DNA from: Finegoldia magna ATCC 29328
GTDB lineage: Bacteria > Bacillota > Clostridia > Tissierellales > Peptoniphilaceae
Length of the DNA stretch: 64,000 nucleotides
Assembly: GCF_000010185.1 (NCBI RefSeq)
Contig: NC_010376.1
Location: 310,001-374,000 of the forward strand
Direction: 5' to 3'
Shown: positions 1 to 64,000 of the stretch, piece after piece
How the letters are laid out: the number at the start of each line of letters is the position of its first letter
Numbering within the stretch: position 1 is the first letter of the stretch
Program-made: the position numbers and the translations under genes
Notes under the pieces: model-generated
Seen by the model: the letters and a program-made list of their open reading frames with translations, nothing else
What the model was told of the DNA's origin: nothing
The model's database searches: none

Positions 1-30
1 TGTTTTTTTATATTATTTAATATTTTGATG

Positions 31-1395
31 TTAAATTTCTTTTATTTGTTCGACTAATTTATCGAATTGCATTGCATGAGATGCTTTTACTAAAACTAAT
101 GTATTGTCCACGATTAATTCTTGTAATTTTTCTAGCAATTCTTCTTTTGTTTCAAAGTAGAATACTTTGTCTTCTGCAAAGTTTGTGCGTGCTCCTTTGA
201 TTATGTTTTCTGCTAATGGTCCAGTTGCCAATACGTAGTCGATTTTTTCTGGATTGATTGATTTTCCGATATTTTTGTGAAGAGTTATTTCGTTATCTCC
301 AAGTTCTAGCATATCACCTAATACGGCGATTTTTCTAGAATAGCCGTGCAATCCGTAAGCTGTTTCTAGGCAGCTTGTCAATGATTGTGGATTTGATTTG
401 TAACTGTCGTTTAAAATGTGGAATTTATCTAGTAGGATAAGTTCGTTTCTCATTCCAGTTAATTCGATATTTTTAAGGCCTTTTGCAATATCAGAATAAT
501 CCAATCCCATAAGTTCTGCTACGATTATTGACATTGTAGCGTTGTACATTTGATGATGTCCCAACAATTCTATGTTGAAAACATGATCGTTGATTGAAAA
601 TGTCGATCCTGTTTCATCAGCTTTGATCATTTCCATTCTATAATCGCTGTCTGGTTTTATTCCAAGAGTTATGGTTTTTTCTGGTAATTTGTATTCTTGT
701 TTTACTTCTCTAAGAATTGGATCGTCATTATTTAAAATAAATATTCCATCTTCTTTTAATCCTTCAAGGATTTCGAATTTCGCTCTTGCAATGTTTTCTT
801 TTGTTTTCAAATTCAATAGGTGACTGTCGCCAATGTTTGTAATCATTGCGATGTCAGGATGAGCGATATTTGTCAATTGTCTGATTTCTCCGAAGTTTTC
901 AGTTCCCATTTCAAGGACAGCAACTTCAGTATCATCATCTATGTCAAATATCGTCTTGGATAATCCGATTTCATTGTTGTAATTTTTTTGTGTTTTAACG
1001 ACTTTGTATTTTTCTTTTAATAAAGAACTCATTATATCTTTTGTAGTTGTTTTTCCGTTGGAACCAGTGATGGCGATTACTTTGCAATCCAAACTGCTGA
1101 TGTAGCCTCTAGCCAAATCCATCATAAATTCTTTTGTATTGTCTACTTCGATTACAGGATAATCGTTGATATTTCTGTAATCTCTGTTAACTACACAGCA
1201 AGATGCGCCCTTTTCGAAAGCCATCTCTATGTAATTTTGTCCATCGAAATTATCTCCTCTAAGAGCGATGAACATATTATCTTTTTGAATTGTTCTTGTA
1301 TCTGTTGAGATACCTTTTACCATTACATCATGGTATTTTTCATTTATAATTGTGTTAGTAAGTTCTGTTATTGTTTTTAAATTTCTTGTTAACAT
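31..1395 (-). CDS. murF: UDP-N-acetylmuramoyl-tripeptide--D-alanyl-D-alanine ligase
   Basis: Cytoplasmic Mur ligase that joins D-Ala-D-Ala to the UDP-MurNAc tripeptide using ATP, completing the peptidoglycan pentapeptide precursor. The 454 residues match the usual MurF length. The Mur-ligase P-loop GSNGKTTT lies at residues 111-118. The motif DSYKSNPQS in the C-terminal half matches the MurF version of the family signature (DxYNANP-like), which separates it from MurC, MurD and MurE. It starts 2 nt after the ddl stop codon, so the two are almost certainly co-transcribed leftward: Ddl makes the dipeptide that MurF consumes. The stop codon lies 30 nt inside the window edge, so the gene is complete. 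Confidence 0.96.
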   Translation of the reverse strand: MLTRNLKTITELTNTIINEKYHDVMVKGISTDTRTIQKDNMFIALRGDNFDGQNYIEMAFEKGASCCVVNRDYRNINDYPVIEVDNTKEFMMDLARGYISSLDCKVIAITGSNGKTTTKDIMSSLLKEKYKVVKTQKNYNNEIGLSKTIFDIDDDTEVAVLEMGTENFGEIRQLTNIAHPDIAMITNIGDSHLLNLKTKENIARAKFEILEGLKEDGIFILNNDDPILREVKQEYKLPEKTITLGIKPDSDYRMEMIKADETGSTFSINDHVFNIELLGHHQMYNATMSIIVAELMGLDYSDIAKGLKNIELTGMRNELILLDKFHILNDSYKSNPQSLTSCLETAYGLHGYSRKIAVLGDMLELGDNEITLHKNIGKSINPEKIDYVLATGPLAENIIKGARTNFAEDKVFYFETKEELLEKLQELIVDNTLVLVKASHAMQFDKLVEQIKEI

Positions 1396-1397
1396 AT

Positions 1398-2450
1398 TTA
1401 CCTCTCTAACTTATATGCTTTATTTTTTTTATATTCTTCAACAGCCAAACCAATCAAGTTGTCGAATACTTCTGAAACACTCATATCGTTAGTGCATTTC
1501 CACAAAACTGGAAACATTGAATGTGGAGTTAGTCCTGGAACTGTGTTGATTTCGTTCACCCAAAGCTCGTTGTCTTTTACGAACATATCAACTCTTGAAA
1601 ATCCTGACAAACTCATTAATTTGTACACTTTTTCTGCCAAATGTCTTGCTTTTAATTCTAACTTTTCATCCATTGGAAATGGTGTAAGCATTTCTGTTTT
1701 TGAATCGTTATATTTTGCATCGTAATCGAAAAACTCTACATCGTGTATTTGGTATACACCCGGACGTGATGCAACAGGATTGTCATTGCCCATAACCGCG
1801 ATTTGAAGTTCAGGGCCTATGATTTCTTCTTCAACCAAAATTCTTCTGTCGTATTGGAATGCGTTTTGAATTGCTTTTTCCAATTCTTCTTCTGTTTCTG
1901 CTCTCATAACGCCAACTGATGAACCAGCATTACATGGTTTCACATAAACAGCCTTGGATGTTTTTTCGAAAATTTCTTTCAAATTGTAATCGTCGTTTTT
2001 GCAAAGTACTACGTATTTTGCTTGAGGAATTTTGTTCAATTCGAAAATATCGTTAGTGTATCCCTTGTCCATGCATAACGCAGAACCCAACACATTACAA
2101 CCTACAAATGGCAAATCCAAAACTTTTATGAAGCCTTGGATTGTTCCATCTTCGCCGTAACTTCCGTGAATTGCAGGAAATATTACAGTGTTTTCTGGAT
2201 TGATTTTTCTGATGCACTCGCTGACAGATTCTATTACTGAAAGATCAGTGTCAAGAATCAATTCTTCGTCGGATTTTATTTCTTCAGTTATGTTTTCTTT
2301 CATAATGAATTTTTTATTGCGGCGAACGAAAATCGCATTTACGTTGTATTTTTCTTTTGATAAATTATTTATTAATGTTCTAGCACTTGTAATACTTACT
2401 TCGTGTTCAGTACTAGGACCGCCATATAATACATATATATTTTTTTGCAT
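1398..2450 (-). CDS. ddl: D-alanine--D-alanine ligase
   Basis: ATP-grasp enzyme making the D-Ala-D-Ala dipeptide for cell-wall synthesis. Seen in the sequence: the N-terminal segment YGGPSTEHEVS, the HGSYGEDGTIQG segment, the ATP-grasp core KPCNAGSSVGV, and the C-terminal metal/substrate segment WVNEINTVPGLT, all typical of Ddl. Length (350 residues) is normal for the DdlA-like form. An AAAGGA ribosome binding site precedes the ATG on the minus strand. It is the first gene of a leftward ddl-murF operon and is divergent from glgP. Nothing suggests a VanA/VanB-type D-lactate ligase, but substrate specificity cannot be decided by eye. Confidence 0.96.
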   Translation of the reverse strand: MQKNIYVLYGGPSTEHEVSITSARTLINNLSKEKYNVNAIFVRRNKKFIMKENITEEIKSDEELILDTDLSVIESVSECIRKINPENTVIFPAIHGSYGEDGTIQGFIKVLDLPFVGCNVLGSALCMDKGYTNDIFELNKIPQAKYVVLCKNDDYNLKEIFEKTSKAVYVKPCNAGSSVGVMRAETEEELEKAIQNAFQYDRRILVEEEIIGPELQIAVMGNDNPVASRPGVYQIHDVEFFDYDAKYNDSKTEMLTPFPMDEKLELKARHLAEKVYKLMSLSGFSRVDMFVKDNELWVNEINTVPGLTPHSMFPVLWKCTNDMSVSEVFDNLIGLAVEEYKKNKAYKLER

Positions 2451-2499
2451 AATTTTTGTCCTTTCTTGTGACTCATTAATATATTACTATAACTAAAAC

Positions 2500-2528
2500 A
2501 TTATATCAATAAAATAGAAAAATGTATC
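2500..2528 (-). promoter_or_regulatory. Probable promoter of ddl-murF
   Basis: Read leftward, a perfect TATAAT -10 box lies at 2500-2505 with a weak -35 (GATACA, 3 of 6 consensus bases) at 2523-2528, spacer 17. It sits about 50 nt before the ddl start codon, in the divergent ddl/glgP gap. Confidence 0.4.
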
Positions 2529-2585
2529 ATTTTTGTTGATTTTTATAAAAAACAATACAAATTTAATAGGACTATTTTACAAATG

Positions 2586-2594
2586 TGGTAAAAT
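2586..2594 (+). promoter_or_regulatory. Possible extended -10 promoter of glgP
   Basis: TGG-TAAAAT at 2586-2594 fits an extended -10 element, 29 nt before the glgP start. No convincing -35 is seen at 17 nt. A strong AGGAGG ribosome binding site follows before the ATG at 2623. Confidence 0.35.
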
Positions 2595-2622
2595 ATAGTT
2601 GAGCTGAGAATAGGAGGATTTT

Positions 2623-5001
2623 ATGGAAAAGGAAGAATTTTTGTTGCGATTTGAAAAAATTTTATTTAATATGTTTGGGAAAGATTTACACACTTCAACT
2701 AAAAAAGAAAAATACATAGCTTTTTCGAAAATAATAATGAACGAATTGGCGGATGATTGGAAGAAAACTTCTGACAAACACAAACATATTAGAAATGCCT
2801 ACTATTTTAGCGCAGAATTTTTGATAGGAAGATCTTTGGGAAACAATTTGTTGAATATGGGATTGGATGAAAAATATTCACAAATTTTAAAAGAATTGGA
2901 CATCGACATCAATGATTTGGAAATTCAAGAAGAAGATGCAGCTTTGGGTAACGGTGGATTAGGAAGACTTGCAGCGTGTTTCATGGAAAGTGCAGCGAGC
3001 TTGGATTATCCGTTGACAGGTTACGGCGTTAGATATCGCCAAGGACTTTTCAAACAATATTTTCACAACGGATTTCAAATGGAAGTCGGAGACAATTGGA
3101 CATTGGACAAGGATCCTTGGTCAAGACGTGTTGAATCTGAATCCAAAATCATTAGATACAAAAACCAAGTCGTAAAAGCAGTTCCTTATGATATGCCAGT
3201 TGTAGGTTACAAAAACCATGTTGTAAACACTTTGAGGTTGTGGCAGGCGGAATGTGATGACGGATTTGATTTTCAAAAATTCAATAATTTTCAATACGAC
3301 GATTCAGTAAAAGAAAAAAATAGAGCAGAAGATATTACGAGAGTTTTGTATCCGAATGATATCCAAAGACCTGGTAAAGTTTTAAGATTAAAACAACAGT
3401 ATTTTTTCAGTAGCGCATCTATTCAAGATATAATCGAAAAATACGAGAAAAATTTTCCGAATGATGTAAATTTTGAAGATTTTGCAAAATACAATACAAT
3501 TCAATTAAATGACACACATCCTGTTATGGCTATACCTGAAATGATGAGAGTGTTGATGGATGACAAAAAACTTTCTTGGAAACAAGCTTGGAATGTTACT
3601 AGTAATGTGTTCAATTACACTAATCACACGATTTTACAAGAAGCAATGGAAAAATGGAATGTCGATGTTGTAGAAGAAGTGAGTCCTAGAATTATGGATA
3701 TTATCACTGAAATCGACAGGAGATTTGTCAGTGATTTGGTGGGATTGTATTATTCTGTGGATAGAATCGACAATCTCAGAATAGTGAAGGACAATACTGT
3801 TAACATGGCACATTTAGCGATATTAACTGCCGTAAAAATTAACGGTGTTGCGAAAATTCACACAGAAATTTTGAAAAATGATACATTAAAACCATGGCAC
3901 GATTTGTATCCGGATAAATTTGTCAACAAAACAAATGGAATTACTCCAAGACGTTGGTTGTTTTATGCAAACCCAGAATTAACACAATACATTACAGAAC
4001 TTTTGGGAGAAGATTGGAAGACTGATTTAACGAAATTAAAAGAGCTTGAAAAATTCCGAGACGAAGACAATGTTTTGGATAGATTAATGGAAATCAAACT
4101 TCACAATAAAATCAGACTCAAAAAATATATCAAAGAGCATGAACAAATCGATGTGGACGAGAACTCGATTTTCGATATACAAGTGAAAAGACTTCACGAA
4201 TACAAGAGACAATTGTTGAATGCATTTCACATTTTGAACTTATACTACAAGATTAAAAACAATGAAATAACAGATATTCCAAAACAAACATATATTTTCG
4301 GAGCAAAAGCTGCTCCAGGATATTTCAGAGCAAAAGCTATTATAAAATTTATAAATGAAGTTAAAAATCTCGTGAACAACGATGATGTTGTCAACAAATA
4401 CATCAAGGTTGTTTTCTTGGAAAACTTCAACGTATCCATCGGAGAATTGGTGTATCCTGCAGCAGATGTGAGTGAGCAGATTTCAACTGCGGGAAAAGAA
4501 GCATCGGGAACTGGTAACATGAAGTTTATGCTCAACGGAGCATTGACTGTGGGAACTTATGATGGTGCAAACATCGAGATTTTCAATCACGCAGGTGAAG
4601 ACAACAACTTCCCATTTGGAGCGACTGTTGATGTGTTAAATTCAATCAGGGACAATTACAATCCAGTTGAATATTATTATAAGGATGAAAACATCAAACG
4701 AGTTGTGGATACTTTATTAAGCGATTTGATTAATGATAGTGGATCGTTTATGTTCTTAGATATTTACAATTCACTTGTCAATAGAGATTCTTCATTTAAA
4801 TTGGACGAATATTTCGTGTTAAAAGATTTCAACGATTATGAACAAATTCACGAAAAGATTTTACAAACTTACGCCGACAAGAAAAAATGGGCGAAGATGA
4901 GTTTGATGAACATCGCTAATTTCGGAGAATTTTCATCTGATAGAACGATAAAAGAATATGCAGAAGAGATTTGGAGGATAGTACCAAATGAAAAAATTTA
5001 A
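2623..5001 (+). CDS. glgP: Glycogen/maltodextrin phosphorylase
   Basis: Pyridoxal-phosphate enzyme releasing glucose-1-phosphate from alpha-1,4-glucans. Visible family blocks: HIRNAYYFSAEFLIGRSLGNN near the N terminus, ALGNGGLGRLAACFMES, GYGVRYRQGLF, NDTHPVMAIPEMMRVLMD, NGITPRRWL, and the PLP-lysine block EASGTGNMKFMLNGALTVGT. Length 792 is normal. No glgA, glgB, glgC or malQ lies nearby, so it may degrade imported or host-derived glucans as well as stored glycogen; that is inference. The downstream thioredoxin-like gene overlaps its 3' end by 14 nt, and the run continues through corA to folA without a clear terminator. Confidence 0.95.
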   Translation: MEKEEFLLRFEKILFNMFGKDLHTSTKKEKYIAFSKIIMNELADDWKKTSDKHKHIRNAYYFSAEFLIGRSLGNNLLNMGLDEKYSQILKELDIDINDLEIQEEDAALGNGGLGRLAACFMESAASLDYPLTGYGVRYRQGLFKQYFHNGFQMEVGDNWTLDKDPWSRRVESESKIIRYKNQVVKAVPYDMPVVGYKNHVVNTLRLWQAECDDGFDFQKFNNFQYDDSVKEKNRAEDITRVLYPNDIQRPGKVLRLKQQYFFSSASIQDIIEKYEKNFPNDVNFEDFAKYNTIQLNDTHPVMAIPEMMRVLMDDKKLSWKQAWNVTSNVFNYTNHTILQEAMEKWNVDVVEEVSPRIMDIITEIDRRFVSDLVGLYYSVDRIDNLRIVKDNTVNMAHLAILTAVKINGVAKIHTEILKNDTLKPWHDLYPDKFVNKTNGITPRRWLFYANPELTQYITELLGEDWKTDLTKLKELEKFRDEDNVLDRLMEIKLHNKIRLKKYIKEHEQIDVDENSIFDIQVKRLHEYKRQLLNAFHILNLYYKIKNNEITDIPKQTYIFGAKAAPGYFRAKAIIKFINEVKNLVNNDDVVNKYIKVVFLENFNVSIGELVYPAADVSEQISTAGKEASGTGNMKFMLNGALTVGTYDGANIEIFNHAGEDNNFPFGATVDVLNSIRDNYNPVEYYYKDENIKRVVDTLLSDLINDSGSFMFLDIYNSLVNRDSSFKLDEYFVLKDFNDYEQIHEKILQTYADKKKWAKMSLMNIANFGEFSSDRTIKEYAEEIWRIVPNEKI

Positions 5002-5323
5002 AAAGAGTGATATTAACTCTAAGATATTTAACAAAGGAAACAAGATTTTATTTTTCGAAGCGGACGGGATTTGCCCTTGTATTCCGGCGAAAAATGATTT
5101 GGAAGACATTGAAAAATCCTTCCAAGGAGAGATTGAATTTTACGAATATACAGCAAAAAAAGTCAAGGAAATAAACAAAGATGAGATAATCACTCATTTC
5201 GAAGCTTTGCCGCTACCTACGACTTTGTTTATAAAAGATGGCAAAATCATAGATAGACTTGTTGGAGATAATTCAAAATCAACATATAGAAATTACGCAA
5301 ATAAGTTATTGGACGAAAAATAG
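4988..5323 (+). CDS. Thioredoxin-like protein with a CPC motif
   Basis: Small 111-residue protein with a thioredoxin-like layout: a strand (KILFFEADGIC), a cysteine motif CPCIP about residue 30 where thioredoxins have CxxC, and the segment ALPLPTTLFIKDGKIIDRLVG that matches the cis-proline strand and following hairpin of thioredoxins. The cysteines are spaced C-x-C rather than C-x-x-C, so disulphide chemistry may differ. The start overlaps the end of glgP by 14 nt, suggesting translational coupling. Family assignment rests on the C-terminal half; the substrate is unknown. Confidence 0.65.
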   Translation: MKKFKKSDINSKIFNKGNKILFFEADGICPCIPAKNDLEDIEKSFQGEIEFYEYTAKKVKEINKDEIITHFEALPLPTTLFIKDGKIIDRLVGDNSKSTYRNYANKLLDEK

Positions 5324-5332
5324 GAGATAGTA

Positions 5333-6382
5333 TTGGCTAATTTATTATTTGAGGATAGAATCAATGAAATATTAGAAACTCTTAGGCTTGAGAATGATCT
5401 CGAAAACACCAAAATTACTTTTTGCAGTTTTAATGAACATCATTTTGACAAACATCAAACCACAGACATCGATGATATCGAATTGAGAGATGATAGGATA
5501 AATTGGATATATATCACAGGATTATCTGATTCGGATAATTTTATTAAAATGAAAGAAAAATTCAAAATCCATCCTCTTATAATAGAAGATATGTTGGATG
5601 TAGAGCAGAGAACAAAACTAGAAGCTTATGACGATTATTTGTTCGTTGTAACGGATACTGTGGATTATGATATGTTCAATAGCGTAAAAGAATTGTCATT
5701 TAATCAAGTGTCATTCGTATTAAAAGAAAATTTGTTGGTGACTGTTGAACAAAACAAATCCACATCATTTGACAGAATTGTGGATAAATTAGAAAAAATA
5801 CCTGTCTTTAGACCTAAAACTACAGACGGTCTTCTTCTTTTATTAATGGATGCGGTAATCGACAATTATTACCAAATTTTTGATATTTTAGGAGAATATA
5901 TCGACGATTTGGAAGACACTATGATGACAAATCACGACGATGATGTTCTAAGAGAACTTTACACCATGAAGAAAAACCTGATATTTTTGAGAAAAACTTT
6001 GTGGCCGTTGCGTACAGTTATCAATGAAATGTCAAAATTCAGAGTCAATCTAGTGAGTCACAACACATCGATTTACATGAGAGATTTGTATGATCATATT
6101 ATTCAAATGCTTGAATTCATCGAAGTGTATCGCGATATGATAAATTCCATGATAGACGCATTTGACACGAATATTTCCAACAGGACAAACGAAGTAATGA
6201 TGGTGTTGACTGTGTGGTCGACGATATTTTTGCCGTTGACTTTCTTAACTGGCGTTTATGGGATGAACTTTAAATATATGCCGGAGCTTCAAGGAAAATA
6301 CGGATATATTTTGTTCTGGGTTACTGCGATTGTGATTACCAGCGTCATGATTTATTTCTTTAAAAAGAAAAAATGGATGTAA
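5333..6382 (+). CDS. corA: CorA-family Mg2+/divalent metal transporter
   Basis: Pentameric channel-type transporter for Mg2+ (Co2+/Ni2+ possible). The 349 residues fit the family: a long cytoplasmic domain, then TM1 (about 290-312), the diagnostic YGMN motif followed by FKYMPEL in the external loop, TM2, and a lysine-rich C terminus (FFKKKKWM). The start is TTG at 5333 preceded by TAGGAGATAG; no better ATG is nearby. It lies 9 nt after the thioredoxin-like gene and 15 nt before the next gene, so it sits inside the glgP-to-folA run. Confidence 0.92.
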   Translation: MANLLFEDRINEILETLRLENDLENTKITFCSFNEHHFDKHQTTDIDDIELRDDRINWIYITGLSDSDNFIKMKEKFKIHPLIIEDMLDVEQRTKLEAYDDYLFVVTDTVDYDMFNSVKELSFNQVSFVLKENLLVTVEQNKSTSFDRIVDKLEKIPVFRPKTTDGLLLLLMDAVIDNYYQIFDILGEYIDDLEDTMMTNHDDDVLRELYTMKKNLIFLRKTLWPLRTVINEMSKFRVNLVSHNTSIYMRDLYDHIIQMLEFIEVYRDMINSMIDAFDTNISNRTNEVMMVLTVWSTIFLPLTFLTGVYGMNFKYMPELQGKYGYILFWVTAIVITSVMIYFFKKKKWM

Positions 6383-6397
6383 TATAAAGGAGATTTT

Positions 6398-6952
6398 ATG
6401 GAAAACAGTACTTTTTTGGCATCTGATTATGAAAAAGAACAAATCGATGCTATTAAAAAAATACTGCGAGTGTATTTTAGTGGAGATATAGAATTTAGCA
6501 AGAATTTTTCTAGTTTGAAACCAAACATAGATAACGAAAATCTGAAGAAGGTTCTGAATGTATTAGACGACAAAATAACCAGAGATGATTTGATAAGATA
6601 TGTCAATGATATCAATATAATGGCTTATAATGATGAAAATAAGCTTTGTTTTATGTACGATGCGAACAGAAAATTCACGATAGAAAGAAAAACTGCGCTT
6701 GAAAATTATCCGCCAGAAAAAAACTATGGTTTTTGCCTTGATAAATGGATAAATAAATGCGACATTACCCTTCACAATTCATCATCTGATTTGCAAAATG
6801 CCATTTACAGCAGCATGCTTGATATTTGCTGCGAGGAAATGGGTATACTTGTAGTAAGAATCTGCGAGGATGATTTTGATTGGACAGATGATCATGCAAT
6901 GGAAAAATTGAACGAAATTGTAAGTAATATAAGGAAGGGAGATTTTTGTTAA
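6398..6952 (+). CDS. Hypothetical protein between corA and folA
   Basis: I do not recognise this 184-residue protein. No signal peptide, membrane segment or clear motif is visible. It is charged and looks cytoplasmic; the central part carries several cysteines (GFCLDKWINKCD, LDICCEEMG) and the C-terminal half ends ICEDDFDWTDDHAMEK. An AAAGGAGA ribosome binding site precedes the ATG. Its stop codon overlaps the folA ATG (TAATG), so it is translationally coupled to folA. Confidence 0.75.
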   Translation: MENSTFLASDYEKEQIDAIKKILRVYFSGDIEFSKNFSSLKPNIDNENLKKVLNVLDDKITRDDLIRYVNDINIMAYNDENKLCFMYDANRKFTIERKTALENYPPEKNYGFCLDKWINKCDITLHNSSSDLQNAIYSSMLDICCEEMGILVVRICEDDFDWTDDHAMEKLNEIVSNIRKGDFC

Positions 6953-7440
6953 TGAAAGTTATATTAGCAGTAGACAAAAATTTTGCGATAGGAAAAGATG
7001 GAGATATGCTTTTTTCGATTCCTGAAGACATGCAAAGATTTAAAGAATTGACTACGGGAAACATCGTAATCATGGGAAGAAAAACATTGGAATCTCTACC
7101 TGATTCAAAACCTCTACCAAACAGAACCAACATTATAATTACAAGCAAAGATTTGGATGGAATGTTATGCGTGAAAAATGAAGAAGAATTGCTACGCACA
7201 TTAAAAGAAATAAATCCAGATCACAAAATGACAGAGTATTTGATAGGTGGCGCAAACACCATTGAATCATTGATTCATTTAGTTGATGAATTCGTAATTA
7301 CTTATGTTGATTGTGAATTTGAATACGATGCGAAAATAAGAAACTTATTCGAAGACCAAGATTTCTATGTATCAGAAGAATCAGACATTAAATCATACGA
7401 AGACTTGGATTATAGATATATGGTTTTTAAAAGAAAATAG
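6952..7440 (+). CDS. folA: Dihydrofolate reductase
   Basis: NADPH-dependent reduction of dihydrofolate to tetrahydrofolate. The 162 residues contain the usual blocks: VILAVDKNFAIGKDGDMLFSIPEDM at the N terminus, NIVIMGRKTLESLP, PNRTNIIIT, and YLIGGANTIESLI with the GG of the cofactor site. The conserved acidic active-site residue falls in the PEDMQRFK helix. I place the start at ATG 6952 because the AAGGAAGGGA Shine-Dalgarno at 6931-6940 is 11 nt away; the in-frame TTG at 6946 is too close. No thyA lies beside it in this window. Confidence 0.94.
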   Translation: MKVILAVDKNFAIGKDGDMLFSIPEDMQRFKELTTGNIVIMGRKTLESLPDSKPLPNRTNIIITSKDLDGMLCVKNEEELLRTLKEINPDHKMTEYLIGGANTIESLIHLVDEFVITYVDCEFEYDAKIRNLFEDQDFYVSEESDIKSYEDLDYRYMVFKRK

Positions 7441-7442
7441 GA

Positions 7443-7630
7443 AAAAGAGTATTACACATTCATGCTAAGAATATCATACGGAAAAAATTGCTTTGATTTC
7501 AAATCGAAAAAATCCGTCAAAAAATCGTACCGCGTAAGCGAAGCGTGCTTACGATTTTAGGATTTTGAGATTCAGAAATCAACAATTTTCGTAGTCTAGA
7601 TATTCGTGCATGATGTGTACTTACTCTTTT
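7443..7630. repeat. 188-bp imperfect inverted repeat (long hairpin) after folA
   Basis: The left arm from 7443 (AAAAGAGTA...ACACA..TCATGC...GAATATC...) matches the reverse complement of the right arm ending at 7630 (GCATGATGTGTACTTACTCTTTT), with scattered bulges and mismatches, over nearly the whole length. The apex contains two competing hairpins: CGTAAGC/GCTTACG (7533-7539 with 7547-7553) and AATCGTA/TACGATT. It holds no ORF. It starts 3 nt after the folA stop codon. It could be a MITE-like element, a processed 3'-UTR hairpin, or a terminator-like fold; the sequence alone does not say which. Confidence 0.75.
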
Positions 7631-7636
7631 AAAATT

Positions 7637-7663
7637 CTGGGAATAATTAACCCAGTTTTTTAT
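7637..7663 (+). terminator. Weak intrinsic terminator after the folA hairpin
   Basis: CTGGG (7637-7641) pairs with CCCAG (7651-7655), followed by TTTTTTATT. The stem is only 5 bp, but the U-tract is good. Confidence 0.45.
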
Positions 7664-7741
7664 TGCCCAAATATTAAGATTTGGCAAAGTTATAATTCAG
7701 TATAATGTATTGTGATATAATACGGTTACGGAGGTGAGTAA

Positions 7742-8929
7742 ATGCGTTGTCCTAATTGCAATGAAAAAGTGTTAGATACGGTGAATTTCTGTCACAATTG
7801 TGGATTTAATTTGAAGGAATATCGTGAAAATTTGAATCAACAAAAAAGTGAATCAGAAGTTTCACAACAAAAAGAAAATACGTCTACAGAGAAGGATTAT
7901 TCATATTCAGATGATGTAATGAATATTTTCAATATAAAAACCAGCGAGAAATCTAATGAGCAACAAAAGTGCGAAGAAATCATCAATAAAAATAAAACCG
8001 AACGCAAACCGAAAAGAATTGAAGATATCTTCCAAGTGATTAACAAAAACAAATCTCAGTATGGAAAGTTCAATCCTGATGAGGAGGTTGAGAAGAAAAT
8101 CAATCACGAAGAAGAAAAAGGACCCGAAGAAAATTATGAAAACACGATTTTTATCACGAAAGGTTACGATGATGTCGAAGAAAAAAACAAAAGGGACGAG
8201 TCGATAAGATTCACATCGGATAATGAGTTTACTATTCATAAGTTTGAAGACGAAGAAGACGAAGATGATATGGACAAATTTATGGATAATTTTGATGTGA
8301 AAACAAAACAAGTGTTTGACAAAATCAATCTGTTTTTCACGAAAATTTTGAAGAAAATGATGGGTGGAGTACAACCTTACAAGTTTTCGATGAGATTAGC
8401 TGTTGTTGTATTGTCAGCGTTGCCGCTTTTATTCTTTTACATGAATTCTACAAATCACTGGACACTTACTCAAAAATTAAAAGCTATTGTGGTTATGGTT
8501 TCAGTATTGATTTTAGATTTGTTACAAAAAGTTTTATCATATAGTTTGGGGCTTAAACTAGCTGACACTAAACTTTACCAACCTATCGACAAAAATTTGA
8601 AAAAGAATATTTCTTTGCTGCTTACTGTCGTAGAATCTTTAATATTCAGCTTATTCGGGGTACTAACAGCAGGAGGGCTTGTCGGATTTAGTTCGTCAGT
8701 ATTCACGTTCACATTCTTGGGAGCACACGCTTTTATATATTTGATTTCATTAGTAGTATTGATACTATTTGCGACGATTATTCTTATAGATAGATTTGAT
8801 TACAAAAATATCTGGAAAATTTACGGCCTCAATGCAGCTGGAATTATAATAACGAGACTTGTGGTTTTCATGGTCGTTATGACTCTTCTTCAAAAAATAT
8901 TTTTTGGACTTGCTCCAGGATTAATGTAG
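7742..8929 (+). CDS. Zinc-ribbon membrane protein
   Basis: 395-residue protein of unknown function. A zinc ribbon at the N terminus (C3, C6, C17, C20) is followed by a long charged, low-complexity linker (about 25-205) rich in Glu, Asp and Lys. The C-terminal half is hydrophobic, with about five membrane segments starting near residue 215. This layout (zinc ribbon, disordered linker, membrane domain) is common in uncharacterised Firmicutes proteins. A GGAGGTGAG ribosome binding site and two TATAAT boxes (7701, 7716) lie just upstream. The pfkB-like gene follows after 8 nt, suggesting co-transcription. Confidence 0.8.
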   Translation: MRCPNCNEKVLDTVNFCHNCGFNLKEYRENLNQQKSESEVSQQKENTSTEKDYSYSDDVMNIFNIKTSEKSNEQQKCEEIINKNKTERKPKRIEDIFQVINKNKSQYGKFNPDEEVEKKINHEEEKGPEENYENTIFITKGYDDVEEKNKRDESIRFTSDNEFTIHKFEDEEDEDDMDKFMDNFDVKTKQVFDKINLFFTKILKKMMGGVQPYKFSMRLAVVVLSALPLLFFYMNSTNHWTLTQKLKAIVVMVSVLILDLLQKVLSYSLGLKLADTKLYQPIDKNLKKNISLLLTVVESLIFSLFGVLTAGGLVGFSSSVFTFTFLGAHAFIYLISLVVLILFATIILIDRFDYKNIWKIYGLNAAGIIITRLVVFMVVMTLLQKIFFGLAPGLM

Positions 8930-8937
8930 GTGATTAA

Positions 8938-9852
8938 ATGATATATACAGTTACAATGAATCCCGCACTTGAATTTGTAAGTGAGGTTACGGATTTTAAA
9001 TTTGACAAGAACAATATATCTGATTTTGATTTGATGCTACCAGCAGGAAAAGGAATCAATGTTTCAAGGATTCTGAAACAACTTGGTCTTCCAACAGTTG
9101 CAACTGGATTTGCAGGAGGATTTACAGGAGAATTTGTCGAAGACTGGCTAAGAAGAGAAGATATCAAATCTGAATTCGTAAGAATAGATGACAATACCAG
9201 AATCAATATAAAAATCACAGGAACAACGAAAACCGTAATTGAATCCAAAGGACCAAGCATTTCTCATCAAGAACTACAGGAACTATTATATTATTTATCC
9301 AGAGTCAAAGAAGGAGATACTGTATTCTTGTCGACGGCTTTTCCAAGAAATATTACAGAAACTGTAATCGAAAGAATGATTGCTATCTGCAAGGCCAACA
9401 AAGCACAATTCGTACTTGATATAGACGAGTATTATCTGGAGAAATTTGCAGATGAAGGATCACTTCTTGAAAATATCAGCGTAAAATGCTTGGAACATTT
9501 ATTTAAAACCAAAATAAATTCAGAATCTGATTTGCTTAAATGGAAAAATGAAATATCTAATTTGAATTCAAAATTTGTCGTAGTTCCATTCGTAGAGAAT
9601 AAAGTGTATTTGTTTCAAAAAGATTCCACATACGCATTTGAAATAGACGAAATAGCAAACCAAAAAAGAGATTTTGTTATCGACTCAATAATCGCAGGAT
9701 TCATCGCTACATTTATCAGAACTTCAGATTATGAAAAGTCTTTTAAAATGGCAAACGCATGTGCACAAGCTTCGTTGAAGACAAAAGATTTGCCGAAAAA
9801 ATTTCAAATAGACGACTGTCTTAAAAACATTAATATAGTAAAAATAGACTAA
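8938..9852 (+). CDS. PfkB-family sugar-phosphate kinase with altered active-site loop
   Basis: 304 residues resembling 1-phosphofructokinase/tagatose-6-phosphate kinase (FruK/LacC). The N-terminal MNPALEF, the PAGKGINVSRIL substrate loop and ATGFAGGFTG are normal. The C-terminal PfkB signature is altered: where family members have GAGDS, this protein has F246-V247-I248-D249-S250, so the catalytic Asp is kept but the anion-hole glycines are lost. A paralogue at 45881 keeps the glycines. It may be a weak kinase, a sugar-phosphate sensor or a decayed gene; the reading frame is intact, which argues against recent decay. A terminator follows directly. Confidence 0.85.
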   Translation: MIYTVTMNPALEFVSEVTDFKFDKNNISDFDLMLPAGKGINVSRILKQLGLPTVATGFAGGFTGEFVEDWLRREDIKSEFVRIDDNTRINIKITGTTKTVIESKGPSISHQELQELLYYLSRVKEGDTVFLSTAFPRNITETVIERMIAICKANKAQFVLDIDEYYLEKFADEGSLLENISVKCLEHLFKTKINSESDLLKWKNEISNLNSKFVVVPFVENKVYLFQKDSTYAFEIDEIANQKRDFVIDSIIAGFIATFIRTSDYEKSFKMANACAQASLKTKDLPKKFQIDDCLKNINIVKID

Positions 9853-9855
9853 AAT

Positions 9856-9897
9856 AAAAAAACAAGGTGTTGAATTAAATTCATACCTTGTTTTTTT
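9856..9897 (+). terminator. Intrinsic terminator after the pfkB-like gene
   Basis: AACAAGGT (9861-9868) pairs with ACCTTGTT (9885-9892), with an inner GAAT/ATTC pair and a run of seven T. Confidence 0.85.
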
Positions 9898-10399
9898 ATG
9901 TTGTAATAAATTAAGAAATGGAGATTTAATTGAAAATGAAAAAGTTTTCAATCTGTAAATATATTTTACCATTTCGATATATCGAAAGCAAGCTTTTTGT
10001 TACAAATTTTCAAATTTAATAAATTTGTAAATAGGCTCATGATTATTATTACTTTACCACAATAAAGAATATAAGTCAAGTGATTTTTATACAAAATTTG
10101 AAAAAAGCTCTTAAAAATTAAAAAAATCGAAGATGAATAAAAATAATTTTGAAAAAATTTCAAGAAAAACAATTAATCGCAGAAAATAGACAGGAAAACA
10201 AAATCATAAAATTTGTATTTCTGAGGAAAAACTGTAATATAATCCATAAAAACATAATAAACGCAAATTTTATACTGAAATTTTAAATCATAAAATAAAT
10301 AATAATTGACAAATCCATTTTATCTCACTATAATTAGGTAAAGTATTATTTATTAATCATACATAAATCATACGCAAAATAAACTGAAAGGAGAATAAG
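9898..10399. other. Long AT-rich intergenic region upstream of opp
   Basis: No credible gene. It contains a perfect 16-bp palindrome TTTCGATATATCGAAA at 9972-9987, a 9-bp inverted repeat TTACAAATT/AATTTGTAA at 10000-10030, and near its right end the opp promoter. The left part has a small ATTGAAAA/TTTTCAAT hairpin near 9929-9952. Confidence 0.6.
10306..10334 (+). promoter_or_regulatory. Consensus promoter of the opp operon
   Basis: TTGACA at 10306-10311, a 17-nt spacer, and TATAAT at 10329-10334 form an exact housekeeping promoter. The predicted transcript has a leader of about 60 nt before the oppD start at 10400. Confidence 0.8.
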
Positions 10400-11395
10400 A
10401 TGTCTGCTAATAAAAAAATATTGGAAGTTAATAATATGCATACAGCTTTTAGAATAAAAGACGATTTTTACGATGCTGTCGACGATGTTTCGTTTGAATT
10501 ATACGAAAACGAAGTATTGGCGATGGTTGGTGAATCCGGATGCGGTAAATCTACACTTGCTACTACTATTATGGGTCTACATAATATGAATTACACTCAA
10601 ATTAGCGGTGAAGTTATATATAACGGCGAAAATATTTTAAATTATACAGAAGCTCAATTCAATGATTTGAGAGGTGGAGAAATTGGTATGATATTCCAAG
10701 ATCCACTGGCATCGCTTAACCCATTAATGAGAATTGGCGAACAAATTGAAGAAGCTTTGTTTTATCATACAGATTTGGATAAGAAACAACGTCAAGAAAA
10801 GGCTATTGACCTTCTAAAAAAAGTAGGGATTGAAAATGCTGAAATTATAGCAAGACAATTTCCTCATCAATTATCAGGAGGTATGAGACAAAGAGTAATA
10901 ATAGCAATTGCTTTAAGCTGTAAACCTCGTGTTTTGATAGCCGATGAGCCAACTACTGCACTTGATGTTACGATTCAAGCACAAATTCTAGATTTACTAA
11001 AAGAATTACAAAATCAAATGAATTCAGGAATTATCTTGATAACCCACGATTTAGGAGTTGTAGCACAGACCGCTGACAGAGTTTGCGTAATGTATGCTGG
11101 TCAAATCGTTGAGATTGCACCAGTGGATGAGTTGTTCAATAACCCACTTCATCCATATACTAGAAGTTTATTAAATTCCATTCCACAAGCAGATACTGAA
11201 TCTGATCAGTTACATGTTATAGAAGGTATGGTTCCTTCATTAAAAGATTTACCAAGAAAAGGATGCAGATTTGCACCTCGTATTCCTTGGATAGATGATC
11301 ATGAACACGAAGAAAATCCAGTACTACACGATGTTGGCAATGGACATTTGGTTCGTTGTACTTGCTGGAAGAATTTCCATTTTAAAGACGAATAG
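10400..11395 (+). CDS. oppD: Oligopeptide ABC transporter ATP-binding protein OppD
   Basis: Cytoplasmic ATPase driving peptide import with OppF. Walker A GESGCGKST, signature LSGGMRQR, Walker B VLIADEPTTALDVT and switch His in ITHDLG are all present. The C-terminal oligopeptide/dipeptide extension with conserved cysteines (KGCRFAPRIP, VRCTCW) identifies OppD/DppD rather than a generic ABC ATPase. Length 331 is typical. It is the first gene of oppDFBCA, behind a consensus promoter and an AAAGGAG ribosome binding site. The ATPases come first and the binding protein last, unlike the more common oppABCDF order. Confidence 0.94.
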   Translation: MSANKKILEVNNMHTAFRIKDDFYDAVDDVSFELYENEVLAMVGESGCGKSTLATTIMGLHNMNYTQISGEVIYNGENILNYTEAQFNDLRGGEIGMIFQDPLASLNPLMRIGEQIEEALFYHTDLDKKQRQEKAIDLLKKVGIENAEIIARQFPHQLSGGMRQRVIIAIALSCKPRVLIADEPTTALDVTIQAQILDLLKELQNQMNSGIILITHDLGVVAQTADRVCVMYAGQIVEIAPVDELFNNPLHPYTRSLLNSIPQADTESDQLHVIEGMVPSLKDLPRKGCRFAPRIPWIDDHEHEENPVLHDVGNGHLVRCTCWKNFHFKDE

Positions 11396-11404
11396 GAGGA
11401 AAAT

Positions 11405-12343
11405 ATGGGATTTTTAGAAGTTAAAAATTTGAAAGTTCATTATCCAATTCGTGGTGGATTTTTTAATACGGTTCAAGACTATATCAAAGCTGTTGACGGC
11501 GTGGATATGGATATTGAAGAAGGAAAAACTTATGGATTGATTGGAGAATCTGGTTCAGGAAAGTCAACTATAGGAAAGGCTATTGTTGGACTTGAAAAGA
11601 TTACAGATGGACAGATTTTGTACGAAGGAAAAGATGTTACAAGTAGATCTTACAGAAAAAAGATCAACTACAACCAAGACGTTCAAATGATTTTCCAAGA
11701 CTCAATGAGTTCACTTGATCCTAAAAAAAGAATTTTGGATATAATAGCTGAACCTATCAGAAATTTTGAAAGATTAACACCAAAAGAAGAAAAAGAAAAG
11801 GTGTTTAAATTGTTAGATATAGTTGGACTTAATGAAAGTGCAATTTACAAATATCCATTTGAATTCTCAGGTGGTCAAAGACAAAGAATTGGTGTTGCAA
11901 GAGCTGTTGCATGTAACCCAAGATTAATCGTTGCAGATGAGCCTGTAAGTGCACTTGACTTATCAGTTCAAGCACAAGTATTAAACTACATGAAATTAAT
12001 TCAACAAGAGTTTAATCTAAGTTACATTTTCATTTCACACGATTTGGGAGTTGTAAGACACATGTGTGATTATATCTACATCATGCACAATGGGAAATTT
12101 GTAGAAACTGGAAATCGTGATGAGTTGTACTCTGATCCACAACACATTTACACGAAACGACTTATCGCAGCTATTCCACAAATTGATCCAAGTATAAGAA
12201 AAGAACTTAGAGATACTAGACAAGCTATTGAAAAGAAATTTGATGAACAAAAGAATGTCTACTACGATGAAAACGGATCAGTGTACGATTTAAAGAAGTA
12301 CAAAGATTCTCATTATGTAGCGGCTAGAAAGGGGGAAATATAA
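11405..12343 (+). CDS. oppF: Oligopeptide ABC transporter ATP-binding protein OppF
   Basis: Second ATPase of the peptide importer. Walker A GESGSGKST, signature FSGGQRQRIGVAR, Walker B LIVADEPVSALDLS and SHDLG are intact. The N-terminal segment KNLKVHYPIRGGFFNTVQDYIKAVDG is typical of OppF/DppF. Length 312 is normal. It starts 9 nt after oppD with AGGAGG and ends 1 nt before the oppB ATG, so the genes are translationally linked. Confidence 0.94.
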   Translation: MGFLEVKNLKVHYPIRGGFFNTVQDYIKAVDGVDMDIEEGKTYGLIGESGSGKSTIGKAIVGLEKITDGQILYEGKDVTSRSYRKKINYNQDVQMIFQDSMSSLDPKKRILDIIAEPIRNFERLTPKEEKEKVFKLLDIVGLNESAIYKYPFEFSGGQRQRIGVARAVACNPRLIVADEPVSALDLSVQAQVLNYMKLIQQEFNLSYIFISHDLGVVRHMCDYIYIMHNGKFVETGNRDELYSDPQHIYTKRLIAAIPQIDPSIRKELRDTRQAIEKKFDEQKNVYYDENGSVYDLKKYKDSHYVAARKGEI

Positions 12344-12344
12344 T

Positions 12345-13313
12345 ATGACTAAAACAATAATAAGACGATTTTTAATAATGATTCCTCAATTGATAGTATT
12401 AAGTTTATTTATATTCTTTGTAGCTCAAAAGATGCCAGGTGACCCTTTCACAGGAAAAATCACACCAAGCACTGGTAACTCAAAGGTTGAAGAAGAACTT
12501 AAGATAAAATCAGGATTTTACGATCCATGGTATGTAAAATATAAAAGATGGGTTGGAAATGCAGTAAAAGGAGATTTTGGTGATTCATATACTCAAAAAC
12601 TACCTGTAAAAGACGTTATAGGTCAAAGAGCTAAGAACACATTCTTCTTATCATTGTTCTCATTATTAATAATGTATGCAATTGCAATTCCATTGGGAAT
12701 AAATGCAGGTAGGTATGACGGATCGCTGTTCGATCAGGGAGTTAACTTGTATAACTTCTTGGCACTAGCAACCCCGGGCTTCGTATTCTATTTGATAATG
12801 TTATTGATTTTCGGATATAAGCTTGGATGGTTCCCAACAAGTGGAATCATAAGCCTTGAAGCCTCAGCAAAAGGCGGCATGGCAGCAGTATTAAGTAGAA
12901 TATATCATATGCTACTTCCAGCAATATCTTATGCATTACTTACAACTATTGGAACTATCCAATATTTAAGAAATGAAGTTGTAGATGCAAAAAGCCAAGA
13001 CTACGTAAGAACTGCGAGAGCAAAAGGGGTTCCTATCAAAAAAGTTTACAGCAAACACATTTTTAGAAACTCACTTTTACCAATAGCTGCATTCTTCGGA
13101 TTCCAAATCACAGGATTATTAGCAGGTTCTATCATGATTGAAACAATTTTCGGTTACCAAGGAATGGGTTCACTATTCGTTGACTGTATCAACCAAAGAG
13201 ACTACTCAGTTATGACAGCGCTTGTTATGATATATGGATTCTTGACACTTTGTGGTTCATTATTAAGTGATATTATCATGAGTATAGTGGATCCAAGAAT
13301 AAGGATAGAATAG
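12345..13313 (+). CDS. oppB: Oligopeptide ABC transporter permease OppB
   Basis: Inner-membrane permease, 322 residues, with the OppB-type N-terminal helix (RRFLIMIPQLIVLSLFIFFVAQ) followed by a PGDPF segment, about six membrane segments, and the EAA-type coupling loop YVRTARAKGVPIKKVYSKHI. It pairs with OppC. The N-terminal MPGDPF and the C-terminal IVDPRIRIE are family hallmarks. Confidence 0.94.
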   Translation: MTKTIIRRFLIMIPQLIVLSLFIFFVAQKMPGDPFTGKITPSTGNSKVEEELKIKSGFYDPWYVKYKRWVGNAVKGDFGDSYTQKLPVKDVIGQRAKNTFFLSLFSLLIMYAIAIPLGINAGRYDGSLFDQGVNLYNFLALATPGFVFYLIMLLIFGYKLGWFPTSGIISLEASAKGGMAAVLSRIYHMLLPAISYALLTTIGTIQYLRNEVVDAKSQDYVRTARAKGVPIKKVYSKHIFRNSLLPIAAFFGFQITGLLAGSIMIETIFGYQGMGSLFVDCINQRDYSVMTALVMIYGFLTLCGSLLSDIIMSIVDPRIRIE

Positions 13314-13322
13314 GAGGTTTTT

Positions 13323-14243
13323 ATGAAAGAAGTAAAAGTAACAGAAGAAAAGCTTGAAGAATATAAAGACCTTGCACATGATAATCCAACTGGATTTAAA
13401 GTAATAGTCAATGAATTCAAAAAAGACAAATTAGCCATAATATCTTTAGTAGTATTAGCGGTTTTGTGGATAGGAATATTTGTTGGAGCAATGTTGCTTG
13501 ATAAAAAACAAGTAATGATGGTAGATATTATGAATTCATATGTACCACCTGGAGAGGCTGGACATATTTTAGGTACAGATCAAGGTGGTAGAGATTTGTT
13601 CGGACAATTGATAATCGGAGCTAGAAACTCTATTGTAATAGGAATTGCTGTAACAGTACTTACATCTGCTATAGGCATAGTTGTAGGATTGTTGATAGGC
13701 TATTACGGCGGATGGTTGGACAATATTATAATGAGAATTATAGATTTCATCCAAATTCTTCCAACGATGATGATTATCATAGTATTCGTAACTATTGTTC
13801 CAAAATATTCGATGTTTACATTTGTAATGATATTTACAGTGTTCTACTGGACAGGAATGGCGAGACTTGTAAGATCAAAAGCTCTAGCTGAAAGCAAGAA
13901 AGACTATGTAAATGCATCGAAGACAATGGGAACTAGCGATTTGAAGACGATGTTTACAGGAATATTACCAAATATTTCTTCAATATTAATAGTAGATATG
14001 ACATTAAGTTTCGCCGGTAACATCGGTATTGAAACTGGACTAAGCTTTCTAGGTTTTGGGCTTCCACCATCAGATCCATCACTTGGAACGTTGGTATCAT
14101 TAGCCAGAAAACCAGAAGTTATTCAAGACAAATTATATGTATGGTTACCCGCATCATTATTGATATTGGTAATGATGTTGTGTATAAATTACATCGGTCA
14201 AGCATTAAGAAGAGCTTCCGATGCAAAACAAAGGAAAGGATAA
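13323..14243 (+). CDS. oppC: Oligopeptide ABC transporter permease OppC
   Basis: Second permease, 306 residues: a cytoplasmic N-terminal tail, first membrane helix (about 38-60), the LGTDQGGRDLFGQLIIGARNS block typical of OppC/DppC, and the coupling loop YVNASKTMGTSDLKTMF. The C-terminal part carries the GLSFLGFGLPPSDPSLG motif of this permease type. It starts 9 nt after oppB with AGGAGG and is 11 nt before oppA. Confidence 0.94.
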   Translation: MKEVKVTEEKLEEYKDLAHDNPTGFKVIVNEFKKDKLAIISLVVLAVLWIGIFVGAMLLDKKQVMMVDIMNSYVPPGEAGHILGTDQGGRDLFGQLIIGARNSIVIGIAVTVLTSAIGIVVGLLIGYYGGWLDNIIMRIIDFIQILPTMMIIIVFVTIVPKYSMFTFVMIFTVFYWTGMARLVRSKALAESKKDYVNASKTMGTSDLKTMFTGILPNISSILIVDMTLSFAGNIGIETGLSFLGFGLPPSDPSLGTLVSLARKPEVIQDKLYVWLPASLLILVMMLCINYIGQALRRASDAKQRKG

Positions 14244-14254
14244 GGGTGAAAATA

Positions 14255-16108
14255 ATGAAAAAGAAATTCAAATCATTATTAGCTATCTTTTTAGTATTAG
14301 CATTCGTACTTACTGGATGTGGAAATTCAAAGAAAGATAGCGGAAAATCTTCAGACTCAGGTTCTAAACAAGAATCTAGTACTGGAAAGAAAGTTAATGA
14401 AGAAAACAAGGGCAACATAGTCGGAGAAAAAATGGGCGGCGGTGTTGTTGTTGAAAACGAAGGCGAACCAATTAAAGGTGGTACATTTAGAGTAGGTATT
14501 CCTACAGACTCACCATTTAAAGGTATATTCAACAACACATTATACGATGACAACTACGACTGGAACATCATTGGACCTACAATGTATACAGCAGCAAACG
14601 CTGGAGAAAGCTTGGAATTGAGAGATTCTGGAGCTGAAAAATTTGAATGGGATGAAAAAGCAAAAACTGCTACTATTAAACTTTCAGACTCATTCAAATG
14701 GAATGATGGAAAACCAGTTACTGCAAAAGACATTATAATCAACTACCTAATCATCGGTCACAAGGACTATCCTGGTGTACGTTATGATGATGATATGATT
14801 AATATCGTTGGTATGGAAGATTATCACGCTGGAAAAACAAAAGACATTTCTGGTGTTAAAGAAATCGACAACAAAACAGTTCAAATCCAATTTAAAGAAT
14901 GGGTACCATCAATCAAATGGGGCGCTGGAATCTGGGCTGAACCAAATAGCTATGATCAATTAAAAGATATACCAGTAAAAGATATAATCTCTTCTGACCC
15001 AGTTAGAAAGAACCCTAAATCAGCAGGACCTTTCTACATTTCAAATGTAGTTCCTGGACAATCAGTTGAATTTTCAGCTAACGAACACTTCTGGGGTGGA
15101 AAACCAAAAATCGATAAAGTTGTAATGGAAAGAGTTCCAAGTTCACAAATCTTAGCTTCATTAAAAGCTGGCAAATACGACTATATCGCAGGTGGAGCAC
15201 CTTCAGATACATTCAAAGAAATATCAGAATTAAAAGGATACAAAGTAGCAAGATTCCAAGATATGGCTTACACTTACTTAGGATTTAAATTAGGTAAATG
15301 GGACAAAGCTAAAGGCGAAGTTGTTGTAGATCCTAACGCTAAGATGGCAGATGTTAACTTACGTAAAGCTATGGGTTACGCAGTTGACAACAATGCTGTT
15401 GGTGAAAAATTCTATTTAGGATACAGATCACAAGCAACATCAGTTATAATTCCAATCTTCAAGGACTACTTCAATACAGACCTTAAAGGATACAACTACG
15501 ATCCAGAAAAAGCTAAAAAATTATTAGACGAAGCTGGATATAAAGACGTTAACAACGATGGATTCAGAGAAGACAAAAATGGTAAACCATTGGTAATCAA
15601 ATTTGCTTCAATGGCAGGTGGAGATATCGCTGAACCATTAGCAAAATACTACATGCAATGTTGGGAACAAGTAGGATTGAAAGTTGAATTAACAGGCGGA
15701 AGACTAATCGAATTCAACGCATTCTATGACAAACTTAAAAACGACGATCCAGAAATCGACGTATTCCAAGGTGCATGGTCAACCGGTACTAACCCTGATC
15801 CATCAGGATTATTCAGTAAGAATGCATCATTCAACTACTACAGATACACTAATCCAGAAATGCAAAAAGCATTGGATAAGATTTCTGATGGTAAAACATC
15901 TGATGAAGATAGAGCACAAGCTTACAAAGACTTCGCTAAAGTAATGGAAGACAATGTACCATTGATTCCAACACTTTACAGAGAAGCTTTATCTCCAATC
16001 AACAAGAGAGTTAAGAAGTTTGATTTCAGATACGTTCAAGATCTTAACAAAGATGACTTCAGATGGAATCAAATCGAACTTACAGCAGAAGAACCTCTAA
16101 AAGAATAA
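14255..16108 (+). CDS. oppA: Oligopeptide-binding lipoprotein OppA
   Basis: Extracytoplasmic peptide-binding component, anchored by lipid. I place the start at ATG 14255 (AGGGTG ribosome binding site, then MKKKFKSLL), giving 617 residues with a signal peptide ending in the lipobox LTGC. A longer upstream reading exists but would bury the signal. A Ser/Lys/Gly-rich linker follows, then the family 5 solute-binding domain (KGGTFRVGIPTDSPF, DNKTVQIQFKEWVP, NPKSAGPFYI, LRKAMGYAVDNNAV, YDPEKAKKLLDEAGYKD). It is the last gene of oppDFBCA and ends at a strong terminator. Confidence 0.94.
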   Translation: MKKKFKSLLAIFLVLAFVLTGCGNSKKDSGKSSDSGSKQESSTGKKVNEENKGNIVGEKMGGGVVVENEGEPIKGGTFRVGIPTDSPFKGIFNNTLYDDNYDWNIIGPTMYTAANAGESLELRDSGAEKFEWDEKAKTATIKLSDSFKWNDGKPVTAKDIIINYLIIGHKDYPGVRYDDDMINIVGMEDYHAGKTKDISGVKEIDNKTVQIQFKEWVPSIKWGAGIWAEPNSYDQLKDIPVKDIISSDPVRKNPKSAGPFYISNVVPGQSVEFSANEHFWGGKPKIDKVVMERVPSSQILASLKAGKYDYIAGGAPSDTFKEISELKGYKVARFQDMAYTYLGFKLGKWDKAKGEVVVDPNAKMADVNLRKAMGYAVDNNAVGEKFYLGYRSQATSVIIPIFKDYFNTDLKGYNYDPEKAKKLLDEAGYKDVNNDGFREDKNGKPLVIKFASMAGGDIAEPLAKYYMQCWEQVGLKVELTGGRLIEFNAFYDKLKNDDPEIDVFQGAWSTGTNPDPSGLFSKNASFNYYRYTNPEMQKALDKISDGKTSDEDRAQAYKDFAKVMEDNVPLIPTLYREALSPINKRVKKFDFRYVQDLNKDDFRWNQIELTAEEPLKE

Positions 16109-16122
16109 TAGATTTTAGAATT

Positions 16123-16153
16123 AGTGGGGTGTAAATTTACACTCCACTTTTTT
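16123..16153 (+). terminator. Intrinsic terminator of the opp operon
   Basis: AGTGGGGTGTAAA (16123-16135) pairs with TTTACACTCCACT (16136-16148), including one G-U pair, followed by a T-run. Confidence 0.9.
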
Positions 16154-16197
16154 GTGCAAAATCTGTAAAAATAGGTAAAATATAACGTTTTCGTTTA

Positions 16198-16226
16198 TTG
16201 ACTTATTCTTTGTTATTCATTAGAAT
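16198..16226 (+). promoter_or_regulatory. Probable promoter of the SH3-domain protein gene
   Basis: TTGACT at 16198-16203, a 17-nt spacer and TAGAAT at 16221-16226, about 20 nt before the ATG at 16245. Confidence 0.6.
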
Positions 16227-16244
16227 ATTAGAGAGGTGTAATGA

Positions 16245-17201
16245 ATGAAGCGAAAAAATATTATTGCTGTAGTTTTGTTAACTGTGTTAATATTTGTTGG
16301 TGCTTTTGTGGGATTAAATATTTTAAATTCATCAAAGGCAGAAAAATTAGATAAATTGGCTCACCAATGTATAGTAGATGGTAATTACCAAAAAGCAGTT
16401 GACTATTACAGCGAATTATACGATAGAACAAACGATGGATCTTATATTGATAAGAAACGTGAAGCTGTGGAGCTACTATCCTCCAAGAATAATTACGATT
16501 ATGGTGTAAATTATTTGAAGGAAATGAAGTATATCGACGCAGCAAAAAGTTTTTTGAAAGTAAGTAACAAAGACAATGTCAACTATCAAAAAGCACAACA
16601 AAGATTGCAAGAAAGCACTCAAGCGGTGATAATTGCTAGTGATTCATTTGCTGAAGATGACAATTTTGATGCAAGCTTGAACATGTTAAACTCATATGCA
16701 CGAGTTATGCCACATGAAACGCTTGTAATTGATAAAATAAAAGAAGTAAAAAAAGCAAAGAATCAATACAATGAAAAGAAACAAGAAGAAGAAAAACAAC
16801 GTGCATTGTCTGAGAAAAAAGAAAAAGAAGCTAGAGAAAAAGCTGAAAAACTAGCCAGTGAATCAGCGGAAGAATTAAAGAAAGAAAAAGAAAACTCAAA
16901 GAATCAATCTAACAAAGATTACAGTTATGAAACAGATGATAACAGAAGACTTATTGACTTGTGTATACGTCTTGTAGGTAAAACTTATTTGGTAACTACA
17001 GATAATGCCAAAATTTACGAAGAACCAAGCAATAAATCACAAATGATTTCTTCAATTCCTATTGGAAGTGAAGTTTACATTTATGAAGCAAAGCCTGATT
17101 CAGGTCAAAGAGTATGGTGTCATGCGATAATTAAAAGTGCAGATTCACTAAAATCGTACGATGCATGGATATCATCAAACAACTTAGAAATTAACGATTA
17201 A
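16245..17201 (+). CDS. Membrane-anchored TPR-like/SH3-domain protein
   Basis: 318 residues: an uncleaved-type N-terminal membrane helix (about 5-27), a helical region with TPR-like repeats (GNYQKAVDYYSELYDRTNDG, MKYIDAAKSFLKVS, about 40-150), a Lys/Glu-rich coiled coil (about 165-225), and a C-terminal bacterial SH3-like domain (about 243-318; LVTTDNAKIYEEPSNKSQMI, ...IPIGSEVYIYE). Such SH3 domains usually face the cell wall, so the protein is probably exported but membrane-tethered. Function is not known. ATG 16245 is favoured over the out-of-frame ATG at 16241 by the GAGAGGTG site at 16231-16238. Confidence 0.8.
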   Translation: MKRKNIIAVVLLTVLIFVGAFVGLNILNSSKAEKLDKLAHQCIVDGNYQKAVDYYSELYDRTNDGSYIDKKREAVELLSSKNNYDYGVNYLKEMKYIDAAKSFLKVSNKDNVNYQKAQQRLQESTQAVIIASDSFAEDDNFDASLNMLNSYARVMPHETLVIDKIKEVKKAKNQYNEKKQEEEKQRALSEKKEKEAREKAEKLASESAEELKKEKENSKNQSNKDYSYETDDNRRLIDLCIRLVGKTYLVTTDNAKIYEEPSNKSQMISSIPIGSEVYIYEAKPDSGQRVWCHAIIKSADSLKSYDAWISSNNLEIND

Positions 17202-17226
17202 GCTCTCAATAATGAGAGCTTTTTTA
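17201..17226 (+). terminator. Intrinsic terminator
   Basis: AGCTCTCA (17201-17208) pairs with TGAGAGCT (17213-17220) around a 4-nt loop, followed by six T. The stem begins within the preceding stop codon. Confidence 0.9.
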
Positions 17227-17243
17227 GTAGAAAGGGGTGTGTT

Positions 17244-18287
17244 ATGGATTTAAATTTTTTGCATTTTGATTTGGATGCTTTCTTTGCGTCTTGTGAAATT
17301 CTCGATAATCCAAAATTGAAACACGTCCCTATGGTTGTTGGTGGAAGAAGTCAGAGAGGGATTATTACTACTGCAAATTACGAAGCAAGAAAATACGGTC
17401 TACATTCTGCGATGCCAATATTTCAAGCGAAAAAAATTGTTCCAAACCTTGTTATAGTTGCTCCTGATTTCGAGAAATACAGAAGAAATAGCGAGAAAGT
17501 TTTCAAGGTATTGTCGAGCTTTTCTAATAAGATTCAAAAAATGAGTATAGATGAAGGTTGCATGGATATTTCTCATATTAGAATGGATAGATTAGAATTG
17601 GCAAACTTAATCCAAGAAAATGTTAGGATAAAAACAGGACTATCTATTTCAATTGGAATTAGCTACAACATGAGCCTTGCAAAGCTTGCGTCAGATTGGA
17701 ACAAGCCTCATGGAATCAAAATCATCACACAAGATGATATTCCAAATATTTTGTTGGATTTAAAGGTTGGTAAGATTCAAGGAATCGGGAGAAAATCTGA
17801 AGAAAAATTAAATAAAATTGGCATTAAAAAAGTAAGTGATTTGTACGATTTATCCAGAAATAATTTGAGAGAATTGTTCGGTAAGTTTGGTGAAGTAATC
17901 TACGATAGAATTCGAGGCATTGATGAAAGACAGTTGGATTTGTCGAGAATTAGAAAATCTATCGGAGTGGAGTATACTTTTGAACGTGATTTGAAAAATT
18001 ACAATGAATTATTAAATAAAGCTAGTGAGTTCAGCGAAGAATTAAGTGATGATCTTCATAAGAAAAATATTAAAGCAAAAACTATTAGAATTAAAATAAA
18101 ACTCAATGATTTTTCCGTGATTACAAAATCGATGACTTTAGAAGAATACATTAGTGATTCTAGCGATATTTTTAGGATTGTAAAGTATCTTGTGGTTAAT
18201 ACGAAGATAGAAAAGTCTGTGAGGCTTTTCGGAATTACGGCGGCAAACCTGAGCGACACGACTTTTGAGCAATTAAAATTTTTGTAG
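17244..18287 (+). CDS. dinB: Y-family DNA polymerase IV
   Basis: Error-prone translesion polymerase. The N-terminal FDLDAFFASCE block carries the first catalytic Asp and the aromatic steric gate, YEARKYGLHSAMP is the DinB fingers motif, and MSIDEGCMDIS holds the second catalytic Asp-Glu pair; most family members read SIDEAYLD here, so this is a small local variant with the catalytic residues kept. A helix-hairpin-helix stretch (KIQGIGRKSEEKLNKIGI) and little-finger domain follow. Length 347 is normal. No LexA box is obvious in the 40-nt gap after the preceding terminator. Confidence 0.92.
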   Translation: MDLNFLHFDLDAFFASCEILDNPKLKHVPMVVGGRSQRGIITTANYEARKYGLHSAMPIFQAKKIVPNLVIVAPDFEKYRRNSEKVFKVLSSFSNKIQKMSIDEGCMDISHIRMDRLELANLIQENVRIKTGLSISIGISYNMSLAKLASDWNKPHGIKIITQDDIPNILLDLKVGKIQGIGRKSEEKLNKIGIKKVSDLYDLSRNNLRELFGKFGEVIYDRIRGIDERQLDLSRIRKSIGVEYTFERDLKNYNELLNKASEFSEELSDDLHKKNIKAKTIRIKIKLNDFSVITKSMTLEEYISDSSDIFRIVKYLVVNTKIEKSVRLFGITAANLSDTTFEQLKFL

Positions 18288-18308
18288 TAAAAAACTTTAC
18301 ACAATACC

Positions 18309-18337
18309 TTGCAATATATACTACCGTGTATTATAAT
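18309..18337 (+). promoter_or_regulatory. padR promoter with an embedded palindromic operator
   Basis: TTGCAA (18309-18314), a 17-nt spacer and TATAAT (18332-18337). The dyad ATAC-TACCGT-GTAT at 18318-18331 lies inside the spacer, an expected place for autorepression by the PadR protein encoded directly downstream. PadR operators are commonly short dyads of this kind; binding here is inferred. Confidence 0.6.
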
Positions 18338-18355
18338 ATAATCAGGAGGTAAGAT

Positions 18356-18670
18356 ATGAACACACAATTAAAAAAAGGGATTTTAGAATTATGTGTCTTA
18401 TCAGTTATATCTAAACATGACAGCTACGGATACGAAATTATAGATCAGATAAAAGATAAGATACCAATGAGCGAGGGAACAATTTATCCGATGCTTAGAA
18501 GATTGAAGAATGATAAATACTTGGAAGATTACACTGAGCAATCAGAATCAGGTCCATCTAGGAAATACTATAAAATAACAGATGAAGGAAAAAAATATTT
18601 GCACTCACAACTTGAAGACTACAAGAAATTGGTTGAAAGTGTCAAGGTCTTGTTAGAGGAGGGTTTTTAA
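18356..18670 (+). CDS. PadR-family transcriptional regulator
   Basis: 104-residue winged-helix repressor. The family signature is clear: KGILELCVLSVISKHDSYGYEII, then SEGTIYPMLRRLKNDKYLED and the wing GPSRKYYKITDEGKKYL. It ends immediately before the DUF1700-type gene, a pairing seen widely in Firmicutes where the PadR protein controls the pair. The palindrome within its own promoter supports autoregulation. The ligand or stress sensed is unknown. Confidence 0.92.
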   Translation: MNTQLKKGILELCVLSVISKHDSYGYEIIDQIKDKIPMSEGTIYPMLRRLKNDKYLEDYTEQSESGPSRKYYKITDEGKKYLHSQLEDYKKLVESVKVLLEEGF

Positions 18671-19705
18671 ATGAATAAAGAACAATTTATGGAACTTTTA
18701 GATTACTATTTCAGAAATGTAGACGAAACTACTTACAAGGAAATCAAAAATGACTACGAAGAACATTTTAGAATCGGAGTTGAAAACGGAAAGACTGAAG
18801 AAGAGATTTCAACTGAATTAGGTAATCCAAGAGAAATTTTCAACGAATGTAAAGAAGCTGGAATTATCAGAGAAAATAACTTCTTTGGTATGTTTAACTT
18901 GGATAGCATTGGTGATTTCTTCAATTCTAAAATTTTCGATCAATCAAAAGACAAAGACTACGATTTGTCTCAACAAACATTGGAATTCGACAATGATTTC
19001 CACAGAATAGAAGTTAAATCAAATGCAGACATCGATGTGTCAACTCATGAATTGGATAAAATCATAGTAACTTACACTACAACTGATGAATCACAAAAGT
19101 TAGATGTTGATTACATGAATCACGTGTTGAAACTTGGCAAAGTTAAAATGGAAAAATTCTTCCAAAAAAGTTTCATCAAATCAATTTCTATTAAAATTCC
19201 ACAAGACAGTGATTTGGGTTTGAATATCGCAACAGCAAGTGGAGATGTACATGTAGATGTTATTAGTAACGATGTTACTTGCAACACTTCAAGCGGCGAT
19301 GTTGATATTACTACACAATCAAACAATGTAAATGTCAACACAGCAAGTGGAGATGTTCAAGTTTTCAAATGCAAAAAAGAAATCTACGTTAATACTGTAA
19401 GTGGTGATGTGAAGATAGTTTCTGAAAATCCTAAAATTACAGTGAACACAGTAAGTGGAGATATAAAAATCGATGTGGATGAAAATAAAGACTTGAATGT
19501 AAGGGGCGTATCGAGCGATATTAATATCAACATAAAAGAAAAGAAAGGTTCAATTGAACTTAGAACTGTCAGTGGAGAAATCAAAATCGACAGTTACTAC
19601 AAGGATAGCTCCAAAAAAATCAGTAAATCTCACGACCAATCATTCACGAATGATGATGTAGAAATTAGTGCTGCAACAGTTAGTGGAAATATTACTGTAG
19701 ATTAA
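18671..19705 (+). CDS. DUF1700 (HAAS-type) plus DUF4097 beta-repeat protein
   Basis: 344 residues. The N-terminal helical domain (about 1-72, NKEQFMELLDYYF... ELGNPREIFNECK) is the DUF1700/HAAS type that accompanies PadR regulators. The rest (about 110-344) is a beta-repeat region with recurring units of the form NTxSGDVxI (for example TASGDVHVDV, TSSGDVDITT, TASGDVQVF, TVSGDVKIV, TVSGDIKID), matching DUF4097 adhesin-like solenoids. No membrane segment or signal peptide is visible, unlike many relatives. It starts directly after the padR stop codon and ends at a strong terminator. Function is unknown; a link to envelope stress is only by analogy. Confidence 0.82.
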   Translation: MNKEQFMELLDYYFRNVDETTYKEIKNDYEEHFRIGVENGKTEEEISTELGNPREIFNECKEAGIIRENNFFGMFNLDSIGDFFNSKIFDQSKDKDYDLSQQTLEFDNDFHRIEVKSNADIDVSTHELDKIIVTYTTTDESQKLDVDYMNHVLKLGKVKMEKFFQKSFIKSISIKIPQDSDLGLNIATASGDVHVDVISNDVTCNTSSGDVDITTQSNNVNVNTASGDVQVFKCKKEIYVNTVSGDVKIVSENPKITVNTVSGDIKIDVDENKDLNVRGVSSDININIKEKKGSIELRTVSGEIKIDSYYKDSSKKISKSHDQSFTNDDVEISAATVSGNITVD

Positions 19706-19716
19706 ATTACAAATTT

Positions 19717-19746
19717 ACTGCAACGATTTTCGTTGCAGTTTTTTTA
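19717..19746 (+). terminator. Intrinsic terminator of the padR pair
   Basis: ACTGCAACG (19717-19725) pairs with CGTTGCAGT (19731-19739), followed by a T-run. Confidence 0.9.
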
Positions 19747-19833
19747 TTGTAAATTTGCAGTTAAATATCATAATAAACAGAAAAAAACATTGAAAATATG
19801 ATAAAATAGTAAGTAATATGGAGGAGAATAATT

Positions 19834-20955
19834 TTGAAAATAATAGTGACTTGTGCATTCGGTTTGGAGAGTTTAGTTAAAAGACAACTTTTGGATATGG
19901 GCTATGAAAATTTGAATGTAAACGACGGAAGAATAATACTTGAAGGCGATGAAAAAGATATCGCCAAACTAAATATAAATTTGAGATGTGCAGATAGGGT
20001 TCTAATTGAATTGGGTAATTTTAAGGCTGTATCATTTGAGCAACTTTTTAAAGGTGTGGAAAAAATTAATTGGTTAGAAATTTTAGAAGCGGATTCCAAT
20101 TTTATTGTAGAGGGTAGAAGTTACAAATCAAAATTATTTTCTATTAAAGATTGTCAATCGATTACAGAAAAGGCGATTATCAAATCTCTTCAGAAGAAAT
20201 ACAAGGTGGATTGGTTCTCTAAATCAAAGGGAAGATTCAGAATTGAAGTTAGTCTAGTAAAAGATATTTGTTCGATAACTTTGGATACTTCGGGAGATGG
20301 ACTTCACAAAAGAGGCTACAGGGAAGAATCGGTCCTTGCACCTATAAGAGAAAACTTAGCGGCAGGAATTATTGATTTGTCATTTGCAAACAGTGACAGA
20401 CCTCTTGTGGATTTGTTCTGTGGTAGTGGAACTTTTGCGATAGAAGCTGCGAGAAAATTCAGAAATATTGCACCAGGGATTGACAGAAAATTCGATTTTA
20501 TTAATTTTAATGATAAATTCAACGATGCCTACAAACAAGAGCGTACCAAAGCTTTGGAGAGCATTGATTACGACAAAAAGATTGATATTTTTGCAAGTGA
20601 TGTGGATGGATCGGCAATCGAAAAGGCGATTGCAAATGCGGAAAATGCGGGAGTAAGAGAAGATATTAGATTTGTAACGAGAGATTTCAGAAATGTTGTG
20701 TTAAATGATAATTATTTCGTTTTAATATCTAACCCACCTTACGGAAAAAGGCTTGGCGAGAGACAAGAAGCTGAGAAGATTTATAAGGATTTGGGAATAA
20801 AAATGGCAAAATTCAAGACGGCTTCCCAATATATAATCACAGATTGCGAAGATTTTGAGAAATTTTACGGCAAAAAATCATCTAAAAATAGAAAGATGTA
20901 CAACGGAAATATGAAGTGTTATTTGTATCAATATTTTGGTCCAAGACCTAAATAG
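19834..20955 (+). CDS. THUMP-domain class I RNA methyltransferase (RlmL/YpsC type)
   Basis: SAM-dependent N2-guanine methyltransferase type, probably acting on 23S rRNA. An N-terminal THUMP-like domain (about 1-155) is followed by the UPF0020 methyltransferase domain: GLHKRGYREESVLAPIRENLAAG, the SAM motif DLFCGSGTFAIEAA, and the catalytic SNPPYGKRLG (NPPY) motif. Length 373 fits Bacillus YpsC-like proteins. The start is TTG at 19834 with GGAGGAG upstream. The exact rRNA position is not determinable from the sequence. Confidence 0.9.
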   Translation: MKIIVTCAFGLESLVKRQLLDMGYENLNVNDGRIILEGDEKDIAKLNINLRCADRVLIELGNFKAVSFEQLFKGVEKINWLEILEADSNFIVEGRSYKSKLFSIKDCQSITEKAIIKSLQKKYKVDWFSKSKGRFRIEVSLVKDICSITLDTSGDGLHKRGYREESVLAPIRENLAAGIIDLSFANSDRPLVDLFCGSGTFAIEAARKFRNIAPGIDRKFDFINFNDKFNDAYKQERTKALESIDYDKKIDIFASDVDGSAIEKAIANAENAGVREDIRFVTRDFRNVVLNDNYFVLISNPPYGKRLGERQEAEKIYKDLGIKMAKFKTASQYIITDCEDFEKFYGKKSSKNRKMYNGNMKCYLYQYFGPRPK

Positions 20956-20967
20956 GAGGAGATTTCC

Positions 20968-22074
20968 TTGGAGAAGAAATCAAGAGAAGGTGTTAGTGAT
21001 TTCAAAGGATCTGATTATCAAGTTCTAAATTCGATGAAGGATTTAGTCAGAGTAATAGATAAAGATGGGGTTATAATATTTGCTAATAAAAGCATGATAA
21101 ATTCAATGCCTATCAATCCTATAGGCGTGAACTGCTACTTGGATTACAGTGAAGATTTTCCAAAATGTTTGGCAGATAGAAAATACCGTTTGAACAGCAC
21201 TATCAAAGAAAAAAGAAAAATAAATGGTGTGGACTATTCCATAACTTCTTCTCCAGTTAGAAATAAAGATGGAGAGGTTGTAAGTACCGTCGAGGTTTTC
21301 AGAGATATTTCAAAAGAGGTTAAAACTCAGATTGATTTGATTAATGCGAACAAGGACATTAAGGATGAAATAATCTTTGCAAAACACATTCAAAACAAAA
21401 CTTTGCCTAGTAAGGGCGAGCATGTTGGGTTGGATTTGGATTACAGATATATTTCATCTAGGGATTTGTCTGGAGATATCATTGATTGCATCGACATTGA
21501 TGAAAGATTTGTAGGAATTTATATTGCTGATGTTGTGGGCCATGGTATTGCGGCATCAATTCTTACGATGTTTATTAGACAGACAATGAGGTATTTGGTA
21601 AGTAGAATTACAGATTCTAGGCCAAAAAGAGTGTTGAAGGATTTAAACACAACATTTACCGAACTTAATTTATCTGTAGATAAGTATTTTACGATTTTTT
21701 ACGGATTATACGATAGAAAACTAAAAATATTCTCGTATGCAAATGCTGGTCACAATGGGATTCCATTTTTGATTTCAAATGAGAAATTAGAAGAGTTAAA
21801 GGTTACGGGTCATCCTATTTCTCCAATGTTTGAAGGAATTGGCTTTACTCAAAGAGATATATTGCTATCCAGTGGCGATGAATTAATCATGTACACTGAT
21901 GGAATAACTGAAACTAGAGGATTTGGGAACGAATTTTACGGCGAAGAAAGACTGAAAAGAGATTTAATGAAGGTTCCAGATAAAAGAATCGAATACGTGC
22001 TAAGCGAAGTGAATTCTTTTAGATTTTTGGAGCAAGATGATGATATTGTTTTAGTGAGCTTGAAGGTTCTATAG
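20968..22074 (+). CDS. PAS-domain PP2C (SpoIIE/RsbU-type) phosphatase
   Basis: 368 residues: a PAS-like sensor (about 15-112; VLNSMKDLVRVIDKDGVIIFANKS ... VEVFRDISKEV) joined to a SpoIIE/RsbU phosphatase domain. Metal-binding motifs are visible: RDLSGDIIDCIDID, IYIADVVGHGIAASIL and MYTDGITETRG, with DDIVLVSL at the end. Proteins of this type dephosphorylate anti-sigma antagonists, but no RsbV/RsbW-like partner is in the window. The start is TTG at 20968 after AGGAGGAG. It is 12 nt after the RNA methyltransferase and 8 nt before pgi. Confidence 0.9.
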   Translation: MEKKSREGVSDFKGSDYQVLNSMKDLVRVIDKDGVIIFANKSMINSMPINPIGVNCYLDYSEDFPKCLADRKYRLNSTIKEKRKINGVDYSITSSPVRNKDGEVVSTVEVFRDISKEVKTQIDLINANKDIKDEIIFAKHIQNKTLPSKGEHVGLDLDYRYISSRDLSGDIIDCIDIDERFVGIYIADVVGHGIAASILTMFIRQTMRYLVSRITDSRPKRVLKDLNTTFTELNLSVDKYFTIFYGLYDRKLKIFSYANAGHNGIPFLISNEKLEELKVTGHPISPMFEGIGFTQRDILLSSGDELIMYTDGITETRGFGNEFYGEERLKRDLMKVPDKRIEYVLSEVNSFRFLEQDDDIVLVSLKVL

Positions 22075-22082
22075 GAGGAAAT

Positions 22083-23360
22083 ATGTTTAAGCTAGATTTT
22101 TCAAATACGACAAGTCATAATTCTGTAGACACTTTAAAAACAGAATCCGTAAATGCTTTGGAAAAGCTTTTAAATAAAACCTGTGAAGGCAAGGAATTCA
22201 CAGGATGGATTGATTTGCCAAAAAATTACGACCGCGAAGAATTTGAGAGAATTAAAAAATGTGCGAAGAAAATAAGAGAAACGTCTGATTGTCTAGTAGT
22301 TATAGGAATCGGCGGAAGTTATCTAGGAGCTAAGGCGATTGATTATGCGATGAGCAGCTATTTCGAAAAATCTGATATCGAAATTATTTACGCTGGTTTC
22401 CAATTGTCTTCTACTTATTTGTCTGAGCTTTTGGATTATTTGAAAGGCAAGGATTTTTGTGTAAATGTTATAAGCAAATCGGGGACTACTACAGAGCCTG
22501 CAATCGCTTTTAGATTTATCAAAGAATTGATGGAAGAAAAATACACGAAAGAAGAATTAAAGGACAGAATTTTTGCTACAACGGATAAACATAAGGGTGC
22601 ATTGAAGGAATTGTCTGATATCAATGGTTACGAAACTTTTGTTGTGCCAGATGATATCGGTGGAAGATTTTCTGTGTTGACTTCTGTTGGATTGTTGCCA
22701 CTTTGTGTAAAAGGCTTGGATATTGATAAATTAATGATGGGCGCAGAGAATGCGATGGAAGAGTTTACTAAACTTGATTATGAATCAAACTTTGCTTTGC
22801 AATACGCTTCATTTAGAAACAATATGTATCGCAATGGAAAAGACATCGAGATACTTGTCAATTACGAGATGAGATTGAAATATTTTTCCGAATGGTTCAA
22901 GCAATTATTTGCAGAATCTGAAGGTAAAAACAACAAGGGTTTATTCCCGATGATTTGTAATTTCACGACAGATCTTCATTCTGTTGGTCAAATGATTCAA
23001 GACGGACAAAAAAATGTGTTCGAGACAGTAATTTCTGTTGAAAATCCACAAAAAGATTTGTTTATAAAATCTGATGATGATAATTTGGATAATTTGAATT
23101 ATTTGAGCGGAAAATCCGTGGATTATGTGAACAAGATGGCTATGCAAGGGACACTTAATGCGCATTTGTCGTCAAATGTTGAAAGTATTGTCGTCAAAAT
23201 CGATACGATTAATGAAGAAAATCTAGGATATATGATTTATTTCTTTGAGATGAGTGTTGCGATTTCAGCGCTTGTTTTGGGAGTGAATCCTTTTAATCAA
23301 CCAGGAGTTGAAGAATACAAGAAGCAAATGTTTAAATTATTAGAAAAGCCGGGTTATTAA
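22083..23360 (+). CDS. pgi: Glucose-6-phosphate isomerase
   Basis: Interconverts glucose-6-phosphate and fructose-6-phosphate in glycolysis. Visible blocks: VVIGIGGSYLGAKAIDYA, NVISKSGTTTEPAIAFR, the DDIGGRFSVLTSVGLLPL segment, ESEGKNNKGLFP, and the C-terminal GVNPFNQPGVEEYKKQMF (PGI signature 2 with the catalytic Lys). The 425 residues match the short Firmicutes form. AGGAGG lies 5 nt before the ATG. Confidence 0.96.
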   Translation: MFKLDFSNTTSHNSVDTLKTESVNALEKLLNKTCEGKEFTGWIDLPKNYDREEFERIKKCAKKIRETSDCLVVIGIGGSYLGAKAIDYAMSSYFEKSDIEIIYAGFQLSSTYLSELLDYLKGKDFCVNVISKSGTTTEPAIAFRFIKELMEEKYTKEELKDRIFATTDKHKGALKELSDINGYETFVVPDDIGGRFSVLTSVGLLPLCVKGLDIDKLMMGAENAMEEFTKLDYESNFALQYASFRNNMYRNGKDIEILVNYEMRLKYFSEWFKQLFAESEGKNNKGLFPMICNFTTDLHSVGQMIQDGQKNVFETVISVENPQKDLFIKSDDDNLDNLNYLSGKSVDYVNKMAMQGTLNAHLSSNVESIVVKIDTINEENLGYMIYFFEMSVAISALVLGVNPFNQPGVEEYKKQMFKLLEKPGY

Positions 23361-23361
23361 T

Positions 23362-23871
23362 ATGAAAGAGAATTTAAAAAAAATAGTTTTGTATGAGAAA
23401 AGTTACGAGGTTTCGAAAATAATATTAGTTTTATTGACGTCTGTACTATTTTTGAAATGTGCGAAGGTTGACCATGTTTTTGTCAAATCGTTTTTTATAA
23501 CGATACTTTCATTTGTACCTATAATTGGAGCAGGAGTGTATTTTGTTCCAGCAATCATTCTTAATTTATTAGAATCAAATACACTCAATTTGGCGATTTA
23601 CGTGTGGTTGTTATTGGTAGTAATATGTATTGACAGAATACTCTACAGTGTTTTTTATGATTTGCCGTTTGATTACAGCCCGATATCTTATGTGATTATG
23701 GGAATGATTTTATATTTGATATTTGGGAAATACACATTGTTGGTGTTCGCACTTTCAGTGTGTGCAGTTACAGTGTACAACAACTACAACAAGTATAAGA
23801 AAACAAAAGTTTTTTATAAAAAAGCAACGTTTAATTTTATTGATTTGAAACAAATTATACAAGAGAAATAG
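23362..23871 (+). CDS. Small membrane protein, possibly half of an AI-2E/YtvI-type transporter
   Basis: 169 residues with about four or five membrane segments. The segment FITILSFVPIIGAGVYFVPAIILNLLE resembles the conserved (F/I)P-x-IG-x...P-A-(I/V) core of the AI-2E (PerM/YtvI) family, but such proteins are about 350 residues long and this corresponds only to the C-terminal half. The frame is intact with its own ATG 1 nt after pgi, so it may be a natural short form rather than a recent truncation. A short, basic, cytoplasmic C-terminal tail follows. Assignment is tentative. Confidence 0.6.
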   Translation: MKENLKKIVLYEKSYEVSKIILVLLTSVLFLKCAKVDHVFVKSFFITILSFVPIIGAGVYFVPAIILNLLESNTLNLAIYVWLLLVVICIDRILYSVFYDLPFDYSPISYVIMGMILYLIFGKYTLLVFALSVCAVTVYNNYNKYKKTKVFYKKATFNFIDLKQIIQEK

Positions 23872-23887
23872 AAATACGGAGGAAATA

Positions 23888-25336
23888 GTGGAAAAATTAT
23901 TGATTGCAAGAGGAAACGAGGATATCGAACTTCTTTCAAATAAAGTGAACCAACATGGGCTCATCGTCGGAGCTACAGGAAGCGGAAAAACTGTTACATT
24001 AAAAGTGTTGTGCGAATATTTCTCCGATTTGGGAGTGCCAACTATTTTGTCGGATGTAAAGGGAGACTTGTCAAACTTGGCATCTGTAGGTGAAATGAAC
24101 GACAACTTGAAATCCAGACTAGATGAAATGAATATTACAGATTTTAATTTCAAAAACTATCCTGTGAATTTGTGGGATGTTTACGGAGAAGCTGGTCTTC
24201 CATTGAGAGTTTCAGTTTCTGAAATGGGTCCAATTTTGTTGTCGCAGATTTTGGATTTGAACGATACTCAAGCGGGGATTTTGAATATTGCATTCAGGGT
24301 TTCTGATGAAGAAGGACTTTTGCTTTTAGACATTAAAGATTTGCGTTCAATGCTTAATCATTTGTCAGACAACAGGGATGTTTATTCGAAAAAATACGGA
24401 AATATAACTACCCAAAGTATCAGTGCAATTATGAGAAAATTATTGTACATTGAAGATATGGGAGCTGATAAATTCTTGGGGGAACCAAGTTTGGATATAA
24501 AAGATTTGATGAAAACAGATTCTGATGGACGTGGATTTGTGAACATAATTTCTGCGGCGAAACTTATCAACGACAAAAATTTATATTCTATGTTTTTGTT
24601 GTGGCTGTTGTCAGAACTTTTCGAATCGCTACCAGAAGTGGGCAATCCAGAAATTCCAAAATTAGTATTTTTCTTTGATGAAGCACATTTGTTATTTGAC
24701 AATGCAAACAAGATGATAATGGATAAAATCGAACAAGTTGTAAGACTTATTCGTTCAAAAGGTGTGGGAATATTCTTCATCTCGCAAAATCCACTCGACA
24801 TTCCAGATTCGATTTCTTCGCAATTAGGAAATAGAATTGTGCATCAATTGAGGGCATTTTCTCCAAAAGAATTGAAGGCTGTGCAAAAAGTTTCTGAAAC
24901 TTTCAGGGCAAATGCCGATATGAATGTAAAAGATGAAATTGTAAATTTGAGAACTGGTGAAGCGTTGATTTCATTCTTGGACGAAAAAGGAGCACCAAGT
25001 ATTACGAAAAAAGGACTCGTTCTTCCGCCGCATTCGTCATTTACACCACTTTCTCAATCTGATGTTGATTATATCGTGAAAAACTCTGATTTGAATCAAA
25101 AGTATTCTCAATCAATTGACAGGGAATCTGCCTATGAAATATTGCAAAACAAATTACAAAATCAAATCAAAGAAGAGCCGGAAAAACCACAAAAAGCTAA
25201 AAAACAAGAGAAATCTGCGATAGAAGACTTCGCAACTAAAAGCATCAACTCGATGCTTGGTAGTTTTACAAGACAAATCGGACGAGATATCGCTCGTGGA
25301 ATATTCGGATCAATTAAAAAGAGCATAAAATTTTAA
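23888..25336 (+). CDS. HerA-like/DUF853 (YjgR-type) P-loop ATPase
   Basis: 482-residue ATPase of the YjgR/DUF853 branch of the HerA-FtsK superfamily. Walker A GATGSGKT is at 28-35, followed by DVKGDLSNLAS; Walker B is KLVFFFDEAHLLF; RSKGVGIFFISQNPLDIPDSI is the typical sensor segment, with RIVHQLRAFSPKELKAV after it. The C terminus is Lys/Glu-rich. It starts at GTG 23888 (GGAGGAAATA upstream). Its cellular role is not established in any member I know; no nuclease (NurA-like) partner is adjacent. Confidence 0.88.
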   Translation: MEKLLIARGNEDIELLSNKVNQHGLIVGATGSGKTVTLKVLCEYFSDLGVPTILSDVKGDLSNLASVGEMNDNLKSRLDEMNITDFNFKNYPVNLWDVYGEAGLPLRVSVSEMGPILLSQILDLNDTQAGILNIAFRVSDEEGLLLLDIKDLRSMLNHLSDNRDVYSKKYGNITTQSISAIMRKLLYIEDMGADKFLGEPSLDIKDLMKTDSDGRGFVNIISAAKLINDKNLYSMFLLWLLSELFESLPEVGNPEIPKLVFFFDEAHLLFDNANKMIMDKIEQVVRLIRSKGVGIFFISQNPLDIPDSISSQLGNRIVHQLRAFSPKELKAVQKVSETFRANADMNVKDEIVNLRTGEALISFLDEKGAPSITKKGLVLPPHSSFTPLSQSDVDYIVKNSDLNQKYSQSIDRESAYEILQNKLQNQIKEEPEKPQKAKKQEKSAIEDFATKSINSMLGSFTRQIGRDIARGIFGSIKKSIKF

Positions 25337-25338
25337 AG

Positions 25339-25361
25339 AACCTCCCATTTGGGAGGTTTTT
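25339..25361 (+). terminator. Intrinsic terminator
   Basis: AACCTCCC (25339-25346) and GGGAGGTT (25351-25358) form an 8-bp stem with an ATTT loop and a short T-tail, between convergent genes. Confidence 0.85.
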
Positions 25362-25379
25362 CATTTCTAGAAAATATTA

Positions 25380-26081
25380 TTATTTTTCGGCACTTAATAC
25401 TAATGGTCTGGAATTTTCTTTGTCAAATTCTGATTTGTTAAATCCGCCGTAGATTTTTACATTCTTAAAACCATTTTGTTCTACAAGTTTTACTAATTCG
25501 TCTGATATTATTGGAAATAAATTAACTTCGTTTTCAATTGATTTGTCATTTGCTGTCATTACTGTATTAAATCGTATGAAATCACCATTTCTGAAATATT
25601 TTCGTACAAATTCGACTTTTTCATTTTTGATAGTTGGAAGAGATCCCAAATAATCGTCATCAACTTGTAAAAATGGATAAAAGTTTATGATTTGGAGTAC
25701 AAGATTTCCGTTTGGGTCTAACTTGTCGTAGCATTTTTTCAAAAACTCGTCGATTTTTTCTGTAGAATCCAAGTGGACCAAGGAATTTCCGATGCAATAA
25801 ATCAAACCAAAATTGTCTTGCAATTGGTCGATATCTAGCATATTCATCAATTTAGCATCTATTTTGTTCTCTCTAATAGCTCTGTCGACGAATTTTTCTT
25901 CCAAATCAATTCCAATCACATCAAATCCATCATCTTGAAGTCTTTTTGCAACTTTTCCAGTCGCACACGCTACATCCAAGATTTTTCCGTGTGCAAGTTC
26001 TTTTAAAAAATTTATTTGCTTATCATTTGGTTGGAAAATATCCTCGTAATTATCTGAAATTGAATCGTAAAATTTGCTCAT
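25380..26081 (-). CDS. Class I SAM-dependent methyltransferase
   Basis: 233-residue methyltransferase. Motif I is ILDVACATGKVAKRL (about 33-47), and motif II the acidic IGIDLEEKFVDRA. The order FGLIYCIGNSLVHL fits the family's post-motif region. The substrate is not determinable; similar proteins are annotated as small-molecule or quinone-type methylases. It is the only minus-strand gene between 2.5 kb and 64 kb, apart from the pseudogene at 54.7 kb. It shares a 112-nt divergent promoter region with the peptidase gene. Confidence 0.85.
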   Translation of the reverse strand: MSKFYDSISDNYEDIFQPNDKQINFLKELAHGKILDVACATGKVAKRLQDDGFDVIGIDLEEKFVDRAIRENKIDAKLMNMLDIDQLQDNFGLIYCIGNSLVHLDSTEKIDEFLKKCYDKLDPNGNLVLQIINFYPFLQVDDDYLGSLPTIKNEKVEFVRKYFRNGDFIRFNTVMTANDKSIENEVNLFPIISDELVKLVEQNGFKNVKIYGGFNKSEFDKENSRPLVLSAEK

Positions 26082-26193
26082 ATCATCACCTCAATGTATA
26101 TATACCCAAATAATTGTTACAATTTTATAAAGTTGTCATAATTTTGTAATAATTTCAAATCCTATGATATAATTAGATAAATGAGGTGGAATT

Positions 26194-27174
26194 TTGATAC
26201 ACAATAATCACGATAGATTTCTTGAAGAAAAAAGAAAACGAGCGGTTAAAAGAAGACTTCTTGTTTGCGTTTTTCTTCTGATAATTCTATTTTCAATCAT
26301 AAAAGTAAAAAAAGACAGGCAAGAGTATGCAGAAGAACAAAAACAAGCTGAGATTGCTCACGAGAAAAAGGCATCTCAACAACAATCGGACTCTGAAGAA
26401 AAACCTGTGGAAAAAGAAAAAACCGACGAAGAAGTTTTTGAAGAAATTAGAAAAAACGAAAATATTTTTTCGAATACTTTTAAGAGGAATGAATTGTTGC
26501 ATAATTTGGAAATTTACGCGAAGTACAATCCGAATGCAAAGCTAGTTATGAAAAACGCTGATGACATTCATCCATCGTTATTGAAACTTGCAGGAAATAA
26601 CTATACTGCGGTAAATTTCGTAGCAAAAACTATAGATCCAACAGTCAAAAACGAGTATTCTTATACTGAAAAAGCAAACAACTCGAATGTGCCATTGTAT
26701 TTGCAATGGGACAAGAGATGGGGATATGAAAAATACGGCTACGGAATTATTGGATTTACAGGATGCGGTCCTACAAGCTGTGCGATGGCGATGTCTTATT
26801 TGAAAAACGACCCTTCAATTACTCCTGCAAAAATAGCAGAAGAAAGTGATCGTAACGGATTTTCGTCATCAGAGGGAACAAGCTGGGGATTTTACCCTTA
26901 CATTGCACGAAAATACGGATTAAAAGCTGTGCAAATGGATGAAAATTATAATGTTATAAAAGAAAATGTAAAAAAAGGAAATCCGATTCTTATTTCTGTA
27001 AGACCTGGAGATTTTACACGAACGGGTCATGTCATGGTGATTTCGGGAATGGATTCAAATGGAAATATTATATTAAATGATCCAAACAGTTTTATCAATT
27101 CACAAAAAACTTGGAAATACGATAGATTAAGACCACAAATCAAAGCAATGTGGGTTTTTAGTAATGGAGTATAA
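26194..27174 (+). CDS. Membrane-anchored C39-like cysteine peptidase
   Basis: 326 residues: an N-terminal membrane helix (about 21-33) behind a basic stretch, a Lys/Glu/Gln-rich linker (to about 95), and a C-terminal papain-like C39_2 domain (about 165-326). The catalytic Cys lies in GFTGCGPTSCAMAMSYL, the His in RTGHVMVISGMD and the Asn/Asp in ILNDPNSF. Such proteins act outside the membrane on peptides or the cell wall. The start is TTG 26194 with GAGGTGG upstream. It abuts the SpoU gene with no gap. Confidence 0.87.
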   Translation: MIHNNHDRFLEEKRKRAVKRRLLVCVFLLIILFSIIKVKKDRQEYAEEQKQAEIAHEKKASQQQSDSEEKPVEKEKTDEEVFEEIRKNENIFSNTFKRNELLHNLEIYAKYNPNAKLVMKNADDIHPSLLKLAGNNYTAVNFVAKTIDPTVKNEYSYTEKANNSNVPLYLQWDKRWGYEKYGYGIIGFTGCGPTSCAMAMSYLKNDPSITPAKIAEESDRNGFSSSEGTSWGFYPYIARKYGLKAVQMDENYNVIKENVKKGNPILISVRPGDFTRTGHVMVISGMDSNGNIILNDPNSFINSQKTWKYDRLRPQIKAMWVFSNGV

Positions 27175-27879
27175 ATGAAAAAATACACGAAATACAAAAA
27201 AGATCTTGAATATTCTTATACAATGGGACCTTTTCCAACTTATGAACTTATTGAAAATAAGGCTGATATTGTTGAGGAGGTCTTAATTTCTGAGGATTTC
27301 AATGACACCGAAAAATTGATAAATATATTAAAAGAAAAGAAAATTCCGTACACTATTTCAAGTAAACAAATCAACAAAATTTCATTAAAGGATAAGGAAT
27401 ACGTGATTGGAGTTTTCAGAAAAGAAAAATCCAATTTCCAAGAAAAAAACCACATAATTTTGGATGGAATAGACAATATGGGAAATCTCGGCACTATTAT
27501 GAGAAGTATGCTTGCTTTTGGTTACAAGAATTTGGCGCTGATTTCAAATACTTGTGATGTTTACAATCCAAAAGTAGTGCGTGCGAGCATGGGGGCTTTT
27601 TTCAAATTAAATATTCAAAAGTTTGATAATTTAGAAGATTACAAGAAAAATTTCCCAGACAATAAAATTTATTCGTTTTTATTAGATGAAAACTCAAATG
27701 AACTTGGTGATGTGAAATTTGATGAGCCGTTCAGTTTGGCGTTTGGAAATGAAGGGGCAGGGCTTCCAAAAGAATACTACAATGAAAACAAGATTTTCAT
27801 CAATCAATCAAAAGATGTAGATTCTTTAAATTTGCCAATAGCTTGCTCCATTGCAATGTATGAATCGAAGGTGATTTAA
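27175..27879 (+). CDS. TrmH/SpoU-family RNA 2'-O-methyltransferase
   Basis: 234-residue SPOUT methyltransferase. The three family motifs are visible: LDGIDNMGNLGTIMRSMLAFG (motif 1), FSLAFGNEGAGLPKEYY (motif 2) and SLNLPIACSIAMYE (motif 3, with the knot). A short N-terminal substrate-binding region precedes them. The tRNA or rRNA target is not determinable. Its stop overlaps the next start (TAATG). Confidence 0.92.
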   Translation: MKKYTKYKKDLEYSYTMGPFPTYELIENKADIVEEVLISEDFNDTEKLINILKEKKIPYTISSKQINKISLKDKEYVIGVFRKEKSNFQEKNHIILDGIDNMGNLGTIMRSMLAFGYKNLALISNTCDVYNPKVVRASMGAFFKLNIQKFDNLEDYKKNFPDNKIYSFLLDENSNELGDVKFDEPFSLAFGNEGAGLPKEYYNENKIFINQSKDVDSLNLPIACSIAMYESKVI

Positions 27880-28574
27880 TGAAGAGAGTTTTTGTATTTG
27901 ATTTGGATGGAACGTTGATAGATTCGATAGAAATGATTAATAATTGTTTCAATCACACTACACAAAAATTTGGACTCAAACCTGTAGAAAAGGACAAATT
28001 CAATTATTTTCTTGGAGATGGACCGAAAATTTTGGTGGAAAAATCTTTGAATTATTTGATACAACGAGATAGTTTGGATGAAGCAAAAATTCATTCACAA
28101 TTTAATGAAATTTACGATAGCTACATTGAATATTACAATGGATATGACGACAAGAAAACACAATTGTATCCACATATAAGAGAAAGCTTGGATAAGTTAA
28201 AAGAAATGGGTGCACTTGTTTGCGTGTGCACGAACAAAACTCTTCCTGCAGCAGAAAAAATTTTGAATAATTTATTTCCACAAGGCTATTTTGATTATGT
28301 ATCTGCATTGGAAGATGAAACTAAAAGAAAGCCAAATCCGTATTTGCTCGATAAAATAGTAGAAGATTTGAATATTAAAAAAGAAGAGATAGTATATTTT
28401 GGAGATACTGACACAGACATTGAGACGTGCAAAAATGCGAAAGTAACAAGCGTTGGTGTTGAGTGGGGTTTTAGAGAAAGAGAAGAACTCGTAGAATCGG
28501 GAGCGGATTTTGTGATTTCCGATCAAAGAAGGATAGTTGATTTTTATGGAGAATTACCAAAAAATATTGGATAA
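27879..28574 (+). CDS. HAD-family hydrolase (phosphoglycolate phosphatase-like)
   Basis: 231-residue HAD hydrolase. Motif I is FDLDGTLIDS with the nucleophilic Asp and the acid/base Asp; motif II is the Thr/Asn region VCTNKTL; the Lys of motif III falls in KRKPNPYLL; motif IV is VYFGDTDTDIETCKNA. The cap-domain placement after motif I fits Gph/PgmB-type enzymes. The natural substrate is uncertain. The end overlaps the queH start. Confidence 0.9.
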   Translation: MKRVFVFDLDGTLIDSIEMINNCFNHTTQKFGLKPVEKDKFNYFLGDGPKILVEKSLNYLIQRDSLDEAKIHSQFNEIYDSYIEYYNGYDDKKTQLYPHIRESLDKLKEMGALVCVCTNKTLPAAEKILNNLFPQGYFDYVSALEDETKRKPNPYLLDKIVEDLNIKKEEIVYFGDTDTDIETCKNAKVTSVGVEWGFREREELVESGADFVISDQRRIVDFYGELPKNIG

Positions 28575-29166
28575 AACAATTGAAAATCTTAATGGTGGAG
28601 AAACACTTCTTCTTCACAGTTGTTGTGGACCTTGCTCAAGTTATGTTTTGGAATATTTGTCTCAGTATTTTAAGATAACAATTTTGTTTTACAATCCAAA
28701 TATTTCTCCGCAATCTGAGTTCGACAAGAGAGTTGTGGAGCAAAAAAAAGTAATCGAAAATACAAAAGCAAAATATCCGATAGATATAATTGTTGACAAG
28801 TACGATCCAGATGAATTTTATAAAAGAGTAGAGCCATACAAGGATCTTGGCGAGAAATCAAGGCGCTGCTACGAGTGTTACGATTTGAGAATCGACAGAA
28901 CATTCGACATTGCAGATGAGATGGGTTTTGATTTTATAACGACGACTTTATCAGTTAGTCCTCACAAAAACAGTCAATGGATTAATGAAATTGGAGAAAA
29001 ATTGGAACAAACTCACAAAACCAAATTCTTACATTCCGATTTCAAAAAGAAAAATGGGTACAAGAGATCAATCGAATTATCGAAGGAATTTGATTTGTAT
29101 AGGCAAGATTATTGCGGATGTGTTTACAGCAAAAAAGAAGCGGAACAACGACATAATAATGATTGA
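28546..29166 (+). CDS. queH: Epoxyqueuosine reductase QueH
   Basis: Reduces epoxyqueuosine to queuosine in tRNA, replacing QueG. The family cysteine blocks are present: LHSCCGPCSSYVLEYL near the N terminus, RRCYECYDLR in the middle, and DYCGCVYSK at the end, giving the Fe-S and second-metal ligands. The segment TTTLSVSPHKNSQWINEIG is characteristic of DUF208/QueH. I prefer ATG 28546 (206 residues) over the in-frame TTG 28537, which sits too near the AAGAAGGA site. It overlaps the HAD gene by 29 nt. No other queuosine gene lies in the window. Confidence 0.92.
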   Translation: MENYQKILDKTIENLNGGETLLLHSCCGPCSSYVLEYLSQYFKITILFYNPNISPQSEFDKRVVEQKKVIENTKAKYPIDIIVDKYDPDEFYKRVEPYKDLGEKSRRCYECYDLRIDRTFDIADEMGFDFITTTLSVSPHKNSQWINEIGEKLEQTHKTKFLHSDFKKKNGYKRSIELSKEFDLYRQDYCGCVYSKKEAEQRHNND

Positions 29167-29169
29167 TTG

Positions 29170-29199
29170 AATCGGTGATTTTTATCGCCGATTTTTTAG
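29170..29199 (+). terminator. Intrinsic terminator after queH
   Basis: AATCGGTGAT (29170-29179) pairs with ATCGCCGATT (29184-29193), with one G-U pair, followed by a T-run. Confidence 0.9.
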
Positions 29200-29243
29200 T
29201 GAGAAATTTTGCTCACAAAAAAATAGATAATGGTGTTAAGTAT

Positions 29244-29272
29244 TTGAATCGGCTAAAGTTGTTTGATATAAT
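29244..29272 (+). promoter_or_regulatory. Promoter of the fdhD-moeA-mobAB run
   Basis: TTGAAT at 29244-29249, a 17-nt spacer and TATAAT at 29267-29272, about 18 nt before the fdhD ATG at 29290. Confidence 0.7.
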
Positions 29273-29289
29273 TAAATAAAGGAGATTTT

Positions 29290-30045
29290 ATGAATTTTGA
29301 AAAACGTGTAATGGTTAAGAAATATAACGATGGAGTTATAGAAGAAGTAGAAGATGTTATTTTAAGAGAATTTTTGTTGGATATTAATATTAATTCCAAA
29401 CCTATCGTAAAACTTTTGTGTATTGAAAAGGATTTACAAGAACTTGTTACAGGATATCTTATAACAGAAAATATTGTAAGGCCAGAAGATATACAAAACA
29501 TAGATATACATATTGATGGAAATATTTGTAATGTCAAGTTGAAAGATATCGATAACACTCCAAGTCATGTGACTACTGAAAGTGGAGATTACAAAAATGT
29601 TCCTTATAATTTTACAAATAGAGATGAAAAAGTAATTCCGATTGATTGGGAGGAAGAAACACTTTTGAAGATTTCTAATTTTAATTTGTCGGGGTCGAAA
29701 TTATTCAAAGAAACTGGCAATGTGCATTCTGTTGTTTTGGCAAAAGACGAAGAGATAATTTGCCAATGTGACGATATTGGAAGATACAACGCTTTTGACA
29801 AGGCTGTGGGTACGGCTGTGTTAAATGGCGAAAAATTATCTGATTTAATCGCATTTACCTCGGGAAGAATTCCTTCATCAATTGTTCAAAAATGTATCAA
29901 TTCAGGAATTTCTGTTATAGTTTCCAGAAGCGCACCAACGGATGTTTCATTGGAATTAGCTGAAAAATACAATTTGTCTGTAATCGGCTTTTGCAAACAA
30001 AGTCGTTTAAATATTTATAGAGATTTTAGAAAGAAGGATTTGTAA
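29290..30045 (+). CDS. fdhD: FdhD-family protein lacking the usual CxxC
   Basis: 251-residue homologue of the sulfurtransferase that sulfurates the molybdenum cofactor of formate dehydrogenase. Family blocks are clear: ELVTGYLITENIV, ETGNVHSVVLAKD, QCDDIGRYNAFDKAVG, AFTSGRIPSSIVQKCINSG and SRSAPTDVSLELAEKYNLSVIGF. At the position where FdhD carries its catalytic cysteines (TTGCG or SSCGxCG in relatives) this protein reads HVTTESGDYKN, with no Cys. It therefore may not shuttle sulfur in the usual way. Context (FNT channel, moeA, mobAB) still points to molybdoenzyme maturation. No formate dehydrogenase is in the window. Confidence 0.85.
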   Translation: MNFEKRVMVKKYNDGVIEEVEDVILREFLLDININSKPIVKLLCIEKDLQELVTGYLITENIVRPEDIQNIDIHIDGNICNVKLKDIDNTPSHVTTESGDYKNVPYNFTNRDEKVIPIDWEEETLLKISNFNLSGSKLFKETGNVHSVVLAKDEEIICQCDDIGRYNAFDKAVGTAVLNGEKLSDLIAFTSGRIPSSIVQKCINSGISVIVSRSAPTDVSLELAEKYNLSVIGFCKQSRLNIYRDFRKKDL

Positions 30046-30680
30046 TGAAAAAATTAGCGGATTTTTTGTATGCCATTATGGCAGGAGCTTTTATTGCTAT
30101 GGGTGGAGTCGTATTTTTGAGCCTAAACAATAAAATTGTCGGAGCATTTATGTTCAGCTTGGGTCTTTTTGCAGTGTGTACTTTGAAGTACAACTTGTTT
30201 ACAGGAAAAGTTGGATATTTGTTCAATAATGATGTGAAAACTTATTTGCCATGGTGTTTGATGGTGTGGGTTGGAAACTTAGTTGGTAGTATTATTGTAG
30301 CGGAATTGGTTCGTCTTACAAGAGTTGCTCCTGGAATTATCGAAAAATCCACAAAATTAGTTCAAGTAAAAGCAGATGATAGCTTAATTAGCTTGTTTGT
30401 TTTGGGAATTTTCTGCAACATTATGGTTGTTCACGCAGTGGATCAATACTTAAACAATCCTCACGAAATTGGAAAATATTTGGGAATTATAATGAGTATT
30501 ATGGTATTTATTCTATGCGGATTTGAACACTGTATTGCAGATATGTTTTATATTCAAATGGCAAGAATGTGGAATTCACAAACAATTATTGCACTTATAG
30601 TTATTACTTTGGGTAATGTTTTGGGTGGAATTTTGATTCCAACAATGAGAAATATCAACACAAAATTAAAAAGCGAATAA
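30045..30680 (+). CDS. Short formate/nitrite transporter (FNT) family channel
   Basis: 211 residues with six membrane helices, shorter than typical FNT proteins (about 270). FNT hallmarks: TLKYNLFTGKVGYL (LFTGN-like loop after TM2), WVGNLVGSII in TM3, GIFCNIMVV in TM4, and CGFEHCIADMFYIQM with the conserved gating-region His in TM5. Formate or a related small anion is likely, which fits the neighbouring fdhD. The start overlaps the fdhD stop (TAATG). Confidence 0.82.
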   Translation: MKKLADFLYAIMAGAFIAMGGVVFLSLNNKIVGAFMFSLGLFAVCTLKYNLFTGKVGYLFNNDVKTYLPWCLMVWVGNLVGSIIVAELVRLTRVAPGIIEKSTKLVQVKADDSLISLFVLGIFCNIMVVHAVDQYLNNPHEIGKYLGIIMSIMVFILCGFEHCIADMFYIQMARMWNSQTIIALIVITLGNVLGGILIPTMRNINTKLKSE

Positions 30681-30690
30681 GGTTAAATAA

Positions 30691-31872
30691 ATGTTATTAC
30701 AAGTAGAAAAAGCGAAGGAAATACTTAAAGAAAATATAAAAAAAGCATCTGAAATTGAAGAAATTGATATTGATGATGCTTATAACAGAGTTTTGGCGGA
30801 GGATGTGCTGGCGAAGTTCAACAATCCTCCTTATCCCAAAAGTGCAATGGATGGATACGCTGTAAGTAGCAAAGATTCTGACAAATTATCGAAAAAGAAA
30901 ATTATCGGGACGAATTTTGCTGGAGATTGCAATGATTTTGATTACGAAGAAAATACTTGCGTGAGAATTATGACAGGTGCATTTGTACCAAAAGGCTACG
31001 ATGCAATTGTAAAACAAGAAGACTGCGAAGTAGTGGATGGTTTTATTGAAATCAAAAAACCTTACGAGCCTTTTGATTATTACATCAAAGAAGGCGAAGA
31101 TGTGTCTGAAGGGGATTTGTTAATTCCTAAAAACACGAGGATTTCTTCGGTTCACTTGTCGATTTTGGCATCAAATGGATATGCAAAAGTTAAGGTTTAC
31201 AGAAAATTAAAGGTAGCGCTATTATCGACAGGATCTGAATTGTTGTATCCTGGGGATGATTATAAACCAGGAAAAATCTACAGCTCAACAACTTTTACAT
31301 TAAAATCTATTTTAAAAAATTCAGGAGTAGAAGTTGTCGAACAAAAAAACTGCATGGATGATGAACAATCAATCATACGTGAAGTAAAAAATCTGACACA
31401 AAAATCAGATGTTGTGATAACAACTGGTGGAGTAAGTGTTGGGGACAAAGATTTAATGGAATCATGTATGAAACAAATTGGAGAAGTTTTGTTTCACAGA
31501 ATTGCCATGAAACCAGGAACACCTGTGATGGCATCAAAAGTAGGTGACACAATTGTGTTGTCTTGTTCGGGAAGTCCGTTTGCGGCTTTTTGTAATTTCG
31601 AAGTTTTATTTTGGGATTTGTACAATAAATATTATGGATTAAATGTAAAACAATTTGAAGAAGGAAAAGTTGTAGAAGGATCGATGAAACCATCGAAGCT
31701 TCAACGATACGTCAGATGTTTTGTAAAAGATTCCGAGATTACGATTTTTGATAAACACAAGAATTCTATGCTACAAGATTTGACTAATTGCAATGCGCTT
31801 TTGCTTCAAAAACAAAACGAAAGCTTGGATGTGAATTCAAGCGTAGATTATATTTATTTGGGTGAAATATGA
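30691..31872 (+). CDS. moeA: Molybdopterin molybdenumtransferase MoeA
   Basis: Inserts molybdate into adenylylated molybdopterin. The 393 residues include PPYPKSAMDGYAV, RIMTGAFVPKGYDAIVKQED, LSTGSEL, TTGGVSVGDKDLM and the PGTPVMASKVG segment typical of MoeA. It starts 10 nt after the FNT gene; the next gene overlaps it by 4 nt. Genes for molybdopterin synthesis (moaA-E) are not seen here, so they must lie elsewhere. Confidence 0.95.
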   Translation: MLLQVEKAKEILKENIKKASEIEEIDIDDAYNRVLAEDVLAKFNNPPYPKSAMDGYAVSSKDSDKLSKKKIIGTNFAGDCNDFDYEENTCVRIMTGAFVPKGYDAIVKQEDCEVVDGFIEIKKPYEPFDYYIKEGEDVSEGDLLIPKNTRISSVHLSILASNGYAKVKVYRKLKVALLSTGSELLYPGDDYKPGKIYSSTTFTLKSILKNSGVEVVEQKNCMDDEQSIIREVKNLTQKSDVVITTGGVSVGDKDLMESCMKQIGEVLFHRIAMKPGTPVMASKVGDTIVLSCSGSPFAAFCNFEVLFWDLYNKYYGLNVKQFEEGKVVEGSMKPSKLQRYVRCFVKDSEITIFDKHKNSMLQDLTNCNALLLQKQNESLDVNSSVDYIYLGEI

Positions 31873-32876
31873 GAGTTTCTGTAGGAATATTGGCCGGTGG
31901 AAAAAGTGAGAGAATGGGTCAAGACAAATTCGATTTGAACTTTTATGGGCACACTTTTATCGAAGAATTGATTGATAGATTCAAAGACTATGAGGTAATT
32001 GTTTCATCTAATACGGCTGATTATTATCCAATAAAAACTGTGAAGGATACTTATGTTGACGCGGGACCTTTGAGTGGAATTTTGGAGATTTTAAAAAATT
32101 CTACAAATGAATATGTATTTGTAACTTCTTGCGATATGATTAATGTGAAACCAGATTTGGTGGATTTTGCAGCATCTATCGCAAGTTTTTCAGATGAAGC
32201 AGTAATTTTTGAAACAGACGAGAGATGTTATCCAACTTGTGGGATTTTTTCGAAAAAAATTATTCCTGTTATAGAAGGAATGCTACAAATTGGAGATTAT
32301 CGCGTAATGAATTTGGTTAAGAAAATCGATGCGAAATTTGTAAATTTAAAATACACGATTTTTGAAGACGAATTTGTAAATATTAATTATCCAGAAGATT
32401 TGAAACAAAATGCAACACCTTTGATTTGTATTTGTGGAAAGAAAAATAGTGGCAAGACTACTTTTATTAAAAAGCTTGTTGGAGAGTTGAAAAACAGAAA
32501 CAAAACTTGTTCTGTAATTAAACACGACGGTCACGATTTTGAGCTAGATTTCAAAGATACGGACACTTTTTTCTACAAGGAGTACGGAGCTTGTCAGACC
32601 TTGATTTTTAACGATAAATACTTTAAATTAGATGGTAGGAGTAAAAATATTTATGAATTGATACAATTATTGGACGATGTTGATTTGATAATTATTGAAG
32701 GGATGAAAGATTCCGATTTCATAAAATACGAATGTACTCTTACGGATGATTTAGTGTGTAGCGATGTGAACAAATACGCAGTTATCAGCGACAGGAAATT
32801 TTCGGGATACGATAATTTCGATATCAATAATCCATCAGAATTTGCAGACTACATTATTCGAAAATTTAAAATTTAG
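31869..32876 (+). CDS. mobAB: MobA-MobB fusion protein
   Basis: 335-residue fusion. The N-terminal half (about 1-180) is a MobA-type molybdenum cofactor guanylyltransferase with VGILAGGKSERMGQDKFD and DAGPLSGILEIL. The C-terminal half (about 185-335) is a MobB-type GTP-binding protein with the P-loop GKKNSGKTTF and VIKHDGHDFELDFKDTDTFFYKEYGA. Fusions of these two occur in several bacteria. The product makes the guanine-dinucleotide form of the cofactor used by DMSO-reductase-family enzymes such as formate dehydrogenases. It overlaps moeA by 4 nt. Confidence 0.93.
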   Translation: MRVSVGILAGGKSERMGQDKFDLNFYGHTFIEELIDRFKDYEVIVSSNTADYYPIKTVKDTYVDAGPLSGILEILKNSTNEYVFVTSCDMINVKPDLVDFAASIASFSDEAVIFETDERCYPTCGIFSKKIIPVIEGMLQIGDYRVMNLVKKIDAKFVNLKYTIFEDEFVNINYPEDLKQNATPLICICGKKNSGKTTFIKKLVGELKNRNKTCSVIKHDGHDFELDFKDTDTFFYKEYGACQTLIFNDKYFKLDGRSKNIYELIQLLDDVDLIIIEGMKDSDFIKYECTLTDDLVCSDVNKYAVISDRKFSGYDNFDINNPSEFADYIIRKFKI

Positions 32877-32885
32877 AAGGTATTT

Positions 32886-33341
32886 ATGGAAAATATTTTG
32901 TGCAATATGATCAAAATAAATCGTGGAAATGATGTTTTGGTTTTAGATAAAGTTAAAAAATACGGCTGGGAAGGATTGACTTTTCCAGGAGGCCATGTCG
33001 AAAAAATGGAATCAATAACAGATTCTGTTATCAGAGAAGCGAAGGAAGAAACTAATCTGGATGTTGAAAATATTAGATATATTGGAATGATTAGTTGGTA
33101 TGACATGGACAACAACGACAGAATTGTAGGGTTTTTGTACGAGACCGATGATTTTTCTGGAGAATTGGTAAAAGAAAATATCGAAGGTACGTTGGAATTT
33201 ATAGATTACGAAGAACTAAAAAACATGGATGGTCATAGCGATTCTATGGATGAAATTTTCGCTATTTACGATGGAAAATATTCTGAAATTGTGCTTTATT
33301 ATGAAGATAATAAATGCGTAAAAAAGGAGTGTTATAAATAG
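32886..33341 (+). CDS. Nudix hydrolase (8-oxo-dGTPase-like)
   Basis: 151 residues with a complete Nudix box: G-x5-E-x7-REAKEET (from PGGHVEKMESITDSVIREAKEET). The layout (short N-terminal strand region, box at about 37-60, FLYETDDFSGEL) resembles MutT/YmfB-type enzymes hydrolysing oxidised or non-canonical nucleotides, but substrate is uncertain. The stop overlaps the GTG start of the next gene. Confidence 0.9.
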   Translation: MENILCNMIKINRGNDVLVLDKVKKYGWEGLTFPGGHVEKMESITDSVIREAKEETNLDVENIRYIGMISWYDMDNNDRIVGFLYETDDFSGELVKENIEGTLEFIDYEELKNMDGHSDSMDEIFAIYDGKYSEIVLYYEDNKCVKKECYK

Positions 33342-34249
33342 TGAGAAAAGCTAGGGGAATGATGTTTGCCATAATCTCGGCGTTGATTTTCGGGTTTACT
33401 CCGATTATGGTCAGAGAAACTTTGAGCAATGGAAGTAACGTAATTATGACTTCTTTTTTGAGAGGATTTTTCGTAATTCCTTTTTTGGCGATTTCATTGA
33501 AAAGCAGAAATATCAGCCTCAAAGTTACAAAACAAGAACTAAAAAAACTAATTTTAATGTGTAGCATTGGTGGTTGTATCACTATGACAATGCTCTACGC
33601 ATCGTACCAATACATTTCCGTTGGGCTTGCAACTTCAATCCATTTTATTTTTCCGACAATTGTAACAGTGTATTCAGTTATGTTTTTGAATGAAAAAATG
33701 ACGAAATACAAATTCGTCTCACTTATTGCATCGATTATTGGAGTAATTTTGCTCGCAAATAATGTAGGCGGAAGCAATAATTTTCCATTGGGAATGTTCT
33801 TGGCAGTGGCATCTGGTTGTACTTATTCTTTTTATTTGATTTACATGGATGTATCTGGACTTAAAAACATGGACAGCGTCAAGGTCACATTTTATAATTG
33901 TACGATTAACTCGACGATGCTTTTTATATTTGGACTTATTACTGGAGATTTTACATTGTCTTTATCAAGATATGCGTGGATTATTGCATTTGTGATTTCG
34001 ATATTGGTGTCCGTATTTGGTACGCTTTTCATCCAACTTTCGATTGTGAATGCAGGTGTCAGTACGTACACGATTTTTTCGACATTGGAACCAATTACAT
34101 CAGTAATATTAGGAATTATTTTATTTAACGAAACTACAGACCCAAGAAGATTGCTGGGCTGTTTCATGATATTTTTATCGGTGATGATATTGGCGGTTTC
34201 AATGAGATTTCAAGAAAGAAAAGCAAGGGAAGCGATAAATAATGAATGA
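33341..34249 (+). CDS. EamA/DMT-family transporter
   Basis: 302 residues with ten membrane segments in two five-helix EamA repeats (about 1-135 and 150-290). ALIFGFTPIMVRE, YASYQYISVGLATSIHFIFPTIV and the second-half FGTLFIQLSIVNAGVSTYTIFSTLEPITSVILG are typical. Substrate unknown, possibly amino acids or metabolites. It starts at GTG 33341, overlapping the Nudix stop codon (TAGTG), and overlaps the sirtuin gene by 8 nt. Confidence 0.88.
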   Translation: MRKARGMMFAIISALIFGFTPIMVRETLSNGSNVIMTSFLRGFFVIPFLAISLKSRNISLKVTKQELKKLILMCSIGGCITMTMLYASYQYISVGLATSIHFIFPTIVTVYSVMFLNEKMTKYKFVSLIASIIGVILLANNVGGSNNFPLGMFLAVASGCTYSFYLIYMDVSGLKNMDSVKVTFYNCTINSTMLFIFGLITGDFTLSLSRYAWIIAFVISILVSVFGTLFIQLSIVNAGVSTYTIFSTLEPITSVILGIILFNETTDPRRLLGCFMIFLSVMILAVSMRFQERKAREAINNE

Positions 34250-34982
34250 TGTTGAAAGATTAAAACAAATTGTAGAACAAAGTGACAAAATCGTGTTTTT
34301 CGGTGGGGCAGGAGTGTCCACTGCATCTGGAATTCCAGATTTTAGATCTGCAACTGGACTTTACAACAAGAAAAACGACAGCGATTTTTCGCCGGAATAT
34401 ATGTTGAGCCATGAATTTTTTGTGACACATCCAGATTTGTTTCAAGATTATGTTTTGGAAAATTTGATTATCGATGGAGTAAAGCCGAATAATGCACATC
34501 TTTCTTTGAGGAAATTAGAAAAAGCAAACAAATTACTCGGCGTTATCACACAAAACATCGACAGCCTGGATACGATGGCTGGTACGAAAAATATCGCAGA
34601 AATTCACGGGAATTTGAGAGATTATTACTGTGTAAATTGCGGTGCAAAATACGATTTGGACTATTACAAACAAAACAGACCTTGCAAATGTGAAAAATGT
34701 GGCGGCGTTGTGCGTCCGGATGTCACATTGTATGGAGAAGTTCCACCACAAAGTGAATTTGCAAAAGCAATAAATTGGATTAACAAGGCAGACACGATGA
34801 TTGTAGCTGGAAGTTCGCTTGTTGTGTATCCTGCAAGTGGTCTTATCAATTATTTTCGAGGAGATAATTTGATACTAATTAATCTAGATCGTACAAGCTA
34901 CGATAATATGGCAAATATCGTGATTCATGACGATATTGCAAAAACTTTAGAATATGTGACGAGGGATATTGATGAAAGATAA
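34242..34982 (+). CDS. cobB: NAD-dependent protein deacylase, sirtuin
   Basis: Removes acyl groups from lysines using NAD+. 246 residues with GGAGVSTASGIPDFRSATGLY, TQNIDSLDTMAG (most relatives have LH where this has LD), EIHGNLRDYYCVNCG and a four-cysteine zinc site (CVNC ... CEKC). VTLYGEVPP and GSSLVVYPASGL complete the NAD fold. Together with the Nudix and EamA genes it forms an overlapping cluster, but no acetyltransferase is nearby. Confidence 0.93.
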   Translation: MNDVERLKQIVEQSDKIVFFGGAGVSTASGIPDFRSATGLYNKKNDSDFSPEYMLSHEFFVTHPDLFQDYVLENLIIDGVKPNNAHLSLRKLEKANKLLGVITQNIDSLDTMAGTKNIAEIHGNLRDYYCVNCGAKYDLDYYKQNRPCKCEKCGGVVRPDVTLYGEVPPQSEFAKAINWINKADTMIVAGSSLVVYPASGLINYFRGDNLILINLDRTSYDNMANIVIHDDIAKTLEYVTRDIDER

Positions 34983-35370
34983 AATTAAAAATTATTTGCA
35001 AAAAGTTTACGGAGTGGATTTTTTCTCAAAAACAATGATAGTATTCGCTCTGATACTTTCTTTTATTAATTTAAAATTTAAAAATAGAGTTATAGAGATC
35101 ATTACGATGATTTTGATTGTGTATTTCGGAATTTTCAGAGTTTTTTCTGTTAATAAATATCAACGAATGATTGAAAATCAAAAATTTGCAAAAGCTGTAA
35201 AACCTATGACGGATTTTTTCGAAAAATATAAAATTAGAGCAGCAAATTCCAAGGATAAGAAATACATTAAATGTCCAAACTGCAAAAAGGAAATGAAAAT
35301 TCCAAGAAATAAAGGCAAAATCAAAGTAACTTGTCCTCATTGTGGACATAAATTTGTAAAGAAAAGTTAA
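34972..35370 (+). CDS. Membrane protein with C-terminal zinc ribbon
   Basis: 132 residues: two membrane helices (about 21-55), a basic region, and a C-terminal zinc ribbon CPNCKKEMKIP...CPHCGHKF. The same two-helix-plus-ribbon plan is common among uncharacterised Firmicutes proteins. I use ATG 34972, which follows a GAGGG site better than the TTG 3 nt upstream. It overlaps the sirtuin end by 11 nt. Function unknown. Confidence 0.8.
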   Translation: MKDKIKNYLQKVYGVDFFSKTMIVFALILSFINLKFKNRVIEIITMILIVYFGIFRVFSVNKYQRMIENQKFAKAVKPMTDFFEKYKIRAANSKDKKYIKCPNCKKEMKIPRNKGKIKVTCPHCGHKFVKKS

Positions 35371-35383
35371 TCAAAAATTCACG

Positions 35384-35424
35384 AATCTATTATTAAGTTA
35401 GTCGCTTGATAATAGATTTTTTTG
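35384..35424 (+). terminator. Intrinsic terminator
   Basis: AATCTATTAT (35384-35393) pairs with ATAATAGATT (35409-35418), with an inner AAG/CTT pair, followed by TTTTTTT. Confidence 0.85.
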
Positions 35425-35582
35425 TTTGAAAATTAATTGATAAAAAATTAGCTTTCGAGCAATGGTTTTATTTGATAATTTATAAATTATTAAATTCAAT
35501 CAAGTTTATATATTTATATTACATATAATTGACCGCTTGAACAATAAATGTTATCATTAAAAAAATTAATTAGGAGGGGCAA

Positions 35583-36443
35583 ATGATAAAAATTATATCA
35601 GATTCAGCTTGCGATTTGAAAAAAGCCTATACGGAACAAAATAACATAGGAATTGTTCCATTTAACATAATAATAAACGAAGATACATCACTTAAAGATA
35701 AAATTGATATACAATCAGAAGAGTTGTTGGAAATGATGAAGAACGATTCACATTTTTTTGCAAAAACTTCTCAACCAAGTCCTGACGACTACAAAATTGA
35801 ATTTGAAAAAGCTGCGAAACAAGGATGTGACATAATATGTTTCACAATAACATCCGAGTTGAGTGGCTCGTACCAATCAGCAGAGATTGCCAAGAAAATT
35901 ATTCAAGAAGAATATGATGTCGACATAAGAGTTATCGATAGCTTATCGGCTTCTCTCGGTCAGGCAATTTTGATTAACAAGGCAATTGAAATGGTTCATC
36001 AAGATAAATCCCTGGATGAAATAGAAGATTATATAAACAAAATAAAATTGACTTCAAAAGTTTTCTTGTTAGTGGACACTTTAAAATATCTTGAAAAAGG
36101 TGGAAGAATTAGTAAATCCAAGAGATTAATTGGAAGTGCTTTAAGTCTAAAACCTATATTGAAATTGGAAAATGGTAAACTAGACATAGTAGATAAAGTT
36201 ATCGGCAAGAAAAGAGCAATTAAAAATATGATGAGGCTCTTAAATTCAGAAAAAAACAAATCAGACAAATCCCATGAGTTTTTTGTAGTACATGCAGATT
36301 CTGAAAAAGAATCCAGTGAAATTTACGACGAACTAAAAACCGAAAATAATATACCTTTTGATATCGAAGTATTATCTCCGGTATTAGTTTGCCATTCAGG
36401 ATATGGCAGCGTTGCTATCGGAATAATCAGCACTGAAGTTTAA
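35583..36443 (+). CDS. DegV-family fatty-acid-binding protein
   Basis: 286 residues. The N-terminal KIISDSACDL, the TSQPSPDDYKIEFEKAA block, TITSELSGSYQSAEIA and LVDTLKYLEKGGRIS are characteristic of DegV/FakB-type proteins, which bind a fatty acid for phosphorylation by FakA. No fakA lies nearby. AGGAGGGG precedes the ATG. It is a single-gene unit bounded by terminators. Confidence 0.92.
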   Translation: MIKIISDSACDLKKAYTEQNNIGIVPFNIIINEDTSLKDKIDIQSEELLEMMKNDSHFFAKTSQPSPDDYKIEFEKAAKQGCDIICFTITSELSGSYQSAEIAKKIIQEEYDVDIRVIDSLSASLGQAILINKAIEMVHQDKSLDEIEDYINKIKLTSKVFLLVDTLKYLEKGGRISKSKRLIGSALSLKPILKLENGKLDIVDKVIGKKRAIKNMMRLLNSEKNKSDKSHEFFVVHADSEKESSEIYDELKTENNIPFDIEVLSPVLVCHSGYGSVAIGIISTEV

Positions 36444-36474
36444 CACAAAATTATATAGGAATTTTAAATAAATG

Positions 36475-36506
36475 ATAATGCGTTTTAAAAGACGCATTAT
36501 TTTTTG
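36475..36506 (+). terminator. Intrinsic terminator after degV
   Basis: ATAATGCG (36475-36482) pairs with CGCATTAT (36493-36500), followed by TTTTTTG. Confidence 0.85.
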
Positions 36507-36602
36507 TTTCACAAGCATTTCACAAAACTATCGTAATATAATATCAGATCACACGAGACCGTGTTATCTAAAAATTACCTTAGATATTTTATGGAGGAAA
36601 TT

Positions 36603-37757
36603 ATGAGAAAAAATGTATTAAAAGGAACAACTTTGCTACTAGCTTTGTGTTTTAGCGTTGGAGCAGTTGGATGTCAAAAATCTAGTGGAAATACAGGCAA
36701 AGATTCAAAGGTGGTTAGTCCAAAAGAGGCTGGTATGAAAAACGATAAAAAACAAGAAAACGAAAAATTCAAACCTGCTGATTATTCATTACAACCAAAA
36801 GATGAATTCGTGTATGAGTTTTTGGGATTGAAGTTCAAACTTCCAGAACAAGTTAAAAAAGATATGACGAATAAGAAGATTGCGATGTTGGATGAACAAA
36901 GTCCAATCGACAAAGAATTGAAATACGCTATGCTTACTTTCAGCAAATTAACTGAAGAACAAAAAAATGCAGTAGTGGATAAAATGGGTGATGGATACGA
37001 AAAATGGCAAAAAGAATTGGAAAGAGTCGGCACTATTGGAATGTTTGATAAAAAAATGTCTGAAGCTGACATTTCCAAGATTACAAAATGTGACAATCAC
37101 AAGAAAATTGGCGAATCCAAAGATGGTAAGTTCACTTACTACATAAGTTCAAAAGGTAAAATGGACGAAGGTTTTGCAAAAGAATTCGCCCAAACTCAAA
37201 TCGATATTATAGATAAAAAACCACGTCCTGAAAATGGATTTGTATTATCTGAAAAAACTGATTTGGAAAACACAGAAGCATTTGACAAAAAATCTGTGAA
37301 GGGATTAGGTAATTTATCTACAAAAGATATCAATGGCAAACAATTTACAAGCAAAGATTTTGAAAAATACGATCTTACAATGGTAAATGTGTTTGCAACT
37401 TGGTGTAGTGCTTGTGTGAACGAAATTCCAGATTTATCGGAAGTTTCCAAAGAAATGAAATCCAAAGGAGTAAACATTGTAGGTGTTGTTACAGATACTG
37501 TAGATGATAATGGCACTAATAATGATGCATTGCAAAAATCAAAATTAATCCAAGAAAAAACAAAAGCTTCATATCCGTTCTTGATGCCAGACAAATCGAA
37601 TTTTAACGGCAGATTAAACGGAATTCAAGCGATGCCCGAAACTTTCTTCGTAGATAAAAAAGGAAACATCGTCGGAGAAACTTATTCTGGCGCAAAATCA
37701 AAAGAAGAATGGAAACAAGTTATCGAAAAAGAATTGGCTAATTTGAAAAGCAAATAA
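36603..37757 (+). CDS. TlpA-like thioredoxin lipoprotein
   Basis: Exported thiol-disulfide protein, 384 residues. ATG 36603 follows GGAGGAAATT and gives a signal peptide ending in the lipobox-like AVGC; an upstream in-frame start would bury it. After a Lys/Ser-rich linker there is an N-terminal domain I do not recognise (about 65-220), then a TlpA/AlkhydroperoxideC-like thioredoxin domain (about 225-384) with the active site FATWCSACVNEIP and the cis-Pro region IQAMPETFFVDKKG. The active-site dipeptide is SA. It is followed by a CxxC micro-protein and a polyferredoxin, suggesting these three form an electron path to surface thiols. The first palindrome after the degV terminator (36551-36564) may regulate it. 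Confidence 0.9.
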   Translation: MRKNVLKGTTLLLALCFSVGAVGCQKSSGNTGKDSKVVSPKEAGMKNDKKQENEKFKPADYSLQPKDEFVYEFLGLKFKLPEQVKKDMTNKKIAMLDEQSPIDKELKYAMLTFSKLTEEQKNAVVDKMGDGYEKWQKELERVGTIGMFDKKMSEADISKITKCDNHKKIGESKDGKFTYYISSKGKMDEGFAKEFAQTQIDIIDKKPRPENGFVLSEKTDLENTEAFDKKSVKGLGNLSTKDINGKQFTSKDFEKYDLTMVNVFATWCSACVNEIPDLSEVSKEMKSKGVNIVGVVTDTVDDNGTNNDALQKSKLIQEKTKASYPFLMPDKSNFNGRLNGIQAMPETFFVDKKGNIVGETYSGAKSKEEWKQVIEKELANLKSK

Positions 37758-37771
37758 AATTGGTGATTCAA

Positions 37772-37924
37772 ATGTACAAAAAATTTATTCATAGTCGAGT
37801 ATTTTCGGTCATGATTTTGTGTTTATCAGTTGGTATGATTTATTACGGATACAACAACGGTGAAGTCAAAGTCGTGTTGGATAAGGCTATAAGAATTTGC
37901 ATGGAGTGTATTGGAATTGGATAA
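37772..37924 (+). CDS. CD1871A-type CXXC small protein
   Basis: A 50-residue gene. It encodes a basic N terminus, one membrane helix (about 10-27) and a C-terminal ICMECIGIG motif with CxxC, which matches the small CXXC proteins (named after Clostridioides CD1871A) found next to NapH-like ferredoxins and TlpA proteins. The start ATG follows TGGTG; the end overlaps the TTG start of the ferredoxin gene by 14 nt, so they are likely coupled. Role unknown; perhaps it passes electrons between the ferredoxin protein and the external thioredoxin. Confidence 0.85.
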   Translation: MYKKFIHSRVFSVMILCLSVGMIYYGYNNGEVKVVLDKAIRICMECIGIG

Positions 37925-38816
37925 AATAAAAAATTTACTAAAGTTTGGAGATAAGAAAAATAAGTACAAAGTAATGGATAATTTCAGACACGCTTTCCAA
38001 TCACTGTGGTTTTTGATTACAAATTCTTATGTTGAGGGATTTAAAACCGGGAAAATTTACGGCGGAAATTTGAAAAAAATCTGTGTTCCGGGCATGAATT
38101 GTTATTCGTGCCCTGGAGCAAAAGGAAGTTGTCCAATAGGTTCGTTACAGGCTGTAATTGGAAATTCAAATTTCAAGTTTAGCTATTACATAGTCGGATT
38201 TTTGTTTTTTATTGGCGCATTGATGGGAAGATTTGTGTGTGGATGGTTGTGTCCATTTGGATTGATTCAGGATTTACTGTACAAAATTCCTTTTTTCAAA
38301 AAAATAAAAACTTTCAAATACGATAAACATTTGAGAAAATTAAAATATTTTATTTTGCTAATTTTCGTAATAATTTTGCCGATGTTCTTGGTTGATATTT
38401 TGGGACAAGGATCGCCGTATTTTTGTAAACTTATTTGTCCAATAGGAATGCTTGAAGGTGGAATTCCTCTGGTACTGCTCAATAAAAGCATGAGAGGTGC
38501 GATTGGGTTTTTGTATTATTGGAAAGGAAGTATTCTAATAATTACAATTTTACTTTCAATAATAATTTATAGACCTTTCTGTAAATATATTTGTCCTTTG
38601 GGTGCGATTTATTCGTTTTTCAATCCGATTTCTATTTTCAAATATAGATTGGACAAAGATAAATGTATAAGTTGTGGAAGATGTAAGAAAGTGTGTCAAA
38701 TGAACATCGATCCTACTAAAAATTGCAATCACAAAGAATGCATCAGATGTGCTAGATGCAAAAACGCCTGTCCAGTTGATGCTATAAGTTGTGGAATAAA
38801 GGATAAAAACAGATAA
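37911..38816 (+). CDS. NapH/YccM-like membrane polyferredoxin
   Basis: 301 residues with several membrane helices and many cysteine motifs: MNCYSCPGAKGSCPIG, GWLCPFGLIQDLLY, FCKYICPLGAIY, and two C-terminal 4Fe-4S clusters (CISCGRCKKVC, CIRCARCKNACPVDAIS). The plan matches NapH-type quinol-linked electron carriers. The start is TTG 37911 (GGAGTG upstream), overlapping the small CxxC gene by 14 nt. It probably moves electrons across the membrane for the neighbouring thioredoxin; this is inferred from context only. Confidence 0.88.
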   Translation: MELDKIKNLLKFGDKKNKYKVMDNFRHAFQSLWFLITNSYVEGFKTGKIYGGNLKKICVPGMNCYSCPGAKGSCPIGSLQAVIGNSNFKFSYYIVGFLFFIGALMGRFVCGWLCPFGLIQDLLYKIPFFKKIKTFKYDKHLRKLKYFILLIFVIILPMFLVDILGQGSPYFCKLICPIGMLEGGIPLVLLNKSMRGAIGFLYYWKGSILIITILLSIIIYRPFCKYICPLGAIYSFFNPISIFKYRLDKDKCISCGRCKKVCQMNIDPTKNCNHKECIRCARCKNACPVDAISCGIKDKNR

Positions 38817-38882
38817 TAAAATATATAGAAAAATATTTCTCAAAAATCTTTAACAATCCATTTATAGAAAATTTCAATAAAT

Positions 38883-38894
38883 AACCCTTGGGTT
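38883..38894. promoter_or_regulatory. Palindrome AACCCTTGGGTT upstream of the rhodanese gene
   Basis: Dyad AACCC-TT-GGGTT, immediately upstream of a TACAAT -10-like box (about 38913). It lies 55 nt before the start codon and could be an operator. Confidence 0.4.
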
Positions 38895-38949
38895 TCGAAG
38901 TATGTGTATGATACAATATTATCGAAAAGATTTTTAGGAGGAATTTATA

Positions 38950-39699
38950 GTGAAAAAACTTTTATTAACTTTAGCATTAGTATCAGCTTTAACTGTTACT
39001 GGATGTTCAAATAATACAGAAAAACCAGCTGACAATAATGCTAAAACAGAACAAAAAACTGAAAACAAATCAGAAGAAAAAGCTGCAATCAAAGAAATGA
39101 AGGGCGCAGATCTTGAAGCCATCGAACAAGACAAGAAGAAAAAAGAAACTGTATTGGTTGTTGATGTTAGAAGCAAAGATGAATATGACCAAGGTCACGT
39201 TAAATGGGCTATTAACATGCCAATCGACACTTTCGAACAAGAAGTTTCAAAATTAGATGCTTACAAAGACAAAGCTGTAATTACAATTTGCAACAGCGGT
39301 AAGAAGAGCCAAAAAGCTGCTGAAGTTTTAGTTAACAATGGATTCAAAGATGTTACAAACGCAGAAGGCGTTAAGAAATTTGAATACAAATTAGTTAAAT
39401 TTGCTAACATTTTACCAGCTGATTTAGTAAAAGCTTCTGAAGATACAAACAACGTTATAGTTGATGTAAGAGATAAGAAAGATTATGACAAAGGTCACAT
39501 CAAAAATGCTATCAGCATGCCTTTAGATGAAGCTGATGCAAGATTATCAGAAATTCCTACAGATAAACCAGTTTACACTTATTGCTATTCTGGAAATAAA
39601 TCTGGTCAATTAGCTCAAAAATTAGTTGAAAGAGGAAACAAAGACGTATTCAACTCTTTAGATGGAACTAAAGAACACGACTACGAATTAGTAAAATAA
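38950..39699 (+). CDS. Tandem-rhodanese lipoprotein
   Basis: 249-residue lipoprotein. The signal peptide ends in the lipobox VTGC, followed by a Lys/Glu-rich linker. Two rhodanese domains follow (about 55-145 and 150-249), each with an active-site Cys: VITICNSGKKSQKAAEVL and VYTYCYSGNKSGQLAQKL, and each with a conserved DVR plus GH (VDVRSKDEYDQGHVKWAIN; VDVRDKKDYDKGHIKNAIS). Rhodaneses transfer or bind sulfur on a Cys persulfide. The start is GTG 38950 with AGGAGG. It lies between the thiol-redox set and the glycosyltransferase/radical SAM cluster. Confidence 0.92.
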   Translation: MKKLLLTLALVSALTVTGCSNNTEKPADNNAKTEQKTENKSEEKAAIKEMKGADLEAIEQDKKKKETVLVVDVRSKDEYDQGHVKWAINMPIDTFEQEVSKLDAYKDKAVITICNSGKKSQKAAEVLVNNGFKDVTNAEGVKKFEYKLVKFANILPADLVKASEDTNNVIVDVRDKKDYDKGHIKNAISMPLDEADARLSEIPTDKPVYTYCYSGNKSGQLAQKLVERGNKDVFNSLDGTKEHDYELVK

Positions 39700-39711
39700 T
39701 TTTTAAAATTT

Positions 39712-39741
39712 AAGCGGCTCATATTTTGGGCCGCTTTTTTT
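39712..39741 (+). terminator. Intrinsic terminator or attenuator before the DUF2064 gene
   Basis: AAGCGGC (39712-39718) pairs with GCCGCTT (39730-39736), plus TC/GG pairs, then TTTTTT. It ends 13 nt before the next start codon, so it could also act as a conditional attenuator of the downstream cluster. Confidence 0.8.
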
Positions 39742-39753
39742 ACAGGAGATAAA

Positions 39754-41235
39754 ATGAACGCAGTAATTTTGATGACCAAAATTCCAAATAAAAATTCTAA
39801 AACTAGATTGTCGACTATTTTATCAGAAAATGAAAGAATAAAATTCAGCGGCAATTTGATTAATAAAAACGTAAATATTATCAAAAAATACAAAGTTTTC
39901 TTATCTCTAACGCCAGACGAATTATTTGAAGATTACACGAAAAATTCTCCTTATGATTGTATCAGACAAACTGGAGATGATATTGGTCAAAGGATGAAAA
40001 ATTCCATAAAAGAAGTTTTGTCACGAGGATATTCCAAGGTGGTTTTAATTGGCTCAGATATCATTGATTTTGATGGTGAAATTTTTGATGAAGCTTTTGA
40101 TAAATTAGAGGATTATGACGTAGTATTCAGCCCGACAGAAGATGGCGGCTACAGTTTGATTGGGATGAAAAAATCACACGATGTTTTGTTTGAAAACAAA
40201 AAATACTCCAATCCAAATGTAGAAAATGATTTGGAAAATAGTTTGATTGAACATGATTTGTCTTATTATAAACTGAAAGAAACCCACGATATTGACACTG
40301 ACATTGATTTTGTAAAATACATATCCAAATCAAACAACGTGAAATTACTTGGTAAAGGCGAGTACAATTCAAATTATCTAATAGATGATGATTATTTGAT
40401 AAGAATCGCGCGTGGCTCACAAATGCATTTGGATAATCAAATTGAATACGAATACAAGGCTCTCAAATTTTTAGAAAAATCAAATGTAACAGCCAAGGCT
40501 TACGATTTGAAAAAAGATGAATTATCAGGGATTTCTTATCTTATTGAAGAATATTTGATAGGAAGGGATTTGGATTATCATACTGATTTAAAAATCGCAG
40601 CATATTTACTTTCACAAATTCACTCACTGGATGTTATTGGACAAGATTTTATAAAAGCGGACAGTCCTTTTGAGATGATGTTCGACGAATTTACGCAGAT
40701 GTTTTCTCATTATCAAAAATGGCACAAGAAAAACAATAATACCGAAGAAAAAATTTCAGATATGCTCAAATACATCAAAAATCTGGGACTTACTTCTTCA
40801 CTTCAAAATCCATGTCTTATCAACACTGAACTCAACAATAAAAATTTTATCATAGGAGATAAATCTTACGTTATAGATTGGGAAAAGCCGATTATAGGAG
40901 AGCGTGAACAAGATTTGGCGCACTTTTTGGCACCGACGACGACTTTTTGGAAGACAGATGTAATTTTTGACAACGACACAATGGATGATTTCTTAGATGA
41001 ATACGATAAATTATCAAAAACAAAAGTAGACAGGGAAAAATTCGTAAAATATTTGCTGTTTACGTGTCTCAGAGGAATAACTTGGTGCTCAATGGCATAC
41101 ACTCAATATGTTGATGAAAACAGGGATAATGGATTTACTTTTGAGAAGATAAAAGCGTATTTGTCGGATGAATTTTTGGATAATATATGGGAGTTTATAA
41201 AAGCGAATGATTTCAGTAATAGTGCCGGTGTATAA
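39754..41235 (+). CDS. DUF2064 glycosyltransferase-like / aminoglycoside-phosphotransferase-fold fusion
   Basis: 493 residues, two domains. Residues 1-195 match DUF2064, the CofC-like nucleotidyl/glycosyltransferase family called TIGR04282 (MTKIPNKNSKTRLSTIL, LIGSDIID, FSPTEDGGYSLIGM). Residues about 196-480 form a phosphotransferase (APH/choline-kinase-like) domain: GKGEYNSNYLI, QIEYEYKALKFL, VIDWEKPIIGEREQDLAHFL. The catalytic loop differs from the usual HGDxxxxN: it reads N357-T-E359-LNNK-N364, so the Asp is a Glu. Such fusions suggest one polypeptide that builds and phosphorylates a sugar-like intermediate. It starts the five-gene overlapping cluster. Confidence 0.85.
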   Translation: MNAVILMTKIPNKNSKTRLSTILSENERIKFSGNLINKNVNIIKKYKVFLSLTPDELFEDYTKNSPYDCIRQTGDDIGQRMKNSIKEVLSRGYSKVVLIGSDIIDFDGEIFDEAFDKLEDYDVVFSPTEDGGYSLIGMKKSHDVLFENKKYSNPNVENDLENSLIEHDLSYYKLKETHDIDTDIDFVKYISKSNNVKLLGKGEYNSNYLIDDDYLIRIARGSQMHLDNQIEYEYKALKFLEKSNVTAKAYDLKKDELSGISYLIEEYLIGRDLDYHTDLKIAAYLLSQIHSLDVIGQDFIKADSPFEMMFDEFTQMFSHYQKWHKKNNNTEEKISDMLKYIKNLGLTSSLQNPCLINTELNNKNFIIGDKSYVIDWEKPIIGEREQDLAHFLAPTTTFWKTDVIFDNDTMDDFLDEYDKLSKTKVDREKFVKYLLFTCLRGITWCSMAYTQYVDENRDNGFTFEKIKAYLSDEFLDNIWEFIKANDFSNSAGV

Positions 41236-41869
41236 CGAATCTGATAACATAGACAAGTTCATCGATCGTCTGGATGTTTTTGATGATGAGTTCGAGGTGA
41301 TTTTCAGCGTGAGTGGCGATGACGATACGTTTGAAAAAATAAAAAAACGCGGATATAATCCAATCAAAAGCATCAAAGGTCGTGGCAATCAAATTATAAA
41401 TGGAATTTTAAATTCAAATGGGGAAATAATTTTGATTCTTCATGCGGATACTTTTTTTAGAGAAAATCCAAAAGAAGAAATCAAATCAATTTTAGAAAAT
41501 TATAAAATGGGTTGTTTCAGTATTTCCTTTGTTCCAAAACAGTTCATAATGCAAATTGTGGCATTTAATTCCAGTAATCGTGTCAGACAAAGAAACATAG
41601 CATTCGGAGATCAGGGGATGTTTTTTACGAGAGAGTTTTACGACGAGATGGGTGGATTCAAAAACATAGATTTAATGGAAGATTACGATTTTTCGATTAG
41701 GGTAAAGGAAAAAGGATACACAATCTTCCTATCAAAAATGAAGATATATTCTTCATCGCGTAGATTTCAAAAAAATGGTCCTTTTAGGACTATGTGGATG
41801 ATGCAAAAATGCCAATATATGTATCGCAAGGGGGAAAGCGTAGATGATATCAAACAAAAGTACAAATGA
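41207..41869 (+). CDS. Family 2 glycosyltransferase (TIGR04283-like)
   Basis: 220-residue GT-A glycosyltransferase. Visible: ISVIVPVYNESDNIDKFID at the N terminus, GRGNQIINGILNSNGEIILILHADT with the D-x-D-like metal motif (HADT), NIAFGDQGMFFTREFYDEMGGF and LMEDYDFSIRVKEKG. This sub-group (TIGR04283, mycofactocin-MftF-like) usually pairs with a DUF2064 protein, as here. It overlaps the fusion gene by 29 nt and the Fe-S gene by 26 nt. Confidence 0.87.
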   Translation: MISVIVPVYNESDNIDKFIDRLDVFDDEFEVIFSVSGDDDTFEKIKKRGYNPIKSIKGRGNQIINGILNSNGEIILILHADTFFRENPKEEIKSILENYKMGCFSISFVPKQFIMQIVAFNSSNRVRQRNIAFGDQGMFFTREFYDEMGGFKNIDLMEDYDFSIRVKEKGYTIFLSKMKIYSSSRRFQKNGPFRTMWMMQKCQYMYRKGESVDDIKQKYK

Positions 41870-42791
41870 TTACTTACAAGAAGTAAAAGATAAGTGTATT
41901 GATTGCGGTAAATGTACGAAGAACTGCCCTTTTTTGACAAAATACAAGATTAATTTGAAAGATTTTGCAGACAGACAAGACTTGGCGTTTTCTTGTTTCT
42001 TGTGTCAAAAATGTAAAGCAGTGTGTCCAGTTGATTTGGATGGAAAAAAGATTTCTCTTATTTTAAGAAAACAAAATCCAAAATTTGAATCTGTGAAAAA
42101 ACAAAAAGAAAATTATTTCTTCAAAAACAAATCTAAAAGAAAAACAAAAGACTTGTTGTATTTGGGCTGTAATTTTCCAGCATTTTATCCAGACACAACA
42201 AAATATTTAATGGAATTGTTCAACAAAGAAGGATTTGATTATTCAATTGATTGTTGCAATCTTCCAAGTGATTTTACGGGATTTGAAAATAATTATATGG
42301 AAAGACTTGAGAAAGAACTCCAAGACAAAGAAGTGGAAAGAATTGTGTGCGTGTGTCCAAACTGTTTCCACAAATTCTACAAAAATTTGTCAGTAGAAGT
42401 TATCACGATTTTCAAATGGCTTGAAGAAAGAGATATGATACAAGACATTGATGAGGAAGTGAATGTGTTCTTCCCATGTTCTGACAGGTATAATCATATA
42501 ATGTTTGAAGAAATCAAACGACATATCAAAGGATTTAACAATAAATACATAAGTACAAACTGCTGTGGTGCTGGTGGAATTGCAGGAAAAAGCGAAAAAG
42601 ACATCGCAACACAAATGCAAAACTCCATCAAAAACGAAAAAATGTATACTTATTGCGCAACTTGTTCATCCAAGTTTGTGGCAAATAATGAAGTGCACCA
42701 TTTTGTAAGTAAAATGGTTGGCATAGATGAAAAATGCGATCCAAGCTTTTTCAAAAATGCATTAAAGGGGAAATTTAGGGGGAGAAAATGA
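41844..42791 (+). CDS. Ferredoxin/CCG-domain (HdrB/GlpC-like) redox protein
   Basis: 315 residues. Two 4Fe-4S motifs at the N terminus (C18, C21, C24, C28 and C51, C54, C57, C61) are followed by two cysteine-rich CCG-type modules (GCNFPAF...DCCNLPSDFTG, then CVCPNCF; and FFPCSDR...STNCCGAGGIAG, then CATCSSKF). Such proteins bind Fe-S clusters that reduce disulfides or carry electrons, as in heterodisulfide reductase HdrB and GlpC. It may feed electrons to the radical SAM enzyme or reduce a thiol product. It overlaps both neighbours. Confidence 0.85.
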   Translation: MISNKSTNDYLQEVKDKCIDCGKCTKNCPFLTKYKINLKDFADRQDLAFSCFLCQKCKAVCPVDLDGKKISLILRKQNPKFESVKKQKENYFFKNKSKRKTKDLLYLGCNFPAFYPDTTKYLMELFNKEGFDYSIDCCNLPSDFTGFENNYMERLEKELQDKEVERIVCVCPNCFHKFYKNLSVEVITIFKWLEERDMIQDIDEEVNVFFPCSDRYNHIMFEEIKRHIKGFNNKYISTNCCGAGGIAGKSEKDIATQMQNSIKNEKMYTYCATCSSKFVANNEVHHFVSKMVGIDEKCDPSFFKNALKGKFRGRK

Positions 42792-43708
42792 GATTCGAAG
42801 ATAGAATATCAGAAAAATTTAAGAAAACAGGTGACATTACAACTCTACAATTAAATATTACTGAAAAATGTAATTTGCGTTGTAAACACTGTCACATTAT
42901 GAAAAACAGTGAAAATTTAGAAATGTCCAAGGAAACTATGCAAGACTGCCTTAAATTTTTGGATAATCACAAGATGAAAACTGTGGATATTACAGGCGGA
43001 GAACCGACAACACATCCAGAAATCGTGAGGTTTATGAAGGAATGTTTGAAAAGAGTAGACGAACTTATTATTCGTACGAATGCAACAGATATCGAAAAAA
43101 ACAAAGAATTAATGGATTTATTTGACAAAGAAAAAATCAAAATTGTCGTATCTCTTCCATGCTACACTCAAGATAATGTCGACAGCCAAAGAGGAGATGG
43201 AGTGTTCGACAAAGTCATAGCTAACTTGAAGAAGCTTAACGAAATGGGATACGGCACTGAAAAAGAGTTGGATTTGGTTTACAATCCACTTGGAGGATTC
43301 TTGCCACCAGAACAATCCAATCTTCAATCAGATTACGAACGCGAATTAAAAAAGAAAGATGTTGTGTTCAGTAATTTGTTTACAATTACAAATATGCCTA
43401 TTGGATATTTCAGAGATTTCTTAATCGAAAAAGGCGAATACGAAGATTATATGAAATTGTTGGAAGATAATTACAACGAAGAAACTGTTGAAAATATCAT
43501 GTGCAGATTCCAAATTTCTGTGGATAGTTTGGGAAATCTTCACGATTGCGACTTTCATTTAGCAGAAAAAGTGCCAATGAAAGATTATAAAAACATCAAA
43601 GATTTGATTGATGTTGATGATTTGTCCAGAGAAATCGTGTGTAAAGATTATTGCTACGGATGTACTGCAGGAAGTGGTTCAAGTTGTGGAGGTGCATTGG
43701 ATGAATAA
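42788..43708 (+). CDS. ArsS-like radical SAM protein with DUF3641 C terminus
   Basis: 306 residues. The radical SAM motif C28-x3-C32-x2-C35 (EKCNLRCKHCH) is followed by DITGGEPTTHPE. The C-terminal region (LHDCDFHLAEKVP..., C285, C289, C292, C300 in a CxxxCxxC and Cys-rich tail with GSGSSCGG) matches the DUF3641/ArsS family, annotated as arsenosugar biosynthesis. In the classic ArsM/ArsS pathway the enzyme uses its 5'-deoxyadenosyl chemistry on methylarsenicals, but no ArsM or arsenic gene is in this window, so the substrate is open. It overlaps its neighbours by 4 and 8 nt. Confidence 0.87.
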   Translation: MRFEDRISEKFKKTGDITTLQLNITEKCNLRCKHCHIMKNSENLEMSKETMQDCLKFLDNHKMKTVDITGGEPTTHPEIVRFMKECLKRVDELIIRTNATDIEKNKELMDLFDKEKIKIVVSLPCYTQDNVDSQRGDGVFDKVIANLKKLNEMGYGTEKELDLVYNPLGGFLPPEQSNLQSDYERELKKKDVVFSNLFTITNMPIGYFRDFLIEKGEYEDYMKLLEDNYNEETVENIMCRFQISVDSLGNLHDCDFHLAEKVPMKDYKNIKDLIDVDDLSREIVCKDYCYGCTAGSGSSCGGALDE

Positions 43709-44141
43709 ATTAACGAATGAAGAAATTTGGCAACAATTTACTGAAGGGATAGATTGCGCACAAGTTGTATTGAGATATTTTGCAGATGATTTGGGAGTTG
43801 ACAAAAAACTTCTTACAAAAGTCGCATCGCCATTTACAGGTGGTATGTACAAGGGAATGACTTGTGGAGCAGTAACTGGTGCCTACATGGTTTTGGGGAT
43901 CAAATACGGCCATTCTAAGCCAAATGAAGGCGAGAAGAAAGTCGAACTTATCAAAAAAATGTTCGAATTCGATACCAAATTCAAGGAAAAACAATCAACG
44001 ATAATTTGCGAAGAAATATTGGGAGATAATATAGCAGAAAATCTCGAAAAAATCGAACAAGAAAACACAATGCAAAAAAAATGTCCACAAGCTGTGAACG
44101 ATGCGATAGATATATTAGAGGAAATATTTGAAGAAAAATAA
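43701..44141 (+). CDS. C_GCAxxG_C_C-family redox protein
   Basis: 146-residue small redox protein of the C_GCAxxG_C_C family, with cysteines at 19 (GIDCAQVV), 55 (MTCGAVTGAYMVLG), 103 (IICEEILG) and 128 (KKCPQAV), exactly the family pattern. I choose ATG 43701, whose GTGGAGGTG ribosome binding site lies within the radical SAM gene; an upstream in-frame start lacks one. It closes the cluster and precedes a strong terminator. Family role unknown; the arrangement of four Cys suggests a metal or disulfide centre. Confidence 0.87.
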   Translation: MNKLTNEEIWQQFTEGIDCAQVVLRYFADDLGVDKKLLTKVASPFTGGMYKGMTCGAVTGAYMVLGIKYGHSKPNEGEKKVELIKKMFEFDTKFKEKQSTIICEEILGDNIAENLEKIEQENTMQKKCPQAVNDAIDILEEIFEEK

Positions 44142-44147
44142 AATGAG

Positions 44148-44176
44148 AGCTGTCTACTAAGGTAGGCAGTTTTTTA
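44148..44176 (+). terminator. Intrinsic terminator of the radical SAM cluster
   Basis: A 10-bp imperfect stem (AGCTGTCTAC with GGTAGGCAGTT, two G-U pairs) followed by a T-run. Confidence 0.85.
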
Positions 44177-44267
44177 AGTTAATTTTTAAAAATCATTATG
44201 ATTTGCTAATAAATAATTCTATTTAAATAATGATATAATACAAGTAGCAAACGAAAGAGAGAAAATT

Positions 44268-45812
44268 ATGATTATTATTAGAAATATAAAATTGGAAAAT
44301 GACGATGAGAACGAATTGAAGAAAAAAATCTCCAATATGATTGGAATGAAAAACTTCGACTACGAGATTTACAGAAAATCCATCGATGCGAGAAAGGGGA
44401 TTCTGTTCAATTATCAAGTTATCGTTGATGTCGACTTGTCTGATAAAAAGATCAAATCAATCAAGAATTGTGAGAAATATTTTGAAGAAGATTTTAGATT
44501 AGAAGATGTAGATAATTCGAAAAGCGTCACAGTTGTGGGAAGTGGACCTGCAGGGTTGTTTTGTGCGTATTTATTAGCGAAAAATAGAGCAGAGGTCAAG
44601 GTTATTGAACGAGGAAGTGAGGTATCAAAAAGAGTTGATGATATCGAACATTTCTTGGAAACTGGAGAGCTAAACACGAACAGTAACGTGCAATTTGGTG
44701 AAGGTGGAGCTGGAACTTTTTCTGACGGGAAATTAACGGCACGCTCCAAAGACAAAAGAGTCAGGGAAGTTTTGAAGACATTTGTCGACTACGGCGCTCC
44801 AAGTGAAATCATGTACGACTCCAAGCCACACATCGGAACTGATGAATTACAAAAAGTAATCGTGAATATGAGAAAAGACCTTATAAAAATGGGTTGCGAA
44901 TTCGAATTTGATACATTGATTGACGATGTGGAAATCGAAAACGAAAAATGCGTTGGAATAAAATCACATGATAAAAAATTCCAATCAGATTGTTACGTTT
45001 TGGCTCTTGGAAATAGTTCAAGAGATACTGCTGTGATGTTAGCAGATAAAATTAAAATGACGAACAAGCCATTTGCAGTTGGATTTAGGATTGAGCATCC
45101 ACAAAAAATGATTGATTTTGCACAATATAAATGTGATAGAAATCTTCCAAGCGCGACTTATCAACTTTCTTATTCTGAAGAAAACAAAAGAGGAGTGTAC
45201 ACTTTTTGCATGTGCCCAGGTGGATATGTAATCAATGCTTCTAGCGAAGAAAATGAGTTGTGTGTCAATGGTATGAGTTTTCATAAAAGAGACGGCAGAA
45301 ATGCAAATAGTGCGATTGTGTGTGGTATAGATGAGAATACTTACGGGCACAATTTGTTGGACGGAATAAAATTTCAACAAGAAATCGAACGCAAGGCTTT
45401 TGAATTGGGAGGATCAAATTACAATGCGCCAGTTCAATTGGTAAAAGATTTTATGAACGATAAAAAATCAGAAAAAATCGGTGAAGTCGTGCCGACTGTC
45501 AAACCTGGATATGTTTTGAGTAATTTGAACGATATTTATCCAAAACACGTTACAGATTACATCAAAACTGCGATAAAAATGATGGACAAGAAACTTCACG
45601 GTTTTTCGATGGATGAAGCGGTACTCACAGGAGTTGAAACGAGAACTTCTTGTGCTGTGAGAATGGACCGAGACGATTTATTGAGAAGTGAAAATATTGA
45701 TAATTTGTATGTAATTGGTGAGGGAAGCGGATATTCTGGAGGAATTGTTTCAAGTGCAATCGACGGATTGAAGGCTGCTGAGGTTATCCTTACATCAAAA
45801 TTATCTAAATAA
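44268..45812 (+). CDS. FAD-dependent dehydrogenase (COG2509)
   Basis: 514 residues. A small N-terminal domain (about 1-83) is followed by a Rossmann fold with GSGPAGLFCAYLLAKNRAEVKVIERG (FAD) and the diagnostic NSNVQFGEGGAGTFSDGKL segment, then DAVLTGVETRTSCAVRM and NLYVIGEGSGYSGGIVSSAIDGLKA at the C terminus. The family is known but its substrate is not. It is a single gene behind a TATAAT box (44234) with an AGAGAG ribosome binding site. Confidence 0.88.
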   Translation: MIIIRNIKLENDDENELKKKISNMIGMKNFDYEIYRKSIDARKGILFNYQVIVDVDLSDKKIKSIKNCEKYFEEDFRLEDVDNSKSVTVVGSGPAGLFCAYLLAKNRAEVKVIERGSEVSKRVDDIEHFLETGELNTNSNVQFGEGGAGTFSDGKLTARSKDKRVREVLKTFVDYGAPSEIMYDSKPHIGTDELQKVIVNMRKDLIKMGCEFEFDTLIDDVEIENEKCVGIKSHDKKFQSDCYVLALGNSSRDTAVMLADKIKMTNKPFAVGFRIEHPQKMIDFAQYKCDRNLPSATYQLSYSEENKRGVYTFCMCPGGYVINASSEENELCVNGMSFHKRDGRNANSAIVCGIDENTYGHNLLDGIKFQQEIERKAFELGGSNYNAPVQLVKDFMNDKKSEKIGEVVPTVKPGYVLSNLNDIYPKHVTDYIKTAIKMMDKKLHGFSMDEAVLTGVETRTSCAVRMDRDDLLRSENIDNLYVIGEGSGYSGGIVSSAIDGLKAAEVILTSKLSK

Positions 45813-45880
45813 TTTAAAAAGCTAAATTTTTGGGTATATTAAATAAAAGCTTAATTTTAATTAATAAAGAGGAGAATAAA

Positions 45881-46834
45881 ATGATACTTAGTATAACTTC
45901 TAATCCTGCTATAGATGTGATTTACGAGATGGATGAGCTGGATACTAATGGAGTAAATGTAGTTGATGATGTGTACAAGACGCCAGGCGGCAAAGGTATA
46001 AATGTGTCCAAAGTTTTGGATTTGTTGAGAGCAGATTTCATGGTTACAGGATTTATCGGTGGAAGTAACGGAGATTATGTAATCGACAAATTAGATGATG
46101 TGAACATTAAGCACGATTTTATCTTCACAAATGTCGACACTAGAAACTGCATCAGAGTAATTCATGGCGACAAGCAATTTGAAATATTCGAAAAGACCAA
46201 TAAAATTGATTCGAGATTTGAAAGAACATTCATGTCACTAATACAAGAAATCGGAAAAAACTACGACATATCTGTAATCAGTGGAAGTTTGATGAATGGT
46301 TTATCTGATAATTTCGTAGAAGAAACGATGGAAATACTACAAGATAACAGCAAGATTATTTTGGATACAAGTGGACAAGTCACGAAAAAAGTTTTGGAAA
46401 ATAATTACAAACCATACGCTATCAAACCTAACTTCCACGAATTCAAAGAAATCATTGGCTTATCAGAAGATATTTCATCAGAAGATTTCATCAACAAAGA
46501 TTCAGATTATTTGAAGGGAATTTTCAGTAATAAATTGTTAGATGATATTGAAATTGTTTTGGTTACCAACGGAAAATACGGAGCTATTTTAAAATACAAA
46601 GATAATTTGTACAAAATTACAGTTCCACAATACAAAATTCAAAGAACTGTTGGAAGCGGAGATGCCACTGTCGCAGGGATTGCAAAATTCTTGGATGATG
46701 GAGAAAGTGTCATGGAAACAGTTTTGAAGGCGATAAGTCTTGGAGTATTAAATGCGAGAGTTTATGAAGTAGAAAAGTTGGATGTAAGTAAAATAAATGA
46801 AGTTGCCGAACAAATAGATGTAGAATTATTATAG
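45881..46834 (+). CDS. PfkB-family 1-phosphofructokinase
   Basis: 317-residue kinase of the FruK/LacC branch: SITSNPAIDVIYEMDELD at the N terminus, TPGGKGINVSKVLDLL, TGFIGGSNGDYV, and a normal C-terminal signature RTVGSGDATVAGIAKFL with the catalytic GSGD. It contrasts with the paralogue at 8938, which lost the glycines. I use ATG 45881 (AGAGGAGAATAAA upstream). It is flanked by the FAD dehydrogenase and a terminator. The sugar phosphate substrate (fructose-1-P or tagatose-6-P) cannot be settled here. Confidence 0.9.
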   Translation: MILSITSNPAIDVIYEMDELDTNGVNVVDDVYKTPGGKGINVSKVLDLLRADFMVTGFIGGSNGDYVIDKLDDVNIKHDFIFTNVDTRNCIRVIHGDKQFEIFEKTNKIDSRFERTFMSLIQEIGKNYDISVISGSLMNGLSDNFVEETMEILQDNSKIILDTSGQVTKKVLENNYKPYAIKPNFHEFKEIIGLSEDISSEDFINKDSDYLKGIFSNKLLDDIEIVLVTNGKYGAILKYKDNLYKITVPQYKIQRTVGSGDATVAGIAKFLDDGESVMETVLKAISLGVLNARVYEVEKLDVSKINEVAEQIDVELL

Positions 46835-46840
46835 GAATTT

Positions 46841-46870
46841 ACGCGTCAAAATTTTTTGATGCGTTTTTTT
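46841..46870 (+). terminator. Intrinsic terminator after the pfkB gene
   Basis: ACGCGTCAAA (46841-46850) pairs with TTTGATGCGT (46855-46864), one G-U pair, then seven T. Confidence 0.9.
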
Positions 46871-46919
46871 CTTGCTCAAAAATTTGCATATCTGATATAA
46901 TACATTTAAAGAAAATAAT

Positions 46920-46970
46920 TGGGATAAATTTGCTTGACTTGTTATCGTTTGTATGGTAAATTTATTCCTA
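46920..46970 (+). promoter_or_regulatory. Structured 5' leader hairpin of guaB
   Basis: TGGGATAAATTTGCT (46920-46934) pairs with GGTAAATTTATTCCTA (46955-46970) with one bulge and three wobble pairs, around a loop of about 20 nt, just downstream of a TATAAT -10 at 46896-46901. The conserved bases of a purine riboswitch are not seen. It may control guaB expression. Confidence 0.45.
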
Positions 46971-46987
46971 ACATTAAAAATTTTTAA

Positions 46988-48472
<1,485 letters not shown>

Positions 48473-48481
48473 GAGCAAAAA

Positions 48482-48955
48482 ATGGATATTAGATTAATAA
48501 TGGGAAGCAGCTCAGATATTGAAGTTGCAAAAAAAGTTACTAAAATGTTGAAAAAATTTGGCCTTTCTTATGAAGTATCAGTAATTTCAGCACACAGAGC
48601 ATTGGATGTTTTAAAAGAAACTGTTGAAAAAGACGACTGTAAAGTTTACATCACAATCGCTGGAAAAGCAGCACATTTGGGTGGAGTAACAGCTGGAATT
48701 ACAACAAAACCAGTTATAGGAATTCCTGTAAAAGGATCTGCACTTGCTGGAATGGACGCATTATATTCAATCGTTCAAATGCCAAAAGGAGTTCCAGTTG
48801 CAACTGTTGCAATCGACGGTGGAGAAAACGCAGCTATCCTAGCAGCTCAAATGATTGCTCTATCTGACGAAAAATTAGCTCAAAAATTAAAAGATTACAA
48901 AGAAGAAATGAAACAAGCCGTAATTGATTCTGACAAGGAGTTAGAAGAAATATAA
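48482..48955 (+). CDS. purE: 5-(carboxyamino)imidazole ribonucleotide mutase (PurE)
   Basis: 157 residues catalysing carboxyl transfer in purine synthesis. MGSSSDIEVAKK, VISAHRALDVL, VYITIAGKAAHLGGVTAG (residues 58-71), PVIGIPVKGSALAGMDALYSIVQMPKGVPVATVAI are the family blocks. At 61-68 it reads GKAAHLGG where class I enzymes usually read GGAAHLPG. No purK is present here, so the carboxylation donor cannot be inferred. It overlaps purM by 1 nt. Confidence 0.93.
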   Translation: MDIRLIMGSSSDIEVAKKVTKMLKKFGLSYEVSVISAHRALDVLKETVEKDDCKVYITIAGKAAHLGGVTAGITTKPVIGIPVKGSALAGMDALYSIVQMPKGVPVATVAIDGGENAAILAAQMIALSDEKLAQKLKDYKEEMKQAVIDSDKELEEI

Positions 48956-49980
48956 TGGGATTAACTTACAAAGATTCTGGTGTAGATAAAGAAAAAGGCT
49001 ACGAAGAAGTTCAAATTATAAAAGAAATCGTAAAGAAAACTCATGGCAAAGAAGTTCTAACAGGAATTGGTGGATTTGCTGGTCTATTTAAACCAGAACT
49101 TACCGATATGAAAGAGCCTGTATTGGTTAGTGGAACTGATGGCGTTGGAACAAAAATCAAACTAGCAATGGAACTAGATAAACACGATACAGTTGGTATT
49201 GATTTGGTTGCAATGTGTGTTAATGATGTTTTGTGCCAAGGAGCAAAGCCATTGTTTTTCTTAGATTACATTGCGACTGGAAGCTTGAAACCAGCAAAAA
49301 TGGCGGATTTGGTTCGTGGTGTAGCAGAAGGTTGTAGCCAATCTGAATGTGCATTAATCGGCGGAGAAACTGCTGAAATGCCAGGATTGTACAAGGAAAA
49401 TGATTATGATTTGGCGGGATTTGCAGTTGGTATTGTAGATCGCGATAAAATAATCGATGGAAGTGGAATTAAAGAAGGAGACGTTGCAATATCACTATCT
49501 TCAAGTGGAGTTCACAGCAATGGATTTTCACTTGTAAGAGCGGCATTGGATATGGCAAATGTAAAATTATCCGACAAATTCGAAGATACTACAGTTGGAG
49601 AAAGACTTTTGGTTCCTACGAGAATTTACGAAAAAGAAATCTCAGCATTATTAAAAGAAGTTGAAATCAAAGGGATTGCTCACATCACTGGTGGTGGATT
49701 ATACGAAAACGTACCAAGAATGTTACCTGAAAATATCGGAATAGAATTTGATATTAAAGAATCAGAAATTGATTCTGTGTTCAAAGCTATTCAAAAATGG
49801 GGAAATGTAGAAACAAAAGAAATGTTCTCTACTTTCAACATGGGAATAGGCATGGTAGTTGTAGTTGATGCAAAAGATGTGGATAAATCTCTTGAAATAT
49901 TACAAAAAATAGATCCAAAAGCAAAACAATGTGGAGTTTGCAAAAAAACAGAAACTTCTGTAAAGATTAATTTAAAATAA
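48955..49980 (+). CDS. purM: Phosphoribosylformylglycinamidine cyclo-ligase
   Basis: 341 residues forming the imidazole ring in purine synthesis. TGIGGFAGLF, VSGTDGVGTKIKLAMELDKHDTVGIDLVAMCVNDVLCQGAKPLFFLDYIA, IGGETAEMPGLYKENDYDLAGFAVG and AHITGGGLYENVPRMLP are the AIRS-family blocks. It starts at the last base of the purE stop codon (TAATG). Other de novo purine genes (purF, purD, purN, purL, purH) are not seen in this window. Confidence 0.95.
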   Translation: MGLTYKDSGVDKEKGYEEVQIIKEIVKKTHGKEVLTGIGGFAGLFKPELTDMKEPVLVSGTDGVGTKIKLAMELDKHDTVGIDLVAMCVNDVLCQGAKPLFFLDYIATGSLKPAKMADLVRGVAEGCSQSECALIGGETAEMPGLYKENDYDLAGFAVGIVDRDKIIDGSGIKEGDVAISLSSSGVHSNGFSLVRAALDMANVKLSDKFEDTTVGERLLVPTRIYEKEISALLKEVEIKGIAHITGGGLYENVPRMLPENIGIEFDIKESEIDSVFKAIQKWGNVETKEMFSTFNMGIGMVVVVDAKDVDKSLEILQKIDPKAKQCGVCKKTETSVKINLK

Positions 49981-49995
49981 TTTAGTGAGGATTTT

Positions 49996-51111
49996 ATGAA
50001 AAAAAAGTATTTTTCGTTTGTAGATGAAGGATTAATCAAGATGACTTACACAGAAAGATTGAAGTCATATTTAGATGGTAATGTCGTGGATGTTGTTCCA
50101 TTTGATCTTTTCGATGTAGAAACACCTTTGGCAACAAATATGGGATACACAAAAATAGATTTGATAAATGATTTTTCGTTGTATACTGATATGGTTCATC
50201 TCAAAAAATCTTTATATGGAATAGATTACATGTATATTGGTATGGATCAAAAAGGAATTGGAAGCATTCTAGGTAGCGAAACTAGAATGACAGAAAATGG
50301 TGATTTTTTGACATCTCATTATGCTATTGATGAATATGAATCAATGGCTAATTTGGGAAATATAGATGTAAGTAACAGTGAAACTGTGTGCAATTTTATT
50401 GAAAAAGCAAAAAAGACGAAATCATCAATGGATGGAATCACAATATTCGGCGCAGTTACAGGTCCATTTACTACAGCTTCTGGAGTCAGACCTGTTGAAA
50501 AACTTCTTCGCGATACGAGAAAAAATAAGGAAAATTTGCACGAATTATTAGATTTGTGTACAAATTATACCATTGATTTTGTGAGAACTTTTACCGACGA
50601 AATAGGTGGATGTTTCTTCAAAATTGCTGATCCTGTTGCATCGATGACAGTAATTAGTAAGAAACAATTTGAAGAATTTGCACAGCCTCATTTGACAAAA
50701 TTGACAGATGCAATTTATGAAATTACTGGAATCAAACCAATGGTTCATATTTGCGGTAAAACTGACAAAGTTTGGGAAAATTTCAAAGATACTAATTTCT
50801 CAAGATTTTCACTTGATAACATAGAAGATATGGGAGAATTCAAAAACATTCTTGGAAATTCTATGATAATCGAAGGAAATATTGCGCCTATGGATATACT
50901 TTTGAATTCAGACCCACAAACTGTTAGAAACGAAGTAAAAAATATTTTGCAAAAAGCTTCAGACAGTCCAAAAGGTTTCATATTAAATTCAGGATGTACC
51001 GTATGTGACCACACTCCAATAGAAAACATCGAAAGCTACATTAAAGCAGTATGCGATTTTGGAAAAGATGCTTCGATTGGAAAATTACCAAAAGGATTAT
51101 CCGACATATAA
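49996..51111 (+). CDS. Uroporphyrinogen decarboxylase/MtaA-type methyltransferase
   Basis: 371 residues of the UroD/MtaA-CmuA superfamily. The ligands expected for a methyltransferase zinc site are visible: MVHICGK (His-x-Cys) and NSGCTVCDHTP, which UroD itself lacks. The N-terminal YTERLKSYLDG and FGAVTGPFTTASGV fit the corrinoid:thiol methyltransferase type. A corrinoid protein or coenzyme partner is not present here, so the methyl donor is unknown. GTGAGGA before ATG 49996 supports this start, but ATG 50041 (MTYTERL) is the family-typical start and cannot be excluded. Confidence 0.87.
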   Translation: MKKKYFSFVDEGLIKMTYTERLKSYLDGNVVDVVPFDLFDVETPLATNMGYTKIDLINDFSLYTDMVHLKKSLYGIDYMYIGMDQKGIGSILGSETRMTENGDFLTSHYAIDEYESMANLGNIDVSNSETVCNFIEKAKKTKSSMDGITIFGAVTGPFTTASGVRPVEKLLRDTRKNKENLHELLDLCTNYTIDFVRTFTDEIGGCFFKIADPVASMTVISKKQFEEFAQPHLTKLTDAIYEITGIKPMVHICGKTDKVWENFKDTNFSRFSLDNIEDMGEFKNILGNSMIIEGNIAPMDILLNSDPQTVRNEVKNILQKASDSPKGFILNSGCTVCDHTPIENIESYIKAVCDFGKDASIGKLPKGLSDI

Positions 51112-51123
51112 ATTTATTAAATC

Positions 51124-51161
51124 AACAACCATTTATTTTTCGAAATTAAATGGTTGTTTTT
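51124..51161 (+). terminator. Intrinsic terminator
   Basis: AACAACCATTTA (51124-51135) pairs with TAAATGGTTGTT (51147-51158), followed by TTTTTG. Confidence 0.9.
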
Positions 51162-51246
51162 GAATTAAAAAATGTATCCAAATATCGTAATATCAAGACT
51201 TGAATATACTTTTATGGTATAATATGTGAGTATTGGAGGGATTTAG

Positions 51247-52842
51247 ATGTTAACAGTTAACAATTTAAGTGTCATATTCCCCGATAAAAAATTATTTGAG
51301 GATGTTAACCTAATTTTTAATCCAGGTAACTGTTACGGAGTTATTGGTGCGAATGGTGCTGGTAAATCAACGTTCCTCAAAATTTTATCCGGAGAAAAAG
51401 AGCCTACAAAAGGCAATGTCACGATAGATAAGAACACAAGATTATCAAAACTAAACCAAGATCACTACGCTTTTGAAGAAAACAGCGTAATGGAAACAGT
51501 TTTGATGGGAAATAAGAAACTTTACGATATCCAAAAAGAAAAAGATGAGATATACATGAAGCCTGATTTCAGCGATGAAGACGGAATGAGAGCAGCGGAA
51601 TTGGAAGCGGAATTCCAAGAACTTGGAGGATATGAAGCAGAAGCGGAAAGTTCATCTTTGTTACAAGGTTTGGGAATTACAACAGAACAACATTATATGC
51701 TTATGAAAGATTTGAAAGAATCTGACAAGGTAAAAGTTTTGTTAGCGCAAGCTTTGTTCGGTAATCCAGGAATATTGCTACTAGACGAACCTACAAATGG
51801 TTTGGATTTGAAGGCAATATTGTGGCTTGAAGGCTTTCTAATGGATTTTCCAGGAATTGTAATCATAGTATCTCACGATAGATATTTCTTGAATGAAGTG
51901 TGCACTCACATGGTGGATGTGGACTACGGAAAGATTAATATGTTTGTTGGTAACTACGATTTCTGGTACGAATCAAGTCAACTTGCACTTAGAATGCAAA
52001 AAGAACAAAACAAGAAAAAAGAAGACAAAATTAAAGAATTACAAGAATTTATCCAAAGATTCTCCGCCAACAAATCAAAATCCAAGCAAGCTACAAGTAG
52101 AAAAAAACTTCTCGATAAAATCACGTTGGATGACATTAAACCATCTAGTAGACGTTATCCATTTGTTGGATTTGAACTTTCGAGAGAAGTTGGCAACGAA
52201 ATTCTAAATGTAGACAACTTGACTGTAGAACAAAATGGCAGCAAACTAATCGACAATTTGACTTTCAGGGTCAACAAAGGAGATAAGATTGGATTTATCG
52301 GAAACGAAATCGCCATCACGAAATTTTTCGAAATAATCAACGGAAACGATGATAATTATTCTGGAGAATACAAGTGGGGACAAACTATTACTAATACGTA
52401 TTTTCCAAAGGATAATACAAAATATTTCGAAGATTGCGATTTGAATTTGATTGATTGGTTGAGACAATTCAGCGAAGAAAAATCAGAAATTCACATCAGA
52501 GGATTCTTGGGCAAGATGCTATTTTCAGGAGACGAAGCATTGAAGAAATCCAACGTTCTAAGCGGTGGTGAAAAAGTTAGAATGATGTTTTCAAAAATGA
52601 TGGTAACACCTGCGAATGTTTTGGTGTTCGACCAACCTACAAACCATTTGGATTTGGAAAGTATCGAGGCCGTAAACAATGGGCTAATCGCATTCAAATC
52701 AAACATTTTGTTCACATCACTAGATCACCAATTTGTATCTTCTGTGGCAAATAGAATTATTGAAATATTTGATGACGGAACTTATCGTGACGTATCAATG
52801 AATTACGAAGACTATATAGAAAAATATTTAACTAATAATTAG
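51247..52842 (+). CDS. YbiT-like ABC-F protein with asymmetric ATP sites
   Basis: 531-residue two-domain ABC-F protein, probably ribosome-associated. NBD1 has a normal Walker A (GANGAGKST), Walker B ([12 protein letters not shown]) and VSHDRYF, but its signature is degenerate (LKESDKVK for LSGGxxxR). NBD2 has a normal [11 protein letters not shown] but lost Walker A ([12 protein letters not shown]), its Walker B Glu is Gln ([10 protein letters not shown]), and the switch reads SLDHQF. So only the site built from NBD1 Walker motifs and the NBD2 signature looks competent. Members of this group are regulators of translation or resistance factors; the function here is not established. An extended -10 (TGG-TATAAT, 51215-51223) precedes it. 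Confidence 0.88.
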
Positions 52843-52850
52843 GAGTAGAA

Positions 52851-54383
52851 ATGAAACATCAATTAGTTATTGTAGTAGATTTTGGAGGACAATATAATCA
52901 ACTAATCGCTCGTCGTGTCAGAGATTTGAACGTGTACTGCGAAGTTGTTCCTTACAAAAAAGCATTGGATGTTATCAAAGAAAAACAACCAATCGGGATA
53001 ATCTTCACAGGCGGACCAAACAGCGTTTATGAAGAAAATTCTCCACAAATCGAAAAAGAAATTTTTGAATTAAATATTCCTATTTTGGGAATGTGCTACG
53101 GAATGCAACTTATCTCCAAAGATTTTGGTGGAGTTGTTGAAAAAGCAAAAAATCGTGAATTTGGTAAAACAAACGCCAAAATCTCAAATCAAAGCTCTAT
53201 ATTAAAAGGAATGAGTGACGAAAGTATCGTGTGGATGAGCCACACTGATTTCGTATCAGAAAAACCAGAAGGATTTGATATTATCCAAACAACGGATTCT
53301 TGTCCTGTAGCAGCAATTGCAAACGAAGACAAGAAGATATTCGCTGTACAATATCACCCAGAAGTTAACCACACAGTTGAAGGTAAAACATTAATCAAAA
53401 ACTTCCTTTATGAAATCTGTAAAGCAGACGGAGATTGGACAATGGAAAATTTCTTGGAAGAACAAATCCAAAAAATCAGAAAAACTGTCGGCGACAAAAA
53501 AGTTTTGTTGGCATTATCTGGTGGGGTAGACAGTTCTGTGTGTGCAGCACTTTTATCCAGAGCAATCGGCAAAAACTTGACATGCGTATTCGTTGACCAT
53601 GGTTTGATGAGAAAAAATGAAGGCGACGAAGTTGAAGCTGCATTCAAAAATGACGAATTAAACTTCGTAAGAGTAAATGCAAAAGACAGATTCTTAAATA
53701 AATTAAAAGGCGTATCAGATCCAGAACAAAAGAGAAAAATCATCGGAGAAGAATTCATCAGAGTATTTGAAGATGAAGCGAAAAAAATCGGATCTGTGGA
53801 TTTCTTAGCACAAGGAACAATCTATCCAGACGTAATAGAATCTGGACAAGGCGATGCATCAGTTATCAAATCTCACCACAACGTTGGTGGACTTCCTGAT
53901 GTAGTTGATTTCAAAGATTTAATCGAACCACTTCGCGATTTATTCAAAGACGAAGTCAGAAGATTGGGATTAGAATTAGAAATGCCAGAATATTTGGTAT
54001 ATCGTCAACCATTCCCAGGACCAGGACTTGGAATAAGAGTAATGGGGGAAATAACAGAAGAAAAATTAGAAGTGTTGCGTGAAGCAGACTTCATATTCAG
54101 AGACGAAGTTGCAAAAGCAGGAATCGACAAAGACATCAACCAATACTTCGCAGTAATCACTAATAACAGAACAGTCGGAGTAATGGGAGATTTCAGAACT
54201 TACGACTACACATTAGCACTAAGAGCCGTAACAACAACAGACTTCATGACAGCAGATTGGGCAAGAATCCCATACGAAGTATTAGATAAAACTTCAGTAA
54301 GAATAATTAACGAAGTAGACCACATCAATAGAATAGTCTATGATATCACAAGCAAACCACCAGCAACAATTGAATGGGAATAA
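52851..54383 (+). CDS. guaA: GMP synthase (glutamine-hydrolysing)
   Basis: Amidates XMP to GMP. 510 residues: an N-terminal class I glutamine amidotransferase with Cys82 in [10 protein letters not shown] and the His-x-Glu block QYHPEVNH, the PP-loop SGGVDSS at 223-229, and the dimerisation domain ending PPATIEWE. It follows the ABC-F gene after 8 nt. Its 3' end (from 54372) forms the left copy of the 135-bp direct repeat, so this gene marks the border of an accessory segment. guaA ends are known integration sites for genomic islands. Confidence 0.97.
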
Positions 54384-54506
54384 ATTTTTGGTAAAAATGG
54401 CGTATTAAACTTGATTCGTTGCCTCACAACCTCGACGTACTAATTGTACGACTCGGCTGCGAGGCTCCTCATCGGCGTCTAATCCATCCATTTATTTCCA
54501 CAAATT
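54372..54506. repeat. Direct repeat, left copy (guaA 3' end)
   Basis: 135 bp. It begins inside guaA with GAATGGGAATAAATTT (54372-54387), 13 nt of weaker match (7/13), then 106 nt (54401-54506) identical to 57547-57652 except three positions. The GC-rich core folds into a hairpin at 54422-54464 (19 pairs with 5 mismatches, loop TAATT). GC content is clearly higher than its surroundings. Confidence 0.9.
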
Positions 54507-54656
54507 AGACAGTGCTGCGGGATTAAAATGGGAACATTTATAAAAATTAATAAATTGAATAATAGTTCCAAGTGGTTTACATTTGGACAAAAAATTAGAC
54601 CGTAGTTTCAAGCTGCGGTCTTTGTTTTTATCCAATATGAATATTTCTTTTAAATT
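54507..54656. other. Gap after the left repeat
   Basis: No complete gene. It holds a short 25-residue ORF (54528-54605, ending FGQKIRP) that looks like a gene fragment, and the terminator at 54597-54630. Confidence 0.5.
54597..54630 (+). terminator. Intrinsic terminator after guaA segment
   Basis: AGACCGTAG (54597-54605) pairs with CTGCGGTCT (54613-54621), one G-U pair, followed by TTGTTTTT. Confidence 0.75.
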
Positions 54657-54914
54657 TTATATTTTTCTCATTACAAAATCTTCGAATTTGTTTGAGTCAA
54701 AATTTTTATCAAACTCTTTAATTAAATGATTTTTTATTTTATCTTTTTTTTGATTTACCAAGAGAATCTAGCAATAATTCAAAATTATTTTCGCCTAAAT
54801 AATACATGACCTCATAGTCTCTCAATCAAAAAATTCTACATCATAATCTTCGTACCCAATCTCGGCTGATCCATCAGAATTGAGTCTAAATAGTAATCCA
54901 CTAGTTTTTAACAT
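54657..54914 (-). pseudogene. Frameshifted small protein remnant
   Basis: On the minus strand a protein of about 85 residues can be rebuilt only with two frameshifts. Frame one reads MLKTSGLLFRLNSDG...YDVEFFD, a second reads YEVMYYLGENNFELLLDSL, and a third reads KDKIKNHLIKEFDKN... and ends VMRKI. Each segment looks like real coding sequence. I do not recognise the family. The ATG-side is at 54914 and the stop at 54657. Decay fits an accessory region flanked by repeats. Confidence 0.6.
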
Positions 54915-55149
54915 AACTACTTCTAATTTCTGTAAGTTTATCTATTTAGTTATTATAGCACATTCTTATCTATGTTATTTAAATTATTTTTCCTAGCTAA
55001 ATTTTTAATAATTTAAAACAGTTGATGATATGATATAATATAAACAAATGAAAAAGTTTTTTTAAATATATTTAGGTTAAGAAAGTATAATTTTGGCAAG
55101 TGAAAAAACATTTTGTTTTATAACACGAAATGTAATTTATGGAGGTTAT

Positions 55150-56928
55150 ATGTCAACATCAATAGAAATTAATAAGAAAAGTGTAAAAGAATTTTTAGAT
55201 GCTGGAAAAAAACACAGGTTTGTAATACCTGAGTATCAGAGACCTTATGCATGGGGAGAAGAAGAGGTTCAAACCTTATTTGATGATCTAGTTGAATATA
55301 CTCAAGAGAGAATTGATTCTCCATATTTTCTTGGAACAATTGTGTCTTATACGAATGATGAAAAGGAACAAGAAATAATTGACGGTCAACAAAGAATTAC
55401 GACTCTATGTTTGTTACTAAGAGCTATATATACAAAAATTGAAAAAATGGATGATACTAAGGAGAGAAAAAATTTCATCAGCCAGATTGAGCCAGCTTTA
55501 TGGGAAACTGATGAATTAAGTGGCGAAGCAGACAAAAGTAAGACTTTATTAGAGTCTAGAGTTTTTGAATCAGAGTATAACGGGATATTACATAATTTAC
55601 TAAGAACTGGAGTTGCAGATAAAAATGCTAGGGATAATTACTCGAAAAATTATTTATTATGTCAAAATCTTATAGATGAGTATGCTAAAGATGAGCCTTT
55701 AACTTTCTATCATATGATAAATAATATTCTAAATAAAGCAATTGTTCTTCCTATCAAAGCCGATAGTCAAGATACTGCTCTTACAATCTTTTCAACACTT
55801 AATGATAGAGGATTACCTTTATCGGATGCAGACATTTTTAAGGCAAAAATCTATAATAACATTAAAGAGCCTGAAGCTAGAGATATTTTCATTCAAAAGT
55901 GGCAAGAAGTTAGTGCTGGTGCGGAATATGCTGACGAAAGTATTCAAAAATTATTTTATTATTACATGTTTTATCTGCGTGCAAAAGGTAACGATAGGAA
56001 GACAACAACCCCAGGCCTCAGAAAATATTATTCAAGTAATAATTTCTTAAGGCTATATGATTCAGAATTAATGGATGATTTAAGTGCGATATTAAATTTT
56101 TGGTCAGTAGTTAATAATAAAGAAGAAATAGAGGGTGAAAATTGGTCTTGCAATTTTGAAATTTTAAAAGTATTAGATATTCTTACGTCTTATCCTAATG
56201 AATTTTGGAAATATCCTGTAATTACTTATTACCTACGCTATAAAGATTCAGATAGCTTTGAAGATAAATTTCTTTTATTCCTAAGAAAATTATTTGTCAA
56301 TTTATGTAGTAGATATATTGTCACTCCAACAGTTAATGCAGTTAAGCAAAATATTTTGAATTTAAATTCAGAAATTATTAATAGTGATGAACCTAAATTT
56401 GAATTTAAAGCAGTTGACCAAAATATTATTACAGAAGAATTAAAGAATCCTCATAGAAACGTAGTTAGGATGTTATTAAAATTATTAGCTTATGATGAAG
56501 ACTCACAAGATGAACTTTTACCAGAAAAATGGGAAATCGAGCACATTTTGCCTAGAAAATGGCAGGACTCTTATTTTCCAAATTCATCAGAAGAAGAGGT
56601 AAATGAGATTATTGAACATCTTGGAAATAAAATACCTTTTGAAAAAAGGCTAAATATAGTTGCTAGTAATGGATATTTTGAAAAGAAAAAAGCTCTGTAC
56701 AAAAAATCCAAAATAGTTATGGTTCAAGAATTTTCACAAATTCATTCAAATGACTGGAAGCTAGATCAAATAAGGGAAAGAGATATCAGAGTTTCTGATA
56801 GAATTATGGAAATATTTGATTCCTGGACTTTAGATATAAATAATGAAAATGAAACAAAACTAACGGAAGAGGATATGAAGGCGATTGAACGAGTGAAATC
56901 TAGAGGTTTAGAGGGCTATTTTAAATAA
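55150..56928 (+). CDS. DUF262/DUF1524 (GmrSD-type) protein
   Basis: 592 residues. The N-terminal DUF262 domain carries FVIPEYQRPYAWGEEEVQTLFDDL and the DGQQRITTLCLLLRAIY motif (ParB-like nucleotidase site). The C-terminal DUF1524 has an HNH-like site EIEHILPRKWQDSYFP followed by the family's N..F..K tail (NIVASNGYFEKKKALYKKSKI). This combination is the GmrS-GmrD type IV restriction architecture in a single chain; related proteins act in phage defence. I place the start at ATG 55150 (GGAGG at 55141) rather than the TTG at 55093. It lies between direct repeats. Defence function is inferred. Confidence 0.88.
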   Translation: MSTSIEINKKSVKEFLDAGKKHRFVIPEYQRPYAWGEEEVQTLFDDLVEYTQERIDSPYFLGTIVSYTNDEKEQEIIDGQQRITTLCLLLRAIYTKIEKMDDTKERKNFISQIEPALWETDELSGEADKSKTLLESRVFESEYNGILHNLLRTGVADKNARDNYSKNYLLCQNLIDEYAKDEPLTFYHMINNILNKAIVLPIKADSQDTALTIFSTLNDRGLPLSDADIFKAKIYNNIKEPEARDIFIQKWQEVSAGAEYADESIQKLFYYYMFYLRAKGNDRKTTTPGLRKYYSSNNFLRLYDSELMDDLSAILNFWSVVNNKEEIEGENWSCNFEILKVLDILTSYPNEFWKYPVITYYLRYKDSDSFEDKFLLFLRKLFVNLCSRYIVTPTVNAVKQNILNLNSEIINSDEPKFEFKAVDQNIITEELKNPHRNVVRMLLKLLAYDEDSQDELLPEKWEIEHILPRKWQDSYFPNSSEEEVNEIIEHLGNKIPFEKRLNIVASNGYFEKKKALYKKSKIVMVQEFSQIHSNDWKLDQIRERDIRVSDRIMEIFDSWTLDINNENETKLTEEDMKAIERVKSRGLEGYFK

Positions 56929-56977
56929 TTTGTTTAAGGGTTTATGACCGAGACACTAAGAGAGTTAAAAATTTATA

Positions 56978-57163
56978 ATGAAAGAATTAGATGTTGTAAG
57001 ATTGAAAGAGGATTACAAAGAAATAAGTAAGGGAACAGAAGGAACAATTGTTTTACTTTATGATGAAAAGAATTGTGAAGTTGAATTTTTTGATAAAGAT
57101 GGAGATACCATAGATGTAGTCATGACTCCTTTTAATAAATTAGAACTTATAGAGTCATTCTAA
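56978..57163 (+). CDS. DUF4926-family small protein
   Basis: 61 residues: MKELDVVRLKEDYKEISKGTEGTIV, then CEVEFFDKDGDTIDVVMTPFNKLEL. This SH3-like beta-rich fold matches DUF4926, often found next to toxin or restriction genes, function unknown. It lies 49 nt after the DUF262 gene, within the repeat-flanked segment. No strong ribosome binding site is visible; the AGAG just upstream is weak. Confidence 0.7.
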   Translation: MKELDVVRLKEDYKEISKGTEGTIVLLYDEKNCEVEFFDKDGDTIDVVMTPFNKLELIESF

Positions 57164-57182
57164 TATAATTTAAACTTTTGTA

Positions 57183-57224
57183 AATAGAGCTTGTAAAAAA
57201 TGAATCATACAAGCTCTATTCTTA
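57183..57224 (+). terminator. Terminator-like hairpin after the DUF4926 gene
   Basis: AATAGAGCTTGTA (57183-57195) pairs perfectly with TACAAGCTCTATT (57208-57220), 13 bp, but the tail (CTTATATT) is weak in T. Confidence 0.65.
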
Positions 57225-57881
57225 TATTCATTTGAAAAAATTAAATTTGTTAAACACCATGTCTTTTATCGTTAAGTTACAAAGGATAGGTTAAATTCAT
57301 CAAAAGGACTATGTAAATATAGTTTTTCAATAAATACGTCATATTATGATGCTGCTCAAGATTTATATTTCTGAAATTACATTTAATTCCGGTACTGGGA
57401 CTGGGACGGGACTAAAAATTTGAAAACGTCCTATAATTAGGTGGATTTAGTGGCATTAGAAAAAATAAAATCCTATATCTTTAACGGTTTGGGATATATC
57501 GTACATTTGGAAAAGAAGAATGGGAATAAATTTGCGATCTAAATAGCGTATTAAACTTGATTTGTCGCCTCACAACCTCGACGTACTAATTGTACGACTC
57601 GGCTGCGAGGCTCCTCATCGGCGTCTAATCCATCCATTTATTTCCGCAAATTGTTGTAGCGTTCTAAATGGCGAACTAGGATTGTTTCGAATAAACCTCA
57701 TTGCTGCGTACTTAAGTAGCTTCTTTTATAGATTGATTGAAGATAGATTGGGGAAATAAGCAAGAAAATCACCAAGGATTTTCAATTACAAAAAGATTAA
57801 TATACTATTTTATATTGGATAAATACCAAGTATATGATAATATAGTTTCATAATTACAATATTTAAACAGGAGGATTGAGT
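57225..57881. other. Remnant-rich gap with the right repeat copy
   Basis: No complete gene. It holds a short GGGACT-rich stretch near 57390-57410, a decayed coding tail that ends GKEEWE* with a guaA-like end (57486-57532), and the right repeat copy (57518-57652). A fragment of ORF after the repeat (to about 57760) is not supported as a gene. Confidence 0.5.
57518..57652. repeat. Direct repeat, right copy
   Basis: 135 bp matching 54372-54506: GAATGGGAATAAATTT at 57518-57533, 13 nt of weak match, then 106 nt at 57547-57652 with 103 identities. In the same phase as guaA the sequence reads EEWE-stop where guaA reads IEWE-stop. The two copies start 3146 bp apart. Confidence 0.9.
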
Positions 57882-59171
57882 ATGTTATCCAAAATTAAAT
57901 TGTGGTTTTTTAATCATAAGAATTTTTTAAGGATGTCAAGATTTTTAATTTTAACAGTGTCGCTTCTTTTAGTTACCTGGATTTTTGATCATCAATATAT
58001 TTCATTTAAATCTTATATTCCCAAACAACTATTGTTATCGGTTGAAGTTTCGGTAGATTTTCTTTCTAATATATCTGGAATATTTTTAACTATAAGTACT
58101 TTTTGTTTTACAATTATTGTCACTGTACTTAATAAATATAGCAGTAGCATATCACCTAGGTTGCTTCAGAGTTTTATAGATAGGACCGGAGTTCTTGGTT
58201 TATATGGTATATTTGTCAGTGGTTTTTTCTATTCAGTAATCAGTATCCTATTATTGCAAGATATTGCTCCAGACCAACATGTTGTAGCTGGAAGTCTTGG
58301 AATTGCTTATTCCATAATTGCGATGCTAAGTTTTATCGCTTTCTCAAGACAGGTTCTTGATAATCTAAAAGTATCAAATATTATAGAAAATATTTTTAAT
58401 GATTGCGAGAAACTTATTGATAAAGAGGTAGAACTAAGAGAAAAAGCTAAGCATTATGAAGAAAGCGACGAATCTACAAAGTTATCAATTGTAGCTGAGA
58501 GTTCAGGTTATTTATTTGAAATAAAAGCAGATGAGATTTTTAAAGATCTTAATGGCATAAAAGCAGAACTTGTTATAAACAAGAGAATTGGTGAATACAC
58601 AACCAAAGGAGAAAGCGTAGGGGAATTAAATATATTCCAATGCGAGTTAGATGATAATGATAAAAAAGAATTAATAGAAAAATTAAGTCCATTGTTTCTA
58701 ATAAATGCTTACAATAATAGAGAAGAAGATTATCACCGTGGAATTGTGAACTTAACCGAAATCGCGAATATGGCCCTAAGCCCTGGCACAAATGATCCAA
58801 ATACTGCAATAATGTGTATAAATAAAATGTCATCATTGCTAGGTAAACTATTATCTGCAGGCAATCATTTTATAATCATGAAAGAGGACGAAGATGTAAA
58901 AATAATTTATCAAAGTTATTCTGTGGAGGATGAACTATATCTTGGTTTCAGCCAGATAATTTCCTATTCAGCAGGTGATCCATTGGTTACCAAAGAGATT
59001 TTACAAGGAATTTTTATCATATACACAATGGCAGATATAAGTGCTAAAAAAAGCATAAAAAAATTTTTTGATGATAGCTATGAAATTTTAATAGAAAATT
59101 TTACTCACGAAATTCATTTGGATAGTTTTAAAAGAATAAAAAACAACATGGAAGAGCATGTAAGCCTATAG
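57882..59171 (+). CDS. DUF2254 membrane protein
   Basis: 429 residues. Four membrane helices lie in the N-terminal third (about 19-40, 62-85, 104-126, 136-155), followed by a large soluble domain with GIVNLTEIANMALSPGTNDPNTAIMCINKM, the conserved SPGTNDP segment of DUF2254. Function is unknown for the family. AGGAGG at 57869-57874 fits ATG 57882, not the TTG 6 nt upstream. It lies outside the direct repeats but in the same accessory stretch. Confidence 0.85.
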   Translation: MLSKIKLWFFNHKNFLRMSRFLILTVSLLLVTWIFDHQYISFKSYIPKQLLLSVEVSVDFLSNISGIFLTISTFCFTIIVTVLNKYSSSISPRLLQSFIDRTGVLGLYGIFVSGFFYSVISILLLQDIAPDQHVVAGSLGIAYSIIAMLSFIAFSRQVLDNLKVSNIIENIFNDCEKLIDKEVELREKAKHYEESDESTKLSIVAESSGYLFEIKADEIFKDLNGIKAELVINKRIGEYTTKGESVGELNIFQCELDDNDKKELIEKLSPLFLINAYNNREEDYHRGIVNLTEIANMALSPGTNDPNTAIMCINKMSSLLGKLLSAGNHFIIMKEDEDVKIIYQSYSVEDELYLGFSQIISYSAGDPLVTKEILQGIFIIYTMADISAKKSIKKFFDDSYEILIENFTHEIHLDSFKRIKNNMEEHVSL

Positions 59172-59220
59172 GAAAATACATCTGAATCCATTTAATTTTA
59201 AATGCGTTCAAGAATAAATT

Positions 59221-59263
59221 AAAAAAGTGGTCAATTAGTATACTATTAGTTGACCACTTTTCG
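59221..59263 (+). terminator. Long hairpin terminator after DUF2254
   Basis: AAAAGTGGTCAA (59223-59234) pairs with TTGACCACTTTT (59250-59261) and continues with six more pairs, including two G-U, to a 3-nt loop; only four T at the base. Confidence 0.75.
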
Positions 59264-59525
59264 ATAATAACTCTGGATCAATTTTCGGTCGACATTTACA
59301 TGATTAAATATTTACGTTCAGCCTAATGCATTTAATATAAGCAAAAAATAAATATCTTTATATAAACGCGAAAAATTACTATTGAAAGACAATGATTCTG
59401 AACTTGTGTCAATATTAAAGAAAAATGAGACAATGTTTTAAAAAAAATAGAATATAGTATTTTGATTGGTTTGGGATACATTGGAAATTTGAAAAAGAAG
59501 AGTGAGAGTAATCAAGAACAACATC
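59264..59525. other. Gap with a third degenerate repeat remnant
   Basis: No gene supported. At 59468-59514 GGTTTGGGATA... resembles 57486-57532 at roughly three quarters identity, a degenerate third copy of the tail motif. Confidence 0.45.
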
Positions 59526-59560
59526 ACAAGACTCTAGCAAAACTAGGGTCTTGTTTTTTT
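59526..59560 (+). terminator. Intrinsic terminator upstream of lysC
   Basis: ACAAGACTCTAG pairs with CTAGGGTCTTGT (12 bp, one G-U) around CAAAA, followed by TTTTTTT. Confidence 0.9.
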
Positions 59561-59576
59561 ACTCTAGTTTATAAAT

Positions 59577-59605
59577 TTGACAATATTACGATTTAATTAT
59601 ATAAT
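59577..59605 (+). promoter_or_regulatory. Consensus promoter of lysC-asd-hom-thrC
   Basis: TTGACA at 59577-59582, a 17-nt spacer and TATAAT at 59600-59605. The roughly 110-nt leader has a small GAGAA/TTCTC hairpin (59661-59674); I see no T-box or lysine riboswitch. Confidence 0.75.
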
Positions 59606-59723
59606 TTTAAAAATTACTTATATAATTTTTGGGTTATTTACTTTGTTCTGATAAATTTACGAGAAAAAATTCTCACGTAGATATACAATTATTATTTAAT
59701 AGATCTAACAAGAAGGGGAAATC

Positions 59724-61034
59724 ATGAAAGTTGTAAAATTTGGTGGCAGTTCACTGGCTGATGCTAATCAATTGAAAAAAGTTAAGGATATTATCATGAA
59801 TGATGATGCACGCAAGTTCATCGTTGTTTCTGCGCCTGGAAAAGGCGTGAATAATAAGCACAAGGTGACAGATTTATTGGCGATGTGTCACGAATTGAGT
59901 GCGCATGATTTGAATTTTAATGAGGTTTTCGAGATCATTGAGAATATTTACAAAAATATTGTCGATGATCTTGTTTTGAATATTGACATTGATAAAATTC
60001 TTTCTGATGTAAAAAAAGAAATTACAAATGGCGCAAGTTATGATTTTGTTGTGAGTCGTGGTGAGTTTATGAGTGCAAAAGTGCTTGCGGCGTATTTGGA
60101 TTATGATTTCGTGGATGCGAAGGATTTGATTGTATTCGATGATGGCGAGTTGGATATTGTAAAATCACATGAAAATATCAAAAATATTTTGACGAAACAC
60201 GACAGAGCTGTGGTGCCGGGATTTTACGGCGTTGACGAATATAATAATGTACACACTTTTTCTCGCGGGGGTTCTGATGTTACAGGATCAGTCATTGCGG
60301 CGAGCTTGGACTGTGAGATGTATGAAAATTTCACTGACGTGTCAGGATTTTTGGTTGCAGATCCAAGAATTGTTAAAAATCCTAAACCGATGGGGACAAT
60401 TACGTATCATGAACTTCGTGAGCTTTCATATATGGGTGCAAAAGTTTTGCACGAAGAGGCGATATTTCCACTTAGAGACAAGAACATTCCTATAAATATC
60501 AAAAATACAAATGCTCCAGATGAAGCAGGAACGTTGATTTTGTCGAAGTGCGATGTGAAAAACAAAAATATTGTGACTGGAATTTCTGGAAAGAAAGATT
60601 TCACTGTTATAAATCTTGAAAAAGTGAATATGAATACGGAGAAGGATTTTTTCAGAAAATTGACGACGGTTTTTGAATCCAACGATATTTTGATTGAACA
60701 CATGCCATCGAGTATTGATTCTGTTTCTGTTTTGGTTTCTGATTCATCCATCACACCGAAATTAAATAAGGTTCTTGAGGAATTGAAAATTTATTTGGAT
60801 GTAGATAAGATTTCTTGGGAAAGAGATATCTCGCTAATCGCAGTGGTTGGTCGAGGTATGATTAATGAAAAAGGAGTATCGTCGAGTACTTTTACAGCTC
60901 TTGCAAAAGAAGGCGTAAATATCAAGATGATCAGCCAAGGTTCCAGCGAAATCAATATTATTATTGGCGTTGAAACAAAAGATTTTGAAAAGGCAATTCG
61001 TTCTATATATAAAGAATTTTACAAGGAGGACTAA
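59724..61034 (+). CDS. lysC: Aspartate kinase
   Basis: Phosphorylates aspartate, the first step to threonine, methionine and lysine. 436 residues: KFGGSSLAD at the N terminus, the VVPGFYGVDEYNNVHTFSRGGSDVTGS nucleotide region and MGAKVLHEEAIFPLRDKNIPINIKNT, then two C-terminal ACT-type regulatory modules (about 290-436; AVVGRGMINEKGVSSSTFTAL, SEINIIIGVE). It heads lysC-asd-hom-thrC, so flux goes mainly to threonine. An AGAAGGGG ribosome binding site precedes the ATG. lysC could equally be called thrA or dapG by context; feedback specificity is not readable. Confidence 0.94.
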   Translation: MKVVKFGGSSLADANQLKKVKDIIMNDDARKFIVVSAPGKGVNNKHKVTDLLAMCHELSAHDLNFNEVFEIIENIYKNIVDDLVLNIDIDKILSDVKKEITNGASYDFVVSRGEFMSAKVLAAYLDYDFVDAKDLIVFDDGELDIVKSHENIKNILTKHDRAVVPGFYGVDEYNNVHTFSRGGSDVTGSVIAASLDCEMYENFTDVSGFLVADPRIVKNPKPMGTITYHELRELSYMGAKVLHEEAIFPLRDKNIPINIKNTNAPDEAGTLILSKCDVKNKNIVTGISGKKDFTVINLEKVNMNTEKDFFRKLTTVFESNDILIEHMPSSIDSVSVLVSDSSITPKLNKVLEELKIYLDVDKISWERDISLIAVVGRGMINEKGVSSSTFTALAKEGVNIKMISQGSSEINIIIGVETKDFEKAIRSIYKEFYKED

Positions 61035-62009
61035 ATGAAGGTTAATGTAGCGGTTGTAGGTGCAACTGGACTTGTTGGAAGTATGATGTTAAAAGTTTTG
61101 AGTGAGAAAAATTTTCCAATCGATAAATTATACTTATTCAGTTCGAAAAAATCAGCTGGATCTGAAGTTGAATACTGTGGCAAAAAATACACTGTCGAAG
61201 AATTAAACGAAAATTCGTTTGAAGGTAAGGATATTAAAATTGCGCTATTTTCAGCAGGAGGATCTGTAAGTGAAAAATACGCACCAATCGCAGCAAAAGC
61301 AGGTGTCACAGTTATTGACAACAGCTCACATTTCAGAATGAATCCAGATGTTCCATTGGTAGTTCCAGAAATAAATCCGGAAGATATTAAAACGAATAAG
61401 GGAATAATTGCAAATCCTAACTGTTCTACAATTCAATCAGTTCTTCCATTAAAACCAATTCACGATAAGTACAAGATCAAAAGAGTGATTTATTCGACTT
61501 ATCAATCAGTATCAGGATCTGGTGTGAAGGGGATTTCTGATTTGGAGGAAGGAACACAACTTGCATACAAATATCCAATCAGAAACAATTGTATTCCACA
61601 AATCGATGTTTTCATGGACAACGGATATACGAAGGAAGAAATGAAAATGATTGATGAAACTAAGAAAATTCTTCACGATGATATCCGCGTGACTGCTACG
61701 ACCGTTCGAGTTCCTGTAAAAACTTCGCACAGCGTTTCAATTAACGTTGAAACTGAAAAACCATTCGAAATTGAAGATGTGAAGAAAATTATCGCAGATT
61801 ATCCAGGAATGGATCTTCAAGATGATATCGAAAATGAAATCTATCCAATGGCTATCACATCAGCTGGTAAAAACGAGGTTTTTGTTGGAAGAATCAGACG
61901 CGATTTTACTGTGGATAACGGGCTTAATTTATGGTGTTGTGCTGATAATATCAGAAAAGGTGCTGCAACAAATGCCGTACAAATCGCACTAAAAGTTTTG
62001 GAGGGTTAA
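61035..62009 (+). CDS. asd: Aspartate-semialdehyde dehydrogenase
   Basis: NADPH-dependent reduction of aspartyl phosphate. 324 residues: AVVGATGLVGSMMLKVL, the catalytic Cys130 in IIANPNCSTIQ, SGSGVKGISDLEEG, VRVPVKTSHSVSINVE with the active-site His, and the C-terminal NLWCCADNIRKGAATNAVQIA. The gene starts with the last base of the lysC stop (TAAATG overlap region) and is followed by hom after 1 nt. Confidence 0.95.
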   Translation: MKVNVAVVGATGLVGSMMLKVLSEKNFPIDKLYLFSSKKSAGSEVEYCGKKYTVEELNENSFEGKDIKIALFSAGGSVSEKYAPIAAKAGVTVIDNSSHFRMNPDVPLVVPEINPEDIKTNKGIIANPNCSTIQSVLPLKPIHDKYKIKRVIYSTYQSVSGSGVKGISDLEEGTQLAYKYPIRNNCIPQIDVFMDNGYTKEEMKMIDETKKILHDDIRVTATTVRVPVKTSHSVSINVETEKPFEIEDVKKIIADYPGMDLQDDIENEIYPMAITSAGKNEVFVGRIRRDFTVDNGLNLWCCADNIRKGAATNAVQIALKVLEG

Positions 62010-62010
62010 T

Positions 62011-63192
62011 GTGAAAATCGCAATAATGGGGTTTGGAACTGTAGGATGCGGTGTAGAAGAAATTCTATACAAAAAAAGAAAATCCCTAATAAAAAATAAC
62101 TTCGACATACAAATAGACAAAATTTTGATAAAAAATACAGATAAACAAAGATTTCCACACCAAAAAGACCTCGTATTTACTGATGATTTTGATGAGGTTT
62201 TAAATTCTGATGTGGACACAGTCATTGATGTTACATCGAGCCTTGAAGAAACTCACGAAAGAATTGTGGCGTTGATGAATGCTGGTAAAAATATAGTGAC
62301 GGCAAACAAGGCTGTTGTTTCCAAATATTTTGAAGAGTTAAATGAGCTTGCTGTGAAAAACGATGTGTATTTTTCATACGAAGCTTCAGTTGCTGGTGCA
62401 ATTCCTGTAATTCATCCTATCATGGAAGAAATATTTTTCAGCGACATGAATAAAATATATGGGATTTTGAATGGAACTTCCAATTATATTTTGTCCAAAA
62501 TGGAAACTGAAGGATTATCTTACGATGAAGTTTTGAAAAAAGCACAAGATTTGGGATACGCTGAGGCTGATCCAACTGCGGATGTCGGTGGATTGGATGC
62601 TATGAGAAAAATCAGAATCGTCTCCTCGCTTATTTATAATTCTAAGATAAATGAAGAAGATATTTTTACATTTGGAATTTCAAATGTGACAAAAACTGAT
62701 TTTGAATTTGCAAAAAACTTGGGATATTCCATCAGACTTCTCGCAAAATGCGCATTAGAAGCTAATAATATAAATATTTCGGTGATTCCTACATTTGTAG
62801 CTGATGATTTCTTTGCGAAAACATTCGAAGGAACAAATGCAATCAAAGTGTGGGGAGAAAACTTCAATTCATACGAATTTAAAGGACCAGGAGCGGGCAA
62901 ACTTGAAACAGCCGATGCGATTATGAGAGATCTATTGAGAATTCTTGCAAAAAGAGAAATAAAAACTTTCTACGATGCGACAAATTCATTTGAAGTTGAA
63001 AATAATATTAAACACAAATTCTACATCAGAACAACTGAAGTTACAGATGGTTTGAAAAATATAATAGATAGGGAAAAAACATCAGGTGAAAATCATATGA
63101 TAGTTACGAAAAAAGTTAGCTTGGATGAATTGACATCAGCAATCGAAAAATTTGACCAAGTATTCATATCGGAAATTGAGGAAGAAAAATGA
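62011..63192 (+). CDS. hom: Homoserine dehydrogenase
   Basis: Reduces aspartate semialdehyde to homoserine. 393 residues: IMGFGTVGCGVEEI nucleotide fold, VTANKAVVSKYFEEL, SYEASVAGAIPVIHPI, LNGTSNYILSKMETEGLSYDEVLKKAQDLGYAEADPTADVGGLDAMRKI (the catalytic Lys/Asp block), and a short C-terminal ACT-like part (about 330-393). GTG 62011 is the start. It overlaps thrC by 4 nt. Confidence 0.95.
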   Translation: MKIAIMGFGTVGCGVEEILYKKRKSLIKNNFDIQIDKILIKNTDKQRFPHQKDLVFTDDFDEVLNSDVDTVIDVTSSLEETHERIVALMNAGKNIVTANKAVVSKYFEELNELAVKNDVYFSYEASVAGAIPVIHPIMEEIFFSDMNKIYGILNGTSNYILSKMETEGLSYDEVLKKAQDLGYAEADPTADVGGLDAMRKIRIVSSLIYNSKINEEDIFTFGISNVTKTDFEFAKNLGYSIRLLAKCALEANNINISVIPTFVADDFFAKTFEGTNAIKVWGENFNSYEFKGPGAGKLETADAIMRDLLRILAKREIKTFYDATNSFEVENNIKHKFYIRTTEVTDGLKNIIDREKTSGENHMIVTKKVSLDELTSAIEKFDQVFISEIEEEK

Positions 63193-64000
63193 GATATTTA
63201 TCGACAAGAAATTCTAATTTAAAAGTTTCATCACGTGAAGCAATTCTCAAAGGAATATCAGAAGATGGCGGGCTTTACGTGCCAGAATCTTTTCCAAAAT
63301 TTGATATACTAGATCACTTGGATCTTTCGTATACACAACTTTGTCACGCAATCCTATCTCTTTATCTGACAGATTTTGTTAGCGACGAATTACTAGAAAT
63401 AATCGAAAAATCATACGCAAGCTTCGAGCAAGACATCTGCAAAGTAGCTTATCATAAAGATTATTATTTGGAGCTTTACCATGGAAGAACATCTGCATTC
63501 AAAGATTTCGCACTTTGTTTGCTTCCAAATCTTATGATTTATGCGAAAAAATCTTTGGGAATAAATGAAAAGACGTTGATATTGACGGCGACATCTGGAG
63601 ATACAGGAAAAGCTGCTCTCGAAGGATTTTACAACACAGAAAATATCGACATCTTGGTTTTGTATCCGACAGAAGGAGTAAGCTGTATCCAAAAAGCACA
63701 AATGGATACGACATCATCGCTCAACTCAAAAGTAATATCGATTGATGGGAATTTTGATGATGCACAAACGGCGGCCAAGAAGATTTTTAACGACAAAGAT
63801 ATAAAAGAAGAATTGAAAAATCAAAATATTTGTTTGTCATCAGCAAACTCCATTAATATTGGAAGATTGTTGCCGCAAATCGTCTACTACTTCTACGCAT
63901 ACCAAGATTTGGTAAATAACAAAAAAATTTCTGCCGGAGACAAAATATCATTCTGTGTACCTACAGGAAATTTTGGAGATATCTTGGCTGGATACTACGC
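63189..64000 (+). CDS. thrC: Threonine synthase (partial, 3' cut by window)
   Basis: PLP enzyme converting homoserine phosphate to threonine; the reading frame runs past the window edge, with 270 codons visible. MRYLSTRNSNLKVSSREAILKGISEDGGLYVP is the thrC N terminus, HGRTSAFKDFALCLLP holds the PLP lysine (AFKD), and LTATSGDTGKAALEGF and SANSINIGRLLPQIVYY follow the long-form threonine synthase family. ATG 63189 overlaps the hom stop (ATGA). thrB (homoserine kinase) is not yet seen and may lie beyond the window. Confidence 0.94.
   Translation, partial: MRYLSTRNSNLKVSSREAILKGISEDGGLYVPESFPKFDILDHLDLSYTQLCHAILSLYLTDFVSDELLEIIEKSYASFEQDICKVAYHKDYYLELYHGRTSAFKDFALCLLPNLMIYAKKSLGINEKTLILTATSGDTGKAALEGFYNTENIDILVLYPTEGVSCIQKAQMDTTSSLNSKVISIDGNFDDAQTAAKKIFNDKDIKEELKNQNICLSSANSINIGRLLPQIVYYFYAYQDLVNNKKISAGDKISFCVPTGNFGDILAGYY

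Follow-up and report, generated by a model that had tools for sequence, protein, structure and literature searches.

The gene unit of Finegoldia magna ATCC 29328 described here is read, with somewhat more confidence than doubt, as a core sugar-activation module carrying an arsenic add-on, in which the core would serve a general pathway from nucleosides to glycosides. The core is regarded as general rather than arsenic-only because other genomes contain it but have neither ArsS nor ArsM. An arsenosugar-type compound is the predicted product of the unit in F. magna.

Organization of the Gene Cluster

The window, which is the whole stretch of 64,000 nucleotides that was analysed (positions 310,001 to 374,000 of contig NC_010376.1), belongs to a genome of two contigs that total 1,986,740 bases; the larger contig has 1,797,577. 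Five open reading frames, all on the + strand, are confirmed at the positions given by the initial annotation and overlap successively by 29, 26, 4 and 8 bases, in agreement with its view that they form one translationally coupled unit, and every family name that it used is upheld by profile scores. The first gene (39754..41235) encodes a fusion of a DUF2064/TIGR04282 CofC-like nucleotidyltransferase with an APH-type small-molecule kinase, as judged by family profiles, alignment and fold. It is followed by genes for a family-2 glycosyltransferase of TIGR04283 (41207..41869; 217 bits against a cut-off of 182), a 4Fe-4S dicluster/CCG (HdrB-like) protein (41844..42791; PF02754, 41 bits, plus Fer4), the Cys form of the radical SAM protein ArsS (42788..43708; TIGR04167, 377 bits against a cut-off of 300; DUF3641, 168 bits) and a C_GCAxxG_C_C redox protein (43701..44141; PF09719, 106 bits). 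The CCG and ArsS genes are joined by a 4-base overlap of the ATGA type. Literature searches returned no function for DUF2064, TIGR04283 or DUF3641, and the function clues from searches of solved structures were limited to 3cgx and generic radical SAM enzymes.

The unit exceeds these five genes, and its usual start is the gene one position upstream, a + strand gene for a tandem-rhodanese lipoprotein (38950..39699; PF00581, 118 bits over two stretches) that the initial annotation had missed as a member. It is counted as part of the unit because most relatives whose cluster is compact have it directly before the DUF2064 gene (L040, L042, L048, L051-L055, L057, L093-L097, L100, L101 and L113-L116). 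The rhodanese, DUF2064-kinase, glycosyltransferase, CCG, ArsS and C_GCAxxG genes are, on the evidence of their sequence, one operon. An intrinsic terminator with a 10-pair stem followed by a U run lies between the rhodanese and DUF2064 genes (39712..39736, + strand) and ends 18 bases ahead of the DUF2064 start codon. A hairpin and U run of differing sequence occupy the equivalent place in most relatives, among them L051-L055, L093, L097, L101, L110 and L113-L116, and longer stems are visible at this site in L040, L042 and L100; neither hairpin nor U run was seen between the two genes in L057, L095 and L096. The terminator is probably an attenuator or a read-through point, and such attenuation or read-through would make the rhodanese the most abundant product of the unit. 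Farther upstream on the + strand, genes assigned by family profile to a TlpA/ResA-like lipoprotein (36609..37757) and a NapH-like membrane ferredoxin (37911..38816) may be accessories of the unit, because the TlpA-NapH pairing also adjoins ArsS in L056 and L059, which belong to a second genus, with a two-component pair in between.

Distribution of the Core Module and ArsS

Profile searches of 130 genomes of the family found ArsS in 29 genomes and TIGR04282 together with TIGR04283 in 42, and all 29 fall within the 42 (Fisher p = 3e-19, kinship ignored). ArsM-like proteins, called above 140 bits with the next lower scores dropping to 68 bits, are present in 26 of the 29 ArsS-positive genomes versus 10 of the 101 ArsS-negative genomes (p = 4e-16, kinship ignored). 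The long ArsM form is found in 14/29 ArsS-positive versus 0/101 ArsS-negative genomes. ArsM adjoins ArsS in L043, L044 and L046, and the ArsS-positive genomes with no ArsM-like protein are G031, G040 and G092, the last of which is 81% complete. In a phylum sample, TIGR04283 was found in 19 genomes, ArsS in 8 and both in 6, and a weaker glycosyltransferase still adjoins ArsS in the two ArsS-positive genomes that have no TIGR04283 match over the cut-off.

TIGR04282 and TIGR04283 are not restricted to ArsS genomes in this family. Core markers occur without ArsS in 13 of the 42 core-positive genomes, eight of which also lack ArsM. The order rhodanese, DUF2064-APH, VTT, VTT, glycosyltransferase, CCG is intact in five ArsM-free genomes (G060, G061, G129, G131 and G146), and C_GCAxxG completes the ordered core in three of them. 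Thus the rhodanese, the DUF2064-kinase, two VTT membrane proteins, the glycosyltransferase, the CCG protein and the C_GCAxxG protein are read as a core separate from ArsS. Core parts accompany a different, Rv1681-like radical SAM protein in L157, L160 and L162, and an ArsR-ArsM pair adjoins them in L162. Core clusters are frequently extended by genes for a nucleoside hydrolase and for ABC transporter parts, namely permeases, an ATPase and a substrate-binding protein of the YnjB type (469 bits, cut-off 203). The nucleoside hydrolase gene lies within or adjoins the core in L092, L097, L099, L100, L104 and L106-L110, and the cluster-type enzyme is present in 15/42 core-positive versus 1/88 core-negative genomes.

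NCBIfam calls both TIGR04282 and TIGR04283 arsenosugar glycosyltransferases, and Synechococcus elongatus is the sole one of 14 control genomes with scores over the TIGR04282, TIGR04283 and TIGR04167 cut-offs alike. Together with the presence of both families in every ArsS-positive genome, these observations favour a dedicated, canonical arsenosugar pathway in which every gene serves arsenosugar synthesis and the core genomes without ArsS are recent losses, a view also consistent with the ArsM retained by 5 of the 13 genomes that have the core without ArsS. However, ArsS presence requires at least 11 state changes on a 57-row glycosyltransferase tree, and therefore the pattern of ArsS and the core is not a single event. 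The intact, ordered core of the five ArsM-free genomes and the partnership of core parts with another radical SAM protein also argue against this explanation, which is regarded as unlikely. In some relatives, ArsS lies away from the other four genes, which partly contradicts the initial annotation, for which scattered genes would have been a refutation. An arsenic pathway spread over the genome, which it named as a competing full explanation, accounts for ArsS but not for the other genes in genomes that lack both ArsS and ArsM. Its suspicion of something beyond the textbook arsenosugar pathway stands, for a reason that it did not give, namely the existence of the core without arsenic enzymes.

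ArsS and the Arsenic Genes of the Genome

Residues 15-304 of ArsS align with positions 5-303 of the 303-position TIGR04167 model, over its curated cut-off. In the alignment, the CX3CX2C radical SAM motif is intact (C28, C32 and C35) and C239, C254, C289, C292 and C300 are invariant, and the C-terminal motif CYGCTAGxGSS(C/U)GG is present as CYGCTAGSGSSCGG. The closest named relative is the protein of F. magna DSM 20470 (96%), from a single-protein contig search that returned only this other F. magna strain. ArsS reportedly acts together with ArsM at the start of arsenosugar synthesis (PMC8552651), and its reported reaction is arsenic adenosylation (PMC12159101). The substrate of the F. magna ArsS is most likely methylated arsenic, as in arsenosugar synthesis, because ArsM tracks ArsS across the family and adjoins it in three genomes.

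ArsM is absent among the genes surrounding the cluster in the window, as the initial annotation had observed, and it had doubted a role in arsenic chemistry for this reason. This doubt is overturned by a genome-wide profile search, which gave two strong ArsM-model matches with aquaporin-type and ArsR-like neighbours, and an arsenic-free novel pathway based on the lack of a nearby ArsM is thereby rejected. The long ArsM-like gene (C2:173632-174696), encoding 354 residues, lies directly 3' of an aquaporin-type channel gene, and its putative product has a Cys-rich tail as well as Cys 56, 151 and 201 in the sequence surroundings expected at As(III)-binding sites. An ArsR-like gene precedes the second ArsM-like gene (C2:1796695-1797456), in which an in-frame UGA occupies the third Cys site; tRNA-Sec is present in the genome. 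ArsM is not beside ArsS in F. magna, being about 175 kb away. Both genes score 196-207 bits, under the NF008823 cut-off of 263, and their putative assignment as ArsM is based on similarity and site residues at these sub-cut-off scores. The alignment of the long ArsM with the AsSugarArsM model (NF038099; residues 23-312 on 17-301 of 321) spans almost the full length of both and scores 107 bits, below the model's cut-off of 400. A published survey places F. magna among the bacteria with an ArsM-type methyltransferase family (PMC5398495). The genome also contains an MTA/SAH nucleosidase and an IU-type hydrolase; the cluster-type nucleoside hydrolase was not found in it.

The F. magna ArsS belongs to a supported 10-row clade with GGEPT for GGAPE, TNATD for TNLT and DYC for NHC. 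These changes raise the question of whether the clade has switched its substrate to a thiol or selenium compound, leaving the genomic arsenic genes to unrelated detoxification; the rhodanese and CCG neighbours are compatible with sulfur chemistry, and ArsM occurs without ArsS in 10 genomes. However, the GGEP form is also seen outside the clade (L039), the substrate-end Cys residues of ArsS are all retained and a long ArsM is still present in the GGEP-form genomes G000, G078, G026-G029 and G032, and such a switch is considered very unlikely.

The Fused DUF2064-Kinase Protein

TIGR04282 matches residues 4-185 of the fused protein (159 bits against a cut-off of 134), and the APH kinase domain (PF01636, 40 bits) covers about residues 196-480. 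The predicted model has a pLDDT of 88. The DUF2064 motifs KTRL, GSD, DGGY and DID are intact in the alignment, and the N-terminal domain shares the DUF2064 fold of 3cgx, a putative nucleotide-diphospho-sugar transferase of Desulfovibrio (profile E 2.3e-30; fold Z 22.8) that, unlike the window protein, has no kinase domain. The catalytic HxD of the kinase domain is replaced by N-T-E in all 16 aligned fused copies, so that phosphotransfer would not be assured, although the metal-binding Asp of the IDWE motif of APH-type kinases is retained. The fold search with the C-terminal domain returned small-molecule kinases with Z 19-22, including LicA (Z 19.4), N-acetylhexosamine 1-kinase (Z 19.7) and homoserine kinase (Z 20.4), and such a search with a predicted model cannot tell choline, sugar and homoserine as kinase substrates apart. 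In the LicA-LicC logic, a choline kinase acts first and a cytidylyltransferase second. The window protein puts a kinase and a nucleotidyltransferase, as represented by LicA (structure 4r77) and LicC, in one chain, but neither homology in order nor substrate evidence connects the two systems, and the window kinase has N-T-E in place of HxD.

An envelope or lipid pathway, in which a LicA/LicC-like kinase and nucleotidyltransferase would act on a small alcohol, VTT proteins would move the lipid product and arsenic would be incidental, is highly improbable, because the LicA match is not separable from those to the other two kinases and both the nucleoside hydrolase and the ArsS-ArsM linkage are left unexplained, even though the VTT proteins weakly match undecaprenyl-phosphate transporters and a flippase-like gene accompanies the core in L162, L157, L160 and L154.

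Relation to the E. coli ydj-ynj Operon

The E. coli ydjXYZ-ynjABCDE(F) operon is activated by FNR and encodes predicted proteins (PMC3688515). In relatives of F. magna, homologues of YdjX and YdjZ (VTT), YdjY, YnjB, YnjC, YnjD and YnjE lie within the core or next to it. In F. magna itself, a YdjY-VTT pair (C2:277976-279904) and a second VTT gene (C2:309253-309936) resemble the E. coli ydj set but lie elsewhere in the chromosome. Two VTT genes, YdjY and YnjBCD are not gathered in one cluster at the window locus, and YnjBCD accompanies the core in relatives only. The E. coli operon differs from the core in that it lacks DUF2064, TIGR04283, CCG and ArsS and has the CDP-alcohol phosphatidyltransferase YnjF instead, and its rhodanese is linked via a second rhodanese, not via that of the window. 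YnjA was dropped as a cluster homologue after the AhpD model of the cluster gave no YnjA match.

Proposed Pathway and Implications

If the unit combines a general core with an arsenic add-on, as we favour, As(III) would be converted by ArsM to dimethylarsenite, and ArsS would add the 5'-deoxyadenosyl group of SAM to the methylated arsenic, which is the known ArsS reaction. Removal of adenine by a nucleosidase, for which the MTA/SAH nucleosidase and the IU-type hydrolase are candidates, would yield an arsenic-bearing ribose, from which the kinase and DUF2064 domains may build a nucleotide-activated sugar. Transfer of this sugar to an acceptor such as glycerol or a lipid would then fall to the TIGR04283 enzyme, and the Fe-S, rhodanese and C_GCAxxG proteins may provide reduced thiol or arsenic chemistry. 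In ArsS-free genomes, the core would process another nucleoside-derived sugar. The initial annotation had proposed a phosphorylated sugar-like group on a thiol-, metalloid- or selenium-type compound; the kinase, nucleotidyltransferase and glycosyltransferase route to a sugar-like product and a metalloid as the radical SAM substrate are both favoured, so that this reading is partly supported.

The cyanobacterial arsenosugar pathway, with ArsM and ArsS of Synechocystis (PMC8552651 and its reference 22), has in common with F. magna an ArsS over the cut-off, a genomic ArsM and both TIGR04282 and TIGR04283. F. magna differs in its unlinked ArsM, the kinase fused to DUF2064, the additional CCG, C_GCAxxG and rhodanese proteins and the GGEPT radical SAM clade. 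The characterised steps of the cyanobacterial pathway are those of ArsM and ArsS only, the only steps assigned in the literature found, and the fused kinase-nucleotidyltransferase and the glycosyltransferase are concrete candidates for the later ones.

The "arsenosugar" databank label of the gene set is probably only half right, and the two NCBIfam names rest on a co-occurrence that fails in this family. A tentative and rather doubtful extension is that a general bacterial pathway, marked by TIGR04282 and TIGR04283 and partly akin to ydjXYZ-ynjABCDE of E. coli, turns salvaged 5'-modified nucleosides, e.g. of the 5'-deoxyadenosine type, into exported glycosides, and that arsenic-bearing versions arise in human-associated anaerobes where ArsS or a different radical SAM enzyme feeds this pathway. 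The two families would thereby be tied to the FNR-activated operon of E. coli, which is itself unexplained. If the proposed pathway is correct, arsenosugar-type chemistry would occur in human-associated anaerobic cocci, Finegoldia being a bacterium of skin and mucosa.

Conservation of the Core Operon and Its Neighbourhood

The ydjX–ynjF region of E. coli K-12 (L172:3902-11904; L numbers denote the loci compared) contains the uncharacterised ydjXYZ-ynjABCDE operon, seven parts of which are homologous to the Peptoniphilaceae core clusters. The intergenic terminator hairpin at window 39712-39736 is kept in position, with unrelated sequence, in relatives (L051-L055, L093, L097, L101, L110 and L113-L116), and the operon around it is otherwise tightly packed. 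A second type of radical SAM protein, Rv1681-like and with a CxxCFATGTTCG-type C-terminal tail, takes the place of ArsS beside the core in L154, L157, L160 and L162. A pair of TlpA-like lipoprotein and NapH-like ferredoxin genes lies in the ArsS neighbourhood in two genera (window 36609-38816; L056:5490-7570; L059:12493-15854), and in one of them a two-component system joins the pair.

In-Frame UGA Codons in ArsS and an ArsM-Like Gene

The C-terminal GSSUGG motif of ArsS contains an in-frame TGA in many relatives (L035, L037, L038, L041, L043-L047, L049-L053 and L055), whereas F. magna has Cys. The F. magna genome itself carries, on its larger contig (C2), an ArsM-like gene (C2:1796695-1797456, corresponding to L076:11696-12457) that is preceded by an ArsR-like gene, with dnaA and the contig end nearby. 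Its third metal-binding site is an in-frame UGA, and the product is probably a selenoprotein. Standard gene calling would cut this UGA-bearing gene short.
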